Positions 1 to 64,000 of a stretch of DNA of 64,000 nucleotides are shown piece by piece. Position 1 is the first letter of the stretch, and each line of letters begins with the position of its first letter. Source of the stretch: Microbacterium salitolerans. Its GTDB lineage: Bacteria > Actinomycetota > Actinomycetes > Actinomycetales > Microbacteriaceae. A model generated the notes under the pieces. That model made no database searches. It saw nothing but the letters and a program-made list of their open reading frames with translations, and had not been told where the DNA came from. The stretch spans positions 124,001 to 188,000 of the forward strand of contig NZ_JAHKSH010000001.1 in the NCBI RefSeq assembly GCF_019720895.1, in the 5' to 3' direction. Both the position numbers and the translations under genes were made by a program.

Positions 1-187
1 TGAGGTCGGCCATGTGATGCGACTGGTCGTAGAGGACCGAGGTGCGTCGCCACGCGAGCTGCTCGTCGCGCCAGTTCGAGAACTCCTGCACGACGCGCGG
101 CACGACCGCCGGCGGTGTCTGCGACTCCCAGAGCAGAGGGACGGGGCCACCGGCCTCCGCGATCGCCTCTTCGAGATTGCTCGCCAT
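1..187 (-). CDS. LigM-like aminomethyltransferase-family O-demethylase (N-terminus only)
   Basis: The gene is cut by the window edge; the first 62 residues are visible, starting at ATG 187 behind a strong AAGGAGGA site at 191-198. The visible residues include LLWESQTPP, FSNWRDEQLAW and YDQSHHMADL. These resemble the N-terminus of tetrahydrofolate-dependent vanillate/3-O-methylgallate O-demethylases, which belong to the GcvT-like fold family. Such enzymes move the methoxyl methyl group of vanillate to folate and yield protocatechuate. This fits the pca genes 20 kb away. The assignment rests on the N-terminus alone, so the methoxy-aromatic substrate is an inference. A LysR gene is divergent. 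Confidence 0.65.
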   Translation of the reverse strand, partial: MASNLEEAIAEAGGPVPLLWESQTPPAVVPRVVQEFSNWRDEQLAWRRTSVLYDQSHHMADL

Positions 188-239
188 GATTCCTCCTTGA
201 ATCGGTGTCGTGCGCCGTCGGGCCCACGTGTCTTCAGTC

Positions 240-267
240 TTGACGCGACCGCCCTCACCTGTAAAAC
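240..267 (+). promoter_or_regulatory. Probable sigma-70-type promoter of the LysR gene
   Basis: A TTGACG box lies at 240-245 and TAAAAC at 262-267, with 16 bp between them. A start at about 274 would give a leader of roughly 28 bases carrying an AGGAG site before ATG 303. The region is shared with the divergent O-demethylase gene, where a LysR protein would be expected to bind. No clear T-N11-A site was resolved. Confidence 0.45.
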
Positions 268-302
268 ATGAGTTCACGACGTGTCACCCCAGGAGAACTT
301 GC

Positions 303-1220
303 ATGAGCGACATCCCCTTCACCTTTCGCCAGCTCGAGTACTTCAGCGCCATCGCGGCGGAGGGATCCCTGTCGGCGGCCGCCCGTCGCTGTCACGTGAG
401 CGCGTCCGCCCTCGCGCTCGCCGTCGACGAGCTCGAGCGGCATATGTCGCTGCAGCTCGTCGTCCGCCGCAAGGGGCACGGCGTCACGCTGACCCCGGCC
501 GGGTCCCGCGTGCTGTCGCTCGCGCGCGGGCTGCTGACGGACGCCGAGACGCTGGCGGCCGACGCCTGGCAGGCGTCGACGACTCTCACGGGGCGATTCC
601 GGCTCGGCTGCTTCTCGACGCTCGCACCGTTCTTCCTCCCCGCCGTCGTCCAGGAGTTCCAGGCGAGCCACCCGCAGCTCGAGATCGACTGCGTCGAGGC
701 GAGCGCGCCGGAGCTGCACGAGATGCTCCTGCAGGGTCGCCTCGACGCGGCGCTTCTGTACAGCGTCGACGTCTCGGCCCAGCTCGACTTCGACGTCGTG
801 CGGGAGCACCGCCCGCACGTCGTGGTCGGGGAGGATCATCCGTTCGCCGGGCGCGGGGAGGTGCACCTGGGGGAGCTCCTGACGGAACCGCTCGTGGTGC
901 TCGACGTGCAGCCCACCCGCCAGAACACCCGAAACATCTTCGCGGCGCTCGACCTCGCCCCCACGATCGGGCACGTGACCACGAGCTTCGAGCTCGCGCG
1001 ATGCCTCGTCGGTCGCGGCGCGGGGTACGCCATCCTCTTCCAGCATCCGGCGACCGACCTGACGTACGACGGTCACGTCGTGCGCACGATCCCCATCGCC
1101 GACGATGTGCCGCCCACGATCACGGGCCTCGCCCGTCCCGCGGGCTCCCCGCGCACTGCGCGATACCGCGCGCTGCACGAGTTCCTGCGGGGGTGGCGGG
1201 AGCCGGCACCGGTCGGGTGA
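303..1220 (+). CDS. LysR-family transcriptional regulator
   Basis: This 305-residue protein has an N-terminal winged helix-turn-helix (about residues 6-65; FRQLEYFSAIAAEGSLSAAA is diagnostic) and a C-terminal periplasmic-binding-like effector domain. ATG 303 is chosen over upstream in-frame codons because AGGAG lies 9-10 bases before it and homology starts there. It is divergent from the O-demethylase gene, so it probably controls that gene in response to an aromatic acid. The effector is unknown. Confidence 0.9.
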   Translation: MSDIPFTFRQLEYFSAIAAEGSLSAAARRCHVSASALALAVDELERHMSLQLVVRRKGHGVTLTPAGSRVLSLARGLLTDAETLAADAWQASTTLTGRFRLGCFSTLAPFFLPAVVQEFQASHPQLEIDCVEASAPELHEMLLQGRLDAALLYSVDVSAQLDFDVVREHRPHVVVGEDHPFAGRGEVHLGELLTEPLVVLDVQPTRQNTRNIFAALDLAPTIGHVTTSFELARCLVGRGAGYAILFQHPATDLTYDGHVVRTIPIADDVPPTITGLARPAGSPRTARYRALHEFLRGWREPAPVG

Positions 1221-1323
1221 TCCTCCGCGTGCACGAGGGAACAACTTCTGTGCGCTGGCGTTGAGCCCACCTTGTACCCGGACGAGCCCCGTATTGCGAT
1301 CCGCCCGCTGTTAGCATCGCGGC

Positions 1324-1794
1324 GTGGATACCACGCCGAACTCCATCGCTCTGACCTTCCTCGCGCGCATCGACGTCGATGTCGCAGACCCGAGCGATCT
1401 CGGTGTCGTCGCCGGGGAGCATCGCAGGATCGTGTCGATCATCGGCGGAACAGTCGACGGACCAGGTCTCTCGGGGCGAGTGCTGCCCGGCGGAGCTGAC
1501 TTCCAACGGCTCAGGATAGACGGAACGCAAGAACTCGATGCGCGATACGGCTTGGAACTGGAGGACGGCACACGGCTGTACGTAGAGAACCAGGCGCTCA
1601 GGGCGGGTGACCCGGAAGTGATGGCTCGCCTTGCCCGAGGCGAGCGCGTGGATCCATCTCTCGTGTACTTCCGATCCACCCCTCGCGTCCATGCTCCCGC
1701 GGGTCCGTGGGAGTGGCTCAACAGGCGGATTCTCCTCGCAACTGGCGAGCGGACGCCGGATCGGGTTCAGCTCGATGTCTATCTCGTCGAATAG
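1324..1794 (+). CDS. DUF3237 (UPF0311) family protein
   Basis: This 156-residue soluble protein reads as a DUF3237 barrel: a paired N-terminal strand (IALTFLARIDVDV), the GLSGRVLPGGADFQ segment, and a C-terminal WEWLNRRILLATGERTPDRV motif typical of the family. The function of DUF3237 is not established, though members recur beside aromatic-degradation genes. The start is GTG 1324. No ribosome site precedes it, but TAGCAT at 1312-1317 lies six bases upstream, so the mRNA is probably leaderless. The benzoylformate decarboxylase gene starts 30 bases after its stop and is probably co-transcribed. Confidence 0.8.
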   Translation: MDTTPNSIALTFLARIDVDVADPSDLGVVAGEHRRIVSIIGGTVDGPGLSGRVLPGGADFQRLRIDGTQELDARYGLELEDGTRLYVENQALRAGDPEVMARLARGERVDPSLVYFRSTPRVHAPAGPWEWLNRRILLATGERTPDRVQLDVYLVE

Positions 1795-1824
1795 GCGCCC
1801 GCCTGATCAAGGAACGGCTACGTC

Positions 1825-3417
1825 ATGACTGCTCAGCGAACTGTCCTGGAAGCATCCGCAAACCTGTTGCGGGCTCACGGCTTGACCACGATCTTCGGGA
1901 ATCCCGGGTCCAACGAGCTTCCGTTCCTGGCGGGGCTCGGGAACGACTTCGATTTCGTCCTCGGGCTGCACGAGCAGGTCGTCATGGGCATGGCAGATGG
2001 CTATGCCCGAGGCACAGGGCGCCCGGTCCTGGTCAACCTGCACGCAGCCTCCGGCACGGGCAACGCGATGGGCGCGCTGACGAACGCGCACTACGGCCAC
2101 TCGCCCCTCGTGATCCTCGCGGGCCAGCAGGTTCGCCGCACGGTGGGCCAGGAGACGATGCTGGCGAACGTGGATGCCGGCGCGCTCACCGCCCCTCTGA
2201 CGAAGTACGCTCACGAGCCCCTGGCCGCTGCGGACGTGCCGCGCACGCTTTCGCAGGCGGTGCTCGAAGCCGGCACGGCGCCACGCGGGCCCGTGTACGT
2301 GTCGGTCCCCTTGGACGACTGGGCCGAATCGGCGCTCCCGGACGACGCCCTGCTCACCGAGCGCTCCGTGACCACGGCCGGCGACCTGCCCGCCGCGCTG
2401 CGAGAGGAGCTCACCGCCGCGCTCGACGGCGCCGAGCGCCCGGCTCTCGTGCTGGGCCCGCAGGTGGACGTCGCCGCCGTGGCCGACTCCCGAGTGCTCG
2501 ACGACGTCGTGCGTCTCGCCGAGCACGCCGACGCGATGGTCTATGTGGCTCCTTCGCCGAGTCGGTGTCCGTTCCCGACGCCCCACGCCAATTTCGGCGG
2601 CGTGCTGGTGCCCGGCATCAGCTCGGTGCGCGAGAAGCTGTCCGGGCACGATGCGGTGTTCGTCGTCGGCGCCCCCGTGTTCCGATATCACCGCTGGGAG
2701 CCAGGTGACTATCTCGCGCCGGGCACCGCCGTCTGGCACCTCACCGAGGATCCGTCGGAGGCGACGAGGGCGCCCTTCGGCCGCGCCATCGTCGCGACCG
2801 TGAGCGCAGCCGTATCGGCCCTGGCCGACTCCGTGACGGATCGCGGGCGCCGGCGCCCCGAGCGGTCCCTTCCCGTTGCCTCCACCTCGCCCGACGGCAT
2901 GACCGGAACCGAGATCATCGAGGTGCTCAACGAGCACGTCCACGACGGCGTGACATACGTCAATGAGACGACGACGCTCGATCTGGACTACCTGGAGCGC
3001 ATCAGGATCACCCGCCCCGGCGGCTACCACTTCCCCGCGTCGGGTGGCCTGGGTTTCGGTCTGCCAGCCGCCGTCGGGTTGTCGCTCGCACAGCCCGAGG
3101 CGACTGTCGTCGCCACCGTCGGAGACGGATCCGCGAACTACGGGATCACGGCGCTGTACACGGCCGCGCAGCGCCAGACCCGGACGGTGTTCGTGATCGT
3201 CAACAACTCCGGCTACGGCGCACTGGCCGGATTCGCGAAGCGGATGGGCGTGCCCGACGTCCCCGGTCTGACCCTGGGCGGGATCGACTTCGTGTCTGTG
3301 GCGCGCGGCTACGGCGTCCCCGGTGAGCATGTGAGCACGCGCGAGGAGTTCGACCGCGTGTACCGTGACGCGCTGGCGGCGTCCGGCCCCGTCCTGATCG
3401 ACGCCCGCGTCGTCTGA
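1825..3417 (+). CDS. mdlC: Benzoylformate decarboxylase (ThDP-dependent)
   Basis: This 530-residue enzyme has the three-domain thiamine-diphosphate decarboxylase layout. It retains the residues that define benzoylformate decarboxylase: Ser29 in GNPGSNELPF, Glu50 (cofactor activation), His73 in NLHAASGTGN, and His289 in VFRYH. These match the Ser26, Glu47, His70 and His281 set of the Pseudomonas enzyme. The GDGSANYG to NNSGYG segment binds Mg-diphosphate. It would convert benzoylformate to benzaldehyde plus CO2 in the mandelate pathway. No mandelate dehydrogenase or benzaldehyde dehydrogenase is seen here. It ends 12 bases from the convergent TRAP genes, which may import its precursor. Confidence 0.88.
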   Translation: MTAQRTVLEASANLLRAHGLTTIFGNPGSNELPFLAGLGNDFDFVLGLHEQVVMGMADGYARGTGRPVLVNLHAASGTGNAMGALTNAHYGHSPLVILAGQQVRRTVGQETMLANVDAGALTAPLTKYAHEPLAAADVPRTLSQAVLEAGTAPRGPVYVSVPLDDWAESALPDDALLTERSVTTAGDLPAALREELTAALDGAERPALVLGPQVDVAAVADSRVLDDVVRLAEHADAMVYVAPSPSRCPFPTPHANFGGVLVPGISSVREKLSGHDAVFVVGAPVFRYHRWEPGDYLAPGTAVWHLTEDPSEATRAPFGRAIVATVSAAVSALADSVTDRGRRRPERSLPVASTSPDGMTGTEIIEVLNEHVHDGVTYVNETTTLDLDYLERIRITRPGGYHFPASGGLGFGLPAAVGLSLAQPEATVVATVGDGSANYGITALYTAAQRQTRTVFVIVNNSGYGALAGFAKRMGVPDVPGLTLGGIDFVSVARGYGVPGEHVSTREEFDRVYRDALAASGPVLIDARVV

Positions 3418-3429
3418 CGCCCGACTCGC

Positions 3430-4836
3430 TCAGCTGGCAGCCAGAGACGGCAGCCAGAGCACGATGTCGGGCAGCAGGAACAGCACGACGATCAGCACGG
3501 CCTCGATCGCCACGAACGGCCAGACCCCGCGGAAGACGTCGCTCGCACGGACTTTCGCCGTTCCGGCCACCACAAAGCAGTTGATCCCGACCGGCGGGGT
3601 GACCATGCCGATCTCGATGAGCTTCACGACGAGTATTCCGAGCCAGATCCCGTCGAACCCGAAGTCGTTCGCGATCGGGTAGATGAGCGGCACGGCGATC
3701 ACCATGATCGAGATCGACTCGAGCATCATCCCCAGCGGGATCAGCAGCGCCAGCAGCAGCGCCAGCACCGCCCAGTCCGGGATGTCGAGCGCGGTCAGCG
3801 AGTCGGTGAGCATGTTCGGCACGCGCGCCACGACGAAGAACAGCGACAGCACCGCGGAACCGACGATGATGGCGAACACCATCGACGTGGTCTGGGCCGT
3901 TTCCTTGAGGGCGTCCACGAACTGCGTCATCATCTGTCGGCTGCCGGCCCTGCGGAACTCCCACAGCAGCATCACAGCCGCAGCGAGCGCGCCGATGGCG
4001 GCGGACTCGGTCGGGGTGAACAGGCCCGTATAGATCCCGCCCATGATGATGGCGAACAGGATGGCGAGGCGGACCAGACCGCGGTAGGGCAGTCGTCCGG
4101 GGCGCGCGTCGCCCGCCCCCGGGGAGCCGGGGCCTCTCGTCGAGGTGGCCGTCGCGGCTCCGGTCCCCTCCGGGGCCGCGACCGCGTCCAGGGTCTCGGC
4201 GAGTCCGCGCTCCTCGGCGGGAGCCGTCGCCAGTCGCCGGGTGCGGACCAGGATGTAGATCGAATAGGCGACTGTCGACAGGAGCCCGGGGATGATGCCG
4301 GCGGCCAGCATGGCCGCGATGGACTCGCCCGTCAGGATCGCGTACAGCACCAGGAACACGCTCGGCGGGATCATGGCGCCGAGCGTTCCCGCCATCGCCA
4401 CCAGCGCTCCGGCAAGGCTCGTGGGATACCCGGCCTTGCGCATCTCGCCGACGGCGAGCTTGGACATCGTCGCAGCGGTGCCGATGCTGGATCCCGACAC
4501 GGCGGCGAAACCGGCGCAGGCCACGACAGTGGAGATCCCCAGCCCCCCGGGGACGCGATGGAACACGCTGCGGGCGATCGTGAACACCTGCTCGGCGATG
4601 TTCGCCTTCACGGCGAAGATCCCCATCAGGATGAACATCGGGATGATCGTCAGACTGAACGTCGACGTCTGCTCGAAGGGAACCGACGCGATGCTCGCGG
4701 TGACGAAGTCGACATCGCGCAGCAGCAGCATGCCGACGATGCCCGAGGCTCCCAGAGCCAACCAGACGGGCATGCGGCTGGCCAGCAGGACGATGAGCAT
4801 CATGATGACCACGATGACGGCGAGCTCGGTGCTCAT
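3430..4836 (-). CDS. dctM: TRAP transporter large permease (DctM)
   Basis: This 468-residue membrane protein is about a dozen hydrophobic segments long, as expected for the DctM subunit that couples Na+ flux to solute import. It has the conserved SGSSIGTAATMSKLAVGEMRKAGY loop region (seen from about residue 112) and a GINCFVV motif near the C-terminus. A Pro/Gly/Thr-rich insert around residues 205-245 is a soluble loop. The start overlaps the dctQ stop as TGATG, so translation is coupled. The last gene of the unit, it faces mdlC tail to tail. Confidence 0.93.
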   Translation of the reverse strand: MSTELAVIVVIMMLIVLLASRMPVWLALGASGIVGMLLLRDVDFVTASIASVPFEQTSTFSLTIIPMFILMGIFAVKANIAEQVFTIARSVFHRVPGGLGISTVVACAGFAAVSGSSIGTAATMSKLAVGEMRKAGYPTSLAGALVAMAGTLGAMIPPSVFLVLYAILTGESIAAMLAAGIIPGLLSTVAYSIYILVRTRRLATAPAEERGLAETLDAVAAPEGTGAATATSTRGPGSPGAGDARPGRLPYRGLVRLAILFAIIMGGIYTGLFTPTESAAIGALAAAVMLLWEFRRAGSRQMMTQFVDALKETAQTTSMVFAIIVGSAVLSLFFVVARVPNMLTDSLTALDIPDWAVLALLLALLIPLGMMLESISIMVIAVPLIYPIANDFGFDGIWLGILVVKLIEIGMVTPPVGINCFVVAGTAKVRASDVFRGVWPFVAIEAVLIVVLFLLPDIVLWLPSLAAS

Positions 4837-5501
4837 CAGCGGCTTTCCTCCGTGTGAGGTCCATCGGCAGGTCGTTCGGGACCGCCGACCTCGTCGTCGG
4901 CGGGGTCGGCAGCGGAGGAGCCGCCCTTCCTGTGGCTGCGGGCCTCGCGAGCCGCGACGAGGTCGGGGTCGACGCTGTCCTCGCCCAGCAGCGGCTTACC
5001 GCGGAGAACGAGCACCACGTTGATGATGGCCACCAGCAGGAAGGAGGCGAAGCCGATCACCACGAGCCAACGGGCGGGCCAGAGCGGCCAGTCGATGAGC
5101 CCCTGACGCAGCTCGCCTGCTTCTGTGCTCTGCAGCGCCCGCTCGGACGTGGCGATCACGAACCACACCGTGACCACGATCCCGATGAGCCAGCCGACTC
5201 CGATCAGGATGCGGGCCGCCCGCCGCGGCAGCGCGTTCGTGAGCAGGTCGACGGCCACGTGGGAGTTCGTCGCCCCGGCATAGGCGAGCCCGAGGAACAC
5301 GGTCGCCACCAGCGCGCTCTCGCTCATCTCGAGCAGCCCGGGGACCGAGCGTCCGCCGACATTGCGGACGACCACGTCGATCGTGATCACGACCATGATC
5401 GCGATCGTCGACAGCGAGGCCAGTGCCCCGAGTGGCACGGTGATGATCGTGGCGATCCGGCGCAGTGCGTCCGGGCGCTCCTTCTCGCGGGTGCTGTTCA
5501 T
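4836..5501 (-). CDS. dctQ: TRAP transporter small permease (DctQ)
   Basis: This 221-residue protein has the four hydrophobic segments of DctQ in residues 20-165, with the family-typical EMSESALVATVFLGLAYAG stretch. A hydrophilic tail of about 45 residues rich in Asp/Glu/Pro is longer than usual. It pairs with DctM in the membrane and docks the DctP-loaded substrate. The stop overlaps the dctM start by one base. A strong hairpin (5521-5553) separates it from dctP. Confidence 0.9.
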   Translation of the reverse strand: MNSTREKERPDALRRIATIITVPLGALASLSTIAIMVVITIDVVVRNVGGRSVPGLLEMSESALVATVFLGLAYAGATNSHVAVDLLTNALPRRAARILIGVGWLIGIVVTVWFVIATSERALQSTEAGELRQGLIDWPLWPARWLVVIGFASFLLVAIINVVLVLRGKPLLGEDSVDPDLVAAREARSHRKGGSSAADPADDEVGGPERPADGPHTEESR

Positions 5502-5520
5502 GCGGGAATCCTCCCTGCGC

Positions 5521-5553
5521 AGGTGCGGGTGCCGTCTATCGGCACCCGCACCT
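5521..5553 (-). terminator. Hairpin between dctP and dctQ (attenuator or RNA-processing site)
   Basis: A perfect 14-bp GC-rich inverted repeat (5521-5534 with 5540-5553) has a loop of five bases. It lies 14 bases after the dctP stop and before dctQ. No clear U-tract follows. Such hairpins commonly protect or cut back the upstream message, giving more binding protein than membrane subunits. Partial termination is equally possible. Confidence 0.7.
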
Positions 5554-5567
5554 CGCGGACCGTCGAG

Positions 5568-6683
5568 CTATGCCTTGTCGGAGCAGACCAGCGACGGGTC
5601 CTTCGGGGTCTCGCCCTCGAAGGACTCCATCTTCTCCTTGTAGAGCTCGAGGTAGCTCTCGGCGTCCTGGAGGCCTGCGGACTCTGCGTCGGCGATCCAC
5701 TTCTCCTCGCCCTGAGTGCCGATCGCCTCACGCCAGCGCTCGGTTTCGCTCTCGTCCCATTCGTTGATCTGCTCGATCGTCTCCAGCACAGGGTCGCACT
5801 GCTCGAGGGTGACCTCCTCGAACACGTCGGCGACGCCGCCCTGGTTGTACTCCTCGTTGACTTCGTCGACGATCTGCTTCAGGTCGTCGGGCAGACCCTC
5901 ATACGTGTCGAGGTTCATCCACAGGCCGGTGCTGGTGTACTGGCCCAGCCCCGGGTCCGTCCAGTACGACAGGATGTCCTTGAGCTGGAAGGCGACGAGG
6001 CCGTCCATCGGGAATCCGGCCGCATCGGCGACGCCGCGCTCGACGCCTTCGTACGTCTCCGGCGCGGTGAGGGCGACGTTGCTGCCCCCGGCCTCTTCGA
6101 CGGCCATCTGGGTGTACGGCCCCGCCATGCGCCAGCGCTGCCCGGCGATGTCGTCGATCGACTCGACCGGCTCGTTGCTTCCCAACAGCAGACGGCCCGC
6201 GGGGTTGTGCCCGACGAGCTTCAGCCCGTTCTGCTCCCACAAGGCGGCGGCGCCGTCGTGCTCAGTGCTCAGCTCCCAGATCGCCTGGGTGAAGGCCTGA
6301 TTGTTCTGGGTGAGGAACGGGATGCTCACGACGGTGGTCTGCGGGAACATCTGCGCCGCGTAGTCGGCGATCGTCTGCCCCACGTCGGCGCGGCCGTCGA
6401 CCACGCACTGCGGGATCTCGTCGGCGGCGCACAGCGCCCCGGCGTAGGAGATGTCGAAGGTGATCCGTCCTTCGGAGCGCTCCTCGATCTCCGACGTCCA
6501 GTACTCCATGACCGCCTCGTCCACGCTGTCGGGGTTCGCCCAGGAGGCGACGGACAGCGTTACGGTCTCTCCGCCGTCTCCGCCGTCTCCTCCGCAGGCG
6601 GCGAGGATGAGGCCGGCGGCGGCGAGACCCGCGGCGGCGGTGAATGTCCTGGTGCGGCGACCCGCGGGGGAAAGAACTGGCAT
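5568..6683 (-). CDS. dctP: TRAP transporter substrate-binding lipoprotein (DctP)
   Basis: This 371-residue protein has a signal peptide with lipobox LAAC (about Cys30), followed by a Gly/Asp linker and the DctP fold beginning TVTLSVASWANPDSVDEAV. It would sit on the outer face of the membrane and deliver an organic acid to DctQM. The conserved arginine region of TRAP binding proteins (PAGRLLLGSNEPVESIDDIAG) suggests a carboxylate ligand. Given mdlC next door, mandelate, benzoylformate or another aromatic acid is plausible but not shown. The start is ATG 6683. Confidence 0.92.
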   Translation of the reverse strand: MPVLSPAGRRTRTFTAAAGLAAAGLILAACGGDGGDGGETVTLSVASWANPDSVDEAVMEYWTSEIEERSEGRITFDISYAGALCAADEIPQCVVDGRADVGQTIADYAAQMFPQTTVVSIPFLTQNNQAFTQAIWELSTEHDGAAALWEQNGLKLVGHNPAGRLLLGSNEPVESIDDIAGQRWRMAGPYTQMAVEEAGGSNVALTAPETYEGVERGVADAAGFPMDGLVAFQLKDILSYWTDPGLGQYTSTGLWMNLDTYEGLPDDLKQIVDEVNEEYNQGGVADVFEEVTLEQCDPVLETIEQINEWDESETERWREAIGTQGEEKWIADAESAGLQDAESYLELYKEKMESFEGETPKDPSLVCSDKA

Positions 6684-6760
6684 GGCTGTGCTCCTTGATG
6701 CGTCATTGCGTCGGGTGCGCCGGGAGTCGCGCTGCGTCCTTGCAGGGATCCGGTAATCGA

Positions 6761-6771
6761 TGATGACATCA
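6761..6771. promoter_or_regulatory. Perfect palindrome TGATGACATCA upstream of dctP
   Basis: This 11-base perfect inverted repeat (TGATG-A-CATCA) lies 78 bases upstream of the dctP start, in the expected operator/promoter zone. It has the size of a GntR- or MarR-type site. No regulator gene for the TRAP unit is adjacent, so the binding protein is unknown. Confidence 0.35.
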
Positions 6772-6865
6772 ACGATTTCGAACTACAAGGGATTCGCGCA
6801 CCGACCAACGATGCGCGATGCCCGCGCCCCACTGTCGACGCAAACTATTGAGCAATCCGATCCCA

Positions 6866-6916
6866 CACGTCTTCGTCGAGCCCGCCGTGAACAGCAGCGG
6901 ACTCGACGAAGACGTG
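6866..6916. terminator. Long inverted repeat after the esterase gene
   Basis: Two perfect 15-base arms (6866-6880, CACGTCTTCGTCGAG, and 6902-6916) flank a 21-base loop. The element starts 14 bases beyond the esterase stop, on its downstream side. It could be a factor-independent terminator without a U-tract, or another short palindromic element like those further right. The rest of the 6684-6929 gap holds the dctP promoter zone and no gene. Confidence 0.55.
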
Positions 6917-6929
6917 CGGACTCGGCGCG

Positions 6930-8654
6930 TCAGCCGCGGATCCCCGGCCCGCCCGAGCTCGGCTTGCAGGCGAAGCTCGACGCGGTCTCCGGGTCGCCGC
7001 CCGTGTAGCGGGCGACCTCGGGGTACGGGCACAGTGTGCGCGTGCGGTCGGCCGACCACTCGGCCGGGACCTCGGCGTTGACGCCGGCGAGGTTGCCCTC
7101 GCCGCGGGCCGTCGCGACCATGCTGTCGGGAGCCTCGCCCTGTTCGACCCACGTCACGAGGGCGCCGAGGGCGTCGAACTGGTCGGTCGCCATCCCTCCC
7201 TGCACGTGCGCCATGCCCGGCACCTCGAAGTAGCGAACGAAATTGCGCTCGCTCTTGTAGCGATCGGCGACCTCGTCGTACCAGCGGGCCGTGTCATCGG
7301 GGCTGAAGACTCCGTCGGACGCGCCGTGGATCACGAGCATCTTCGCGCCCGTGTCGCGCAGCGTGTCGAGGTCGGTGCCGTCGCCCAGCGGGGTCGCGAC
7401 ATCCATCGGGCTCTCGCCGGTGATGCCCTGCTCCCAGATCCCGGCGGCCTTCTCGTCGATGTCGACGTTCAGTGCGTAGCCGGACAGGTCGGCGAGGATC
7501 GAGGGATCCTCGGGCTCGGGCGAGAACAGGAATCCGACCGCCATCGGGTCGAGCATCGTGCTGGCGGTGAACTTCCACCAGGCCCACCCCGAGTTCGAGA
7601 TGCCCGCGTCCCAGGGGAACGACGTGTAGATCGGATCCCCGGTGCTCGTCACCGCACCCGCCATGACGCGGTCGAGCACCTCCTTCTGCGCGGAGGAGAG
7701 GCAGGTGCCGTCCCGGTCGCCGTCGCAGGTCGGAATGTCCCGCCCGACGTCGAAGAACTTCGTGCAGCGCTCGCCGTCCGAGACGATGCCGTCAGCGAGG
7801 CGGTCGATCGCGTCGCAGCGGTCGAGGATCGCCTGCGAGACGACGCCGCGCTCCTCGGGCGTGAAGGCGGTGTTCAGGTCGCCCGGCGTCGTCGCGACCG
7901 TGTTCCACTGCTGCGCGCCCCAGATCTGGGCGACAGCCGCCTGCGGCAGGTTGAAGCCGGGCGCGACGGGCAGGAACCCGTCGTACTGGTCGGCGTAGCG
8001 TGTCGACGCCACCATGGTGTGGCGGCCGCCGTTGGATCCGCCGGCGATGTACGACGTGTCGGGTCCGCGACCGTACGCCTCGGCGATGAGCTCCTTCGCC
8101 ATGGGCGTGAGTGTGCCGACGGCCTGGTAGCCGTAGTCGAGGCGCGCCTGCGGGTCGAATCCGAACAGCGGGTTCTGGTCGCCCGAGTGACCCGCGTCGG
8201 AGCTGATGACAGCGAAGCCCTGCTGCAGTCCGTTCTCGAGCTGCCCGCCCATGGGGGCGCCCACGGCGGGGGTCACGCTGCCGTCCATGCCGCCGTTCGC
8301 CTGATAGAGGAACCGGCCGGACCAGTCGGTCGGCAGACGCATCTCGAAGCCGATCGCGTAGGTCTCGCCGTCGACCTCGCTCACGCGCTCGTTCATGCGG
8401 CCCGTGACGAGGCAGTGCTCGCCGACGGGAGATCCCGCATTCTCGAGGGCGCCGGCCGGGACGAGCTCGACGACGTCGATCTGCGTGCGGTCGTACGCGA
8501 AGTCGACGAGAGCGGCGCACTCCGCGAGCGTGCCGGGCTGGGCGGGTGCGACCTGCGGCGGGTCGGTCGGCGGCGCCGCGTAGGCCGTCGTCGCCGCGAG
8601 CGAGAGGCCCGCCACGGCCGCGAGGCCGGCGAGTAGGTGGGGGATCTTTCTCAT
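6930..8654 (-). CDS. Secreted tannase/feruloyl-esterase-family hydrolase
   Basis: This 574-residue alpha/beta hydrolase of the tannase family has a Sec signal peptide (MRKIPHLLAGLAAVAGLSLA, probable cleavage after AYA). The start at 8654 is fixed by AGGAGGA just upstream. The catalytic triad is readable: Ser207 in GGSNGGRH, Asp447 in HGASDGVF and His483 in PGMAHVQGG. The family normally has Cys next to both Ser and His (the CS-D-HC disulfide); here these are Gly and Val. Family members cleave gallate, feruloyl, chlorogenate or phthalate-type aromatic esters outside the cell. Divergence from an aromatic-type ABC importer suggests release of hydroxycinnamates. Confidence 0.85.
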   Translation of the reverse strand: MRKIPHLLAGLAAVAGLSLAATTAYAAPPTDPPQVAPAQPGTLAECAALVDFAYDRTQIDVVELVPAGALENAGSPVGEHCLVTGRMNERVSEVDGETYAIGFEMRLPTDWSGRFLYQANGGMDGSVTPAVGAPMGGQLENGLQQGFAVISSDAGHSGDQNPLFGFDPQARLDYGYQAVGTLTPMAKELIAEAYGRGPDTSYIAGGSNGGRHTMVASTRYADQYDGFLPVAPGFNLPQAAVAQIWGAQQWNTVATTPGDLNTAFTPEERGVVSQAILDRCDAIDRLADGIVSDGERCTKFFDVGRDIPTCDGDRDGTCLSSAQKEVLDRVMAGAVTSTGDPIYTSFPWDAGISNSGWAWWKFTASTMLDPMAVGFLFSPEPEDPSILADLSGYALNVDIDEKAAGIWEQGITGESPMDVATPLGDGTDLDTLRDTGAKMLVIHGASDGVFSPDDTARWYDEVADRYKSERNFVRYFEVPGMAHVQGGMATDQFDALGALVTWVEQGEAPDSMVATARGEGNLAGVNAEVPAEWSADRTRTLCPYPEVARYTGGDPETASSFACKPSSGGPGIRG

Positions 8655-8726
8655 GGGTGTCCTCCTCATCGAGGTGGCCCGACGGCATCGTCGCCGGCGG
8701 ACTCCTGAAACATGGTGGCGCCTACC

Positions 8727-8757
8727 ATTGACTTTCTCAATAGTCGGAAGGTTTACT
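8727..8757 (+). promoter_or_regulatory. ABC-operon promoter with candidate MarR operator
   Basis: TTGACT (8729-8734) and TTTACT (8752-8757) are spaced by 17 bases and form a good promoter 55 bases before the ABC binding-protein gene. The perfect palindrome ATTGA-CTTTC-TCAAT (8727-8741) covers the -35 box. Nearly the same sequence (TTGA-N5-TCAA) covers the -35 of the phenylpropanoid operon at 18924-18936. The divergent esterase promoter must lie in the same 158-bp gap and could be controlled by the same site. Confidence 0.6.
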
Positions 8758-8812
8758 GGTTTCACCCGGCGCCTGCAAGGGCGCGCACTCAGTCACAAAG
8801 GAGTAGCTGAGC

Positions 8813-9805
8813 ATGTTCACTCGCACCCGTTTCGCGGCCATCGGAGCCATCGCCGCGGCAGGCCTCCTCCTCGCATCCTGCAGCGAGGGATCCCCGAGCG
8901 GAGGCGGATCCGAAGGAGGATCCGCCGACGACGAGGGACTCACCCCCATCACCGTGGGCGTCCTGAAGATCGCTCCGGCCGCCGCCGTGCAGTACGGCAT
9001 CGACGAGGGCATCTTCGAAGAGCACGGCCTCGACGTCACACTCGCCGAAGCGCAGGGCGGCGCGGCCATGCTGCCGTCCGTGTCGACCGGCGAGTACGAC
9101 TTCGGCGTCGGCAACGGCCTCTCGGTCCTCACGGCCGCGACGCAGGGCATCGATATGCGCATGGTGTCGGGCTACTCGTACTCGCTCCCCGAGGGCGAGG
9201 ACATCAACGCGGTGGTCGTGCGCGCCGGAGACGGCATCGAGTCGTGGAGCGACCTCGAGGGCAAGACGGTCGCGACCAACACGATCAAGACACAGGGCGA
9301 CCTCACGATCAACGAGGCGATCGAACGCGACGGCGGGGATCCCTCGACCGTCGAGTACATCGAGGTGCCGTTCCCCGACGCGCTTCCGCAGCTCGAGGGC
9401 GGCAACGCCGACGCGGTGTGGATCCCCGAGCCGTTCTACTCGGCGGCCAAGGCCGACCCCGACACCTACTCGATCCTCGGCTTCCCCAATCAGGACACAG
9501 TGCCCGGCCTGCCGACCATGGTCACGTTCGCCTCGGGCGCGACCGTCGACGAGGATCCCGAGCTCGTCGAGCAGTGGCGCGCCGCGATCACCGAGACGCT
9601 CGACGCGGCGATGGCCGACGAGGAGGGCAACCGCGAGACGATCGTCGAGTTCACGGGCATGCCCGCCGAGACGGTCGACGTGATCGGGCTCGAGCGCCTC
9701 TCGGGCGAGCTCGACGAGGACATCATCGTGGAGCTCAGCGACATGGCCGTGAAGTGGGGCTTCCTCGAGTCGGAGCCCGACCTCGACACCGTGATTGCGC
9801 CGTAA
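8813..9805 (+). CDS. ABC transporter substrate-binding lipoprotein (NMT1/TauA type)
   Basis: This 330-residue protein has lipobox LASC at about Cys23, a Gly/Ser linker, and an NMT1/SsuA-like domain starting TPITVGVLKIAPAAAVQYG. It would capture a small organic acid for the two permeases and ATPase that follow. Its placement with an aromatic esterase and a phenylpropanoid operon suggests hydroxycinnamates or related aromatic acids; the fold itself does not define the ligand. The mature protein is acidic, typical of exported binding proteins. Confidence 0.9.
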   Translation: MFTRTRFAAIGAIAAAGLLLASCSEGSPSGGGSEGGSADDEGLTPITVGVLKIAPAAAVQYGIDEGIFEEHGLDVTLAEAQGGAAMLPSVSTGEYDFGVGNGLSVLTAATQGIDMRMVSGYSYSLPEGEDINAVVVRAGDGIESWSDLEGKTVATNTIKTQGDLTINEAIERDGGDPSTVEYIEVPFPDALPQLEGGNADAVWIPEPFYSAAKADPDTYSILGFPNQDTVPGLPTMVTFASGATVDEDPELVEQWRAAITETLDAAMADEEGNRETIVEFTGMPAETVDVIGLERLSGELDEDIIVELSDMAVKWGFLESEPDLDTVIAP

Positions 9806-9811
9806 CGCACC

Positions 9812-10648
9812 ATGGCGGCACCCGAGACGATCACACGCGTGGTCGCCGTCGCGCAGCGCCGCGGCAGCAGGCGCCGGTTCCGGCCGCGTCGCCTGCTGCT
9901 CGGCCTCGCGGGCATCCTGACCGCGCTCGCCGTGTGGGAGGTGGTCTCCCGCACGGGCATGCTGAACCCCGAGTTCTTCCCGCCCGCCTCGACGGTCATC
10001 GTCCAGCTCGGCGTGAATGCGACGCTGACCGGATTCTGGCAGGCCGTGGGCGTGACCCTCGGCACCTGGGCGCTCGGCATGCTCGTCGCGTTCGTGCTCG
10101 CCACCCCGCTCGGCATCGTCATCGGGCTGTCGATGCAGCTGACGAAGATCACGCGCTCGACGGTCGAGTTCCTCCGCCCGATCCCGTCGGTCGGCCTCAT
10201 CCCGCTCGCGGTCCTCGTGTTCGCCGTCCCCCTGCAGCAGAGCCTGCTCATCGTCGTCTACGGCGCGTTCTGGCAGATCTTCGTGCAGGTGCTCTACGGC
10301 GTGGCCGATGTCGACACCGTCGCGATGTCGACGGCCCGCAGCTACCGCTTCACCTGGCTGCAGCGGGTGCGCGACGTCGTCTTCCCGACCATGCTCCCGT
10401 ACCTCGTGACGGGCGTGCGCCTCGCGGCGGCCGTCGCGCTGATCCTCACGGTGACGATCGAACTCGTGGTCGGCACCTCGCAGGGGCTCGGGTTCGAGAT
10501 CGCGCAGTCGCGCAACGCGGCGCTGTACGAATCGACATACGCGCTCGTGCTCGTGACGGGCCTCATCGGCGTCGCAATCAACGTCGGCGTGAGGTTCGTC
10601 GAGAAGCGGGCGCTGTCGTGGCACCAGTCCGTGAGGGAGGGAGCCTGA
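9812..10648 (+). CDS. ABC transporter permease (first)
   Basis: This 278-residue SsuC/TauC-type inner-membrane protein has about six hydrophobic segments. The EAA-like loop (AMSTARSYRFTWLQRVRDVV, about residues 171-190) docks the ATPase. It follows the binding-protein gene by six bases. Its stop overlaps the second permease start as TGATG, so the two are expected to form a heterodimer at matched levels. Confidence 0.9.
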   Translation: MAAPETITRVVAVAQRRGSRRRFRPRRLLLGLAGILTALAVWEVVSRTGMLNPEFFPPASTVIVQLGVNATLTGFWQAVGVTLGTWALGMLVAFVLATPLGIVIGLSMQLTKITRSTVEFLRPIPSVGLIPLAVLVFAVPLQQSLLIVVYGAFWQIFVQVLYGVADVDTVAMSTARSYRFTWLQRVRDVVFPTMLPYLVTGVRLAAAVALILTVTIELVVGTSQGLGFEIAQSRNAALYESTYALVLVTGLIGVAINVGVRFVEKRALSWHQSVREGA

Positions 10649-11424
10649 TGCGCAAGACGCTCATCGCACTGGCCTACGCGCTCGGCCTGCCGATCGCCCT
10701 CCTGCTGATCTGGTACGTGGCGACGCTCGGGGCGACGAATCCGTTCGTGCCGAAGCCGCTCGTCCTCGTGCAGACGTTCGCCGACACGTGGCTGGGCGAC
10801 CGGATCGCGAATGACATCCTGCCCAGCCTCGCGCGCTTCGCGATCGGCACGGGCATCGCGATCGTCCTCGGCATCGTCCTCGGACTCGCGATCGGCCTCA
10901 GCCGCAACCTGCGCGCCTACACCGAACCGGTCTTCGAGTTCTTCCGCGCCCTCCCGCCGCCCGTGCTCATTCCGATCCTCGCGCTGATCCTCGGCGCGAG
11001 CGACGGCATGCGCATCTCGGTCATCGTGCTCGGCGCCGTGTGGCCCGTCCTGCTCAACACGATCGAGGGCGTGCGCTCCGCCGACGAGGTGCAGACCGAG
11101 ACGAGCCGCTCGTACGGGATCACCGGGTGGGGGCGGATCCGCTTCCAGGTGCTGCCGTCGGCCGCGCCGCAGATCATGGCGGGCATCCGCCAGAGCCTCC
11201 CGATCGGGATCATCCTCATGGTGATCGGCGAGATGATGTACGCCACCGCCGGTCTCGGCTACTCCATCACCCAGTTCCAGCGGCAGTTCGCCGTCTCGCA
11301 GATGTGGTCGGGCATCCTGCTGCTGGGGCTCCTCGGATTCGCCGTCTCGCTCCTGTTCAAGGTCGTCGAGCGTCGTGTCCTCCGCTGGTATCACGGACTG
11401 AAGGACCTCGAGAATGCCTCCTGA
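10648..11424 (+). CDS. ABC transporter permease (second)
   Basis: This 258-residue SsuC-type permease is related to but distinct from its neighbour. Its EAA-like loop is TETSRSYGITGWGRIRFQVL. Two different permeases in one unit are less usual than the homodimeric SsuC/TauC arrangement and suggest a heterodimeric pore. The C-terminus overlaps the ATPase start by 11 bases in another frame. Confidence 0.9.
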   Translation: MRKTLIALAYALGLPIALLLIWYVATLGATNPFVPKPLVLVQTFADTWLGDRIANDILPSLARFAIGTGIAIVLGIVLGLAIGLSRNLRAYTEPVFEFFRALPPPVLIPILALILGASDGMRISVIVLGAVWPVLLNTIEGVRSADEVQTETSRSYGITGWGRIRFQVLPSAAPQIMAGIRQSLPIGIILMVIGEMMYATAGLGYSITQFQRQFAVSQMWSGILLLGLLGFAVSLLFKVVERRVLRWYHGLKDLENAS

Positions 11425-12262
11425 GAACACCATCGCCATGGCCGGCCGCACGCTGCCCGCCGACCAGACCCTGCTGAGCGTGCGCGGCCTGCAGAAGGTC
11501 TACGAGACGGACGACGGCCCGATCGAGGCCGTCCGGAACCTCACCTTCGACCTCGGTAAGAACGAGCTCACGTGTCTCGTCGGGCCGAGCGGATCCGGCA
11601 AGACGACGCTGCTGAAGTGCATCGCGGGCCTCCTCGAGCCGACGAGCGGCGAGGTGGTGCTCGACGGCAAGAAGGTGACGGGGCCGCCGAAGAAGATGGC
11701 CGTCGTGTTCCAGGAGTACGGCCGGTCGCTGTTCCCGTGGCTGCGCGTCGCCGAGAACGTCGACCTGCCGTTGCGCAACGCGCACGTCCCGAAGGCCGAG
11801 CGGCGCGAGCGCGTCGCGGAGGCCCTCGAGTCCGTCGGCCTCTCGCACGCCGCGAAGCAGTACCCCTGGCAGCTGTCGGGCGGCATGCAGCAGCGCGTCG
11901 CGATCGCCCGGGCCATCGCGTACCAGCCCGAGGTGCTGCTGATGGACGAGCCGTTCGCGGCCGTCGATGCGCAGACGCGCGCGGACCTCGAGGACCTCGT
12001 GCGGTCGATCCGCAAGAGGCTCGGTGTGACCGTGCTGTTCGTGACCCACGACATCGACGAGTCCGTCTATCTCGGCTCACGGGTCGTGATCCTGTCGTCG
12101 TCGCCGACCGTCATCCAGGAGGACATCGAGATCGACCTCCCGGACGAGCGCGACCAGCTCGAGACCCGTGCGATGCCGCGGTTCACCGAGCTGCGCCACC
12201 ACGTGTACGAGCAGATCCAGAAGGCGAAGCAGGGGTTCCGGCCCGACGACGCCCGTGTCTGA
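11414..12262 (+). CDS. ABC transporter ATP-binding protein
   Basis: This 282-residue SsuB/TauB-class ATPase has Walker A GPSGSGKT, a Q-loop in VVFQEYGRSLFPW, signature LSGGMQQR, Walker B VLLMDEPF and the switch histidine in VTHD. ATG 11414 overlaps the permease gene; an in-frame ATG at 11438 is a second candidate, since residues 1-8 lie outside the conserved domain. It energises uptake by the preceding permeases. The stop overlaps the MFS gene start (GTGTCTGA). Confidence 0.93.
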   Translation: MPPENTIAMAGRTLPADQTLLSVRGLQKVYETDDGPIEAVRNLTFDLGKNELTCLVGPSGSGKTTLLKCIAGLLEPTSGEVVLDGKKVTGPPKKMAVVFQEYGRSLFPWLRVAENVDLPLRNAHVPKAERRERVAEALESVGLSHAAKQYPWQLSGGMQQRVAIARAIAYQPEVLLMDEPFAAVDAQTRADLEDLVRSIRKRLGVTVLFVTHDIDESVYLGSRVVILSSSPTVIQEDIEIDLPDERDQLETRAMPRFTELRHHVYEQIQKAKQGFRPDDARV

Positions 12263-13460
12263 GCAGGCGCGGCCGACGCTCACGCCGGGGGTCCTCGGCG
12301 CGCTCGGCTTCGTCGCGATGGCGGGATCCCTCGCCACCGACCTCTATCTGCCGTCGTTCCCGCATCTGCAGGAGGACCTGGGCGTCTCGGCGTCGGTCGT
12401 CCAGCTCACGCTGACGGCGTTCCTGGTCGGCGCCGCGATCGGGCAGTTCGCGGTCGGCACCGTGAGCGACGCCCTCGGTCGTCGGCGCACGCTCCTCGTG
12501 GCGCTCGCGCTCTACGCGCTGGCAGGGTTCGGATCCGCCGCGATGTTCTCGATCGAGGGCGTCATCGCCCTGCGATTCCTGCAGGGCGTGTTCGGATCCG
12601 TCGGGGCGTCGCTTGCGCGGGCGATCGTCGCCGACATCGCCGAGAACCGGCAGCAGGCCACGCGCGGGATCAGCATCGTCGTCGCGATGATGGGGGTCGG
12701 CCCCGTCTTCGGCAGCCCGCTGGGCGCGCTGCTCGTCGAGTGGGGCGGCTGGCGGCTCACGCTCGCGGGCCTCGCCGCGGTCGCGACGGCGATGGTCGTC
12801 GTGACGGCGCTCGTGATCCCCGAGTCGCTTCCGCCGGACGCACGGCATCCCACCCGGATCCGCCCGCTGCTCGCGAACCTCGCCCGTCTCGGGCGGGACG
12901 GATCCTTCCTCGGCTACGCCCTCTCGTACGGCCTCACCTACGGGGCGTTCATCGTCTACATCGGGTCGTCGTCGTTCATCGTGCAGAACGTGTTCGACCA
13001 GTCGCCCGTGATGTATTCCCTCGCCTTCTCGGCGGGATCCCTCTGCTTCGTCGGCGGGGCGCTGCTCAACGCCCGGCTCGCGCGGCGTATCGGCGCCGAC
13101 GTCGCGCTGCGCGCCGCGCACCTCCTCGCGTTCGCCGCGGCCGGCGCTCTCGTCGTGCTCGCGGTAGGCGGGTCCCTCACTTTCGCGGCGTGGATCCCGC
13201 TCTCGTGCCTCTTCATCGCGGGGATCGCGGGCGGCATGTCCAACTCGACCGCGCTCGCGCTGGGGCGGGCGGGCTTCGCCGTCGGAGCCGGGTCGGCGTC
13301 GCTCGGTCTGGCGCAGTACGTCCTCGCGGCCGCGGCCTCTCCCCTCGGCGGTCTGTGGGGAGACGACACGGCGCTGCCGGCGACGATCGGCATGCTCGGC
13401 GGCGCGGCGCTGGCGCTGATCGCGGCGGCGTCCGGTCGCGCGGCCGAGCGCCGCCGCTGA
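12255..13460 (+). CDS. MFS transporter, Bcr/CflA type
   Basis: This 401-residue protein has about twelve membrane segments and the MFS motif GTVSDALGRRRTLL between segments 2 and 3. The N-terminal pattern MAGSLATDLYLPSFPHLQEDLG is typical of the Bcr/CflA (DHA1) subfamily. The GTG at 12255, inside the ATPase stop region, is chosen because upstream codons are the ATPase gene in another frame. Subfamily members export drugs or small compounds; here it could export aromatic intermediates. It ends six bases from the convergent CoA-ligase gene. Confidence 0.85.
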   Translation: MSEQARPTLTPGVLGALGFVAMAGSLATDLYLPSFPHLQEDLGVSASVVQLTLTAFLVGAAIGQFAVGTVSDALGRRRTLLVALALYALAGFGSAAMFSIEGVIALRFLQGVFGSVGASLARAIVADIAENRQQATRGISIVVAMMGVGPVFGSPLGALLVEWGGWRLTLAGLAAVATAMVVVTALVIPESLPPDARHPTRIRPLLANLARLGRDGSFLGYALSYGLTYGAFIVYIGSSSFIVQNVFDQSPVMYSLAFSAGSLCFVGGALLNARLARRIGADVALRAAHLLAFAAAGALVVLAVGGSLTFAAWIPLSCLFIAGIAGGMSNSTALALGRAGFAVGAGSASLGLAQYVLAAAASPLGGLWGDDTALPATIGMLGGAALALIAAASGRAAERRR

Positions 13461-13466
13461 GGAGGG

Positions 13467-15059
13467 CTACTTCTTCGGGGTGCGGATCGTCTCCGTCGCC
13501 CACGGCTCCTTCGTGCCGATGGCGTGGGCGGGGCGGACGGATCCCGTGAACGTCGCGCGCAGGTCCGCCTTGCGGATCTTGCCGGAGGCCGTGCGGGGGA
13601 ACTCGTCGACGACGATCGTCGTCCGCGGGATCTTGTATCGGGCGATCTCGCCGGTGAGGGCGTCGACCAGCTGCTCGCTCGTGAGCTCCGCGCCCTCGCG
13701 CAGGGTGACGATCGCCCACGGCACCTCGCCCCACTTCTCGTCGGGCACCCCGATGACGGCGACGCCCGTGACGCCGTCGAGGTCGCTGACGAGGTTCTCG
13801 ACCTCGGCGGGATAGATGTTCTCGCCGCCCGAGATGATCATGTCCTTCAGCCGGTCGGCGATGAACAGGAAGCCGTCGTCGTCGAGGTAGCCCATGTCGC
13901 CCGACCGGAACCAGCCGCCCGGACGGAAGGATTCGGCAGTCTTCTCGGGCAGCCCGTGGTAGCCCGAGAACACGTTGGGTCCCTGGATCTCGATCTCGCC
14001 CACGGTGCCGCGCGGGACGACGTCGCCCGCCTCGTTCGTGACGCGGATGTTGGTGAAGAAGTGCGGCAGTCCGACGCTTCCCTGCTTCGTGCGCGTCCAC
14101 TGCGGGGGCAGGTGGGTCGCTCCGGGAGACGTCTCGGTCATCCCGTATCCCTGCGAGAACGACATCCCGCGCTCCTCGAACGCGTTGAGGATGCGCGTGG
14201 GGACGGCGGAGCCGCCGCAGGTGAGCTTGCGCAGGGTCGACAGATCGGCCGCGTCCCAGTCGGGATGATCCGCCATGAGCTGGTAGGTCGTGGGCACGCC
14301 GCTGATCGAGGTGATCCCGTGGTGCGCGATGAGCTCGAGCGCCCGTCCGGCGTCGAACCGCTTCTCGAGGACCACCGTTCCTCCGGCCAGCACCATCGGC
14401 AGCGCGCCCATCCCGAGCGCGGCGACGTGGAACAGCGGTGAGATGAGGAGGGAGACGTCCGAGGCGTCGAAGCCGTAGTCGATCACCGCGTTGATCGCGA
14501 CGTACGTGAGGTTCTGGTGGCTGAGGACCGCGCCCTTGGGCTTTCCGGTGGTCCCGGAGGTGTAGATGATGGCCGCGGGCTCCTCGAGCGTCATCTCGAC
14601 CGCGACCCGTCCGCCGCGCGAGCGCGTCATCAGCTCGGACAGCGCGGGCGACGTCGGCGCGCCGCCGCTCGTGGGGATGACGTGCACGACCGCGCCCGCC
14701 GCGACGCCCGGAGCGATGCGGTCGGCGAACTCCTCGTCGTGGACGACGGCGCGCGCGCCGCTGTCGGAGAGCACGTGCGTGATCTCGCGGGCGGCCAGAC
14801 GCGTGTTGACCGGAACGAAGACGGCGCCGATCTGCGTGCACGCGAACAGCGTGAACAGGAACTCCGGACTGTTCTCGCCGATGTACGCGACGCGGTCGCC
14901 GCGCGAGATGTCTCGGACGTGCAGCACCTCGGCGACCTGGTCGACCGCGTCGGCGAACTGCCGGTAGGTGAACGTGCGCTCGCCGAAGACGAGCGCCTGC
15001 TTCTCGGGATCCTTGAGGCGCCGCTTCGCAGTCCAGGCGCCGATGCCTGCGTTGTACAT
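13467..15059 (-). CDS. phdA: Acyl/aryl-CoA ligase of the phenylpropanoid operon
   Basis: This 530-residue adenylate-forming enzyme has the P-loop IIYTSGTTGKPKG, the A5 motif QGYGMTETSPG, the hinge FIADRLKDMIISGGENIYP and the catalytic lysine in PRTASGKIRK. The start at ATG 15059 sits behind an AAGGAC site. It would activate a carboxylic acid to its CoA thioester. The family includes fatty-acid and hydroxycinnamate ligases. Company with SDR, hydrolase, dehydrogenase and MaoC genes under a MarR regulator suggests p-coumarate, ferulate, caffeate or dihydro forms. It is the last gene of the operon, separated from the MaoC gene by a 66-bp tandem repeat. The phd letter is assigned by analogy with Corynebacterium glutamicum. 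Confidence 0.75.
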   Translation of the reverse strand: MYNAGIGAWTAKRRLKDPEKQALVFGERTFTYRQFADAVDQVAEVLHVRDISRGDRVAYIGENSPEFLFTLFACTQIGAVFVPVNTRLAAREITHVLSDSGARAVVHDEEFADRIAPGVAAGAVVHVIPTSGGAPTSPALSELMTRSRGGRVAVEMTLEEPAAIIYTSGTTGKPKGAVLSHQNLTYVAINAVIDYGFDASDVSLLISPLFHVAALGMGALPMVLAGGTVVLEKRFDAGRALELIAHHGITSISGVPTTYQLMADHPDWDAADLSTLRKLTCGGSAVPTRILNAFEERGMSFSQGYGMTETSPGATHLPPQWTRTKQGSVGLPHFFTNIRVTNEAGDVVPRGTVGEIEIQGPNVFSGYHGLPEKTAESFRPGGWFRSGDMGYLDDDGFLFIADRLKDMIISGGENIYPAEVENLVSDLDGVTGVAVIGVPDEKWGEVPWAIVTLREGAELTSEQLVDALTGEIARYKIPRTTIVVDEFPRTASGKIRKADLRATFTGSVRPAHAIGTKEPWATETIRTPKK

Positions 15060-15145
15060 CCGTGAACGTCCTTGTTCTCGTGGGGTGCGTGTGGGCCGTG
15101 CCCGTCCCAGCGGGGCGCCGTCGATGGCGCCCCGCAGCCCGTCGT

Positions 15146-15409
15146 GCACGCGGCCGGCGAAGCCGGTTCCGCCGGTGAGAATCTGCGCGTGGCGGGCTTT
15201 TCGTGCGTCATGCGGGCGGGCGGTGAAGCCGGTTCCGCCGGTCAGGTTCTGCGCGTGGCGGGCTTTTCGTGCGTCATGCGGGCGGGCGGCGAAGCCGGTT
15301 CCGCCGGTCAGAATCTGCGCGTGGCGGGCTTTTCGTGCGTCATGCGGGCGGGCGGCGAAGCCGGTTCCGCCGGTCAGAATCTATGTGTGGCGCGCCCTTT
15401 GCGCGTCAT
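15146..15409 (-). repeat. Four tandem 66-bp repeats carrying mini-ORFs
   Basis: Four exact-length 66-bp units lie at 15344-15409, 15278-15343, 15212-15277 and 15146-15211. Read in the operon direction, each begins with ATG. The first gives MTRKGRATHRF then stop, the second MTHEKPATRRF then stop, the third MTHEKPATRRT then stop. In the fourth the stop is mutated to Ser and the frame stays open. The first ATG overlaps the stop codon of the MaoC gene (ATGA). Each unit also carries a GGCGGA/TTCGCC hairpin. No ribosome site precedes the mini-ORFs. The array fills most of the 346-bp gap before the ligase gene. Confidence 0.9.
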
Positions 15410-15870
15410 GCATAGAAGCGGTAGAGGCTCCGGGTGATGACGGCGGGGCGCTCCGAGCCCTCGACCTCGAAGGTGTGGTCGACCGTGAGCTGGTATCCGT
15501 TGCCCTTGACCTCGGAGACCTCGGCGACGACGGCGTTCATGCGCACCTTCGCGCCGACCGCGACGGGCGAGACGAAGCGCACCTTGTCGAGGCCGTAGTT
15601 GACCTTCGTCGTGACGCCTTCGACGTCGCACAGATCCGACCAGAACTTCGTCGCGAGCGACAGGGACAGGAAGCCGTGCGCGATGGGGCCGCCGAAGGGG
15701 CTCTCCGCCGTCGCGCGCTCGGGCTCGACGTGGATCCACTGGTGGTCGTCGACGGCGTCGGCGAACGTGTTCACGCGGTCCTGCGTGATCTCGAACCAGT
15801 CGGTGAAGCCGAGGTCGCGGCCCGTGAGCGAGGTGATGTCGTCGTACGACACGACGGTCTGCGTGGTCAT
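15406..15870 (-). CDS. phdE: MaoC-family enoyl-CoA hydratase
   Basis: This 154-residue single hot-dog-fold protein has the R-hydratase catalytic pattern: Asp and His in DAVDDHQWIHVEPERA, followed by PFGGPIAHGFLSLSL. Family members hydrate enoyl-CoA to (3R)-hydroxyacyl-CoA, which matches the upstream SDR resembling (3R)-hydroxyacyl-CoA dehydrogenases. In the proposed pathway it hydrates a hydroxycinnamoyl-CoA. It starts 18 bases after the dehydrogenase stop with an AAAGGAAC site. Confidence 0.8.
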   Translation of the reverse strand: MTTQTVVSYDDITSLTGRDLGFTDWFEITQDRVNTFADAVDDHQWIHVEPERATAESPFGGPIAHGFLSLSLATKFWSDLCDVEGVTTKVNYGLDKVRFVSPVAVGAKVRMNAVVAEVSEVKGNGYQLTVDHTFEVEGSERPAVITRSLYRFYA

Positions 15871-15888
15871 GGTGTTCCTTTCGGGGGT

Positions 15889-17064
15889 TCAGACAAAAGC
15901 GGATTCGCCGGTCAGCGACCGGCCGACGATGAGGGCGTTGATCTCGTGCGTGCCCTCGTACGAGTAGACGGCTTCGGCATCCGCGAAGAAGCGTCCGGCG
16001 CCGTGCTCCAGCAGGAGCCCGTTGCCGCCGAGCACCTCGCGTGCCAGGGCGACGGTCTCGCGCGCCGTCTGCGCGGTGACCATCTTGGCGAGCGCCGAGT
16101 TCTCGTCGCTCCAGTGGCCCGCGTCCTGCTGCGCCGACAACTCGACGGCGAGCGTCAGCGACGACGTCGCGTTCCCGAGCATGCGCGCGAGCTTCTCCTG
16201 CACGAGCTGGAAGCCGCCGATCGGACGGCCGAACTGCTCGCGGTCGGCCGTGTAGCGGATCGCGGCGTCGAGCGCGCCGGCCTGGATCCCTGCGGCGATC
16301 CAGGCGACATCCGAGCGCATGACGCGCAGCACGGCCGCGACGTCCCGCCAGGACGAGATGCCCTGCAGCCGACGGTCCTCCGTGACGCGGACGCCCGACA
16401 GGCGGATGCGGAAGTTCTGCATGATGCGCAGCGACACCTTGCCGTCGATCCGGTCGAGGGACACGCCGTCCGCCTCGCGGTCGACGAGGAAGGTCTTGAC
16501 CTGGCCGTCCGCGGTGTCGCGCGCGAAGACCGCGAGCACGTCGGCGCCGTCGGCGCCGCCGATCCACTTCTTCTCGCCGTCGAGGATCCACGTGTCGCCC
16601 TCGCGGGTCGCCGTGGTCGCGAGGCCGCCCGCGATGTCGGATCCGTGATCCGGCTCCGTGAGGGCGAAGACGCCCGTCATCTCGAAGCGTCGGATGAGCG
16701 GATCCCACTGCGCGGCCTGCTCGGCGGATCCGCCGTGGCGCACGATGGCGCGGAACAGGCCGGACTGCGCGTTGTACATCGTCGCGACCGACGCGTCGCA
16801 GCGCGCGAGCGCGTAGTTGCGGAACCCGCTGAACATCGTCGAGTCGGCTTCCTCGGCCGACACGCCATCGGGCTCCATGAGCCCGAGGGGCACGAGCTCG
16901 CCGAGCACCGCTGAGGGCATCGTCGCGTGCTCCCACGCGTCCGCGAGGAGGGGGCGGATCCGCTCGTCGAGGACCGTGGCGAGCTCGTCGAGGGCGCGCC
17001 GCGCCGCGGGGGAGAGGTGCCGCTCGGCGAGGCCCAGCCGGTCGACGACGGGGTCGTGCGTCAC
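15889..17064 (-). CDS. phdD: Acyl-CoA dehydrogenase (glutaryl-CoA dehydrogenase-like)
   Basis: This 391-residue FAD flavoprotein has FALTEPDHGSDIAGG in the middle domain, TADREQFGRPIGGFQLVQEKLA in the C-terminal domain, and the catalytic glutamate in YSYEGTHEIN. The sequence is closest in style to the glutaryl-CoA branch. GTG 17064 overlaps the hydrolase stop as GTGA. In this operon it would desaturate dihydro-phenylpropanoyl-CoA to the cinnamoyl-CoA, letting saturated substrates enter the pathway. Beta-oxidation of another acid is the alternative. Confidence 0.85.
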   Translation of the reverse strand: MTHDPVVDRLGLAERHLSPAARRALDELATVLDERIRPLLADAWEHATMPSAVLGELVPLGLMEPDGVSAEEADSTMFSGFRNYALARCDASVATMYNAQSGLFRAIVRHGGSAEQAAQWDPLIRRFEMTGVFALTEPDHGSDIAGGLATTATREGDTWILDGEKKWIGGADGADVLAVFARDTADGQVKTFLVDREADGVSLDRIDGKVSLRIMQNFRIRLSGVRVTEDRRLQGISSWRDVAAVLRVMRSDVAWIAAGIQAGALDAAIRYTADREQFGRPIGGFQLVQEKLARMLGNATSSLTLAVELSAQQDAGHWSDENSALAKMVTAQTARETVALAREVLGGNGLLLEHGAGRFFADAEAVYSYEGTHEINALIVGRSLTGESAFV

Positions 17065-17942
17065 GACAGTCCCAGCAGGCGGGCCGCGTTGTCCTTCATG
17101 ATGCCGGGGAGGACCTCGGGCTTGAAGGTCTCCATCTTCTCGGCGTCGCGGATCCAGCGGTCGGGCGTCAGGAGGGGGAAGTCGGATCCGAACAGCACGC
17201 GGGTGCGGATGAGCGAGTTCGAGTACCGCACGAGCTCGGCAGGGAAGTACTTCGGGCTCCACCCGGACAGGTCGATCCATGTGTTGTGCTTGTGGGTGGC
17301 GACGGAGAGCGCCTCCTCCTGCCACGGCACGGAGGGGTGCGCCATGATGATCTGCAGGTCGGGGTAGTCGGCTGCGACGCCGTCGAGCAGCATGGGGTTC
17401 GACAGGGCGAGGCGGAATCCGTAGCCGCCCGGCATGCCGGCGCCGATGCCCGTCTGTCCCGTGTGGAAGAGCCCGATCACGCCCGCCGCCTGCAGCGCCT
17501 CGTAGACGGGACGGTAGCGGTCGTCGCTCGGGTCGAAGCCCTGCACGGTCGGGTGGAACTTGAAGCCTTTCACGCCGCGCTCGATCAGGCGCCCGATCTC
17601 GTCGAGGGCGTCGTCGCGGCGAGGATCCACCGAGGCGAACGGGATGAGCACGTCGCTGTGGCGGATCGCGCCGTCGACGATCTCGTCGTTCGAGATCGGC
17701 GGATGCCAGAGGTTCGTGGACGAGTCGACCGTGAAGACGACGGCGGCCATCCTCCGTTCGCGGTAGTACGCCGCGATGCTGTCGAGGTCGGGGCGCGGCC
17801 CATCGGCGCGGAAGTACTTCGACGCGGCCTCGGCGAGGTCGGCGGGGATCGAGGCGTGGCCGTGGTCGTCGACCTCGATGTGCACGTGCGTGTCGATCGC
17901 CTCGATGCTGTCGAGGTCGATCGACGGCGCGTAGCGCGTCAT
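17061..17942 (-). CDS. phdC: Amidohydrolase-family metal-dependent hydrolase
   Basis: This 293-residue TIM-barrel protein of the amidohydrolase-2 group has metal ligands HVH (residues 19 and 21), the KFHP segment, LFHTGQTG, IMAHPSVPW and GSDFPLL near the C-terminus. In the phd/cou pathway such a protein hydrolyses the beta-ketoacyl-CoA side chain to an aromatic acid plus acetyl-CoA, avoiding a thiolase. No thiolase is present here, which agrees. Other members decarboxylate aromatic acids or hydrate oxalomesaconate, so the role rests on context. It is joined to both neighbours by 4-base overlaps. Confidence 0.75.
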   Translation of the reverse strand: MTRYAPSIDLDSIEAIDTHVHIEVDDHGHASIPADLAEAASKYFRADGPRPDLDSIAAYYRERRMAAVVFTVDSSTNLWHPPISNDEIVDGAIRHSDVLIPFASVDPRRDDALDEIGRLIERGVKGFKFHPTVQGFDPSDDRYRPVYEALQAAGVIGLFHTGQTGIGAGMPGGYGFRLALSNPMLLDGVAADYPDLQIIMAHPSVPWQEEALSVATHKHNTWIDLSGWSPKYFPAELVRYSNSLIRTRVLFGSDFPLLTPDRWIRDAEKMETFKPEVLPGIMKDNAARLLGLS

Positions 17943-18865
17943 CCCTTCGGCTCCGGCGCGAGCTCGTCGGGGAGCTGCGGCATCTTCTCACCGACCGACT
18001 GCAGCTCGCCGACGGCGTCGGCGAAGCCCTCCATGAGCGCGTCGAACGTCCAGCCGCCCTCGCGGTAGGCGGTGGCCACGGGCTCGGGGTGCGACCAGAG
18101 CTGCATGCGATCGCCGCCGATGCCGATCGCCTGACCCGTGATGCCGTCTGCGGCGTCGGACGCGAGGAAGGCGATGAGCCCGGCGACGTCGGCGGCGGGA
18201 CCGAAGCCGAGGTCGTGGCGGAAGAAGTCGGGCATGGCCTCGCCGCGCTCGTCGGCTTCGACGGCCTTCTGGAAGAACGGGATCGTCTTCGTCATCGCGG
18301 TGGCGGCGACGGGGATGACGGCGTTGACCGTGATGTTCGCCTTCTTGAGCTCCATCGCCCACGTGCGCACCATGCCGACGATGCCGGCCTTGGCGGCCGC
18401 GTAGTTCGTCTGGCCGAAGTTGCCGCGCTGGCCGGTCGGGGATCCGATGGCCACGATGTGACCCGGCGTGCCGGCCTCGCGCATGCGGGTGGCGGCCTCG
18501 CGCACGCAGGTGAACGTGCCGCGGAGGTGCACGTCGATGACGGCGTCGAAGTCCTCGTCGCTCATCTTCCAGAGCGTGCGGTCGCGGAGGATGCCCGCGT
18601 TCGTGACGAGCGCGTCGAGGCGGCCGTACGTGTCGTAGGCGTGGTCGACGAGGGCCTTCGCGGTCGCCGTCGGGCCGACGGGCGCGACGACGGCGCTCGC
18701 GGTGCCGCCGGCGTCGGCGATGCTCTGGACGGCGGCGTCGGCCGTCTCCTGACTGACGTCGTTGATGACCACGCTCGCGCCCTGGGCGGCGAGCTCCTGG
18801 GCGTAGGCGAGACCGAGCCCCTGGCCCGATCCTGTGACGATGGCGACTGTGCCTGCAAGCGACAT
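17939..18865 (-). CDS. phdB: SDR-family (3R)-hydroxyacyl-CoA dehydrogenase-like protein
   Basis: This 308-residue Rossmann enzyme has the NAD(P) motif TGSGQGLGLA (residues 11-20), NAG near residue 89, the catalytic Ser in AIGSPTGQ, and YAAAK. The stretch LVTNAGILRDRTLWKMSDED resembles the dehydrogenase domain of MFE-2 enzymes, which oxidise (3R)-hydroxyacyl-CoA. It is the first gene of the operon, starting at ATG 18865 behind GGAGAG. A C-terminal extension of about 50 residues is longer than in simple FabG proteins. Confidence 0.8.
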   Translation of the reverse strand: MSLAGTVAIVTGSGQGLGLAYAQELAAQGASVVINDVSQETADAAVQSIADAGGTASAVVAPVGPTATAKALVDHAYDTYGRLDALVTNAGILRDRTLWKMSDEDFDAVIDVHLRGTFTCVREAATRMREAGTPGHIVAIGSPTGQRGNFGQTNYAAAKAGIVGMVRTWAMELKKANITVNAVIPVAATAMTKTIPFFQKAVEADERGEAMPDFFRHDLGFGPAADVAGLIAFLASDAADGITGQAIGIGGDRMQLWSHPEPVATAYREGGWTFDALMEGFADAVGELQSVGEKMPQLPDELAPEPKG

Positions 18866-18923
18866 TGCTCTCTCCGATCTGTGCGCCGGTCTGGGCGGCT
18901 GAGAACCATCGAATCGTCAATGC

Positions 18924-18936
18924 TTGAAAAAGTCAA
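18924..18936. promoter_or_regulatory. Candidate MarR operator of the phenylpropanoid operon
   Basis: TTGA-AAAAG-TCAA forms an inverted repeat with a five-base spacer in the gap between the SDR and MarR genes. On the minus strand it contains TTGACT (18936-18931), a -35 box followed 17 bases later by TTCGAT. The same sequence and orientation recur at 8727-8741. An adjacent TCAA-TGC-TTGA palindrome (18917-18927) overlaps it and may be a second site. Confidence 0.6.
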
Positions 18937-18972
18937 TGGTTGTCGGAGACACGGGTTTGCTACCATCAGCGC

Positions 18973-19410
18973 ATGTCGACTGCCGAGACCGAGGTGACAC
19001 GCGGATCCGCGCTGGCGCACAACGCGAGCTTTCTTCTCACGCGAGCCAGTGTCATCGCCGCGCAGCGCGACAATCGTGCGCTCGAGCCGCTCGGTCTCAA
19101 GGTGCGCTCCTATTCGGTGTTGTCCCTCGCCGTCGAGGACGTGCCGCCGACCCAGCGCGAGATCGCGGAGTTCCTGCGTCTCGACCCGAGTCAGGTCGTC
19201 GCCCTCGTCGACGAGCTGGAGGAGCGCGGGCTCGTCGCCCGTGCGGCGGATCCTCGTGACCGTCGCGCGAAGGTCGTCGCCGCGACGGGCCCAGGCCTGG
19301 CCGCCTACGAGAAGGCCCGTGCCTCGGTCGTCGACGTCATGACCCACCTCGCCCCCGACGACGTCGCCACCTTCCAGCGCGTGCTCGAGCAGCTGGCGTT
19401 CGAAGAGTAG
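18973..19410 (+). CDS. phdR: MarR-family regulator of phenylpropanoid catabolism
   Basis: This 145-residue winged-helix protein has helix-turn-helix PPTQREIAEFLRLDPSQVVA followed by the wing ADPRDRRAKVVAA. It is divergent from the ligase/dehydrogenase operon. In phd/cou systems the MarR repressor (PhdR, CouR) is released by the aryl-CoA thioester, and I infer the same here. ATG 18973 has no ribosome site, but TACCAT at 18961-18966 lies six bases before it, so translation is probably leaderless. Confidence 0.82.
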   Translation: MSTAETEVTRGSALAHNASFLLTRASVIAAQRDNRALEPLGLKVRSYSVLSLAVEDVPPTQREIAEFLRLDPSQVVALVDELEERGLVARAADPRDRRAKVVAATGPGLAAYEKARASVVDVMTHLAPDDVATFQRVLEQLAFEE

Positions 19411-19455
19411 GGGCGCGACTCCCCCTCCCACTCACCGGGACGTACACTCGCCACC

Positions 19456-20214
19456 ATGGGCGACACGGAGGGCGTGCTCGAGCGGGCGATGCGGATCCTC
19501 GCGTGCTTCACCGAGGACGATTCCACGCTCTCGGCGTCCGACCTGAGCGCACGGACCGGGCTGTCGCCGTCGACGCTCCACCGGATCCTCTCCCAGATGG
19601 TTGAGCTCGGGATGGTCGCCCGCGTGCAGGGGCGCCGGTATGCCGTCGCACCGCGGCTGTGGGAGCTCGGCGAGCTGTCGCCCCTGGCGCTGCGCCTGCG
19701 CGAGACGGCGCTCCCGCACATGCTGCGCCTGTACGAGGCGACGGGGGAGAATGTGCACCTCGCGGTGCTCGACGGAGAGGTGCCGGGTGAGGCCTCGGCG
19801 CTGTTCGTCGGCAAGGTCACGGGCCATGCCTCGATTCCGACCCTCAGCCGCATGGGCGGGCGGCACCTGCCGCACACGGTCGGCGTCGGCAAGGCGATGC
19901 TCGCGCGCCAGGACGACGACTGGATCGCCGCCTACTGCGCGCAGCCGCTCGAGCGCGAGACCGTGCACACGATCACGGACCCGCAGGCGCTGCGGGCCGA
20001 CCTCCTGGCAACCCGCGCGCGCGGGTATGCGCGTGCGCAGGAGGAGATGACGCTCGGCAACGTGTCGATCGCGGCGGCCCTCGGATCCGTCGTGGGGCTT
20101 CCTCTGGCGGCGATCGGCGTCGTCGCGCACATCGAGCACGCGGACGAGCGGCGCATCTCGGCGCTCGTGCGACAGGCCGCGCACGACCTCACCCGTGAGC
20201 TCAACTCCCGCTGA
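19456..20214 (+). CDS. pcaR: IclR-family regulator of the pca genes
   Basis: This 252-residue protein has an N-terminal winged helix (ERAMRILACF, LSPSTLHRILSQMVELGMV) and a C-terminal IclR effector domain from about residue 80. It lies directly before pcaHGBDC on the same strand, where IclR proteins commonly respond to protocatechuate or oxoadipate. TACACT at 19443-19448 lies seven bases before ATG 19456, implying a leaderless transcript. TGAGTGGGA-containing sequences flank the gene on both sides (19424-19436 inverted, 20210-20223) and could be its sites. Confidence 0.85.
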   Translation: MGDTEGVLERAMRILACFTEDDSTLSASDLSARTGLSPSTLHRILSQMVELGMVARVQGRRYAVAPRLWELGELSPLALRLRETALPHMLRLYEATGENVHLAVLDGEVPGEASALFVGKVTGHASIPTLSRMGGRHLPHTVGVGKAMLARQDDDWIAAYCAQPLERETVHTITDPQALRADLLATRARGYARAQEEMTLGNVSIAAALGSVVGLPLAAIGVVAHIEHADERRISALVRQAAHDLTRELNSR

Positions 20215-20289
20215 GTGGGACGGTCGCGTCGATGCGGCGGAACGACCCGCCACGCTGGAGGGCACACGTCGCTGTCGAAGGAGACGCAT

Positions 20290-21108
20290 ATGACAGACAA
20301 ACCGGGCACTGCCGCACCCGAATCCCTGCTCGCCGCACCGGATCAGATCACGCAGGCCGAGATGACCCAGGAGATCCAGGATCTCCACGCGCAGTACGCG
20401 GAGCGCGTCGCGAACGGCGAGAACCTGCCGAAGACGATGACCGACTTCCCGCCGTACCGGTCGAGCATCCTGCGCCACCCCACGAAGGACCCGAAGCTCG
20501 TCGACCCTGAGACGATCGAGCTGTGGAGCCCCGCGTTCGGGCAGCGCGACGTCGCCGCGATCGAGAGCGACCTCACGCTGCAGCACACCGGGGAGCCGCA
20601 GGGCGAGCGCATGACGATCGAGGGATACGTCAAGGACAGCTGGGGCCGCCCCGTCGCGAACCAGCTCGTCGAGCTGTGGCAGGCGAACGCAGCCGGCCGC
20701 TACATCCACCAGCGCGACCAGCACCCCGCCCCGCTCGACCCGAACTTCACGGGCGCCGGTCGCGTCATCACCGACGCCAACGGCTTCTACAAGTTCACGA
20801 CGATCAAGCCGGGCGCGTACCCCTGGAAGAACCACGTCAACGCGTGGCGCCCCGCGCACATCCACTTCTCGATCTTCGGGTCCGCGTTCACGCAGCGCAT
20901 CGTCACGCAGACGTACTTCCCCGGGGATCCGCTGTTCCCGCTCGACCCGATCTACAACACGATCCGCGATCAGAAGGACCGCGACCGGCTCATCGCGGCG
21001 TACGATCACGACCTGACGGTGCCCGAGTTCTCGATGGGCTACCGCTGGGACATCGTCGTCGACGGTCCCGACGCCACCTGGACCGAGGACGAGGACGGAG
21101 ACCACTGA
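20290..21108 (+). CDS. pcaH: Protocatechuate 3,4-dioxygenase beta subunit
   Basis: This 272-residue intradiol dioxygenase subunit has the N-terminal YRSSILRHPTK extension and the iron ligands Tyr (AGRYIHQRDQH), Tyr (KPGAYPW) and two His (RPAHIHFSIFG). With PcaG it opens protocatechuate between the hydroxyls to 3-carboxy-cis,cis-muconate. ATG 20290 follows AAGGAGA. The pcaG start overlaps the stop as TGATG, supporting equal subunit synthesis. Confidence 0.96.
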   Translation: MTDKPGTAAPESLLAAPDQITQAEMTQEIQDLHAQYAERVANGENLPKTMTDFPPYRSSILRHPTKDPKLVDPETIELWSPAFGQRDVAAIESDLTLQHTGEPQGERMTIEGYVKDSWGRPVANQLVELWQANAAGRYIHQRDQHPAPLDPNFTGAGRVITDANGFYKFTTIKPGAYPWKNHVNAWRPAHIHFSIFGSAFTQRIVTQTYFPGDPLFPLDPIYNTIRDQKDRDRLIAAYDHDLTVPEFSMGYRWDIVVDGPDATWTEDEDGDH

Positions 21109-21665
21109 TGCGTGAGAAGACTCTGGAGCCCACCGCGGGCCAGACCGTCGGGCCGTTCTTCAAGTTCGGCGTCGAGTTCGAGGGCATGAACGAGGTCGCC
21201 TTCCCCCACAGTCCGGGCGCGATCATGCTCGACGGTCGCGTGTTCGATGGCGACGGCAACCCGATCCCCGACGCGATCATCGAGATCTTCGGTGCCGACG
21301 AAGACGGATCCGTTCCCCGCGACCGCGGCACGCTCGCGCGCGACGGCGGCGGCTTCACGGGCTTCGGCCGCACGTTCACCGACGACGAGGGCCGCTACTA
21401 CTTCTGGACCCGCAGTCCCGGTGCGACCGACGAGGGCAGGCCCCCGTTCATCGCGGCCATCGTCTACGCCCGCGGCCTGCCCAACAAGCTGCACACGCGC
21501 ATCTACCTGCCCGAGGCCGTCGCCGCGGGCGAGACCGATGCGCTGCTGAGCTCGCTGAGCGACGCCGAGAAGGCGACGCTGACCGCGCGCCGCACCGACA
21601 AGGGCTGGCTGCAGCACGATTTCCGGCTGCAGGGCGACGAGGAGACCGTCTTCCTTGCCTACTGA
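21108..21665 (+). CDS. pcaG: Protocatechuate 3,4-dioxygenase alpha subunit
   Basis: This 185-residue PcaG has TAGQTVGPFF at the N-terminus and the RGLPNKLHTRIYLPE segment equivalent to the metal region of the beta subunit, but lacks the iron ligands, as usual for alpha. It assembles with PcaH as (alpha-beta-Fe)n. The pcaB gene begins inside its last codons. Confidence 0.95.
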   Translation: MREKTLEPTAGQTVGPFFKFGVEFEGMNEVAFPHSPGAIMLDGRVFDGDGNPIPDAIIEIFGADEDGSVPRDRGTLARDGGGFTGFGRTFTDDEGRYYFWTRSPGATDEGRPPFIAAIVYARGLPNKLHTRIYLPEAVAAGETDALLSSLSDAEKATLTARRTDKGWLQHDFRLQGDEETVFLAY

Positions 21666-22992
21666 CGCGTCGTTCGACCTCGGCCTGATCTCTCCCGCGA
21701 CTGCCGGGAGAGATCAGGCCGTCGCCGATGACGCGATCCTGCGGGCGCTCGTCGAGGCCGAGGTCGGCATCGTCGACGCGCTCGTCGCCGAGGGTGTCGC
21801 TCCCGCGGGGATCTCCGGCGCCGCGCTGCGCGACGTCGCCCTCGATGCACGCGCCCTCGCGCGCGAGGCGGTCGCGGGCGGCAACCCCGTCATCCCGCTC
21901 GTGGCGCAGCTGCGGGTGGGCGCTTCCGATGATCTGATGCCGTGGATCCACCGCGGAGCGACGAGCCAGGACATCCTCGACACCGCGCTCATGATCGTCG
22001 CGAAGGACGCCGTGGGGCGGATCCGCGCCGACCTGTCGCGCGTGGAGCGGGCGCTCGAGGCCTTCGCGGCTGAGAACGCCGATGTCGTCGCCGCCGGACG
22101 CACGCTCACGCAGCACGCCGTCCCCACGACGATCGGCCTGCGGGCGTCGGGATGGCGCCGCGGCGCGACGCGGGCGATCGCACAGCTCGACGCGCTCGAG
22201 CTCCCCGCCCAGTTCGGCGGCGCCGCGGGCACGATGGCGGCGATGGTCGAGATCGTGCGGGCGTCCGTCTCAACACAACGCAGTCAGAACGGCGCTGCCG
22301 AGGGGCGACACGCCGCGCAGGCGGCCGAACGACCGCCGATCGACTGCGTTGTGTTGGAGAAGGTGCAGGCGATCCGCGCCGCCTACGCCGATGCGGTGGG
22401 CCTCGCGCACCTCGACGCCCCCTGGCACACCCAGCGCTTCCCCGTCACCGAGCTCGGCGACGCCGTCACTCAGGCGATCGACGCGCTCGGCAAGATGGCG
22501 ACCGACGTCGCGACCGCCTCCCGCACCGAGATCGGCGAGCTCGCCGAACCGACGGGCGGCGGATCCAGCGCGATGCCGCAGAAGCAGAACCCCGCCCGCA
22601 GCGTGCTGATCCGCTCGGCCGCGCTGCGTGCGCCGCAGCTCGGGGCGACCCTGCACCTCGCGTCGGCGCTCGCGGCCGACGAGCGCCCCGACGGCGCGTG
22701 GCACGCCGAGTGGCCCGCGCTGCGCGAGCTGCTGCGTCTCGCGCTCGGCGCCGCCTCGCACGCCGCCGACCTCGCCGAGGGGTTGCGCGTGGATCGCGAC
22801 GCCGTCGCCCGCACGCTCGCGGCGACCGACGGCCTCATCGTGTCCGAGCGCCTCAGCGCCGTGCTCGGCAAGGATCGCGCCGCGGAGGTCGTGGCGCAGG
22901 TGGCGGCGGGGGCAGACCTCGCGACCCTGGTGGATCCGGCCCTCCTGGATCCGTCCGACTACACCGGCCTCGCCCGCGCCTGGACCCCATGA
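21655..22992 (+). CDS. pcaB: 3-Carboxy-cis,cis-muconate cycloisomerase with a repeat-encoded insertion
   Basis: This 445-residue fumarase/aspartase-superfamily enzyme has HRGATSQDILDTAL, the QFGGAAGT segment and the signature GGGSSAMPQKQNP. It cyclises 3-carboxymuconate to 4-carboxymuconolactone. The start is TTG 21655, inside pcaG. Between QFGGAAGT and PWHT there are 62 residues, where I recall roughly 26 in other PcaB proteins. About 29 of these (STQRSQNG to PPIDCVVL) are translated from a palindromic repeat at 22271-22356. The frame stays open, so the gene is probably functional with an enlarged loop. Confidence 0.9.
   Translation: MPTDASFDLGLISPATAGRDQAVADDAILRALVEAEVGIVDALVAEGVAPAGISGAALRDVALDARALAREAVAGGNPVIPLVAQLRVGASDDLMPWIHRGATSQDILDTALMIVAKDAVGRIRADLSRVERALEAFAAENADVVAAGRTLTQHAVPTTIGLRASGWRRGATRAIAQLDALELPAQFGGAAGTMAAMVEIVRASVSTQRSQNGAAEGRHAAQAAERPPIDCVVLEKVQAIRAAYADAVGLAHLDAPWHTQRFPVTELGDAVTQAIDALGKMATDVATASRTEIGELAEPTGGGSSAMPQKQNPARSVLIRSAALRAPQLGATLHLASALAADERPDGAWHAEWPALRELLRLALGAASHAADLAEGLRVDRDAVARTLAATDGLIVSERLSAVLGKDRAAEVVAQVAAGADLATLVDPALLDPSDYTGLARAWTP
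22271..22356. repeat. Palindromic element family A, copy inside pcaB
   Basis: An 86-bp unit is bounded by perfect 15-base inverted arms, CAACACAACGCAGTC (22271-22285) and GACTGCGTTGTGTTG (22342-22356). The same arms, with one mismatch, bound a 98-bp unit at 38454-38551, while the interiors are unlike. The element lies wholly within pcaB and is read through in frame. Confidence 0.9.
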
Positions 22993-22993
22993 C

Positions 22994-23065
22994 CGCGAGA
23001 GTGGCCGATCCCGCCCAGAGCGGCCGATCCATCGCCCACTCTCGATGACATCCCCCACTCTCGCG
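22994..23065. repeat. Palindromic element between pcaB and pcaD
   Basis: Perfect 11-base arms CGCGAGAGTGG (22994-23004) and CCACTCTCGCG (23055-23065) enclose 50 bases, which include a third partial copy (CCCACTCTCGA, ending at 23043). It fills the 94-bp gap between pcaB and pcaD. A hairpin could form in the pca mRNA, so effects on downstream expression are possible. It is another member of the repeat-element set of this genome, but only one copy is in the window. Confidence 0.75.
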
Positions 23066-23086
23066 CCGACTCGATCAAGGAGCATC

Positions 23087-23869
23087 GTGGCAATTCCCGA
23101 AATCGCCGTCACCCAGGCCATCGGGCCCGAGGGTGCGCCCGTCGTCCTGCTCGGGCCCTCGCTCGGGACTGCCGGCGCCGTGCTCTGGGAGGACGTCGTC
23201 CCGCTCCTCGCGCAGCGCTTCCGGGTCGCGACCTGGGACCTCCCCGGGCACGGCGCCTCGGCGCCCGCGACGGGTCCCTTCACCGTCGACGACCTCGCCG
23301 ACGCGCTCGCCGCGCACGCACGCGCGTTCGACGAGCCCGTGTCCATCGCGGGCGTCTCGCTCGGGGGCGCGGTCACGCAGTCGCTCGCGATCCGCCACCC
23401 CCAGCTGCTGCGCGCCGCCGCGGCGATCTGCACGTCGGCGAACTTCGCCGCGGGGGCGGACGCCTGGCACGAGCGCGCCGCGAAGGTGCGACAGCAGGGC
23501 ACATCGGTGTTGATCGGATCCTCCGCCGAGCGCTGGTTCGCGCCGGGATCCATCGCCGCGCGTCCCGACATCACGGGGCGCCTCCTGCACACGCTCGCCG
23601 ACGCCGACCACGAGTCGTACGCGACGTGCTGCGAGGCGCTCGCGACGTTCGACGTGACCGCCCGGCTCGGATCCGTCGCCCTCCCGTTCCTCGTGATGTA
23701 CGGATCCGACGACCAGGCGACGCCGCCGGCGAAGTCGGAGGAGATCGCATCGGCGATTCCGGGGGCGACGCTCGTCGGCATCGAGGACGCTGCGCACCTC
23801 GCGCCCGCCGAGAAGCCCGCCGAGGTCGCCGCCAAGCTGGCCGCCTTCTTCGAGAGGAGCACACGATGA
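23087..23869 (+). CDS. pcaD: 3-Oxoadipate enol-lactonase
   Basis: This 260-residue alpha/beta hydrolase has the nucleophile elbow GVSLGG (Ser near residue 91), the acid in MYGSDDQATPP and the histidine in EDAAHLAPAEKP. It hydrolyses the enol-lactone to 3-oxoadipate. GTG 23087 is chosen for the AAGGAG site at 23078-23083. It is separate from pcaC, unlike the fused PcaL of some actinobacteria, but the two overlap by ATGA. Confidence 0.9.
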   Translation: MAIPEIAVTQAIGPEGAPVVLLGPSLGTAGAVLWEDVVPLLAQRFRVATWDLPGHGASAPATGPFTVDDLADALAAHARAFDEPVSIAGVSLGGAVTQSLAIRHPQLLRAAAAICTSANFAAGADAWHERAAKVRQQGTSVLIGSSAERWFAPGSIAARPDITGRLLHTLADADHESYATCCEALATFDVTARLGSVALPFLVMYGSDDQATPPAKSEEIASAIPGATLVGIEDAAHLAPAEKPAEVAAKLAAFFERSTR

Positions 23870-24267
23870 CGCGTCCGAGGGGCGAGGGGATCACCGACGG
23901 CGAGCGCTACGACGCCGGCATGGCCGTGCGCCGCGAGGTGCTGAGCGACGCGCACGTCGACCGCGCGACGGCGAACCAGACGGAGCTGACCGAGGAGTTC
24001 CAGCACTTCATCTCCCGCTATGCCTGGGGAGAGGTCTGGACGCGTCCCGGCCTCGATCGCAGGATGCGCTCGGTCGCCGTCATCACGGCCCTCATCGCGC
24101 GCGGCCACCACGAGGAGCTCGCGATGCACCTGCGCGCCGCGCTGCGCAACGGCCTCACGGTCGACGAGGTCAAAGAGGTCATCCTGCAGTCGGCGATCTA
24201 CTGCGGCGTCCCCGATGCCAACTCGGCCTTCCGCATCGCGCAGGAGGTCTACGGCTCGGAGAGCTGA
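23866..24267 (+). CDS. pcaC: 4-Carboxymuconolactone decarboxylase
   Basis: This 133-residue CMD-family protein resembles AhpD in fold. It has ERYDAGMAVRREVLSDAHVD, WTRPGLDRRMRSVAVIT and LRAALRNGLTVDEVKEVILQ, with Cys and His residues in the typical places. It decarboxylates 4-carboxymuconolactone to the enol-lactone. It is the last pca gene in the window; pcaI, pcaJ and pcaF for the final CoA steps are absent here. Confidence 0.93.
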   Translation: MTRPRGEGITDGERYDAGMAVRREVLSDAHVDRATANQTELTEEFQHFISRYAWGEVWTRPGLDRRMRSVAVITALIARGHHEELAMHLRAALRNGLTVDEVKEVILQSAIYCGVPDANSAFRIAQEVYGSES

Positions 24268-24303
24268 GTCGCGGCTCCCTGAGCGCCCCGGCCGGGCGCA
24301 TCT

Positions 24304-24367
24304 GAGGACTTGTGCCTTCCCGAGGAGGGCAGGGTGCGGATCCGTCCTCGCCACTGCACATCTCCTC
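24304..24367. repeat. Palindromic element family D, copy 1 (64 bp)
   Basis: The outer arms are GAGGACTTGTGC (24304-24315) and GCACATCTCCTC (24356-24367). An inner pair is GAGGAG (24322-24327) and GTCCTC. Total length is 64 bp, identical to copies at 30796-30859 and 30924-30987, with the inner and outer motifs at the same offsets. It lies between pcaC and the nucleoside hydrolase gene. Confidence 0.88.
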
Positions 24368-24403
24368 ACGAGCGCCCCGCCCTGCGCCCCGTAGGATCCC
24401 CTG

Positions 24404-25351
24404 GTGACCAAGATCGTGCTCGACGTCGACACCGGTGTCGACGATGCCCTCGCCGTGATGACCGCCGCCCTCTCGCCCGACGTCGACCTGCTCGCGTGCA
24501 CGACCACCTGGGGCAACATCGACGTCGATCAGGCGGCGCGCAACACCCACGCGGTGCTGCGGATGGTCGGCGCCGACGACGTACCGGTCGCGCGCGGAGC
24601 GGAGGGCCCCGTCGACGGCACGCCGCCGCGCTTCTCGGGGCACGTGCACGGTGCCGACGGGCAGGGGGGCCACGCCGACACGTCGTACGCGCCGGTGCTC
24701 GCGGAGGAGTCGGCCGTCGAGCTCCTGCTGCGCCTCAGCCACGAGCACGCCGGCGAGCTCGACATCGTCGCCGTCGGCCCGCTGACCAACCTCGCGCACG
24801 CGCTCGAGGCGGATCCGTCGCTGCCGGAGCGGATCCGTCGGGTCATCATCATGGGCGGAGCCTTCCTCGCGCCGGGAAACGCGACGCCGTCCGCGGAGGC
24901 GAACATCGCGAACGACCCGGAGGCGGCGAAGCGCGTGATCGATGCCTCGTGGGCCTGCACGCTCGTGGGCCTCGACGTCACGATGCGCCAGATGCTGACC
25001 GAGGAGCATCGCGCGCGGCTGGCCGCGGGAGGCGAGGCGGGCCGGTACGCGGCGCGGATCCTCGACCACTACTTCGAGTTCTATCGCGGGGTGACGGGCG
25101 AGCGGTGCGCCGCGAACCACGACGCCCTCGCGCTCGGCGTCGCGGCAGGGCTCGTCGACGTCGCGCTCGCGCCCGAGGTGCGCGTCGACGTCGACACGAC
25201 GCGGGGCCCGAGCCGCGGGAGCACGGTCGCGGATCTGCGTGGGATGCACCGGGGCTGGCCCGCGGTCGAGGGCACGCGGCATCGCGTCGTGCTCGAGGTC
25301 GGGGCGGGGTTCGAGGACGCGATGATCGACCTCATCGCGGGGGCGGCTTGA
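24404..25351 (+). CDS. Inosine/uridine-preferring nucleoside hydrolase family protein
   Basis: This 315-residue protein begins with the Ca2+-binding motif DVDTGVDDALAV of the IunH/Rih family and contains VGPLTNLA, IIMGGAF and NIANDPEAA. Enzymes of this family split the N-glycosidic bond of ribonucleosides to base plus ribose, and the next gene is a ribokinase, so a ribose salvage pair is likely. GTG 24404 has TAGGAT (24392-24397) six bases upstream, so it is probably leaderless. Confidence 0.9.
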   Translation: MTKIVLDVDTGVDDALAVMTAALSPDVDLLACTTTWGNIDVDQAARNTHAVLRMVGADDVPVARGAEGPVDGTPPRFSGHVHGADGQGGHADTSYAPVLAEESAVELLLRLSHEHAGELDIVAVGPLTNLAHALEADPSLPERIRRVIIMGGAFLAPGNATPSAEANIANDPEAAKRVIDASWACTLVGLDVTMRQMLTEEHRARLAAGGEAGRYAARILDHYFEFYRGVTGERCAANHDALALGVAAGLVDVALAPEVRVDVDTTRGPSRGSTVADLRGMHRGWPAVEGTRHRVVLEVGAGFEDAMIDLIAGAA

Positions 25352-25382
25352 CCGACGGATCCCGGTCGGAGAGGGTGAGCGC

Positions 25383-26312
25383 ATGACAGCTCGAGTGCTC
25401 GTGATCGGTGCCGTGAACGTCGACCTCGTGGTGGCGGCCGAGAGGCTCCCGACGGCGGGCGAGACGGTCGTCGGCCCGCGCGTCGAGCGGCACGGCGGAG
25501 GCAAGGGGGCGAACGCGGCGGTCGCGGCGGCGCGCGCCGGCGCCGAGGTCCGGTACTGCGGCGCCGTCGGCGACGACCCGATGGGCGCGGAGTCGCTCGC
25601 CGAGCTCCGCGCCGAGGGCATCGACGTCGACGCCGTCGCGGTGCTCGTGGGCGAGGCCACGGGCACGGCGCTGATCGTCGTGGATCCGCACGGTGAGAAC
25701 CAGATCGCGGTCGGTTCCGGCGCGAACGCCGCCGTCACGGAGGATCACGTGCGGGCGGCCGTCGCCCACGCCGCTGACTGGGCGGGCTGCGTGCTCGTGA
25801 GCACCGAGATCGCGCCCGCCGCCGTCGTCGCCGCCGTGCAGGCCGCGGCCGCCCACGGCATCCCGTGCGTGCTCAACTCGGCGCCTGTCGTGCGCGAGCT
25901 CGCGGAGGTCCTGCCGCTCGCTCCCATCCTCACGCCGAACGCGTCGGAGCTGGTCGACCTCAGCAAGCTGCTGGGCGCGCCCCTGGCGGCCGACGTCACC
26001 GAGCAGGCGGGCATCGCGGCCTCGATGACGCAGGGAACCGTCGTCGTGACGCTCGGCGCCGACGGCGTGCTCGTCGCGGATCCGTCGGGCGGTCTCACCC
26101 GGATCCCGGCGGGTCCCGCCCCGGACGTGCGCGACACGACGGGTGCCGGCGACACGTTCAACGGCGTCTTCGCCGGCGCCGTCGCCGCCGGATCCGAACT
26201 CCCGGATGCGGCGCGTCGCGGCGTCGCGGCGGCCTCGCTGTCGGTCGCCGCGGTCGGCGCTCGGGCGGGCATGCCCGACGCGGATCGCATCGATCGCGCG
26301 ATGGCGGAGTGA
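25383..26312 (+). CDS. rbsK: PfkB-family ribokinase
   Basis: This 309-residue sugar kinase has the N-terminal GAVNVDL, the sugar-binding GGGKGANAAVAAARAGA motif and the C-terminal catalytic DTTGAGDTFNG. It would phosphorylate ribose freed by the upstream nucleoside hydrolase, whose stop is 31 bases away. The substrate could be another pentose or nucleoside, but GGKGAN is typical of ribokinase. Confidence 0.88.
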   Translation: MTARVLVIGAVNVDLVVAAERLPTAGETVVGPRVERHGGGKGANAAVAAARAGAEVRYCGAVGDDPMGAESLAELRAEGIDVDAVAVLVGEATGTALIVVDPHGENQIAVGSGANAAVTEDHVRAAVAHAADWAGCVLVSTEIAPAAVVAAVQAAAAHGIPCVLNSAPVVRELAEVLPLAPILTPNASELVDLSKLLGAPLAADVTEQAGIAASMTQGTVVVTLGADGVLVADPSGGLTRIPAGPAPDVRDTTGAGDTFNGVFAGAVAAGSELPDAARRGVAAASLSVAAVGARAGMPDADRIDRAMAE

Positions 26313-26405
26313 CCTCCGCGTCGCCGAGCGCTGACGACGCGCCGCGGCGCGGATCCGGGGCGCCGGCGTGGGCATCGGCGCGCGCGGGGGCATACGCTGG
26401 TGGGC

Positions 26406-27086
26406 ATGCGTGAGATCCGCCAGCTGGACACCGTCGAACTGATCCTCGAGGCGCAGGGGGTGCTCGACGCGATCCGCGGGCCCGAGCGCGTCGTCGACGC
26501 CGGAACCCTGCGTGCGCTGCAGCAGTCGGGCAACTACGTCGTCGGGCTGTTCGACGAGGGCAAGATGGTCGGCGCCTCCGTGGCCTTCTTCGCCGCACCC
26601 GGCGACCGGTCGATGCACTCGCACATCACCGCGCTGCTGCCCGAGTACCGCGGCCGCGGCTGGGGTCGCGAGCTCAAGGAGCACCAGCGGCAGTGGGCGC
26701 TCTCGCGCAGCGTGGGCAACATCACGTGGACGTTCGACCCGCTCGTCGCACGCAACGCGCACTTCTTCCTCACCGTGCTCGGCGCACGCGTGACGGGCTA
26801 CGCCGTCAACCAGTACGGCATCTTCGGCGGCGGCGACGCGGGCGACGAGTCCGACCGCCTCGACGTGAAGTGGGCGCTCGCAGAGGTCGCCAAGACGCCT
26901 GCCGACGACGAGGTCGTCGAGACGCTCTCGATCCCGAACGACGTCGAGCAGATGCGCGATGCCGACCCGGCGGCGGCCCACGAGTGGCGCATGAACCTGC
27001 GCCGCGAGATGGCCGTGCTCACGAACCGCGGCCTCCGCGTCGGCGGCTTCGACACCGAGCGCGGCTACCTCTTCGTCACGGCCTGA
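26406..27086 (+). CDS. GNAT-family acetyltransferase (COG3375-like)
   Basis: This 226-residue protein has the acetyl-CoA site LLPEYRGRGWGRELKEHQRQWA and a WTFDPLVARNAHFF segment of the large GNAT subgroup often called predicted N-acetyltransferases. The substrate is unknown. TACGCT at 26393-26398 is seven bases before ATG 26406, so a leaderless start is favoured over GTG 26400. It faces the MFS gene across a repeat array. Confidence 0.8.
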   Translation: MREIRQLDTVELILEAQGVLDAIRGPERVVDAGTLRALQQSGNYVVGLFDEGKMVGASVAFFAAPGDRSMHSHITALLPEYRGRGWGRELKEHQRQWALSRSVGNITWTFDPLVARNAHFFLTVLGARVTGYAVNQYGIFGGGDAGDESDRLDVKWALAEVAKTPADDEVVETLSIPNDVEQMRDADPAAAHEWRMNLRREMAVLTNRGLRVGGFDTERGYLFVTA

Positions 27087-27130
27087 CGCCGCGGATCCGT
27101 CGGCCTGCGCCGGCCGAGCCGTCGCTTCAG

Positions 27131-27755
27131 GTGACGCTCGTGACCCTTCTGGGCGCGACGAAGGGCCGCAGGCGTCACGTGAGCGGATGCGGCGGCGGCA
27201 CCTCAGGTGACGCCAACAACCCTTCCGGGTGCGACGAGGGGTCGTCGGCGTCACTCGAATGGATCCGGCGGTGGCGGTCGTGCGTCGGGTGACGATCGTG
27301 ACCCTTCCGGGAGCGACGAAGAATCGCAGCCGTCCCCGAGCGGACCCGTCGCGGGCCGTGGCCTCTCACGTGACGCTCGCAACCGTTCCGGGCGCGATGA
27401 AGGGTCGCAGGCGTCACGTGAGTGGATGCGGCGTTGGCGGCGGTGCGTCACGTGACGTTCGTGACGCTTCCGGGGGCGACGAAGGTCCGTATGTGTCACT
27501 CGAACGGATCCGGCGTTGGCGGTCGTGCGTCAGGTGACGCCAACAACCCTTCCGAGTGCGAAGAAGGGTCGCAGGCGTCACCCGAACGGATCGGTCGCTT
27601 CGCGTGACGCTCGCGACCCGTGCGGGCGCGATGAACAGTCATCGGCGTCATATGAGGGATCCCGGCGCGGGACCTGGCATCTCAGGTGACGCTCGGGGCC
27701 CTTTGGAGTGCGACGAAGGGTCGCAGGGGTCACCCGAACGGATCCGTCACTCGCG
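27131..27755. repeat. Array of eight ~82-bp tandem hairpin repeats (family F)
   Basis: Units begin with GTGACG at 27131, 27207, 27289, 27370, 27452, 27534, 27604 and 27686. Spacings are 76, 82, 81, 82, 82, 70 and 82. The consensus unit is a nested palindrome: GTGACGC, four bases, GACCCTT, twelve bases, AAGGGTC, four bases, GCGTCAC. A GC-rich linker (around GGATCCGGCGGTGGCGG) follows. Copies have drifted independently, and two (second and sixth) share the variant CCAACAACCCTTCC. The array fills the 660-bp gap between convergent GNAT and MFS genes, and the last unit runs over the MFS stop codon. The unit length is not a multiple of three and no gene is supported here. Confidence 0.9.
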
Positions 27756-29192
27756 GTGCGGGACCGCCGCGCGCTCGGCGTCGGGGGTGGAGCGGGGGAT
27801 GAAGAACGTGAGCGCCGTGGCGACGGCGGCCGCGGCGATCGCGATCCAGAAGCAGGTCGCGAAGGCCTCGGACGTGGGCATCGCGTGCCCGTCGCGGTCC
27901 ACGCTCATGGCGGCGAGCACGCCGCCCATGACGGCCGACGCGCTCGAGGTGCCGACCGAGCGGAACAGCGCGTTGAGGCCGTTGGAGACGCCCGTCTCGT
28001 CGTTCGGAACGGATCGCATGATGATCATCGGCATGGCGGCGAACGAGAAGGCGATGCCGACGCCGATGATGCCGTTCGCGACGACGATGTGCCACACCTC
28101 GGTCGACCACAGCAGCACGAAGACGTAGGCGACGACGATCGACGCCGTGCCGATCGTGAAGAGCGGACGCGGGCCGAAGATGCGCTCGAGCTGGCCGGAC
28201 AGCGGCGACAGCACCATCATGATGAGGCCCGACGGCGCGATGCACAGCGCGGCCTCCATCATCGTCAGCCCGAAGCCGACGCCGGTCTCCGTCGGCATCT
28301 CGAGCAGCTGAGGGAACGACACGTTCGAGCCGAACAGCGCGAAGCCCATGCCGATGGCGGCCAGATTCGTGAGCAGAACCGCGGGGCGCGCGGCGACGCG
28401 CAGGTCGACGAGCGGATCGCGCGTGCGCAGCTGGTAGGCGCCCCAGGCGAGCAGCGCGATGACGCCGATCGTCAGGGATCCGATGGCCCACGGGGATCCC
28501 CATCCCCAGTCCGCGCCGCGCGACACGTACAGCAGCAGGCCCGTCAGGCCGACGGCCAGGCCGAAGGCGCCGAGCAGATCGAGCCGGCCGGGGGAGAGCA
28601 GAGTGTCCTCCGGGACGACGAACCAGATCGCGGCGGCGCCGACGACCCCGAGCCCGAGCGACACCCAGAACAGCGCGTGCCAGTCATAGTTCTCGGCGAT
28701 GAACGCGGCGAACGGCATGCCGATCGCTCCGCCGACGCCCATCGTCGCGCTCATGAAGGCGACGGCCGTGCCGAGCTTCGCGGGCGGGAGGACATCGCGC
28801 ATGATGGCGATGCCGAGCGGGATGACGCCCGTTGTGATGCCCTGCAGTCCACGCCCGATGATGACGCCGAGGATCGAGGTCGACAGGGCGGCGACGAGCG
28901 ATCCGAGGATGAGCGCCGCGAGGAGGTACATGATCACGCGGCGCTTGCCGTACATGTCGCCGAGGCGCCCCGAGATCGGCGTCGCGACCGCGGCGACGAG
29001 CAGCGTGATCGTCACGACCCAGGTCGTGTCCTCGCGCGGCGCGTTCAGCAGCTCCGGCAGCTCGGCCTGCAGCGGCACGACGAGTGTGAACATGAACGCG
29101 GAGCTGAGCCCCGCAAAGGCGAGTGCCGCGACGATCGCCCAACCGGGAGAGCGACGGGTGAGCTGCTGCCTGGATCCCGTCTCGTCATTCAC
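27747..29192 (-). CDS. MFS transporter, DHA2-like (14 segments)
   Basis: This 481-residue protein has the MFS motif GRLGDMYGKRRVIMY in the loop after segment 2 and the length and segment count of the EmrB/QacA drug-proton antiporters. The start is ATG 29192. No local regulator is adjacent, so the substrate is unknown. Its C-terminal codons lie within the last unit of the hairpin array. Confidence 0.87.
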   Translation of the reverse strand: MNDETGSRQQLTRRSPGWAIVAALAFAGLSSAFMFTLVVPLQAELPELLNAPREDTTWVVTITLLVAAVATPISGRLGDMYGKRRVIMYLLAALILGSLVAALSTSILGVIIGRGLQGITTGVIPLGIAIMRDVLPPAKLGTAVAFMSATMGVGGAIGMPFAAFIAENYDWHALFWVSLGLGVVGAAAIWFVVPEDTLLSPGRLDLLGAFGLAVGLTGLLLYVSRGADWGWGSPWAIGSLTIGVIALLAWGAYQLRTRDPLVDLRVAARPAVLLTNLAAIGMGFALFGSNVSFPQLLEMPTETGVGFGLTMMEAALCIAPSGLIMMVLSPLSGQLERIFGPRPLFTIGTASIVVAYVFVLLWSTEVWHIVVANGIIGVGIAFSFAAMPMIIMRSVPNDETGVSNGLNALFRSVGTSSASAVMGGVLAAMSVDRDGHAMPTSEAFATCFWIAIAAAAVATALTFFIPRSTPDAERAAVPHRE

Positions 29193-29326
29193 TATCCGAG
29201 TTTATCGGTGGTGCGTCGCCGCGGGCCCCGGCTTCCGGGATCCGGGAAGCGGATGCGTCTCCTCCAGATCAGGCACCGCGTGCGCGAGCCAGCGCCGGAT
29301 CGGCCGGGTCGCGCGGGCGCCCGGGG

Positions 29327-29418
29327 CATGACGACGCCAATTCTCGTGCCTCGATCTCTCGAGCCTGCGGAATCACGCGGATCCGACAGCCGCACCATCC
29401 AGATCTGCCGTCGCTGTG
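29327..29418. repeat. Palindromic element family C, copy 1 (92 bp, degenerate)
   Basis: The left arm is CATGACGACGCCAATTCTC (29327-29345). The interior GCGGAATCACG starts 40 bases in, and the worn right arm is at 29400-29418 (12 of 19 match copy 2). Length and internal offsets are the same as the copy at 31755-31846. It lies in the 294-bp gap between the MFS and glycosyltransferase genes, which otherwise shows no gene. Confidence 0.8.
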
Positions 29419-29486
29419 CTCGCCCGCGGGTCCGGCCCGGCGCCGCGACCCTGACACGGGACCGCACCGGGCCGTAGCCTCGCAGC

Positions 29487-30734
29487 ATGCGCGCGCTCAT
29501 CATGGCCTTCGGCACCCGCGGTGACATCCAGCCCTACGCGGCCTTCGCGGGGGCGCTCGCCCGTGCGGGGCATGAGGTGACGCTCGCGATCCCCGCCGGC
29601 TTGGCGCACCTCGCTCCCGACGAACCTGGCATCGATGTCGAACCGGCCGGATCCGAGATGCTGCGCCTTCTGCAGGAGGTGATGCCGACCCTGTCCGGTC
29701 CGCGCGACGCCCTCCGCACGTTCGGCATCATGAAGCGCGCCATGCGCGAGCAGATGGACGAGACGTGGCGCGCCGCCGAGGCGCACGGCGCGGACGTCGT
29801 CGTGCATCACCCGAAGTGCCTCGCGGGGCCCCACATCGCCGAGAAGCTCGGCGTGCCGGGGGTGATGTCGCTGCCGCTTCCGCTGTATCCGCCGACGTCC
29901 GCATTCCCCGCGCCGCTCTTCGGCGTGGCGTCGTTCGGTCGCCGCGGGAACCGCGCGAGCTACGCCCTCTCGCGGGTCGCGACTGCGGCCTACGGCGGCA
30001 TGATCAACGACTTCCGCGGTTCGATCGGGCTCGACGGATCGGTGAAGCGCCTCGGGGATCCCCTCGTGAATCCCGACGGCTCTCCGATGCACGTGCTCTC
30101 GCCCTACAGCCGTCACGTCGTGCCGATCCCGCCCGACTACCCGCCCACCGCGCACGTCGCGGGCTACTGGTTCCTCGAGCAGGACGAGGATCCGGAACCC
30201 GCACTCGCAGATTTCCTCGACGCGGGCGACCCTCCCGTCTACATCGGCTTCGGATCCATGGGGTTCGGGAAGGGGGCCGACACGCGTCGCGAGGCGGTGC
30301 TGTCGGCGCTCGCCGAGACGGGGCTGCGGGGCGTCGTCGCGACGGGATGGGGCGGGATCGCCCCGGGCGAGGCGGTGTCGAAGGACGTGTTCGTCATCGA
30401 CGGCGCACCGCATGGCCGGCTCTTCCCGCGGTGCGCGGCGGTCGTGCACCACGGGGGAGCGGGATCCACCGCGGCGGGCCTGCGCGCGGGGCGGCCGTCG
30501 CTCGTCGTGCCGTTCCTCGGCGACCAGCCGTTCTGGGGATCCCGTGTCCACGCGATCGGAGCCGGTCCCGCTCCCCTGGCGCCCGCGCGGCTCGGGCGCG
30601 AGCTGGCCGGGCGCCTCGGCCAGCTCGTCGGAACCCCCACCTACGCACGTCGCGCGGGCGAGGTCGCCGACCTCATCGCGGAGGAGGACGGGCTGGCGCG
30701 CGGGGTGCGCGTGCTGGAGGAGATCGTCGGCTGA
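29487..30734 (+). CDS. GT1-family (UGT/MGT-like) glycosyltransferase
   Basis: This 415-residue GT-B protein has N-terminal FGTRGDIQPYAAFAGALARA, typical of sterol- and macrolide-type glucosyltransferases, and the C-terminal donor-binding VHHGGAGSTAAGLRAGRPSL followed by PFLGDQPFWG. It would transfer a sugar from a nucleotide donor to a lipid or small molecule. TAGCCT (29475-29480) six bases before ATG 29487 suggests leaderless expression. It is monocistronic. Confidence 0.88.
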   Translation: MRALIMAFGTRGDIQPYAAFAGALARAGHEVTLAIPAGLAHLAPDEPGIDVEPAGSEMLRLLQEVMPTLSGPRDALRTFGIMKRAMREQMDETWRAAEAHGADVVVHHPKCLAGPHIAEKLGVPGVMSLPLPLYPPTSAFPAPLFGVASFGRRGNRASYALSRVATAAYGGMINDFRGSIGLDGSVKRLGDPLVNPDGSPMHVLSPYSRHVVPIPPDYPPTAHVAGYWFLEQDEDPEPALADFLDAGDPPVYIGFGSMGFGKGADTRREAVLSALAETGLRGVVATGWGGIAPGEAVSKDVFVIDGAPHGRLFPRCAAVVHHGGAGSTAAGLRAGRPSLVVPFLGDQPFWGSRVHAIGAGPAPLAPARLGRELAGRLGQLVGTPTYARRAGEVADLIAEEDGLARGVRVLEEIVG

Positions 30735-30795
30735 CGTGCAGCGTGCGCGTGGAGGAGGGGCGGCCCCGTGCCCTCGTGCGGAGAAGCGCGTTCTC

Positions 30796-30859
30796 GAGGA
30801 GATGTGCGCTCGTGAGGAGTGATCCACGCGGTGGAGTCCTCACTCCGGCACTTCTCCTC
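30796..30859. repeat. Palindromic element family D, copy 2 (64 bp)
   Basis: The outer arms are GAGGAGATGTGC (30796-30807) and GCACTTCTCCTC (30848-30859), with inner GAGGAG and GTCCTC at the same offsets as the other copies. It lies in the 339-bp gap 30735-31073, which holds this copy, copy 3 and no gene. Confidence 0.88.
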
Positions 30860-30923
30860 AGGAGCGTCCGGCGGCTCTCGGGAGAGGCTCGCGCGGCAGG
30901 GATCGGTCGCGTCGGGCGTTCAT

Positions 30924-30987
30924 GAGGAGATGTGCGCGATGGAGGAGGGAAACGGACTCAGGTGTCCTCAGCGCGGCACATCTCCGC
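30924..30987. repeat. Palindromic element family D, copy 3 (64 bp)
   Basis: The outer arms are GAGGAGATGTGC (30924-30935) and GCACATCTCCGC (30976-30987), with inner GAGGAG and GTCCTC at conserved offsets. It sits 64 bases after copy 2 in the same orientation. Confidence 0.88.
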
Positions 30988-31073
30988 GTGGGCGCATGGC
31001 CGGGGACCCCGACGTGCGCGGGCGTACGTCGACACCCGGTGCGGTCGCCGGCGTCCGGTGCCATCCTGGCCGC

Positions 31074-31739
31074 ATGACGAATGCGCGCCCGGGCACACCC
31101 GGCGGATCCGACGAGCGCCCCGCTCTGTTCTTCTGCGACGCCGCGGAGTTCCGCGCGTGGCTCGAGCAGAATCACGACACGGCGACGGAGCTGTGGATGG
31201 GGCTGCGACTTGCGCACGTCCCGGAACGCGGCCTGACGTGGGCTGACGCCGTCGTCGAGGCGCTGTGCTTCGGATGGATCGACTCGGTCTCGCAGAAGAT
31301 CGACGCCGACTCCCGGCGACAGCGGTGGACCCCGCGCACGCCCCGCAGCACCTGGTCCCGCGTGAACATCGCGCACGTCGAGCGACTCACCGCCGAGGGG
31401 CGCATGCACCCCGCGGGCCTCGCGGCGTTCGAGCGCCGCTCCGAGGCGCGGTCGGGCACGTACTCGCATGAGAACCCCGAGGCGGAGCTCTCCCCGGAGC
31501 TGCAGGCGCTGGTCGACGCCGCGCCCGCCGCCGTCGCGTTCCTCGAGGCCGCGACGCCGGGCTACCGCAAGGCCGTGCGGCACTGGATCATGTCGGCCAA
31601 GCAGCCGGCGACACGTGAGCGACGCACGCGCCAGCTCGTCGAGGACTCCGAGGGTGGGCGGCTCATCCCGCCGCAGCGCCCGGGGCGCACGCCGGCGTGG
31701 CTCGAGCGCGCCGCGGCGGCCGCCCGCGCCGCGACCTGA
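31074..31739 (+). CDS. YdeI/OmpD-associated-like protein
   Basis: This 221-residue protein has the family pattern LFFCDAAEFRAWLEQNHDTA, EALCFGWIDSVSQKIDADS, RRQRWTPRTPRSTWSRVNI and a C-terminal GYRKAVRHWIMSAKQPATRE stretch. The family is conserved in soil bacteria; its biochemical role is not established. ATG 31074 follows CATCCT (31062-31067) by six bases and has no ribosome site, so it is probably leaderless. Confidence 0.85.
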   Translation: MTNARPGTPGGSDERPALFFCDAAEFRAWLEQNHDTATELWMGLRLAHVPERGLTWADAVVEALCFGWIDSVSQKIDADSRRQRWTPRTPRSTWSRVNIAHVERLTAEGRMHPAGLAAFERRSEARSGTYSHENPEAELSPELQALVDAAPAAVAFLEAATPGYRKAVRHWIMSAKQPATRERRTRQLVEDSEGGRLIPPQRPGRTPAWLERAAAAARAAT

Positions 31740-31754
31740 CCCGACGTCGTGGGA

Positions 31755-31846
31755 CATGACGACGGCGATTCTCGCACCGTGCCGCACCGGATCCGCGGAA
31801 TCACGCTGATCCGGCCCGCAGGCCGATGAGAATCGCCGTCGTCATG
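31755..31846. repeat. Palindromic element family C, copy 2 (92 bp)
   Basis: Perfect 19-base arms, CATGACGACGGCGATTCTC (31755-31773) and its complement (31828-31846), enclose 54 bases including GCGGAATCACG. It occupies the gap between the convergent YdeI-like and glycosidase genes and ends two bases from the glycosidase stop codon, so it may also serve as a bidirectional terminator. Confidence 0.88.
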
Positions 31847-31848
31847 CA

Positions 31849-33447
31849 TCAGACCGTGCGGACCGCGCTTCCCGCCGACTCGTTCCAGACGCGGTCGAGC
31901 GAGGTCACGACGTACGTGCACGTGCCCGCGGGTGCGTCGGCGTCGATCCACGTGTGGTCGGCGCCCTCGGACGCGCGCAGCGTCGCAACGAGATGCGCGC
32001 CGTTCTCGATGTCGACGGCGCCGGATCCTTCCACCCGGTACACCGCGAACGATGTCGCACGTGTGCGGGGCGGGCCGGCGTCGATCCACTTGAGGGCGAC
32101 GCCCTCGCTCGTGCGGAACGCCTCGACGATCCGCGGCGGGCGCACACGGGTCGCGGGCAGGTGCGGCATCGCCGGCACGAGCGCGGGCCTCGTGTAGTGC
32201 TCGTCGCGCACGGCGGCCATCGCGCCGTTGACGGCGTCGGCCTTCGGGATCTGGTTCGCCGAGTACCAGACGTGCCCGTGCACGGGCGTCCCGGCGCCGG
32301 TCAGCTCCTTGCCGAGATCCACGTGGTTCGCCAGCTCCTGCGGATCCGTGAACGCTCCGCTCGTCACCTTGTACACGGCCTCGCCGATGTAGAGCTGCGT
32401 CCCCGACTGGGCGGCGACATTGGCCCACCACGGCGCCAGCTTCAGGTAGTCGGCGACGGCGAGGCCGAACTGCCAGTAGATCTGGGGGTTGATGTAGTCG
32501 AGCCACCCCTCGAGCACCCATTTCCGGGTGTCGGCGAACTGCATGTCGTACGACTCGGATCCGCCGGTGTCGGAACCCAGGGGATCCGTCGAGCTGTTGC
32601 GCCAGATCCCGAACGGCGAGATGCCGAACTTCACCCACGGCTTCGTCTGCTTGATGCGCTCGCTGATCGTCTGCACGAAGGTGTCGACGTTGTGGCGGCG
32701 CCAGTCCTCGATGCGGTCGAAGTCGGATCCGTGGGTCGCGTAGGTCTCGGCGTCCGGGATCTCCTCGCCGGCGATCGCGTAGGGGTAGAAGTAGTCGTCG
32801 AAGTGCACGCCGTCGATGTCGTAGTGCTCGACCGAGTGCAGGATCGCCGCGTAGATGTGCTCGCGCGCCTCGGGGATGCCCGGGTCGAAGTAGAGCTTCG
32901 GACCGTATGCCCACACCCACTCGGGGTGCTGGCGGGCGGGGTGCTCGGGCACGAGCGCGTCGAGGTTCGTGTCCATCGACACGCGGTACGGGTTGTACCA
33001 GGTGTGCAGCTCGAGGTTGCGGGCGTGGGCTTCGTCGACCATGAACTGCAGCGGATCGAATCCCGGATCCTGCCCCTGCGTGCCCGTCAGGTACGTCGAC
33101 CACGGCTCGTGGGGGCTCGGCCAGAACGCGTCGGCGGTCGGACGCACCTGGATGAAGACGGCGTTGAGTCGGTACGACACGGCCACGTCGAGCCAGTGCA
33201 CGAGCTCGGCCCGCATCTGATCGGGGGACAGTCCGGTCGCGCTCGGCCAGTCGATGTTCACGACCGACGCGATCCACATCGCGCGCATCTCGTGCTTGCG
33301 GATCGCGGGTTCGGCGGAGCCTGCCATCGCCGCCGCCTGCGCGGGGGCGAGCGTGCCGACCGAGACCGAGAGCGCGGATCCGGCGATTCCGGCGGTGGCG
33401 AGTGTGAGGAACCCGCGGCGTCCGACGGGCGGGAGCTTCTGCGTCAT
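31849..33447 (-). CDS. Tat-exported GHL10-type glycoside hydrolase
   Basis: This 532-residue protein has a twin-arginine signal (GRRGFLTLATAGIAGSALSV, cleavage near AQA). A GHL10/DUF187 barrel starts at EMRAMWIASVVNIDWPS and includes FIQVRPTADAFWPS, LHTWYNPYRVS, DGVHFDDYFYPY and YINPQIYWQ. A C-terminal domain of about 90 residues resembles fibronectin type III. Related YngK-like proteins are thought to act on cell-wall or exopolysaccharide glycans. ATG 33447 follows AGGAAGGA. Confidence 0.88.
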   Translation of the reverse strand: MTQKLPPVGRRGFLTLATAGIAGSALSVSVGTLAPAQAAAMAGSAEPAIRKHEMRAMWIASVVNIDWPSATGLSPDQMRAELVHWLDVAVSYRLNAVFIQVRPTADAFWPSPHEPWSTYLTGTQGQDPGFDPLQFMVDEAHARNLELHTWYNPYRVSMDTNLDALVPEHPARQHPEWVWAYGPKLYFDPGIPEAREHIYAAILHSVEHYDIDGVHFDDYFYPYAIAGEEIPDAETYATHGSDFDRIEDWRRHNVDTFVQTISERIKQTKPWVKFGISPFGIWRNSSTDPLGSDTGGSESYDMQFADTRKWVLEGWLDYINPQIYWQFGLAVADYLKLAPWWANVAAQSGTQLYIGEAVYKVTSGAFTDPQELANHVDLGKELTGAGTPVHGHVWYSANQIPKADAVNGAMAAVRDEHYTRPALVPAMPHLPATRVRPPRIVEAFRTSEGVALKWIDAGPPRTRATSFAVYRVEGSGAVDIENGAHLVATLRASEGADHTWIDADAPAGTCTYVVTSLDRVWNESAGSAVRTV

Positions 33448-33569
33448 GGTGTCCTTCCTGGCCCCGCCTCGTTGCGGAGTCCTGGCAAGACTTTACGAAC
33501 GCTCGACGCGGAATGGAAGAAGTTTTCATGGAGTCGTGCGGCGCGGAACCGGCCCCGTATTCTGCCCGC

Positions 33570-33983
33570 ATGACGATCGGACCCGACTGGATCCCGCACC
33601 GCCGCGCCTCCGACGGCGAGCTCGTCGGCTGGATCCGCCCCGCGGGAGAGGCATGGCAGGCGATGTCGCTGTTCGCGCAGCCGATGACGGATCCGGCTGA
33701 CTGGGACGTCACCGAGGACGCGCTCGAGCACACGACCCTGACGTGGATGGCCGACGTGTGGATCCTCGAGCGCGACGGCCGCGACATCCGCGTGCGCCTC
33801 GTCGAGTTCCGCCCCGATGCGGAGGACGGGTCCCCGGGGCGGGTCCTCGTGAAGACCGACGACTTCGGCGCGATCGACGTGCCCTACGAGCTCATCGATC
33901 TCCCGTGGCCCCCGCCCGCGGAGCTGCGCCCCCTGCGCGCGGACGACGGGGGAGGGTGGATCAGCGCGCCAGCGCCTCGATGA
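33570..33983 (+). CDS. Conserved actinobacterial hypothetical protein
   Basis: This 137-residue acidic soluble protein starts MTIGPDWIPHRRASDGELVG. I do not recognise a functional domain; the opening resembles conserved Microbacteriaceae hypotheticals. TATTCT (33558-33563) lies six bases before ATG 33570 and no ribosome site is seen, so it is probably leaderless. Its last 23 bases overlap the convergent LLM oxidoreductase gene. Confidence 0.75.
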   Translation: MTIGPDWIPHRRASDGELVGWIRPAGEAWQAMSLFAQPMTDPADWDVTEDALEHTTLTWMADVWILERDGRDIRVRLVEFRPDAEDGSPGRVLVKTDDFGAIDVPYELIDLPWPPPAELRPLRADDGGGWISAPAPR

Positions 33984-34755
33984 ACGGCGTGGGATCGGGG
34001 TGGCTCGCGGGCGCTTCGAACGACACGGCGTCCGCACCGGCCTCGCCGAGCAGAGCGGCGCGATCGCGCAGGCGGACGGCCAGTGACGGTCCGAGGGGAT
34101 CGACCTCGGTGTAGACGATGAGGCGCGTGCGCCCGTCGCGGCCGGACGCCGCGCGGCCCTCGTCGACGATCGTGCGGGCCGCACGCACGGCGGACTCGTC
34201 GGACTCGGCGGTGAGGAGGACGCCGTCGGCGAGCTCGCCGCCGAGTCGGAGCGTCTTCTCGCGGGTCGCGCCGATCACGAGCTCGGGAGGTGTCTGGGGA
34301 GGTCGCCCGAGCGCGACCTCGTCGAGGGAGACGTAGCGCCCGTCGACGTCGACCGTCTCGCCCGCGAGCAGTGCGCGTACCGCCGTGGTGTACTCCCGCA
34401 GGAGGGTGAGGGGCGACTGCGCACGCGCGCCGACCTGTCCCATCCAGTCGAGGACCCCGTGCCCGAACCCCGCGATGACCCGGTCCGGCGCGAGGTGCGC
34501 GAGCGCGGACAGCTCCATGGCCGCGAGCGCCGGATTGCGCAGCGGGACCGGCATCAGCCCCAGGCCGACGCGTACGCGAGACGTCCACGCCAGCGCGGCG
34601 GAGGCGGTCGCGATCCCGCCCTCGAGGAAGCAGTCCTCCCACAGCCAGAGCTCGGGGATCCCTGCCTCATCCGCGGCGATCGCGACGTCGTGGAGCAGCT
34701 CGGGCGGGGTCTCGGCGCGGAACGTGATGCCCATCGTCGGGAGAGCGGTCGTCAT
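33961..34755 (-). CDS. LLM-class flavin-dependent oxidoreductase
   Basis: This 264-residue luciferase-like TIM barrel contains WLWEDCFLEGGIATASAALA, GLGLMPVPLRNPALAAMELS and the FGHGVLDWMGQVG loop. It is shorter than typical F420- or FMN-dependent LLM enzymes of about 300-340 residues. The cofactor cannot be told from sequence; deazaflavin F420 is common in actinobacteria. CAGGCT on the minus strand, six bases before ATG 34755, suggests a leaderless message. Confidence 0.82.
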   Translation of the reverse strand: MTTALPTMGITFRAETPPELLHDVAIAADEAGIPELWLWEDCFLEGGIATASAALAWTSRVRVGLGLMPVPLRNPALAAMELSALAHLAPDRVIAGFGHGVLDWMGQVGARAQSPLTLLREYTTAVRALLAGETVDVDGRYVSLDEVALGRPPQTPPELVIGATREKTLRLGGELADGVLLTAESDESAVRAARTIVDEGRAASGRDGRTRLIVYTEVDPLGPSLAVRLRDRAALLGEAGADAVSFEAPASHPDPTPFIEALAR

Positions 34756-34858
34756 GCCGACAGCCTGACACCTGCGAGCGGTGCGCGGGGCGGCGTCGGC
34801 GAACTCGTCATGGAGGGACGGAGACGATGCGACAGGGAATCCTCTGATCCGCGATCAG

Positions 34859-34918
34859 TAGAATCGGTCGTGGTGCGTTCGCACCGACACCCACCCTCTC
34901 GTGACCATAGGAGCCACC
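34859..34918 (+). promoter_or_regulatory. glyS promoter -10 and leader hairpin
   Basis: TAGAAT at 34859-34864 is a good -10; no clear -35 was found. The predicted leader of about 48 bases contains a tight hairpin (GGTGCGTTCGCACC, 34872-34885) and ends with AGGAG before GTG 34919. It is too short for a T-box. Confidence 0.5.
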
Positions 34919-36304
34919 GTGGCCGAACAGTCCCGCCTCGACAAGGTGATCGCCCTCGCCCGCCATCGCGGATTCGTCTTCCAAGCGGGCGAGATCTACG
35001 GCGGATCCCGGTCAGCCTGGGACTACGGCCCCCTCGGCACCGAGCTCAAGGAGAACATCCGCCGCCAGTGGTGGCAGACGTTCGTGCGGGGCCGCGGCGA
35101 CATGGTCGGCCTCGACAGCTCGATCATCCTCCCCAGCAAGGTCTGGGAGGCCTCCGGCCACGTCGCGACGTTCCAGGATCCGCTCGTCGAGTGCCTGCAG
35201 TGCCACAAGCGCCACCGCGAGGATCACCTCATCGAGGCGTTCCAGGAGAAGAAGGGCCGCGACCCCGAGAACGGCATGGCCGACATCGCCTGCCCCGACT
35301 GCGGCACGCGCGGCAAGTGGACCGAGCCGAAGGAGTTCTCCGGCCTCGTCAAGAGCTACCTCGGCGTCGTGGACGATGAGTCGGGCCTGCACTACCTGCG
35401 CCCCGAGACGGCGCAGGGCATCTTCACGAACTTCGCCAACGTCGTGACGGCCGCGCGCAAGAAGCCGCCGTTCGGCATCGGCCAGGTCGGCAAGGCGTTC
35501 CGCAACGAGATCACGCCCGGCAACTTCATCTTCCGCACGCGCGAGTTCGAGCAGATGGAGATTGAGTTCTTCACCGCTCCCGAGGATGCGCCGACGTGGT
35601 TCGACGACTGGGTCGAGGCGTGCTGGAACTGGTTCATCGACCTCGGCGTGAACCCCGACAACATGCGCCGCTTCGACGTCCCCGACGGCGAGCGCGCCCA
35701 CTACTCGGATCGCACGATCGATGTCGAGTACAACTTCGGGTTCCAGGGCAAGGGCTGGGGCGAGCTCATGGGCATCGCCAACCGCACCGACTTCGACCTG
35801 AAGAACCACATCGAGAAGTCGGGCGCCAACCTGCACTTCTTCGACCAGGCCTCGGGTGAGAAGTACGTCCCGTACGTGATCGAGCCGTCGTTCGGCCTCA
35901 CGCGCGCCATGATGGCGTTCCTCGTCGACGCGTACGAGGAGGAGGAGGTGCCGAACGCGAAGGGAGGCACCGACACCCGCACGGTGCTCAAGCTCGACCC
36001 GCGACTCGCGCCGACGAAGATCGCCGTGCTGCCGCTCAGCCGCAACGAGAAGCTCTCGCCGCTCGCCCGCAAGGTGGCCGACGACCTCCGCGGATCCTGG
36101 AACGTCGACTTCGATGACGCCGGCGCCATCGGCCGCCGCTACCGTCGCCAGGACGAGATCGGCACGCCCCTCTGCGTCACGGTCGACTTCGACAGCCTCG
36201 ACGACGACGCGGTCACCGTGCGCGACCGCGACACGATGGGCCAGGAGCGCGTCTCGCTCGAGGGCCTCTACGGCTACCTCGCCGAGCGCCTCCGCGGCGC
36301 GTAG
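34919..36304 (+). CDS. glyS: Glycyl-tRNA synthetase (single-chain, class II)
   Basis: This 461-residue enzyme has the class II motif 2/3 regions ([37 protein letters not shown]) and the zinc-type pair [10 protein letters not shown] / [10 protein letters not shown] in the N-terminal third. This is the alpha2 eukaryote-like form used by actinobacteria. It charges tRNA-Gly. GTG 34919 is chosen over GTG 34901 because AGGAG lies at the right distance. A stem-loop follows the stop. Confidence 0.95.
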
Positions 36305-36314
36305 GAGAGCAGTC

Positions 36315-36348
36315 GACGCGGGCGGATTCACACGGATCCGCCCGCGTC
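36315..36348 (+). terminator. glyS terminator hairpin
   Basis: A perfect 13-base GC-rich stem (GACGCGGGCGGAT, 36315-36327, with 36336-36348) and an 8-base loop start 10 bases after the glyS stop. There is no U-run, as is usual for high-GC actinobacterial terminators. Confidence 0.75.
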
Positions 36349-36448
36349 GTCGTTCGCACCTCCGGAGGATCGGAGCCGTCTGAGCATCCGCTCCCCCGAT
36401 GCGCGCGACTCTCCGCGCACTCGGACCCTCACCCCGTACGCTCGCTCC

Positions 36449-36868
36449 ATGCGCCGCTTGATCCTCGCCCTCGCCGCCCTCGTCGTGATCGCCGCCGGGC
36501 TGTCGGTGCACACGCTCGCGCCGGCCGGATTCGTCGGCGACGCGGCGGGCGATGCGCTTTACGCCGCGCTGATCTTCCTGCTCGTCGCGTTCGTCGTCCC
36601 GCGATGGCCGTCGTGGGCATCCGGATCCGTCGCCCTCGTGTGGTGCGTCGCGGTCGAACTCTTCCAGCTCACCGGCCTACCTGAGCAGTGGGGCGCCGCG
36701 TTCCGACCGCTCGCGCTCGTGTTCGGCACCGTGTTCTCGGCGACCGACCTGCTGTTCTACGCGCTGGGCGTCGCGCTCGCGGCCGTCGTCGACTCGGTCA
36801 TGCGCCGCCCTCGCGGGCGCGGTTCCCGAACACCCCCGACGTCAGCGTCCGGTACGACCGCTCGATGA
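36449..36868 (+). CDS. DUF2809 family membrane protein
   Basis: This 139-residue protein has about four hydrophobic segments and the DUF2809 core GDALYAALIFLLVAFVVPRW, VELFQLTGLPEQW and DLLFYALGVALA. Function is unknown. TACGCT (36437-36442) is six bases before ATG 36449, so it is probably leaderless. The C-terminal tail is basic and overlaps the convergent DUF1801 gene by 71 bases. Confidence 0.82.
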   Translation: MRRLILALAALVVIAAGLSVHTLAPAGFVGDAAGDALYAALIFLLVAFVVPRWPSWASGSVALVWCVAVELFQLTGLPEQWGAAFRPLALVFGTVFSATDLLFYALGVALAAVVDSVMRRPRGRGSRTPPTSASGTTAR

Positions 36869-37211
36869 TCCCGCGCAGCACGTCGAGGTCGCACACCTCG
36901 AGATCTTTGATGTAGAGGCAGCCGACGCCCGTCGTGTGCGGGCCGAGGTGCGCGAGCTCGTCGGCGTGCGCGTCGATGCCGTCCATGAGATAGATCGTCG
37001 TCGCCGCCTTGCGCGGTGCGAATGACGCGGCCGGGCCGTCGCCCTCGCGGCCTGAGGCGTAGCGGTAGTGGTAGCTGCCGAACCCGACGATGGTTCCGGT
37101 CAGCACGGGATCCTCGCCCGTCGCCGCGGCCATGAGAGGCAGCAGCGTCGCGGCGTCGCGGCGCCGCTTCGCGGGTGTGACGTTCGCGATGTAGCCGTCG
37201 ATCTCGGTCAT
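36798..37211 (-). CDS. DUF1801 domain protein
   Basis: This 137-residue protein contains the DUF1801 pattern TPAKRRRDAATLLPLMAAATG, VGFGSYHYRYASGREGDG and FAPRKAATTIYLMDG. Family function is not known. CACACT on the minus strand lies six bases before ATG 37211. The 71-base tail-to-tail overlap with the DUF2809 gene is unusually long for real genes, but both are supported by family patterns. Confidence 0.83.
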   Translation of the reverse strand: MTEIDGYIANVTPAKRRRDAATLLPLMAAATGEDPVLTGTIVGFGSYHYRYASGREGDGPAASFAPRKAATTIYLMDGIDAHADELAHLGPHTTGVGCLYIKDLEVCDLDVLRGIIERSYRTLTSGVFGNRAREGGA

Positions 37212-37283
37212 GCCTCGAGTGTGCCCCTCCGGGGCGCCCGGCGCACCCCGACAGCCGCGATCAGGGGCGGATGCGGCGGGGCG

Positions 37284-38429
37284 CTACTTCTTCGCGGCCG
37301 CCTTCATCGCCTTCTTCGTCTCGCGGACCTGCGCGAGCGACTCCGGGCCGGTGATGTCGGCGACCGACCGGAAGGATCCGTCGTCGCCGTACGGCGAGCT
37401 GGCCTCCTGCCAGCCGTCGCCCGTGAAACCGACCTGCTTGCCGAGCAGGGCGAGGAAGATCTTCGCCTTCTGATCGCCGAAGCCCGGCAGCTTCTTGAGG
37501 CGCTTCAGCACCTCGGCGCCGGAGGGCTCGCCGTCGGTCCAGATCGCGGCGGCATCGCCGCCCCACTCCGCGACGATCTCCTGGCACAGCTTCTGCACGC
37601 GTCCGGCCATGGATCCCGGGAACCGGTGCACGGCGGGTGTCTCCCGGAACACCTCGACGAACGCATCGGGGTCGTATCCCGCGATCTCGGCGGCGTCGAC
37701 GGATCCGGTGCGCTGGCGGATCTTCTCCGGGCCGGCGAACGCCGTCTCCATCGCCACCTGCTGGTCGAGCAGCATGCCGATGAGCAGGGCGAGCGGATTC
37801 TCGCTGAGGAGCTCGTCGCTGGCGGGGTCGGACGTGATCGTGAGGCTCATGGATCCATCATCGCCGAGGCGGCGGGCGCGGGCGAGGTCCTCGGGGGTAT
37901 CGATGTCGCGCAGAACCGTCGGGTCCGCAGGCACGCGGGTCAGGTCGACGTCGCGAGCGAGCGCGCGCATCGCGGCGTCGGCCGGATCCCCCAGCCGCGC
38001 CAGCGCGTCTCGCAGGGCGCACTCCTGCCATGCGGCGCACAGCATCTGCGGGTGGCCGTCGTCGGCGACGGCGGCCCCCTCGCCGGCACGACGGACCAGT
38101 GCGCGGATCAGGTCCGGGGTGACGAACGGCATGTCCCCGGCGAGCAGGACGACGGTGCGCGCCGGATCCGCGGCGACGGCCGCGAGCGCCGCGGCCACAC
38201 CGGCGACGGGCCCGGCGAACGGCGGATCCTCGCGCACGACGTCGACGGACGGATCCGTGATGCCGTCACCCGAGCCCGCGACGACGATCCGCGCGCGGCG
38301 ATCCGCCTCGCGCACCGCGCCGATCACCCGGTCGACGACCGAGGTGCCGCCGATCTCGACAGCGGGCTTATGTCGCCCGCCGAGGCGCGACGACCGCCCG
38401 CCGGTCAGCACGATCGCGAGGATGTCCAC
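37284..38429 (-). CDS. Fused MobA-like nucleotidyltransferase / HhH-GPD DNA-repair protein
   Basis: One 381-residue open frame joins two families. Residues 1-190 are MobA-like: LTGGRSSRLGGRHKPAVEIG at the N-terminus and LLAGDMPFVTPDLI, typical of molybdenum-cofactor guanylyltransferases. Residues from 193 (MSLTITSDPASDELLSENPL) are an HhH-GPD base-excision type protein with hairpin motif LKKLPGFGDQKAKIFLALLG. HhH-GPD homologues normally start at that internal Met. No stop separates the parts, and no ribosome site precedes the internal ATG. The start is GTG 38429 with TAGCAT six bases upstream. Confidence 0.8.
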   Translation of the reverse strand: MDILAIVLTGGRSSRLGGRHKPAVEIGGTSVVDRVIGAVREADRRARIVVAGSGDGITDPSVDVVREDPPFAGPVAGVAAALAAVAADPARTVVLLAGDMPFVTPDLIRALVRRAGEGAAVADDGHPQMLCAAWQECALRDALARLGDPADAAMRALARDVDLTRVPADPTVLRDIDTPEDLARARRLGDDGSMSLTITSDPASDELLSENPLALLIGMLLDQQVAMETAFAGPEKIRQRTGSVDAAEIAGYDPDAFVEVFRETPAVHRFPGSMAGRVQKLCQEIVAEWGGDAAAIWTDGEPSGAEVLKRLKKLPGFGDQKAKIFLALLGKQVGFTGDGWQEASSPYGDDGSFRSVADITGPESLAQVRETKKAMKAAAKK

Positions 38430-38453
38430 GGCGCGATGCTACGCGAGGGCGCG

Positions 38454-38551
38454 CAGCACAACGCAGTCGATTCGGGCAGCGGAGGCGGTGCGGACCGCGG
38501 AATCGCGGGGGCTGCAGCGGGCGGAGGCTCCGGATTGACTGCGTTGTGTTG
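38454..38551. repeat. Palindromic element family A, intergenic copy
   Basis: The arms are CAGCACAACGCAGTC (38454-38468) and GACTGCGTTGTGTTG (38537-38551), the second identical to that of the copy inside pcaB, around an unrelated 68-base core. It lies between the MobA-fusion start and the hemA stop, upstream of the former. Confidence 0.88.
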
Positions 38552-38603
38552 GCGGGTGCCGGTTCAGGGCGCCGGCAGCAGGGCGGACGGTCCGAACGCC
38601 GCG

Positions 38604-39899
38604 TCAGCCCGCTTTGTACTCGTCGCTCATAGGGCACTCGGCCGGCGGAGCGGCCGAGGCGAAGTGGGGGCGGGCGTCGATGCCGAAGAGGGTCTGGATC
38701 GCATCGAACACCTCGTCGGCGCGCCCCTCGATCGCGGCCTCCTGCGCGCGCACCGTCGGGGTGTGCAGCAGCATGCCCGTGAAGTGGCGCAGAGCCTGTT
38801 CGATCTGCTCGGAGTTCTCGCGGTTCTTCCCGCGGTCGAGCTCGCGCTCGAGCACCTCGAACACGTGCTTGCGGAGCGCGACGACGGCGGGCTGCGCCGT
38901 CTGCTGGCGCCCGACCTGCGCGAACTTCGCCGCGGCGTCGCGCACGATCTCGCGGGCCGCGTCGGATGCCTGGAGCTCTTCGAGCGGCGCGTGCAGGCGG
39001 ATCGTCTCGAGGTCGAGCAGCGTGATGCCCTCGACGTCGCCGACGTCGGGGTCGACGTTGCGCGGCAGACCGAGGTCGATGACGAACGCCCTGCCGTCGA
39101 AGCCGCCGGCGCGGAGCGTTCCTGCGCTGAGGACCGGCTCCTCGTGTGACGTGCACGTGATGACCATGTCGACGCGCGCCGCCGTCGCGGCGAAGTCGTC
39201 GTGCGACACCTGGGCGAGTCCGTGCTTCGTCGCGAACTGCGTGCGTCCGGACGGCGAGTAGACCTTCACAGAGGAGGCGCCGTGGTCGCGCAGCGCCGCG
39301 AGCGTCGCGGCGGCGTAGGCGCCCGTGCCGACGAGCAGCACGTCGATGTCGCCCCAGTCGGCGATGCGACTGTCGGCGAGGTCGAGCGCGAGGCGCACGA
39401 GCGAACGGCCCGCGCGGCCGAGGGCCGTGGCGTTCTTGACGCTCTTCTGCGTCTCCGTCGCGCGCTGGAACAGTCGCTCGAGCTCGCTCGACGTCGTCCC
39501 GTGCGCACGCGCCTCGTCGAGCGCGCGGCGCACCTGGCCGCCGATCTCGCCTTCGCCGACGACGACGGATTCGAGGCCGGACGCGACCGAGAAGAGGTGC
39601 TCGGCGACCTTGCCGCCCATCTTCACCTCGTAGGCGCCCGCGAGCTCCTCTGCGGTGATGCCCGTCGCCGTCTCGATCGCGCGCTGCGCGGCGACGATGC
39701 CGGCGTCGTGGCCGACGGTCGCGGGCTCGTCGATCTCGATGTAGGCCTCGAACCGGTTGCAGGTCGAGAGGACGACGGCGCCGGAGATGTCGTCGGCCTC
39801 GCCGGCGACGAGGGGGGCGACGGCTTCCGTGTACGTGCTGAGGCGCTCGAGAAGCTCGAACGGGGCGGTCTTATGACTCGCGGACACACAGAGAAGCAC
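38604..39899 (-). CDS. hemA: Glutamyl-tRNA reductase
   Basis: This enzyme of about 431 residues makes glutamate-1-semialdehyde from Glu-tRNA, the first step of C5 haem synthesis. It has the catalytic cysteine in LSTCNRFEAY, GLESVVVGEGEIGGQV, the NADPH-binding LLVGTGAYAAATLAAL and a C-terminal dimerisation helix. GTG 39899 (VLLCVSASHKTAPFELL) is preferred because TAGAAT lies eight bases upstream; TTG 39905 in frame is the longer alternative but only two bases from that box. It is divergent from the AI-2E gene. hemL is not in the window. Confidence 0.92.
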   Translation of the reverse strand: MLLCVSASHKTAPFELLERLSTYTEAVAPLVAGEADDISGAVVLSTCNRFEAYIEIDEPATVGHDAGIVAAQRAIETATGITAEELAGAYEVKMGGKVAEHLFSVASGLESVVVGEGEIGGQVRRALDEARAHGTTSSELERLFQRATETQKSVKNATALGRAGRSLVRLALDLADSRIADWGDIDVLLVGTGAYAAATLAALRDHGASSVKVYSPSGRTQFATKHGLAQVSHDDFAATAARVDMVITCTSHEEPVLSAGTLRAGGFDGRAFVIDLGLPRNVDPDVGDVEGITLLDLETIRLHAPLEELQASDAAREIVRDAAAKFAQVGRQQTAQPAVVALRKHVFEVLERELDRGKNRENSEQIEQALRHFTGMLLHTPTVRAQEAAIEGRADEVFDAIQTLFGIDARPHFASAAPPAECPMSDEYKAG

Positions 39900-40019
39900 G
39901 ATCAATGATTCTACAGCGCGTCGAAAGCAGATCTGAATGATTCCAGAGAAGTAAGGTGACCCTCACCGTATCGGCACCCGTGGGGGTATCCCTCCTTCCC
40001 AGGACGCGCGGATCCGCCC

Positions 40020-40025
40020 TAGATT
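40020..40025 (+). promoter_or_regulatory. -10 element for leaderless AI-2E gene
   Basis: TAGATT ends six bases before GTG 40032, placing the predicted transcription start at the first base of the start codon. No ribosome site is present. Confidence 0.5.
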
Positions 40026-40031
40026 GGCCTG

Positions 40032-41099
40032 GTGCCCTCAGAGACCTCGCGCGCCCCGTCGCTGCCGCCCGTGATCCGGATCCTGGTGGTCCTCGCCGCG
40101 AGCGTCGTCGCGCTCGGCGGGCTGTGGCTCGCGCGGGACGTGTTCGGCCCCGTCGCGCTCGCGGCCGTCATCGTCATCATCTGCTATCCGATCGGGCCCG
40201 CGATCGTGCGCAGGGGCGCGCCTCGCTGGGTGGGCAGCACGGGCGTCATCGTGCTCGCCTACATCGTCGTCGGCATCCTCGCGCTGCTCATGACGTTCGC
40301 GATCATGGAGTTCATCCGGCTCGTCACCGAGCTGATGCCCGAGTTCACGGCCATGACGCAGGATGTCTACGGCTGGCTGGACGAGCTCGGCGTGAACGCG
40401 ACGATCGGCACGCAGCTCTCGTCGATCTTCAGCGCCTCGAACATCATCAGCATCGTCACCACGCTGTCGAGCAGTGCGATGTCCGTCGCGATGATGTTCT
40501 TCTTCGTGCTCGCCTACGTGATCTTCATGGGCGTCGACACGGCTCGCTACGCCCGCGCCGAGCAGGCCTTCGGCCCGCGGATCCGTCCGGTCGTCCAGCG
40601 CATGCGGGAGTACTGCGCAGGAGTGCGGCGCTACTTCGTCGTCAATGCGTCGTTCGGAATCGTCGTGGCGATCATCGACGGGATCGCGCTGTATCTGCTC
40701 GACATCCCGGCGCCGCTCGTGTGGGCGATCCTCTCGTTCGTCACGAACTTCGTCCCGAACATCGGCTTCGTGCTCGGGCTCGTGCCCCCGGCGGTCCTCG
40801 CGCTCGTGACCGCCGACTGGGTGACGTCGCTCATCGTCGTCGGCGTCTACATCGTCGTGAACGTCACGCTGCAGGTGCTGATCCAGCCGAAGTTCATCAG
40901 CGACGCCGTGGGGCTGAGCCTCACCCTGAGCTTCTTCTCGGTCGTCTTCTGGACGTTCGTGATCGGCCCGCTCGGCGCGATCCTCTCGATCCCCCTCACG
41001 CTGCTCGTTCGCGCCCTCGTGCTGGAATCGGACCCGGACACGCGCTGGCTGCGCTGGCTCTCGGGCGACGACGACGCGGCGAAGGCCCCACCCACCTGA
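40032..41099 (+). CDS. AI-2E (TqsA/PerM) family transporter
   Basis: This 355-residue membrane protein has about eight hydrophobic segments and the family's characteristic VWAILSFVTNFVPNIGFVLG and LVPPAVLALVTADW segments, plus VTLQVLIQPKFISDAVGLSL. Members export autoinducer-2 or act as Na+/H+ antiporters or small-molecule permeases; the role here is not determined. It ends right before a long hairpin and the hemE gene. Confidence 0.88.
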   Translation: MPSETSRAPSLPPVIRILVVLAASVVALGGLWLARDVFGPVALAAVIVIICYPIGPAIVRRGAPRWVGSTGVIVLAYIVVGILALLMTFAIMEFIRLVTELMPEFTAMTQDVYGWLDELGVNATIGTQLSSIFSASNIISIVTTLSSSAMSVAMMFFFVLAYVIFMGVDTARYARAEQAFGPRIRPVVQRMREYCAGVRRYFVVNASFGIVVAIIDGIALYLLDIPAPLVWAILSFVTNFVPNIGFVLGLVPPAVLALVTADWVTSLIVVGVYIVVNVTLQVLIQPKFISDAVGLSLTLSFFSVVFWTFVIGPLGAILSIPLTLLVRALVLESDPDTRWLRWLSGDDDAAKAPPT

Positions 41100-41156
41100 C
41101 CGTGTCCCACGACACGCCGTCATCCGGGCGCGGAGACGGCGTGTTGTGGGACACGG
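41100..41156. repeat. 57-bp near-perfect hairpin between AI-2E gene and hemE
   Basis: Two 22-base arms (41100-41121 and 41135-41156) match at 21 positions around a 13-base loop. The element begins one base after the AI-2E stop and ends 32 bases before hemE. It can act as terminator, but its length and the shared GTCGTGGGACA sequence with the flank of family C copy 2 (31746-31756) suggest it belongs to the repeat-element population. Confidence 0.8.
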
Positions 41157-41188
41157 AATTCTCCAGGGCGGGGTGCGAGGATGGGCCC

Positions 41189-42226
41189 ATGGCCCTCTCC
41201 GACGCTCCTCTCCTCCGCGCGCTGCGCGGTGATCGCCCCGACACCGCCCCCATCTGGTTCATGCGCCAGGCCGGTCGCTCGCTGCCGGAGTATCGCGAGC
41301 TGCGGGTGGGCACGAAGATGCTCGACGCCTGCCTCGACCCGGAGACGGCGGCCGAGATCACGCTGCAGCCGGTGCGCCGGCACGGCGTCGACGCGGGCAT
41401 CTTCTTCAGCGACATCGTCGTCCCGCTGAAGATCGCCGGCGTCGAGGTCGAGATCGAGCCGGGCCGCGGGCCCGTGTTCGCGGATCCCGTGCGCACGGCA
41501 GACGACGTGACGCGCATCACGCGCATCCCCGCGAGCGAGATCGCCGAGAAGGCCGAGCCGATCCGGGAGGCCGTGCGCCTCACGACCGCCGAGCTCCACC
41601 CGCAGGGCATCCCGCTCATCGGCTTCGCGGGGGCCCCGTTCACACTCGCGGCGTACCTCGTCGAGGGTGGCCCCTCCAAGGAGCACATGCGCGCTCGCGC
41701 GATGATGCACGCCGACCCCGATTCCTGGCACCGCCTGGCGGGCTGGCTGTCCGAGGTCTCGGCGGCGTTCCTCGCCGCGCAGGTCGATGCGGGCGCCTCG
41801 GCCGTGCAGCTGTTCGACTCGTGGGCCGGATCCCTGGCTCGTGCCGACTACCGGGAGTTCGTCGCCCCGCACTCGAAGGCGGCACTCGCGGGCGTCGCGA
41901 GCGTTCCGCGGATCCACTTCGGCGTCGGCACCGGCCCCTTCCTCGCCGACATGACCCTCGACGGATCCGCCGACGCGGTGGGCGTCGACTGGCGACTGCC
42001 GCTCGACCAGGCGGCCGAGATCGTCGGGCCCGACACGACCCTGCAGGGCAACATCGACCCCGCGATGCTGCAGGCGCCGTGGCCCGTGCTCGCGCGGCAC
42101 GTGCGCGATGTCGTCGCCGCGGGCGACGCCGCGCGCGCGCACGTCGTGAACCTCGGCCACGGGGTCCCGCCCGACACTGACCCCGAGGTCCTCACCCGCA
42201 TCGTCGAGCTGGTGCACTCGCTCTGA
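41189..42226 (+). CDS. hemE: Uroporphyrinogen decarboxylase
   Basis: This 345-residue enzyme decarboxylates uroporphyrinogen III to coproporphyrinogen III. It has N-terminal PIWFMRQAGRSLPEYR, FSDIVVPLKIAGVEVE, GFAGAPFTLAAYLVEGG, QLFDSWAGSL and LGHGVPPDTDPE. ATG 41189 has GAGGAT six bases before it. Its stop overlaps the next gene start as TGATG. Confidence 0.96.
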   Translation: MALSDAPLLRALRGDRPDTAPIWFMRQAGRSLPEYRELRVGTKMLDACLDPETAAEITLQPVRRHGVDAGIFFSDIVVPLKIAGVEVEIEPGRGPVFADPVRTADDVTRITRIPASEIAEKAEPIREAVRLTTAELHPQGIPLIGFAGAPFTLAAYLVEGGPSKEHMRARAMMHADPDSWHRLAGWLSEVSAAFLAAQVDAGASAVQLFDSWAGSLARADYREFVAPHSKAALAGVASVPRIHFGVGTGPFLADMTLDGSADAVGVDWRLPLDQAAEIVGPDTTLQGNIDPAMLQAPWPVLARHVRDVVAAGDAARAHVVNLGHGVPPDTDPEVLTRIVELVHSL

Positions 42227-43740
42227 TGGCCGACGAGAGCGCGTACGACCTCGTCGAGCTGCATGAGAAGGCGACGCAGACGCGCATCGTCGTCATCGGC
42301 GCGGGCATCGGCGGCCTCGTCTCGGCGCTCGAGTTCGCGAAGCTCGGCATGCAGGTCACGGTCGTCGAGGCCGGCCCCCGGGCCGGCGGCGCGATCCGCT
42401 CGGGTGAGGTCGCGGGGCTCCCGCTCGACCTCGGCGCCGAGAGCTTCGCGACGCGCGGCGGCCACGTGCGCCGTCTCCTCGACGAGCTCGGTCTCTCGGA
42501 TCGCGTCGTGGATCCGGAGACCGGCGCGGGCGGCGCCTGGGTCGCCGGAGTTCCCCGCATCGGCGCCGCGCCCCTCCCGAAGGGCGGCGTCCTCGGCATC
42601 CCCGCCAACCCGTTCGCCGACGATGTGCGCCGCGTGCTCGGCTGGGGCGGCGCCTGGCGCGCCTACGTCGATCGCCTCCGGCCGGTCCTCACGATCGGGC
42701 ACGCCGATTCGCTCGGCGCGCTCGTCGCGTCGCGCGTCGGCCGGAAGGTGCTCGACCGCCTCGTCGCGCCGGTCACGACCGGCGTGTACTCGGCATCGCC
42801 CGAGCTCATCGACCCCGACGTCGCCGCGCCGGGTCTGAACGCCGCGATCACGCGCGCGGGCTCGCTGACGGGCGGCGTCGCGATGCTCGCCGAGGAGCGC
42901 CGCAGCGCGCCGGGTGGAGCGGTCCAGGGGATGCGCGGCGGGATGGGGGCGCTCGTCGACGCCCTCGTCGAGCGTCTCGAGCGCGACGGCGTCGAGGTGC
43001 GCACGGGCGCCGCGGCAGAGTCGCTCGAGCGTCGCCCCGGCGATGAGTGGCGGGTGCACCTCGCTGCGGACGACGAAGACGGCGCGGAGCCCCTCGACGC
43101 GCACGGCGTCGTCGTCGCGACGGAGGAGGGTGCCGCGCGCCGGCTTCTCGCCGCGCACGCACCGGGCCTCGATGAAGACGCTCCCGTCCCCGGGCCCATC
43201 GTCGACATCGTCACCCTCGTGCTCGACGCCCCGGAGCTCGACGCGAAGCCCCGCGGCACCGGCGTCCTCACCGTCCCCGGATCCCACCGCGCGAAGGCGC
43301 TCACGCACGCGACCGCGAAGTGGGCGTGGATCGTCGATGCGGCGGATCCCGGCGTGCACGTCGTGCGCGTGTCGTTCGGGAGCGCGTCCGAGGAGCCCGC
43401 CACATCGGGGCTGCGCGACGAGGAGGTCGCGGAGCTCGCGCTCGCCGAGGCCTCGCAGCTGCTCGGCGTGACGTTGACCAGGGATCAGCTGCGCGACCAG
43501 CGGCTCGAGCGCTACGCGCAGTCGCAGCCGGCGTCGACGATCGGGCAGAAGCAGCACACCGCCCGGGCGCGCGCGGCGATCCGCACCGTGCCGTGCGTCG
43601 GCGCCGTCGGCGCGTGGCTCGCCGGCACCGGGCTGGCCCAGGTCGTGCCCGACGCGATCGCCGAGACGGATCGCGTGCGCCGCGCGGTTCTCTTCGAATC
43701 GGACGCCGCATCCGACGCATCAGGGGAGAAAGATTCCTGA
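42226..43740 (+). CDS. cgoX: Coproporphyrinogen III oxidase (HemY/CgoX type)
   Basis: This 504-residue FAD enzyme begins with an extension (ADESAYDLVELHEKATQ) before the dinucleotide motif VVIGAGIGGLVSALEFAK, then GGAIRSGEVAGLPLDLGAESF, and ends with the FAD-contacting VGAVGAWLAGTGLAQVV. In Gram-positive bacteria this enzyme makes coproporphyrin III from coproporphyrinogen III. The presence of ChdC downstream supports that role over protoporphyrinogen oxidation. Coproporphyrin ferrochelatase (cpfC) is not in the window. Confidence 0.93.
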   Translation: MADESAYDLVELHEKATQTRIVVIGAGIGGLVSALEFAKLGMQVTVVEAGPRAGGAIRSGEVAGLPLDLGAESFATRGGHVRRLLDELGLSDRVVDPETGAGGAWVAGVPRIGAAPLPKGGVLGIPANPFADDVRRVLGWGGAWRAYVDRLRPVLTIGHADSLGALVASRVGRKVLDRLVAPVTTGVYSASPELIDPDVAAPGLNAAITRAGSLTGGVAMLAEERRSAPGGAVQGMRGGMGALVDALVERLERDGVEVRTGAAAESLERRPGDEWRVHLAADDEDGAEPLDAHGVVVATEEGAARRLLAAHAPGLDEDAPVPGPIVDIVTLVLDAPELDAKPRGTGVLTVPGSHRAKALTHATAKWAWIVDAADPGVHVVRVSFGSASEEPATSGLRDEEVAELALAEASQLLGVTLTRDQLRDQRLERYAQSQPASTIGQKQHTARARAAIRTVPCVGAVGAWLAGTGLAQVVPDAIAETDRVRRAVLFESDAASDASGEKDS

Positions 43741-43803
43741 ATCGGCATGCATCCCCTAACCTGGGGAACGCTGCAGCTCATCGACATCACGGAGGGGTTC
43801 CCC

Positions 43804-44121
43804 ATGCGAGGAAAGATCGGGCTGGTCGTCGGCCTGGGCGTCGGATACGTGCTCGGCACGCGCGCCGGCCGAGCACGCTACGAGCAGATCAAGAAGCAGG
43901 CGGAGAAGGTCTGGGAGCTCGAACCCGTCCAGAAGCAGGTCGGCAAGGCGAAGGACTTCGCCCAGACCAGCGCGCTGGCGGTGCCGCGCGTCGCCTGGGA
44001 CGGTGTCGTGAAGGTCATCGCGACCGTCGCCGAGAAGCAGGGCACGCCGGGTCAGAAGCTCGACTCCGCGATCGACGAGGTGGAAGACGCCGTCGACGAC
44101 GTGAAGAAGGCCGCTGACTGA
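43804..44121 (+). CDS. YtxH-like small membrane-associated protein
   Basis: This 105-residue protein has one N-terminal hydrophobic segment (KIGLVVGLGVGYVLGTRAGR) followed by a charged amphipathic region, like YtxH-domain proteins. ATG 43804 follows GGAGGGG. It overlaps the next gene as TGATG. It probably forms a unit with the next two genes; function unknown. Confidence 0.75.
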   Translation: MRGKIGLVVGLGVGYVLGTRAGRARYEQIKKQAEKVWELEPVQKQVGKAKDFAQTSALAVPRVAWDGVVKVIATVAEKQGTPGQKLDSAIDEVEDAVDDVKKAAD

Positions 44122-44543
44122 TGGCCCGCGACAGCAAGACGTCGCCGCTGCGCGATCGGGCCGACGATGGTCTCCTCACTCTGATCGGCGACGTCCCCGA
44201 CCTCGTCAAGAACCTCATCAGGGCCGAGCTCGACGCCGTCAAGAAGTACGCCGTCCAGGTCGCCAAGCACGCGGGCATCGGCACAGTCGCGGTCATCGTC
44301 GCGCTGTTCTTCCTCTTCTGGATGATCCCCGCACTTCTCGCGTTCTTCGTGATCCTGCTCGACCTGTGGATGCCGCTCTGGGCGGCCTCCCTGATCGTCG
44401 TCGGCATCGGGCTCGTGCTCGCCGTGATCTGTCTCGGGTACGCGTGGCTGCTCCGCTTCCGCAAGATCTCGAAGCTGGAGAGCCCCGGGGCCGCGGCCAA
44501 GGCCGACGCCGCCATCGTGAAGGAGTTCGCGGATGAGTTCTGA
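44121..44543 (+). CDS. Actinobacterial holin-X/phage-holin-family-like membrane protein
   Basis: This 140-residue protein has a charged N-terminal amphipathic region and two hydrophobic hairpin segments (about residues 50-75 and 83-108), matching the putative actinobacterial Holin-X superfamily. The name is historical and no phage genes are near. It is placed between YtxH-like and DUF3618 genes, a recurrent trio of envelope proteins. Confidence 0.75.
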   Translation: MARDSKTSPLRDRADDGLLTLIGDVPDLVKNLIRAELDAVKKYAVQVAKHAGIGTVAVIVALFFLFWMIPALLAFFVILLDLWMPLWAASLIVVGIGLVLAVICLGYAWLLRFRKISKLESPGAAAKADAAIVKEFADEF

Positions 44544-44799
44544 GCACGCGCCCACGGTCGTCCCCAGCGGCATCTCGGATCCTGTGGCCCTGGCGCGCGC
44601 CGAGCTGAAGGCCGCGCTCGCCGCGATCGAGATCAAGGCGAACTACCCCAAGCGCATCGGCGCGGCCGCCGACCGTGCGGTCGAGAAGGCGAAGCGGGTG
44701 GCCGAGAAGAAGCCCGCCGCCGCCCTCGTCGGCATCGTCGTCGGAGCCGCCGCAGCCGGCACCGCCGTGTGGGGCCTCGCTCGCCTCATCTCGCGCTGA
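44533..44799 (+). CDS. DUF3618-like small membrane protein
   Basis: This 88-residue protein has a basic amphipathic helix (residues 15-60) and one C-terminal membrane segment (AALVGIVVGAAAAGTAVWGL). The start overlaps the previous stop by 11 bases. The pattern resembles DUF3618 proteins that accompany Holin-X genes. A terminator-like hairpin follows at 44823-44853. Confidence 0.7.
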   Translation: MSSEHAPTVVPSGISDPVALARAELKAALAAIEIKANYPKRIGAAADRAVEKAKRVAEKKPAAALVGIVVGAAAAGTAVWGLARLISR

Positions 44800-44822
44800 C
44801 GCCCCTCGCGCCCCTCCCGACA

Positions 44823-44853
44823 GGCGCCCGCCCGGATCCTTCCGGCGGGCGCC
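44823..44853 (+). terminator. Terminator hairpin after the DUF3618 gene
   Basis: GGCGCCCGCC (44823-44832) pairs perfectly with 44844-44853 and is followed by TTCGTCGTG. It separates the hemE-cgoX unit from chdC. The remaining 170 bases to chdC hold a second structured stretch (44874-44942) with GATCTCG/CGAGATC arms and two GAGAATCG direct repeats. Confidence 0.75.
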
Positions 44854-45026
44854 TTCGTCGTGTGTGCGGCTCCCTCGGAGAATCGCCGAGATCTCGCACG
44901 CGGAGCCGGGTCGGATCCGAGATCCGTGAGAATCGTCGGCGCCCGGCCGGGCGGCGAGGTCGGAGCGCTCGTCCCGTCACCTGTCGACGATTACGCGTGT
45001 GCGGAATCCAGGAGCATGATGGAGGA

Positions 45027-45704
45027 ATGCCCGATATCGAGACCCCCTCCGGCGACGACTTCAGCCTCTGGACCGTGTGGCGCCGCGATCCGCAGCGCCC
45101 CGTCAGGAGCGACGACGCGGGCGAGGTCGCCCAGCTGGTCGAGACCCTCGCCGGCGAGGGCATCACCGTGCGCGGCTTCTACGATGTCAGCGGCATGCGC
45201 GCCGACGCCGACCTCATGATCTGGATGCACGGCGCGGTGCCCGAGAACCTGCAGAAGGCGACCCGCCGCCTGCGTCGCACGGCGCTGCTCGAGAACCTGC
45301 TGCCGACGTGGAGCGCCATGGCCGTGCACCGCGACGCCGAGTTCAACAAGCGTCACATCCCCGGCTACCTGCGCGGCGAGGACGCCCGCGGCTGGCTCGT
45401 TCTCTACCCCTTCGTGCGCAGCTACGAGTGGTACCTCCTCCCCGATGAAGAGCGTCGCGCGATGCTCGCCGACCACGGTCGGAAGGGCGCGGCGTTCACG
45501 AGCGTCGTCGCGAACACGATGGCGACGTTCGGGCTCAACGACTACGAGTGGATGCTCCCGATGGAGTCCGACGAGCTCACCGATCTCGTCGACATGATGC
45601 GCGAGCTGCGCTACACCGAGGCGCGCCGTCACGTGCGCGAGGAGGTGCCGTTCTACACGGGCAGGCGCGTCACCGTGCAAGAGATTCCCGAGGTTCTGCA
45701 GTAA
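45027..45704 (+). CDS. chdC: Coproheme decarboxylase (HemQ)
   Basis: This 225-residue chlorite-dismutase-family protein has FSLWTVWRRDP, FYDVSGMRADADLMIWMHG, and the catalytic tyrosine region YLRGEDARGWLVLYPFVRSY followed by WYLLPDEERRAMLADHGRKG. The proximal histidine and arginine are in the expected places. It converts coproheme to haem b, the last step of the actinobacterial pathway. Start ATG 45027 has GGAG about 12 bases upstream. Confidence 0.94.
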   Translation: MPDIETPSGDDFSLWTVWRRDPQRPVRSDDAGEVAQLVETLAGEGITVRGFYDVSGMRADADLMIWMHGAVPENLQKATRRLRRTALLENLLPTWSAMAVHRDAEFNKRHIPGYLRGEDARGWLVLYPFVRSYEWYLLPDEERRAMLADHGRKGAAFTSVVANTMATFGLNDYEWMLPMESDELTDLVDMMRELRYTEARRHVREEVPFYTGRRVTVQEIPEVLQ

Positions 45705-45712
45705 GGCGCGGT

Positions 45713-46750
45713 ATGAGCAGCAGCACCCCCATCCGCCTCGGCACGCGCCGATCCCGCCTCGCGATGGCGCAGTCGGGCATGATCGCCCGCGACCTCGAGC
45801 GCGTCTCGGGTCGCCCCGTCGAGCTGGTGCAGATCACCTCCGAGGGCGACGTCAATCGGGCATCGCTCGCGTCGCTCGGCGGCACGGGCGTCTTCGCCAC
45901 GCGGCTCCGTGAGGCGCTCGCGGCGGGAGAGTGCGACGTGCTCGTCCACTCGCTGAAGGATCTCCCCGTCGCGAAGGCGCCCGGACTCGTGATCCAGGCG
46001 ATCCCCGAGCGCGCCGATGCGCGCGACGTCGTGATCACGCGCGACGGGACGCCGCTCCACGCGCTCCGTCCGGGTGCCCTCGTCGGAACGGGATCCCCTC
46101 GCCGCATCGCGCAGGTGCAGCGGGCGAACCCGCGCGTCGAGACGCGCGACCTGCGCGGCAACATCGACTCGCGCATGGGGCGGGTGCGCGACGGCGAACT
46201 CGACGCCGTGATCCTCGCGGGCGCCGGGCTGGTGCGCGTCGACTCGGGAGCCGAGTCCGCGTCGACGCTCGGCGATCTCGTCGCCGAGCCGCGCGGCCTC
46301 GCCCGGTGGCCCACGGCGGCCGGACAGGCGGCGCTGGCCGTCGAGGCGCGCGAGGACGCGGATCCGCAGCTGCTCGCGTGGCTGGGAGAGCTGGACGACC
46401 CGCGGACGCGCTTCGCCGTCACGCTCGAGCGCGAGGTCCTCGGCGGAATCGAGGCCGGGTGCCATGCCCCCGTCGGAGTCCACGCGGATATCGCCGGCGA
46501 GCACGTGCGCGTGTGCGCCGCGGTGTACGACGCCGACGCGGCGGGCGATGTCACGGCTGATCACAGTGAACACGTGGCGGGCCTCGACGAGCTCGTCGAG
46601 GAGTATATTCATGCGCGTGGCAGCGGTGCGGCTGTCGACCGTGCGCACCTGGCGGTGCGCGCACGTGAGATCGGAAGCGACCTCGCGCGTCGGCTGCTGG
46701 ACAACGGGGCAGCTGACATCGTGACGAGAGAGGCATCCCCCACCTCATGA
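45713..46750 (+). CDS. hemC: Hydroxymethylbilane synthase
   Basis: This 345-residue enzyme polymerises four porphobilinogens. It has [55 protein letters not shown] and the dipyrromethane-binding cysteine in [15 protein letters not shown]. The C-terminus is about 30 residues longer than in typical HemC. It overlaps hemD by ATGA. Confidence 0.96.
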
Positions 46751-47598
46751 CAGGCGAAGACAGGCAGGAAAAACCCCTCGCAGGATGGCGCGTGCTCGTG
46801 CCGCGCGGTGGCCCGTGGGGCGACGGCGTGGCGGCGAAGCTCCGCGCGAAGGGGGCCGTCCCTGTGGTGTCGCCGCTCGTCAACTTCGCGCCGACGGAGG
46901 ACAGGGCGACCCTCGAGGACGCGCTGGCCGACCTCGCGAGCGGCGGCTTCTCGTGGCTGACGGTCACGAGCGCGACGACGGTCGACGTGCTCCACGCCTA
47001 TGGCGCGAAGATCCCCGAGGGAACGCAGATCGCCGCGGTCGGCGAGACGACGGCGGCGGCGCTCAAGGCGGTCGGATATCCCGTCAGCCTCGTGCCCGAC
47101 CGCGACAACTCCGCCCGCGGCCTCGCCGAGCAGATGATCGCGCGCGAGTCCGAGCCGACGCGCGTGCTCACGCTGCGCAGCGAGATCGCGAAGCCCGTCC
47201 TGAGCGACCGCCTCCGCGCGGCGGGTCACGACGTCCGCAGCGTCGTCGCGTACCGCACCGTGGGCGTTCCCGCGACGGAGCGCGCGGCCCGAGACGTGCG
47301 AAACGGGCGCATCAACGCGCTCCTCGTGACGAGCGGATCCGTCGCCGAGCAGGTGCGGGAGCAGTTCCCCCAGATCCCCGACCAGACCGTCATCGCCGCG
47401 ATCGGACCCGTCACGGCGCGCGACGCGAACGAGGCGGGGCTGCCGATCCAGGTCGTCGCCCCACAGCGCTCCGTCGACTCGCTCATCGATGCGCTCGCCG
47501 AGATCCCGGTGCCGCCGCCGTCGCCCGAGGCGCTCGCCGTGCCGGAGACGACCGAGATCTTCGAGGTGCCCGCCCCGGGGAAGGGCACGAACGAATGA
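46747..47598 (+). CDS. hemD: Uroporphyrinogen-III synthase
   Basis: This 283-residue two-domain protein has [20 protein letters not shown] at the N-terminus, [13 protein letters not shown], and SVVAYRTVG followed by [12 protein letters not shown]. HemD is poorly conserved in sequence, but position between hemC and hemB and the fold pattern are convincing. It is joined to both by 4-base overlaps. Confidence 0.92.
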
Positions 47599-48581
47599 CG
47601 TTCCCCACGCATCGCCCGCGCCGTCTGCGCCAGTCCGGCGCGGTGCGCCGGCTCATGGCCGAGACGCACCTCGTGCCGTCGCAGCTCGTGCTGCCGATGT
47701 TCGTGCGAGAGGGGCTCACCGAGCCGCAGCCCATCTCGTCGATGCCCGGCCAGCAGCAGCACACGATCGACACCCTGCGCCGTGCCGCGGCCGAGGCGGC
47801 CGAGGTGGGCGTCGGCGGCGTCATGCTGTTCGGCGTGCCCGCCGTGCGCGACGCGATCGGATCCGGCGCAGACGATCCCGCGGGCATCCTCAACATCGCG
47901 ACGGCCGCCGTCGCCGAAGAGGTCGGCGACCAGCTCGTCGTCCAGACCGACCTGTGTCTCGATGAGTTCACAGATCACGGGCACTGCGGCGTGCTGACGG
48001 ACGAGGGCGTCGTCGACAACGACGCCACCCTCGAGCGCTACGCGTCGATGGGCGTCGCCCAGGCGCGGGCCGGGTCGCAGCTGCTCGGCCTCAGCGGCAT
48101 GATGGACGGCCAGGTCGATGCCGTGCGTCGCGCGCTCGACGCCGAGGGGCACGTCGACACGCTCATCATGGCCTACTCGGCGAAGTACGCCGGCGCGTTC
48201 TACGGCCCCTTCCGCGAGGCCGTCGATTCGCAGCTGACCGGCGACCGCCGCACGTACCAGATGGATCCGCCCAACGCCCGCGAGGGCGTGCGCGAGGCGC
48301 TGCTCGACGTCGAGGAGGGCGCCGACGCGGTCATGGTCAAGCCGGCGCTGCCGTACCTCGACGTGCTTGCCGACGTGCGCCAGTCGGTCGACGTGCCCGT
48401 CTGGGCCTACCAGGTGTCCGGCGAGTACTCGATGGTCGAGGCCGCCGCGCAGAACGGCTGGCTCGACCGCCGCGCGACGATCATGGACTCGCTCATGGCG
48501 ATCCGCCGAGCCGGCGCCGACACGATTCTGACGTACTGGGCCACCGAGGCCGCCGGCTGGATCCGCGACTCGCTCAGGTGA
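47595..48581 (+). CDS. hemB: Porphobilinogen synthase
   Basis: This 328-residue enzyme condenses two 5-aminolevulinates. It has [10 protein letters not shown], the cysteine-containing [18 protein letters not shown] metal region, the two catalytic lysines in [16 protein letters not shown] and [10 protein letters not shown], and YQVSGEYSM. It ends the hemCDB unit and overlaps the convergent molybdoenzyme gene by eight bases. Confidence 0.97.
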
Positions 48582-50157
48582 CGGTGATGAGCAGCCGCTG
48601 CCACCCCGTCGATCCGTTCGGGTAGATCGGCGCGCGTTCCTCGATCTGTCGGTTGCCGTCAGCGTCGACGGCCCGGGCCGTGACGTAGTGCGTTCCGGGG
48701 GTCGCATCCCACTCGAGCTTCCACTGCACCCACGTGTCGTCGTTGAGCGGAGCGGAGAGCGTCGCCGGCTGCCACTCGCCGTCGTCGATGCTCACCTCGA
48801 CCTGCTCGATGCCGACCGTCTGCGCCCAGGCCATGCCGGCGATCGGGACGGTGCCGGCCGAGACCGGCGTGCCGATCCGCGGGGTATCGATGCGCGAGGA
48901 CATCTTGATGGGAGCCTTCGCGCTGTAGCCGCGGGGCGTCCAGTACGCCTCGTCGTCGGCGAAGGTCGTCACCGTGAGCTGCGTGAGCCACTTCGTCGCG
49001 GAGACGTACCCGTAGAGGCCGGGCACGACCATCCGCACGGGGAAGCCGTGCTCGGCAGGCAGCGGCTCGCCGTTCATCCCGACGGCGAGAATCGCGTCGA
49101 GGTCGTCGTCGGTGAGGGACTCCAGCGGGGTCGAGGCGGTGTAGCCGTCGACGCTGCGCGAGAGCACCATGTCGGCGCCCTGCTGGGGACCGGCCTGGGC
49201 GAGCAGGTCGCGCACGGGGATCCCGAGCCAGATCGCGTTTCCGACGAGGTCGCCGCCGACCTCGTTGGATACGCACGTGAGGGTGATGGCGTACTCATCG
49301 AGACCCATCGCGAGGAGGTCGTCGAGACTGAGCTCGACGCGCTGGTCGACCATGCCGTCGATCACGAGCCGCCACGACGCCGGGTCGATGGTCGGGACGA
49401 CGAGCGCCGTGTCGACGCGGTAGAAGTCGGGGTTCGGGGTGATCAGCGGCGAGAGCCCGTCGACGCCGAGCTCTGCGCCGTCCGGCACCGTGACGGTGGT
49501 GCGCGGGGCCGGGAGGTTCAGCTCGTCGCGGATCGCGGAGACCGAGGAGGTCGCCGCGCTGATCAGGCGTGCGCCGAGGCCGGCGAGCACGGCCGTCGTG
49601 CCGATGACCGCGGTCGTGCGGAAGAACACCCGGCGCGAGACCGCGGCCGTGGGCTTCGGGGCGGCTGGATTCTCCGGGATCTGCGGCACGGGCTCCGCGC
49701 TGGCCGCGACCCAGGCGCGCAGGCGCGCGATGAGGAGGATCAGCACGAGGCTTCCGACCAGCGTTCCGGCGGCGGACGGGATCCAGCTGAGTGCGCCGGC
49801 GCCCGCGCGCGTCACCGACGCGAGCAGGGAGAGGATGCCCGCGAACGCGAGCAGGACGACGCCGAGCGGGCGCCGCACGTACTGCAGGATGCCGGCAAGC
49901 GCCGCCGCGACGAGCACCGCGAGCCCCAGGCCGATCAGCAGGGCCGGCTTGTCGTTCTCGCCGAAGGTCGAGATCGCGAACTCCTTGAGCGGACGCGGGA
50001 CGACGTCGATCACGAAGCCGCCGACGGCGACGATCGGACCGCCGCCGGGCGAGGTGAGCGGGACGAGCACCTCGGCGACGGCGAGGAAGACCGCAGCCGC
50101 GACGACGCCGCTCACCGCGCTCCAGATCCACCGGTGGGGTCTGCTTGGTCTCGCCAT
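48574..50157 (-). CDS. Membrane-bound sulfite-oxidase-like molybdopterin oxidoreductase
   Basis: This 527-residue protein has about five N-terminal membrane segments, then an internal [20 protein letters not shown] (twin-arginine-like) stretch. The sulfite-oxidase molybdopterin domain follows, with the Mo-ligating cysteine in [13 protein letters not shown], and then a C-terminal Mo-co dimerisation domain ([19 protein letters not shown]). The catalytic part is predicted to lie outside the membrane. The physiological substrate is unknown. Confidence 0.87.
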
Positions 50158-50284
50158 CGTCGATCGCCGTCCTCGTTCGCGCTCTCGGAGGGAACCGCGC
50201 GAGCACGCGCTGATCCGTGTGATCAGTACTTCGGCGTGGGGCCCTGGACGGATTGGAGCGGCGACGGATCGAGCCTGCGAGACC

Positions 50285-54215
<3,931 letters not shown>

Positions 54216-54219
<4 letters not shown>

Positions 54220-55514
54220 GCCACGTGCTCCCGCATCCGGTCGATGTACCAGGTGATGAAGGCCTCGACCTGGTACTCGCTCCTCATGTAGGGGCCCTGC
54301 TCGTAGAAGGGGCTGGCGGCGCCCTTCTGGCAGAGCTCGACGAAGGCCTTGTCCTGCAGATTCGTCTGCTTCCACGTGTGCGTGAGCGACTCCAGGTCGT
54401 AGTCGACGCCCTCCCGCGCGTCGTCGGCGACGAGCCACGTCGTGCGCACGAGCGTCTGGTGCGCGCTGATCGGGAACGCGGCGAAGGTGATGATGTGGTC
54501 GCCGAGCAGGTGGAACCAGCTGTTCGGCTGCAGATGCATGGAGCAGCGTCCGAGACGGAAGTCCCGCAGGTCGCCGAGGAGCTTCTTCGACAGCCGGTGC
54601 CCGTCCGGCGAGAACGACTCGCCGTCGCCGTCGAGGGCTTCGCGCGAGATCCGGATCCCGGCGACGCGGGTGTCGAGCTCCTCGACGACCTCGAACGGGA
54701 GCCCATCGCGCCGGCACCGCTCCTCGAGCGCGGCCTGCGCGGTCTGATTCCGCCGCCACACGTCGTCGAGGTGCGGCGGGATGAGGCCGTCCGTTAGGCC
54801 CCAGGTCGGGAACAGCGAGCACGCCAGCTCGGGATGGCCGTCGCAGTGGTAGCACTCGCGGTTGTTCTCCATCACGAGCTTCCAGTTGCCCTCTTCGACG
54901 ATGTCCTGCTGGAAGGCGACCTTCGTCTTCGCCAGCTCGTGTGGGGCGATGTACGGGCGGAAGATGTGGGCCGTGTCGTCGAAGTCGGCGGGAGGCTCGT
55001 CGGCGAGGCAGACGAAGATCAGCCCGGCCTCGATGCGGCCGTGTGCTCGCTTGAGCGAGTAGCAGCTCCTGTCGAAGTCGAGCTCGCCGGGGGCGGACGC
55101 GTGCAGGAGCTCGCCCGTCGGCGCGTACGTCCACGAGTGGTACCCGCACACGAGGTTCCCCGTGCTGCCCGACGGCTCGGTGAGCACGCGCGCCCCGCGG
55201 TGCCGGCAGACGTTGTGCAGCACCGTGATGCCGTCGTCATCGTCGTGGAGCACGATGAGCGAGGACGGGCCGAGATCGATCGTGATGTAGTCGCCCGGTT
55301 CGGGGAGCTCGGCGATGCTGCCGGCGAAGATCCAGTGCTGTCCGAAGATCGCGCGCATGTCGAGGCCGAACAGGTCGTCGTCCGTGTAGAAGGGGGATTC
55401 CAGGGAGAAGCCGGCTCGTCGCTCGTCCAGAAGGGCGTGGATCTCGGCGAGCTTCTCGCGCGTGAGTCCCGCGGTGGAGGCATCCCGCGCGGGGGCCACG
55501 TTGATGGCGCTCAA
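54216..55514 (-). CDS. gbcA: Glycine betaine monooxygenase oxygenase subunit (Rieske, GbcA-like)
   Basis: This protein of about 432 residues has Rieske cluster ligands in CRHRGARV and CGYHSWTYAPTGEL, and the mononuclear-iron site around ENNRECYHCDGHPEL. With GbcB it demethylates glycine betaine to dimethylglycine; dmg next door supports this over other Rieske substrates such as carnitine or stachydrine. TTG 55514 is chosen because GGGAGG lies eight bases upstream; upstream in-frame GTG 55562 is less likely. Confidence 0.88.
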
Positions 55515-55602
55515 ATTGCACTCCCTCCCTGCGGACGCGTGCTCTGCGGGAAGAGTAACCACGGCACACCGTGAGGGAACAGCGTGAGTTTTCGCGCTTC
55601 AC

Positions 55603-55621
55603 CATGCAGAATCACTGCATG
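55603..55621. promoter_or_regulatory. Palindrome at the LysR start codon (candidate operator)
   Basis: CATGCAG-AATCA-CTGCATG is a perfect 7-5-7 inverted repeat whose right arm contains the ATG of the LysR gene. CAGAAT within it (55607-55612) could be the -10 of a leaderless transcript, so a bound regulator would block its own transcription. It also lies about 90 bases upstream of gbcA. Confidence 0.55.
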
Positions 55622-56575
55622 ATCGACTCGCGCCTCATCACCCTCCGCACGTTCGCGCAGTGCGGCACCGTCGCGGCGACCGCCGACCTCATGGGGTACT
55701 CGGCATCGGCGGTGTCGGGGCAGCTGCGCGAGCTGCAGCGCGCGCTGGGGATGACGCTCCTCGTGCGGGACGGTCGCGGGCTGCGGCTCACGGCGACCGG
55801 GCGCGATCTCGTGCGGCGATCCGATGCGCTCATCACGCAGTGGGAAGAGGTGCGAGCCGCGGCGCTCTCGGCGGGCGGGCAGGTGCCGGCGCAGTTCGGG
55901 ATCGGCGGATTCTCGACCGCCGCGTCGCAGCTGCTCGCCCCGCTCGCGCGGCATCTGCACGGGAGCCATCCGTCGCTCGAGGTGAGCGTCTGGGAGGCGA
56001 GTCCCGCGCGCTGCTTCGAGCTTCTGGTCGCCGAGCGCATCGACCTCGCCGTGGTGGTCTCGATGCAGGGCCAGGTGCACCTCGAGGAGGATCCGCGGTT
56101 CGAGAAGATCGCGCTGCTCGACGACCCGCTCGACGTCATGGTCCCGTCCGACCATGCGGTGGCGGGACGAGACTCGGTCGCGCTGGCGGAGCTCGTGGGC
56201 GAGGCCTGGATCACCGACCAGTCGGGATCGCCCTATCGCGCGCTGTTCACGGCCGCCTTCACCGCGGCAGGGCTCTCGCCCCGGATCTCGCACGAGGCGA
56301 CCGAGTGGGAGACGGCGATCGCGCTCGTGGGCGCGGGCGTCGGCGTCGGCCTGCTCCCGCGACTGGTCAGCCTCGCAGGAGCCCCGAACGTGAGCCGTGT
56401 GCGGCTCACCGGTGCCGAGCGGCTGAGCAGGAAGGTCATCGCCGCCGCCCGGTCGGGGAGCCAGGGCTCGCCGCTTCCCGACGAGTCGATCCGCTTCCTG
56501 CGAGAGGTCTCGCGAGGGATCCTCGCGACGCGGCTCGACGACGAGGCGAACGCGGCGGCGAGCCGCGAGGGGTGA
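55619..56575 (+). CDS. LysR-family regulator of betaine catabolism
   Basis: This 318-residue protein has an N-terminal helix-turn-helix (LITLRTFAQCGTVAATADLM, YSASAVSGQLRELQRALGM) and a LysR effector domain. It is divergent from gbcA-gbcB-dmg and probably controls it. ATG 55619 is favoured as homology starts there and the leader would be absent; upstream in-frame starts would lie across the palindrome. Confidence 0.87.
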   Translation: MIDSRLITLRTFAQCGTVAATADLMGYSASAVSGQLRELQRALGMTLLVRDGRGLRLTATGRDLVRRSDALITQWEEVRAAALSAGGQVPAQFGIGGFSTAASQLLAPLARHLHGSHPSLEVSVWEASPARCFELLVAERIDLAVVVSMQGQVHLEEDPRFEKIALLDDPLDVMVPSDHAVAGRDSVALAELVGEAWITDQSGSPYRALFTAAFTAAGLSPRISHEATEWETAIALVGAGVGVGLLPRLVSLAGAPNVSRVRLTGAERLSRKVIAAARSGSQGSPLPDESIRFLREVSRGILATRLDDEANAAASREG

Positions 56576-56602
56576 GCGGAGCGGCCGGATGCCGCGCCCG
56601 GC

Positions 56603-57274
56603 TCAGAGCGCCGCGGACCGGACGAGCGCCGCCTGCAGCTGGGCGTGGAACTCCTCGATGTGCGTCCGGGCGAGCTCGGCCGCCCGATCGGGGTCGCCGT
56701 CCGCGACGGCCGTCAGGAGCGCGTGGTGCCCCGCGATGTGATCCGCAACCGACGGGACCTCGCGGATCACCGACCACCAGAGCCGGGTGGCCTGGTTGTC
56801 GAGCCGGAACAGCGTCTCGCGCATGTAGGCGTTCTCGACCAGCCGGTAGATGGCCCGATGGGTCGCGAGGTCGAATTCGAGCAGGGTGCGCACGTCCGGG
56901 TCGGACGTGCGCAGCGCGGCGATGTCGGACGCGAGCGCGCGCAGCTCGGCGCGCTGCGCGTCGTCGGCGTCCTCCGTGGCCTTCCGCGTGCCCGCCGGTT
57001 CGAGGATCATCCGCATCTCGGTGATGCTCCGCAGGTCGCCGAGGTCGGCCTGCGCCGCGAACGTGCCGCGGCGGGGGAAGGACCGGACGAGATGCTCGGA
57101 CTCCAGTCGCTTCAGCGCCTCGCGCACCGGCGTCCGTCCGACGCCCAGCTCGGCCGTGAGCGAGGTCTCGTTGATCGGATCGCCCGGCGCGATGTCCAGC
57201 ATCACGAGGCGGTCGAGCAGGATGTCGTACGCCTGATCCGCGAGGCTCGGGCGCGGGGTCGACGAAGGCGGCAT
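56603..57274 (-). CDS. GntR-family (FadR/FCD) regulator of the sda-sox operon
   Basis: This 223-residue protein has an N-terminal winged helix (INETSLTAELGVGRTPVREA) and a C-terminal FCD domain with metal-ligand-type pattern (EFDLATHRAIYRL, HHALLTAV). It is last in the sdaA-soxBDAG direction, 52 bases after soxG, so it may be both co-transcribed and read from its own TAGACT box eight bases before ATG 57274. The palindrome TGATACATCA at the sdaA promoter is a candidate target. Confidence 0.87.
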   Translation of the reverse strand: MPPSSTPRPSLADQAYDILLDRLVMLDIAPGDPINETSLTAELGVGRTPVREALKRLESEHLVRSFPRRGTFAAQADLGDLRSITEMRMILEPAGTRKATEDADDAQRAELRALASDIAALRTSDPDVRTLLEFDLATHRAIYRLVENAYMRETLFRLDNQATRLWWSVIREVPSVADHIAGHHALLTAVADGDPDRAAELARTHIEEFHAQLQAALVRSAAL

Positions 57275-57326
57275 GTCGAGTCAGTCTAATCGCGCGTCTG
57301 CGCGGCGATCGCTTGGGCGGCCGCGG

Positions 57327-57941
57327 TCACGAGGCCGCGTCCAGGGCGCGGTGCTCCCGCGCGGCGTCCATCAGCCAGCGGGCGACGTATTCGGCGAAGG
57401 AGGCGCGGGGCAGCAGCCGGAAGACGTCGCCCGCCGTGCGCCACAGCAGCACGGGCACCGCGCTCACGGTCGTCGTGATGGCCGCACCCACGGGGAACGA
57501 GCGGGGGTGCAGATCGGCGGGCACGCCCTTGTCGAGCACGTCGCGCGCGCAGGATCCGGAGATCTCGACGATCGTGCAGTTGGCGGACAGGTCGACGACC
57601 TGGCCGCGATCGTCTGCGAGGGCCTTCCGCAGGGCGGCGAGAAGCGCGTGGCGGTCGGGCTCGGCGACGACGAGGAACTCGTCGGGCGCGAGCCACAGCG
57701 CGGCTGCGCCGTCCGCCGCGCCGGCGACGTCGCCGACCCGCTCCGGCAGTCCGACGCCCGTCGCCTCCGCGAGGGCGCGGTGCGCGGCGGATCCCGGGGC
57801 CGCGCGGACGCCGATCTGCGTCGCGAACGGCACCTCGCGCAGACGGATCGCGGGTGCGGACGCCGCCTCCAGCTCGGCGGCCAGGGCGGCGAGCGGGGAG
57901 CGGCGCAGGTCGCGCGGTCCCGCGGTGAATGCGTCAGCCAT
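57327..57941 (-). CDS. soxG: Sarcosine oxidase gamma subunit
   Basis: This 204-residue subunit of heterotetrameric sarcosine oxidase resembles a truncated GcvT domain ([51 protein letters not shown]). It overlaps the alpha-subunit gene by eight bases. It is structurally required for assembly. Confidence 0.93.
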
Positions 57942-60834
57942 CTCGGCGGCGTCCTTCCGGGTCGAACAGCACGGTGGGACCGACGACGACGTCGACGAGC
58001 CGCCCGTCGACGGGGGCGCGGAGCGTCTCGCCGATCCGGTCCCGCCCGCCCTCGACCAGCGCCAGCCCGAACGTGCGGGCGAGGGCGGCCGAGCGATACG
58101 ACGAGGTCACCCATCCCGCCATCGGAACGGGGATCGAGGTCGTGTCGGCGCCGGCCGCGATCAGCTGGGTGCCCTCGGGGAGGCGAAGCGACGTGTCGAC
58201 CGGGAGCACGGAGACGAGCTGCTTGCGCCCCGTGCGCACGTTCTCGGCGCGGGAGTACGAGCGCTTGCCGATGAAGTCCTTCGACGTCGAGACGACCCAC
58301 TCCATTCCCGCGTCCTGCGGGGTGACGGTGCCGTCGGTGTCCTGCCCGACGATGATGAATCCCTTCTCGGCGCGCAGCACGTGCATCGTCTCGGTGCCGT
58401 AGGGCGTGATCCCGAACTCCGCGCCGGCTGCCGCGACGTCCTCCCAGACGCGCTCGCCATACCAGGTGGCCACGTTGATCTCGAAGGCCAGCTCGCCGGA
58501 GAACGAGATCCGGCAGACGCGCGCCGGGATCCCGGACGCCAGGACGGTCTCTCGGAACGACATGAACTCGAACGCGTCGTTCGCCACGTCGAGGTCGGGC
58601 GCGAGGCGCGCGACCACCTCGCGCGATCTCGGACCGGCCACTGCGATCGTCGCGTACTGCTCGGTCACGGACGTGCAGGTCACGTCGAGCTCCGGCCACT
58701 CCGTCTGCAGCCACTCCTCGAGCCAGTCGAGCACCTTGGCGGCGCCGCCCGTCGTCGTGGTCATCAGATAGCGATCCTCGTCGAGGCGCAGGGTGACGCC
58801 GTCGTCGAAGATCATTCCGTCGGCGCTGCACATCACGCCGTAGCGGACCCTGCCGGGGGCGAGCTTCTGGAACGCGTTCGTGTAGATGCGGTTCAGGAAC
58901 TCGCCCGCGTCCGCCCCGCGGATCTCGATCTTCCCGAGCGTCGTCGCGTCCATGAACCCGACCGAATCGCGCACAGCGGCGCACTCGCGCAGCACGGCGC
59001 GGTCCATGTCCTCACCCGCCTGCGGGTAGTACCTCGGGCGCTTCCACTGCCCGACGTCCTCGAACACGGCGCCCTGCGCGACGTGCCACGGGTGGATCGA
59101 CGTCACGCGCGCCGGGTCGAAGAGCTCGCCGCGACGGCGGCCCGCGAACGCGGCGAACGAGACGGGCGTGTACGGCGCGCGGTACGCCGTGGTCCCGATC
59201 CCCTGCGGGTTCCTCTCGCCGAGCGCGTGCGCGACGACGCCGATCAGGGGCAGACTGCTGGTCTTGCCCTGATCGTTCGCCGTCGAGATCGAGGTGTAGC
59301 GCTTGATGTGCTCCACCGAGCGCATGCCGGCGCCCGTCGCCCTCAGGACGTCGGCCACGGTCTGGTCGCGCTGGAGATCCACGAAGTGTCGGCAGTAGGC
59401 GTCCGGCCCCTCGCCGTGGAGGGGCGGCACCAGCCAGACGGTGCGCGGCGGATGGATCCTCTCGTCCGCTGCACGCGGGATCTCCGCGCTCTGTGGGAAG
59501 CCCGCCGCGCTCGCGGCCTCGGCCCCCGCGATCGCGCCCTCGGTGAGAGCGGAAGGCAGGTCGAGCCGGCCGTTCAGGGCGCCGACGGTGCGCTGGCCGC
59601 GCACCCGCTGGGCGGGGACGAAGGCGGACAGCGCGTCATCCCATCCGAGGTCGCGCTGCCGCTGCGAGTGCAGGTGCACGACCGGAGTCCACCCGCCCGA
59701 CACGGCGAGCAGGTCGGCGGTGATGGTCAGGGGATCGCCGACGAGTGCGCCGTCCTCCGCGAGATGCGACACCGTCACGGCGTTGAGCGCGCCGTCGCCG
59801 TCCGCCCCGGTGTCGGCGACCACCGCACCGCGGATCACCTCGACGCCGCGTGCCTCGGCGGCGGCCGCGCGCGGGCCCGGATCCGGGCGGGAGTCGACGA
59901 CGGCGGCGATCTCCGCGCCGGCGTCGAGGAGGTCCTCGGCGAGGGCGTAGGCGGAGTCGCCCGTCGTGGCGACCACGGTTCGATCGCCGACGCGGACCCC
60001 GTACTGATTCAGGTACGTGCGCGCGGCTCCGGCGAGCATGATGCCGGGACGGTCGTTGTTCTCGAAGACGATCGGCCGCTCGTGGGCGCCTGTGGCCAGC
60101 ACCACGCGCCTCGCGCGCACGTGCCAGACGCGTTCGCGGGAGACGCCGTCGGCGACCTCGCTCAGGTGATCCGTTCTCCGCTCGACCGCGACGATGTAGT
60201 TCGCGTCGTAGCTGCCGATCGCCGTGGTGCGCCGCAGATACGTGGTCTCGTCGGCTGCGTCGAGCTCGTCGACGGTCCGATCGACCCAGTCGCGTGCGGG
60301 GATCCCGTCGATCTCGGCACGGGACTCCGACAGCAGCGTGCCGCCTGCCAGCGGGCGCTCGTCGACGAGCATGACCCGGGCGCCCGAGCGGGACGCCTCC
60401 CGCGCGGCCGACAGGCCCGCGGGCCCGGCGCCGACGACGAGGACGTCGGCGTGCACGTGCTTGTGGTCGTAGTACGCCCCATCGGGCTGCGGATCCAGCT
60501 GGCCGCGCCCCGACAGCAGGCGCAGCGCCATGCCGTCGACGAGCTCGACCGTCGTCGCCGGGAGCATGGACTCCGACGCCTCTCCCGCGCGCCGGCTCCC
60601 GACGGCGACGAGCGCGTTCGGCTCCTCCACACCCGCGGAGAAGATCCCGCGCGGGCGCCCCAGGTACAGCGAGTCGCCGACGCGCACGCGGCCGTTCGCG
60701 AGCATTGCGCTCGCCGCGGTGTCGCCGGCGGCGCCCACGAGCGTCGCGCCGTCGAGGGTGAACGATCGCGTCCGCTCGGGACCGACGCGCACCGTCCGCG
60801 AGGGAGCCAGACGACGGTGCTGCGCGGCGGTCAT
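57934..60834 (-). CDS. soxA: Sarcosine oxidase alpha subunit
   Basis: This 966-residue protein has an N-terminal ferredoxin-like segment ([20 protein letters not shown]), a NAD/FAD disulfide-reductase-like domain with [22 protein letters not shown] and [20 protein letters not shown], and a C-terminal folate-binding GcvT domain ([34 protein letters not shown]). The complex demethylates sarcosine to glycine with formation of methylene-tetrahydrofolate. ATG 60834 overlaps the soxD stop. Confidence 0.96.
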
Positions 60835-61091
60835 CGTGCGTCCCCCGGGACGGCGTGGAACACGTTGTCGACGGTGTCGCGCACCGCATCGAACCACTTG
60901 CGGCAGCCGCTCGCGTGCACCCAGCGCTCGGCGAACAGACCCTTCGGATTGTCTCGATAGAACAGGTAGCGCGCCCACTCGGCGTCGCTCAGGGCGTACG
61001 GGTCGGACGGGTACGCGACGTGCGCCTGGCCGCCGTAGGCGAACTCGGTCTCGTCGCGGGGCCCGCAGTGGGGGCACTCGATCAGCATCAT
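60831..61091 (-). CDS. soxD: Sarcosine oxidase delta subunit
   Basis: This 86-residue zinc-binding subunit starts [20 protein letters not shown]. Zn ligands are the two cysteines of CPHC with a histidine and cysteine later (HASGCRKWF). ATG 61091 is used; ATG 61088 directly after is equally possible. It lies between soxB (23 bases) and soxA (4-base overlap). Confidence 0.93.
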
Positions 61092-61113
61092 GTGCGGATC
61101 CCTCGTCTTCCGG

Positions 61114-62334
61114 TCAGTGGGCGACGGCGGCCGCGCCGTGTTCGTCGATGAGGTGGCCCGTCTCGAAGCGATCGAGCGCATACGGCCGGGCCAGGGGATG
61201 CGGATCGTCGTGGGCGATCGTGTGGGCGAAGCTCAGACCCGCCGCCGGCGTGCCCTTGAAGCCGCCCGTCCCCCAGCCGCAGTTGACGTAGAGCTGGTCG
61301 ATCGGCGTCTTCGAGACGATCGGCGAGGCGTCGAACGTGGTGTCGACGACTCCCGCCCAGGTGCGCAGCACGTGCGCGCGGGCGAAGATCGGGAACAGCT
61401 CCACGGCTGCCGCGAGCTGCTCCTCGATGACGTGCAGCGGCCCCCGCTGGCCGTAGCCGACGTACTGGTCGATGCCCGCGCCCATCACGAGCTCGCCCTT
61501 GTGCGCCTGCGAGACGTAGACGTGCACATGGTTCGACATCACGACGGTCGGATGCACGGGCTCGAACAGCTCGGAGACGAGGGCCTGGAGCGGGTGCGAC
61601 TGGATCGGCAGGTCGAAGCCGGCGAGCTTCGCGAGCAGGGACGAGTGCCCCGCGGCCGCGAGCGCGACCTTCCCCGCGGCGATCGTGCCGCGCGTGGTCT
61701 CGACGCCGACGACACGGCCTGCGACCTTCTGGAAGCCCGTCACCTCGCAGTTCTGGATGAGGTCGACGCCGAGCTCGTCGGCCTTTCGCGCCAGCGCCCA
61801 CGCGACGTGATCGTGCTTCGCGATCCCCGCGCGCGGCTGGTAGGTCGCGCCCATCACGGGGTAGCGGAGATCCTCGCTCGTGTTGACGATCGGGCAGACC
61901 TCCCTCACCTCGTCGGGCGTGAGCCACTCCGCGTCGACGCCGTTCAGTTTGTTGGCCTCGACGCGGCGCACCGATTCGCGCACGTCGCCGAGCGTGTGCG
62001 CGAGGTTGAGCACGCCGCGCTGCGAGAACAGGAAGTCGTACTCGAGGTCCTCGGGCAGCCGCTCCCAGAGCTTCAGCGATGTCTCGTACATCGCGGCGCT
62101 CTCGTCCCAGAGGTAGTTGGAGCGGATGATGGTCGTGTTGCGCGCCATGTTGCCGCCGGCGAGCCAGGAGCGCTCGAGCACCGCGACGTTCGTGATCCCG
62201 AACTCGCTCGCGAGGTAGTACGCCGTGGCGAGGCCGTGCCCGCCGCCGCCGACGATCACGACGTCGTAGGACGACTTCGGATCGGGGTCTCGCCAGAGGA
62301 AGTCGGGGTGCTCGGGGAGCGCGTCGGCGACCAT
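61114..62334 (-). CDS. soxB: Sarcosine oxidase beta subunit
   Basis: This 406-residue flavoprotein of the DAO family has the dinucleotide motif [18 protein letters not shown] and the covalent-FMN histidine region [32 protein letters not shown] near the C-terminus completes the flavin site. It holds the sarcosine-oxidising centre of the tetramer. Confidence 0.96.
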
Positions 62335-62422
62335 CAGAGGTCCGTCGTCCGTGCGGGCTGCGGCCGGAGGATGTGCGGCATGGGGTCTCCTGGAACTCGC
62401 GTGCTTCTGCCGGGGCCGACCA

Positions 62423-63802
62423 TCAGCACTCCACCGCGTTGACGGCGAGGCCGCCTCGCGACGTCTCCTTGTACTTCGTCTTCATCGCGGCGCCGACCTC
62501 GCGCATGGTCGCGATGGCCTGGTCGAGGCTGACGCGGTGCGCGCCGTCGCCGGCGAGTGCGAGCCGGGCGGCGGTGATCGCCTTCACGGACGCGACCGCG
62601 TTGCGTTCGATGCAGGGCACCTGGACGAGCCCGCCGATGGGGTCGCAGATCAGGCCCAGGTTGTGCTCGAGGCCGATCTCGGCCGCGTTCTCGACCTGCT
62701 CCGGGGTGCCGCCGAGGACGGCGCACAGCCCGCCCGCGGCCATGGCGCAGGCCGAGCCGACCTCTCCCTGGCATCCGACCTCCGCTCCGGAGATCGAGGC
62801 GTTGCGCTTGAAGAGCATGCCGATCGCGCCCGCGGTGAGCAGGAACACGATGACCCCCTCCTCGTCCGCGCCCGGAACGAACCGCATGTAGTAGTGCAGA
62901 ACCGCGGGGATGATGCCGGCCGCCCCGTTCGTCGGCGCGGTCACGACGCGTCCGCCGGAGGCGTTCTCCTCGTTGACGGCCAGGGCATAGAGATCGACCC
63001 ACTCCAGTGCGGACAGGGGATCCTGGTCGGGCGCCGCCTCGCGCTCCCGCAGGCGGGCGTGGAGGAGCGGCGCGCGCCGGCGTACGTTCAGGTCGCCGGG
63101 GAGCATCGTCTCGGTCCGCCGGCAGCCGGTGTCGACGCACTCCTGCATCACCGACCAGATGTCGAGCAGGCGCTCGCGGAGCGCCGTCGGATCGTGCTGG
63201 ACCAGCTCGTTCGAGTGGATGACCTCGGCGATCGACAATCCGGATCCGCGGCACTGCTCGAGCAGCTCCCGTCCGCTGGTGAAGGGGTGCGGCTCGAGCG
63301 TCGCGGAGACGAGCGCGGGAGCGCCGAGCTCGTCGGGTGTCACGACGAATCCGCCGCCGACGGAGTAGTACTCGCGCTCCGTCAGGGTCTCGCCATCGGC
63401 GTCGAACGCCGTGAGCCGCATGCCGTTCGGGTGCCCCGGGAGCGACCGGCGGCGGTGCAGGACGATGTCGCGCGCGCGATCGAAGCCGATCTCGTGTGCG
63501 CCGGCCAGGCACAGGCGGTGGGATCCCGCCGCGTCCGCCGCGGTCTGCGCCACGATGCGGGGGTGAACGGACTCCGGGTCGTGGCCGGCCAGTCCGACGA
63601 TCACGGCGGTGTCCGACCCGTGGCCGATCCCGGTTGCGCCGAGCGATCCGAACAGCTCGCCGCGGACGCGGTGCACCCGGCCGAGGTCGCCGCTCTCGGC
63701 CAGCTCGGCAGTGAAGCGGCGTGCCGCGCGCATCGGCCCGACGGTGTGAGACGACGACGGCCCCACGCCGATTGAGAACAGATCGAGGACGCTCACGCGC
63801 AT
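62423..63802 (-). CDS. sdaA: L-serine ammonia-lyase (iron-sulfur type)
   Basis: This 459-residue single-chain enzyme fuses the beta and alpha domains: N-terminal [20 protein letters not shown] and C-terminal [20 protein letters not shown], with further cluster cysteines in [14 protein letters not shown]. It deaminates serine to pyruvate. As first gene of the sox operon it would remove serine formed from glycine plus methylene-folate; the serine hydroxymethyltransferase needed is not in the window. ATG 63802 has AAGGAGG 11 bases upstream. Confidence 0.95.
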
Positions 63803-63832
63803 GCCGCCACCCGCCTCCTTCAGATCGACAAC

Positions 63833-63877
63833 TGATACATCACGGGGAGCGTACGAGGCCGGACGCACGGGTGTCAA
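63833..63877 (-). promoter_or_regulatory. sdaA-sox promoter with candidate GntR operator
   Basis: On the minus strand TTGACA (63877-63872) and TACGCT (63853-63848) are separated by 18 bases. The inverted repeat TGAT-AC-ATCA (63833-63842) lies at the predicted start site, where a repressor would block initiation. The remaining 123 bases to the window end show no gene. Confidence 0.6.
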
Positions 63878-64000
63878 GGGATCCGCGGGTGGTGTGCACG
63901 ACCGCTCGCCCGCGCCGAGACTGTTGGATGACCTCTCTTCCGTTCGAGGCATCCGCGGGATTACGATCTGGCTCCCCGCACTTCCGAGGAAGGCGGCGAG

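Follow-up and report, generated by a model that had tools for sequence, protein, structure and literature searches.

Among the palindromic elements of Rickettsia, which lie in frame within protein genes, the sequence is homologous along the whole element from one copy to another. The MTES_1575 family of nuclease domains resembles Vsr-like homing endonucleases. In the REP/RAYT systems (REPtrons), short palindromes that are mostly intergenic and often paired accompany an enzyme gene with its own repeats, and repeat-specific genes occur where a genome holds several repeat families; the cited sections give approximately 600 REPs for E. coli K12 and describe a REP as a palindrome of 20-50 nt behind GTAG (or CGTC) (PMC8266576, PMC3733652). 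AbiEi and Rv2827c are described as binding inverted 23-bp repeats, 3 and 13 bp apart, in their own promoters (PMC7319586). MTES_1575 is a protein of Microbacterium testaceum, and in the cited section its domain is placed within a large multidomain protein, with no mention of repeats (PMC3710099).

Analysis of a DNA stretch of 64,000 nucleotides (the window) from a Microbacterium genome close to M. suaedae revealed a palindromic unit inside a pcaB-like gene. We consider it highly probable that this palindrome belongs, as a single copy, to a REP-like family with two components, a winged-helix/Vsr-like nuclease gene and dispersed inverted-arm units. The likeness to REP/RAYT lies in 31 dispersed units, in the intergenic position of 25 of 33 units and in an enzyme gene flanked by cognate repeats. 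However, the copy number is far below that of the REPs in E. coli K12, and the predicted enzyme is a Vsr-like nuclease with a winged helix instead of Y1_Tnp (HUH tyrosine transposase). Unlike REPs, the units measure 79-92 bp and have two separated arms, some positions of which vary without pairing; no GTAG or CGTC tag was seen by eye at unit ends with CACAACG or GAACTCCT arms.

The N-terminal winged helix appears to be related to that of the AbiE type IV toxin-antitoxin system (AbiEi_4 in 9 of 40 nuclease members), but the repeats here are dispersed genome-wide and the 15-bp arms are separated by 56 bp in the unit at 22271 and by 68 bp in that at 38454, in contrast to the closer 23-bp repeats of AbiEi and Rv2827c. 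The partner protein appears to have its nuclease domain family in common with the Vsr-family/MTES_1575 REases and differs in its setting from the large multidomain host described for that domain. The pcaB copy recalls the Rickettsia elements; nevertheless, the units here are mostly intergenic, their interiors are mostly unshared and they are linked to a nuclease gene. An earlier note on this DNA had drawn the Rickettsia comparison, and it holds for the in-frame palindrome within an ORF but not for whole-element homology, since linkers of non-neighbouring units reach at most 0.71 identity; the comparison is an analogy only. A shared interior, as in MITEs of DDE transposases, was also not found in the units. 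Neither the enzyme nor the units agree with those of the tested families, although the organisation of the system is REPtron-like. A search of open-access literature found no report in which dispersed palindromes are connected with nucleases of the DUF559, MTES_1575, AbiEi or Vsr-like kinds; judging by their titles, three further papers that name MTES_1575 and 14 that name DUF559 deal with different topics.

Palindromic unit in the pcaB gene

The host of the unit is a pcaB-like ORF of 445 aa on the forward strand (21655..22992; Lyase_1), which matched PF00206 in a profile search (E 1.6e-28) and TIGR02426 at E 1.2e-88 with 297 bits, below the cut-off of 356. The unit (22271..22356; 86 bp; no strand assigned) is read in frame, with 80 bp from CACAACG to CGTTGTG. 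Its left arm (22271..22285, forward strand) is the exact 15-mer CAACACAACGCAGTC and its right arm (22342..22356) is the exact inverted copy, with the 15-mer on the reverse strand, so that the 86-bp unit with perfect 15-base inverted arms claimed in the earlier note was borne out. The motif CGACACGCCG (22306..22315; no strand assigned) is near-central, as judged by eye, in several 80-bp units and also occurs in the pcaB unit of M. suaedae.

The same note had claimed an excess of residues at this place, and this was also found: by a similar measure the loop has 72 residues here and 41-42 in 50 of the 64 measurable homologues (80 scanned), giving approximately 30 extra residues, and the 86-nt unit corresponds to approximately 29. 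The first scan of pcaB loops used a motif that was absent from 39 of 81 loci; the repeat scan covered 80 loci with a looser motif, absent from 16. For 15 of these loci the match coordinates were copied by hand, and 4001-5390 was used for all others. In this repeat scan, where inverted repeats were counted solely if perfect and at least 13 bp long, M. suaedae was the sole one of the 80 other homologues with a unit-length repeat in the loop. A 14-bp repeat found elsewhere in the pcaB gene of Leucobacter weissii is GC-rich (GC-only) and looks like chance. Long loops were found in G187 (71 residues), Frigoribacterium sp. JB110 (63), Agromyces sp. Marseille-P2726 (63) and M. halotolerans (86), and no palindrome was found in any of them. 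In view of these long loops in relatives, a clean insertion of 29 residues is unsupported. What stands of the insertion claim is a copy of a dispersed family lying in frame; the part left without support is the insertion of the unit into a loop of normal length. The pcaB copy would occupy a loop tolerating approximately 29 extra residues, and would show a DNA-level element adding residues to an enzyme with the frame unbroken.

The pcaB unit of M. suaedae occupies the identical place and has ACGCC arms, while the unit of this genome has CAGTC arms. An AGAAY variant is present on the same side of the pcaB unit in both species and is rare, being found in five of 136 arms in the unit set of this genome and M. 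suaedae. We take the pcaB units of both species to be orthologous and assume that one of the lineages has acquired a new specificity in both arms. The change of arms on both sides of this site is the strangest observation of the study; it fits arm rewriting, and stepwise selection would serve too.

Units in the window and in the genome

Two other units are present in the window. The second unit (38454..38551; no strand assigned) belongs to the 92-bp class, lies between two genes and has CGCGGAATCGCGGG centred on its midpoint. It had been described as having the same arms as the pcaB unit; the unit is real, but its left arm CAGCACAACGCAGTC has one mismatch to the 15-mer. The third unit (31755..31846; 92 bp; no strand assigned) has perfect 19-bp arms CATGACGACGGCGATTCTC of diverged specificity, and its centre CGCGGAATCACGCT, placed on the midpoint, has one mismatch to the class consensus. 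A lone arm-like match CATGACGACGCCAATTCTC on the forward strand (29327..29345; G000:C5:153327-153345), with two mismatches to the arm of the third unit, is possibly a decayed unit. An arm search of the window at up to three mismatches gave seven matches, whereas 100 shuffled sequences averaged 1.26 and never reached seven.

The genome searched comprises 3,457,863 bases in 21 contigs, and the window is C5:124001-188000. At up to two mismatches, 34 forward and 31 reverse arm matches were found, against two and two for the reversed-pattern control. The genome search for the 15-base arms had been proposed earlier as a check, and further copies were found (65 matches against four). Pairing of arms within the loci around the matches gave 31 units, a count that leaves out one 139-bp row joining the arms of two units. 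Eleven tandem doublets, with a spacing of 43-92 bp, hold 22 of the 31 units. Unit lengths are tightly clustered and arms are near-identical, while linkers are mostly unrelated.

Placement was judged with our own gene caller, which lists 33 units. By this caller 25 units are intergenic, 18 of them between co-directional, five between convergent and two between divergent genes. The remaining eight overlap called ORFs and include the pcaB unit; the other seven lie no further than approximately codon 160, where the caller may have set the start too far upstream. The units in this genome crowd on contigs C5 and C10. A terminus-domain (matS-like) idea based on this crowding was rejected, as the listed units of G158 and G203 are spread along a single contig. 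This genome also has a unit with ACGGC arms (CACAACGACGGCAGAACTC; L005:8316-8407), which points to remnants of another arm family.

Anatomy of the units

Anatomy was analysed in 96 units from hand-picked loci of this and related genomes. A unit was included if CACAACG and CGTTGTG together had no more than one mismatch and if 10 or more of 13 arm positions matched; this rule by itself makes CACAACG/CGTTGTG conserved in the set, and it accounts in part for the agreement at positions 8-12. The third window unit was excluded from the set by its arms. The length from CACAACG to CGTTGTG was 79-81 bp in 78 units, 92 bp in 13, 90 bp in four (every one from M. halotolerans) and 78 bp in one. The commonest arm in this genome is CACAACGCAGTCRATYYG.

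Arm positions 8-12 vary among families, and the two arms agree in 79-100% of units in the 79-, 80- and 92-bp classes. Agreement at positions 8 and 9 is 97-100%, against a chance value of 0.30 for position 8 in the 80-bp class, a class that pools arm families and thereby inflates agreement. Position 13 (A or G) pairs at 0.50 (chance 0.50) in the 79-bp class, 0.58 (0.48) in the 80-bp class and 0.54 (0.53) in the 92-bp class. Complementarity at position 16 is below expectation in the 79-bp class (0.30, expected 0.46) and above it in the 80-bp (0.58, expected 0.39) and 92-bp (0.69, expected 0.50) classes. Folding of the core or linker is slightly better than in shuffled sequences (mean z -0.66 over the 96 units). 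Base pairing as the main selected feature was rejected on the position 13 and 16 data and the weak core folding, and some position 16 signal remains. The data are mixed, and on balance we interpret each unit as a pair of inverted sites for protein on double-stranded DNA and not as a stem kept by selection.

Analysis of the unit centres revealed the palindrome CNCGNRATYNCGNG at the exact midpoint of 12 of the 13 92-bp units with at most two mismatches; the remaining unit has five. At the same place the third window unit has one mismatch and an 88-bp GAACTCCT unit of G124, whose arms are unrelated, has none, against a background of approximately 0.03% of sampled window positions at 0-1 mismatches. 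Linker identity between tandem neighbours ranges from 0.46 to 1.00, with near-copies in some pairs only. Between non-neighbouring units the maximum is 0.69 within this genome and 0.71 in M. suaedae, against a shuffled maximum of 0.60. Since most linkers are not copied from one another, there is no sign of recent copy-and-paste. No target duplication was noticed by eye at the unit loci or in the syntenic M. suaedae comparisons.

Variants of this anatomy occur in related genomes. Units of G025 often have unequal arms, CACAACGTCGCTGATC on one side and CACAACGTCGCCATTC or similar on the opposite side, and arm matching is therefore not absolute. GGCGG-type arms are found in G136, G112, G020, G203 and G058, often with a second nested inverted repeat in the core, such as GACACGCCG...CGGCGTGTC.

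Putative nuclease gene adjoining the units

Genes were called in loci around units from ten genomes, and 301 proteins were clustered. The widest neighbour cluster was that of ABC ATPases (five genomes); this cluster and that of short-chain dehydrogenases are common families. A nuclease cluster found in four genomes was selected because units directly adjoin the nuclease gene, as they do in this genome, M. suaedae, G058 and G158. In this genome the gene lies outside the window (G000:C5:558193-559167) and is flanked by units. M. suaedae has two nuclease paralogues and two arm families, and each paralogue is flanked by units of its own family. A DNA match placed a fifth homologue between two units in M. 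halotolerans (G181:C5:70692-71594, in the L163 region). The matched stretch of this homologue contains one TGA and one TAA, and a shorter stretch is without in-frame stops; the gene may be broken.

Sequence comparison predicts the partner protein to be an AbiEi-like winged-helix DNA-binding domain fused to a Vsr-like (MTES_1575/DUF559) PD-(D/E)XK endonuclease. Aligned nuclease members matched, at E of 0.01 or less, PF18741 MTES_1575 (40 of 40), DUF559 (29), AbiEi_4 (nine) and Vsr (one). In five nuclease proteins scanned singly, MTES_1575 matches were below the Pfam curated cut-off, and no NCBIfam name was obtained above cut-off for these five. The best PDB profile match was weak (3hrl, E 0.014), as were the PADLOC matches to AbiEi, seen in two of three proteins with a best E of 0.0017. 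D205, E215, D217 and H222 are invariant in the 40 aligned members and are putative catalytic residues. A match to the nuclease was found in 190 of 198 genus genomes, many of these matches being distant. Several genus genomes have two oppositely oriented homologues separated by approximately 18-21 kb, as though a conserved block lay between them (for example G101:C38:213660 and 231842, and G018:C9:235438 and 253296).

Association of the repeats with the nuclease gene

Perfect inverted repeats 12 bp or longer, with a span of 70-105 and no more than 600 bp from the gene, were found at 46 of 70 nuclease loci and, by the same repeat definition, in 55 of 790 control windows, the latter drawn from pcaB loci only. 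At a minimum of 14 bp the counts were 36 of 70 and 18 of 790. The 70 loci are those of the closest homologues rather than a random draw, being the first 71 listed minus G206, where the gene lies at a contig end and no repeat was found. A repeat near the gene was absent in 24 of the 70 loci. A later set of 20 loci, partly chosen for known nearby units, had a repeat in 13 and was not pooled with the others.

Repeats are often upstream of the nuclease gene. In 18 genes they occur on both sides, and 17 of these have the identical arm on the two sides; among cross pairs of upstream and downstream arms from different genes, 31 of 306 match at that threshold and six of 306 at a stricter threshold, also passed by the 17 same-arm genes. 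Comparison of protein identity with arm similarity in 46 genes gave a Mantel rho of 0.27, reached by none of 2000 permutations; this correlation could be shared descent.

In the tested genomes, many further units carry the arm of the resident gene or its 8-base core. The prediction that genomes with a GAACTCCT-armed gene hold GAACTCCT units was borne out in G124 (51 units), G178 (31), G175 (20), G035 (17), G160 (10) and G169 (seven), against 0-2 such units in 14 other genomes and none for the control pattern in all 20. These 20 genomes were chosen after the flanks had been seen and consist of six predicted positives, nine with other arms and five without a repeat at the fetched gene; the pattern covers the 8-base core only. 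Two units bracket a nuclease homologue in G025. G142, a draft in approximately 480 contigs, has 13 units and gave no nuclease gene match, and G136 has 24 units and no repeat at the one homologue locus fetched. Among 27 order-level loci, three of them from the genus, any such repeat was found in 12, a count made without a control, and an identical arm on both sides in two (L247 and L253) only.

Distribution of the units among genomes

The comparison set contains one genome per species. Units with the exact inner arms were found in two of 98 genomes, namely this one and M. suaedae YZYP 306 (G043). Generic unit ends had at least one match in 63 of 198 genus genomes, this one included (reversed-pattern controls 0-2), and at least five matches in 26 of the 198, as counted from the table. 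The inner arms vary from genome to genome. The two arm families of M. suaedae are CAGTC and ACGCC, and one mixed-arm unit was seen among 50 listed of its 70.

Synteny with M. suaedae runs at approximately 72-90% nucleotide identity. At the syntenic sites some units occupy the identical intergenic place with conserved arms and diverged linkers, and others are present in one species only. One unit, at locus L006, has both arms changed alike (CATGACGCAGTC...GACTGCGTCATG).

Proposed system and alternative explanations

In the system that we propose, two protein molecules would bind the inverted arms through the winged helix, for which AbiEi provides the precedent. By analogy, the winged helix would read the gene-specific arm and a constant part of the protein would read the constant RATY and centre. 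The arm spacing would set the complex, and the nuclease domain would act at the constant RATY/centre elements. The gene and its flanking units may form an autonomous element from which the solo units descend. Binding of the arms by the nuclease and the way in which units spread are both inferred. Because linkers are not copied, any spread would be old or would proceed by arm rewriting rather than by copying of whole units. We put forward, tentatively and as the less probable outcome, a self-maintaining system in which the nuclease cuts or nicks its units and the arms are rewritten to the current specificity during repair, with either another unit or the opposite arm as the template. Under such rewriting sites would switch specificity in place, as at pcaB, where CAGTC is found here and ACGCC in M. 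suaedae with AGAAY kept on the same side.

A regulon, with an AbiEi-like regulator, units as operators and an incidental nuclease domain, would explain part of these results if the sites were kept for their effects on neighbouring genes. AbiEi-family proteins are described as autoregulating through inverted repeat pairs in their own promoters (PMC7319586), the repeats found here are often upstream of the nuclease gene, and arms persist at some orthologous sites despite divergence of the linkers. The 18 of 25 intergenic units that our gene caller places between co-directional genes agree with it as well, 3' end and promoter being indistinguishable there. However, convergent genes surround five of the 25, and pcaB has a unit in its interior; of the 18 genes with repeats on both sides, 17 have the same arm downstream as well, and the putative catalytic residues are invariant. 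We regard a regulon as unlikely. That the units are transcribed as stem-loops, acting as terminator or stabiliser and under selection for base pairing, is an improbable explanation: the near-perfect complementarity of the arms, the slight excess of core folding in the 96 units and the position 16 excess in the 80- and 92-bp classes agree with it, but position 13 pairs at or near chance, position 16 falls below expectation in the 79-bp class, pooling inflates agreement in the 80-bp class and the gene-specific arms are left unexplained. Membership in a known RNA family was rejected, as Rfam at E of 1 or less on eight loci gave six matches, all under gathering scores.

Non-autonomous copies of a known transposon family, that is an ordinary MITE or REP of a DDE transposase or of Y1_Tnp/RAYT, would share with these units their dispersal, terminal inverted repeats and patchy occurrence across species. 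Yet the interior is mostly not common to copies and the units flank a different enzyme gene; Y1_Tnp (PF01797) had no match in this genome, while the same search was positive in five of 14 control genomes, and membership in RAYT/REP was ruled out on this result. We consider this origin quite improbable. The pcaB palindrome taken by itself, lying in frame in a protein gene, could be read as a coding insert of the Rickettsia type unconnected with any nuclease; with 25 of the 33 called units intergenic, with mainly arms and centre in common among copies and with the units tied to a nuclease gene, such a reading is hardly credible. From the anatomy alone, an integron attC or an invertible segment was also considered as a possible explanation. 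Carriage by phage or plasmid was rejected, a partial homologue being found in one of 50,697 phage and four of 72,556 plasmid records.

If the two-component reading is true, the REP/RAYT logic, in which an enzyme gene is accompanied by dispersed palindromes of its own, has evolved a further time around a nuclease of unrelated type. It would also give a lead to the function of a protein family matched in 190 of 198 genus genomes. The 46 of 70 genes that display a flank arm would form a natural set of many protein-DNA specificity pairs, from which an AbiEi-type winged-helix recognition code might be readable from genomes.

Other repeats in the window

An imperfect 35-bp inverted repeat just past the pcaB stop codon (22994-23065) is possibly a terminator. 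Between syntenic blocks, at 27113-27743, a palindromic repeat of 76-82 bp (TGACGC...GCGTCA) occurs eight times in tandem; the counterpart in M. suaedae (L062:7351-7700) has a different sequence. A 66-bp tandem repeat is present at 15140-15403, with three overlapping 132-nt matches that are 88-92% identical.
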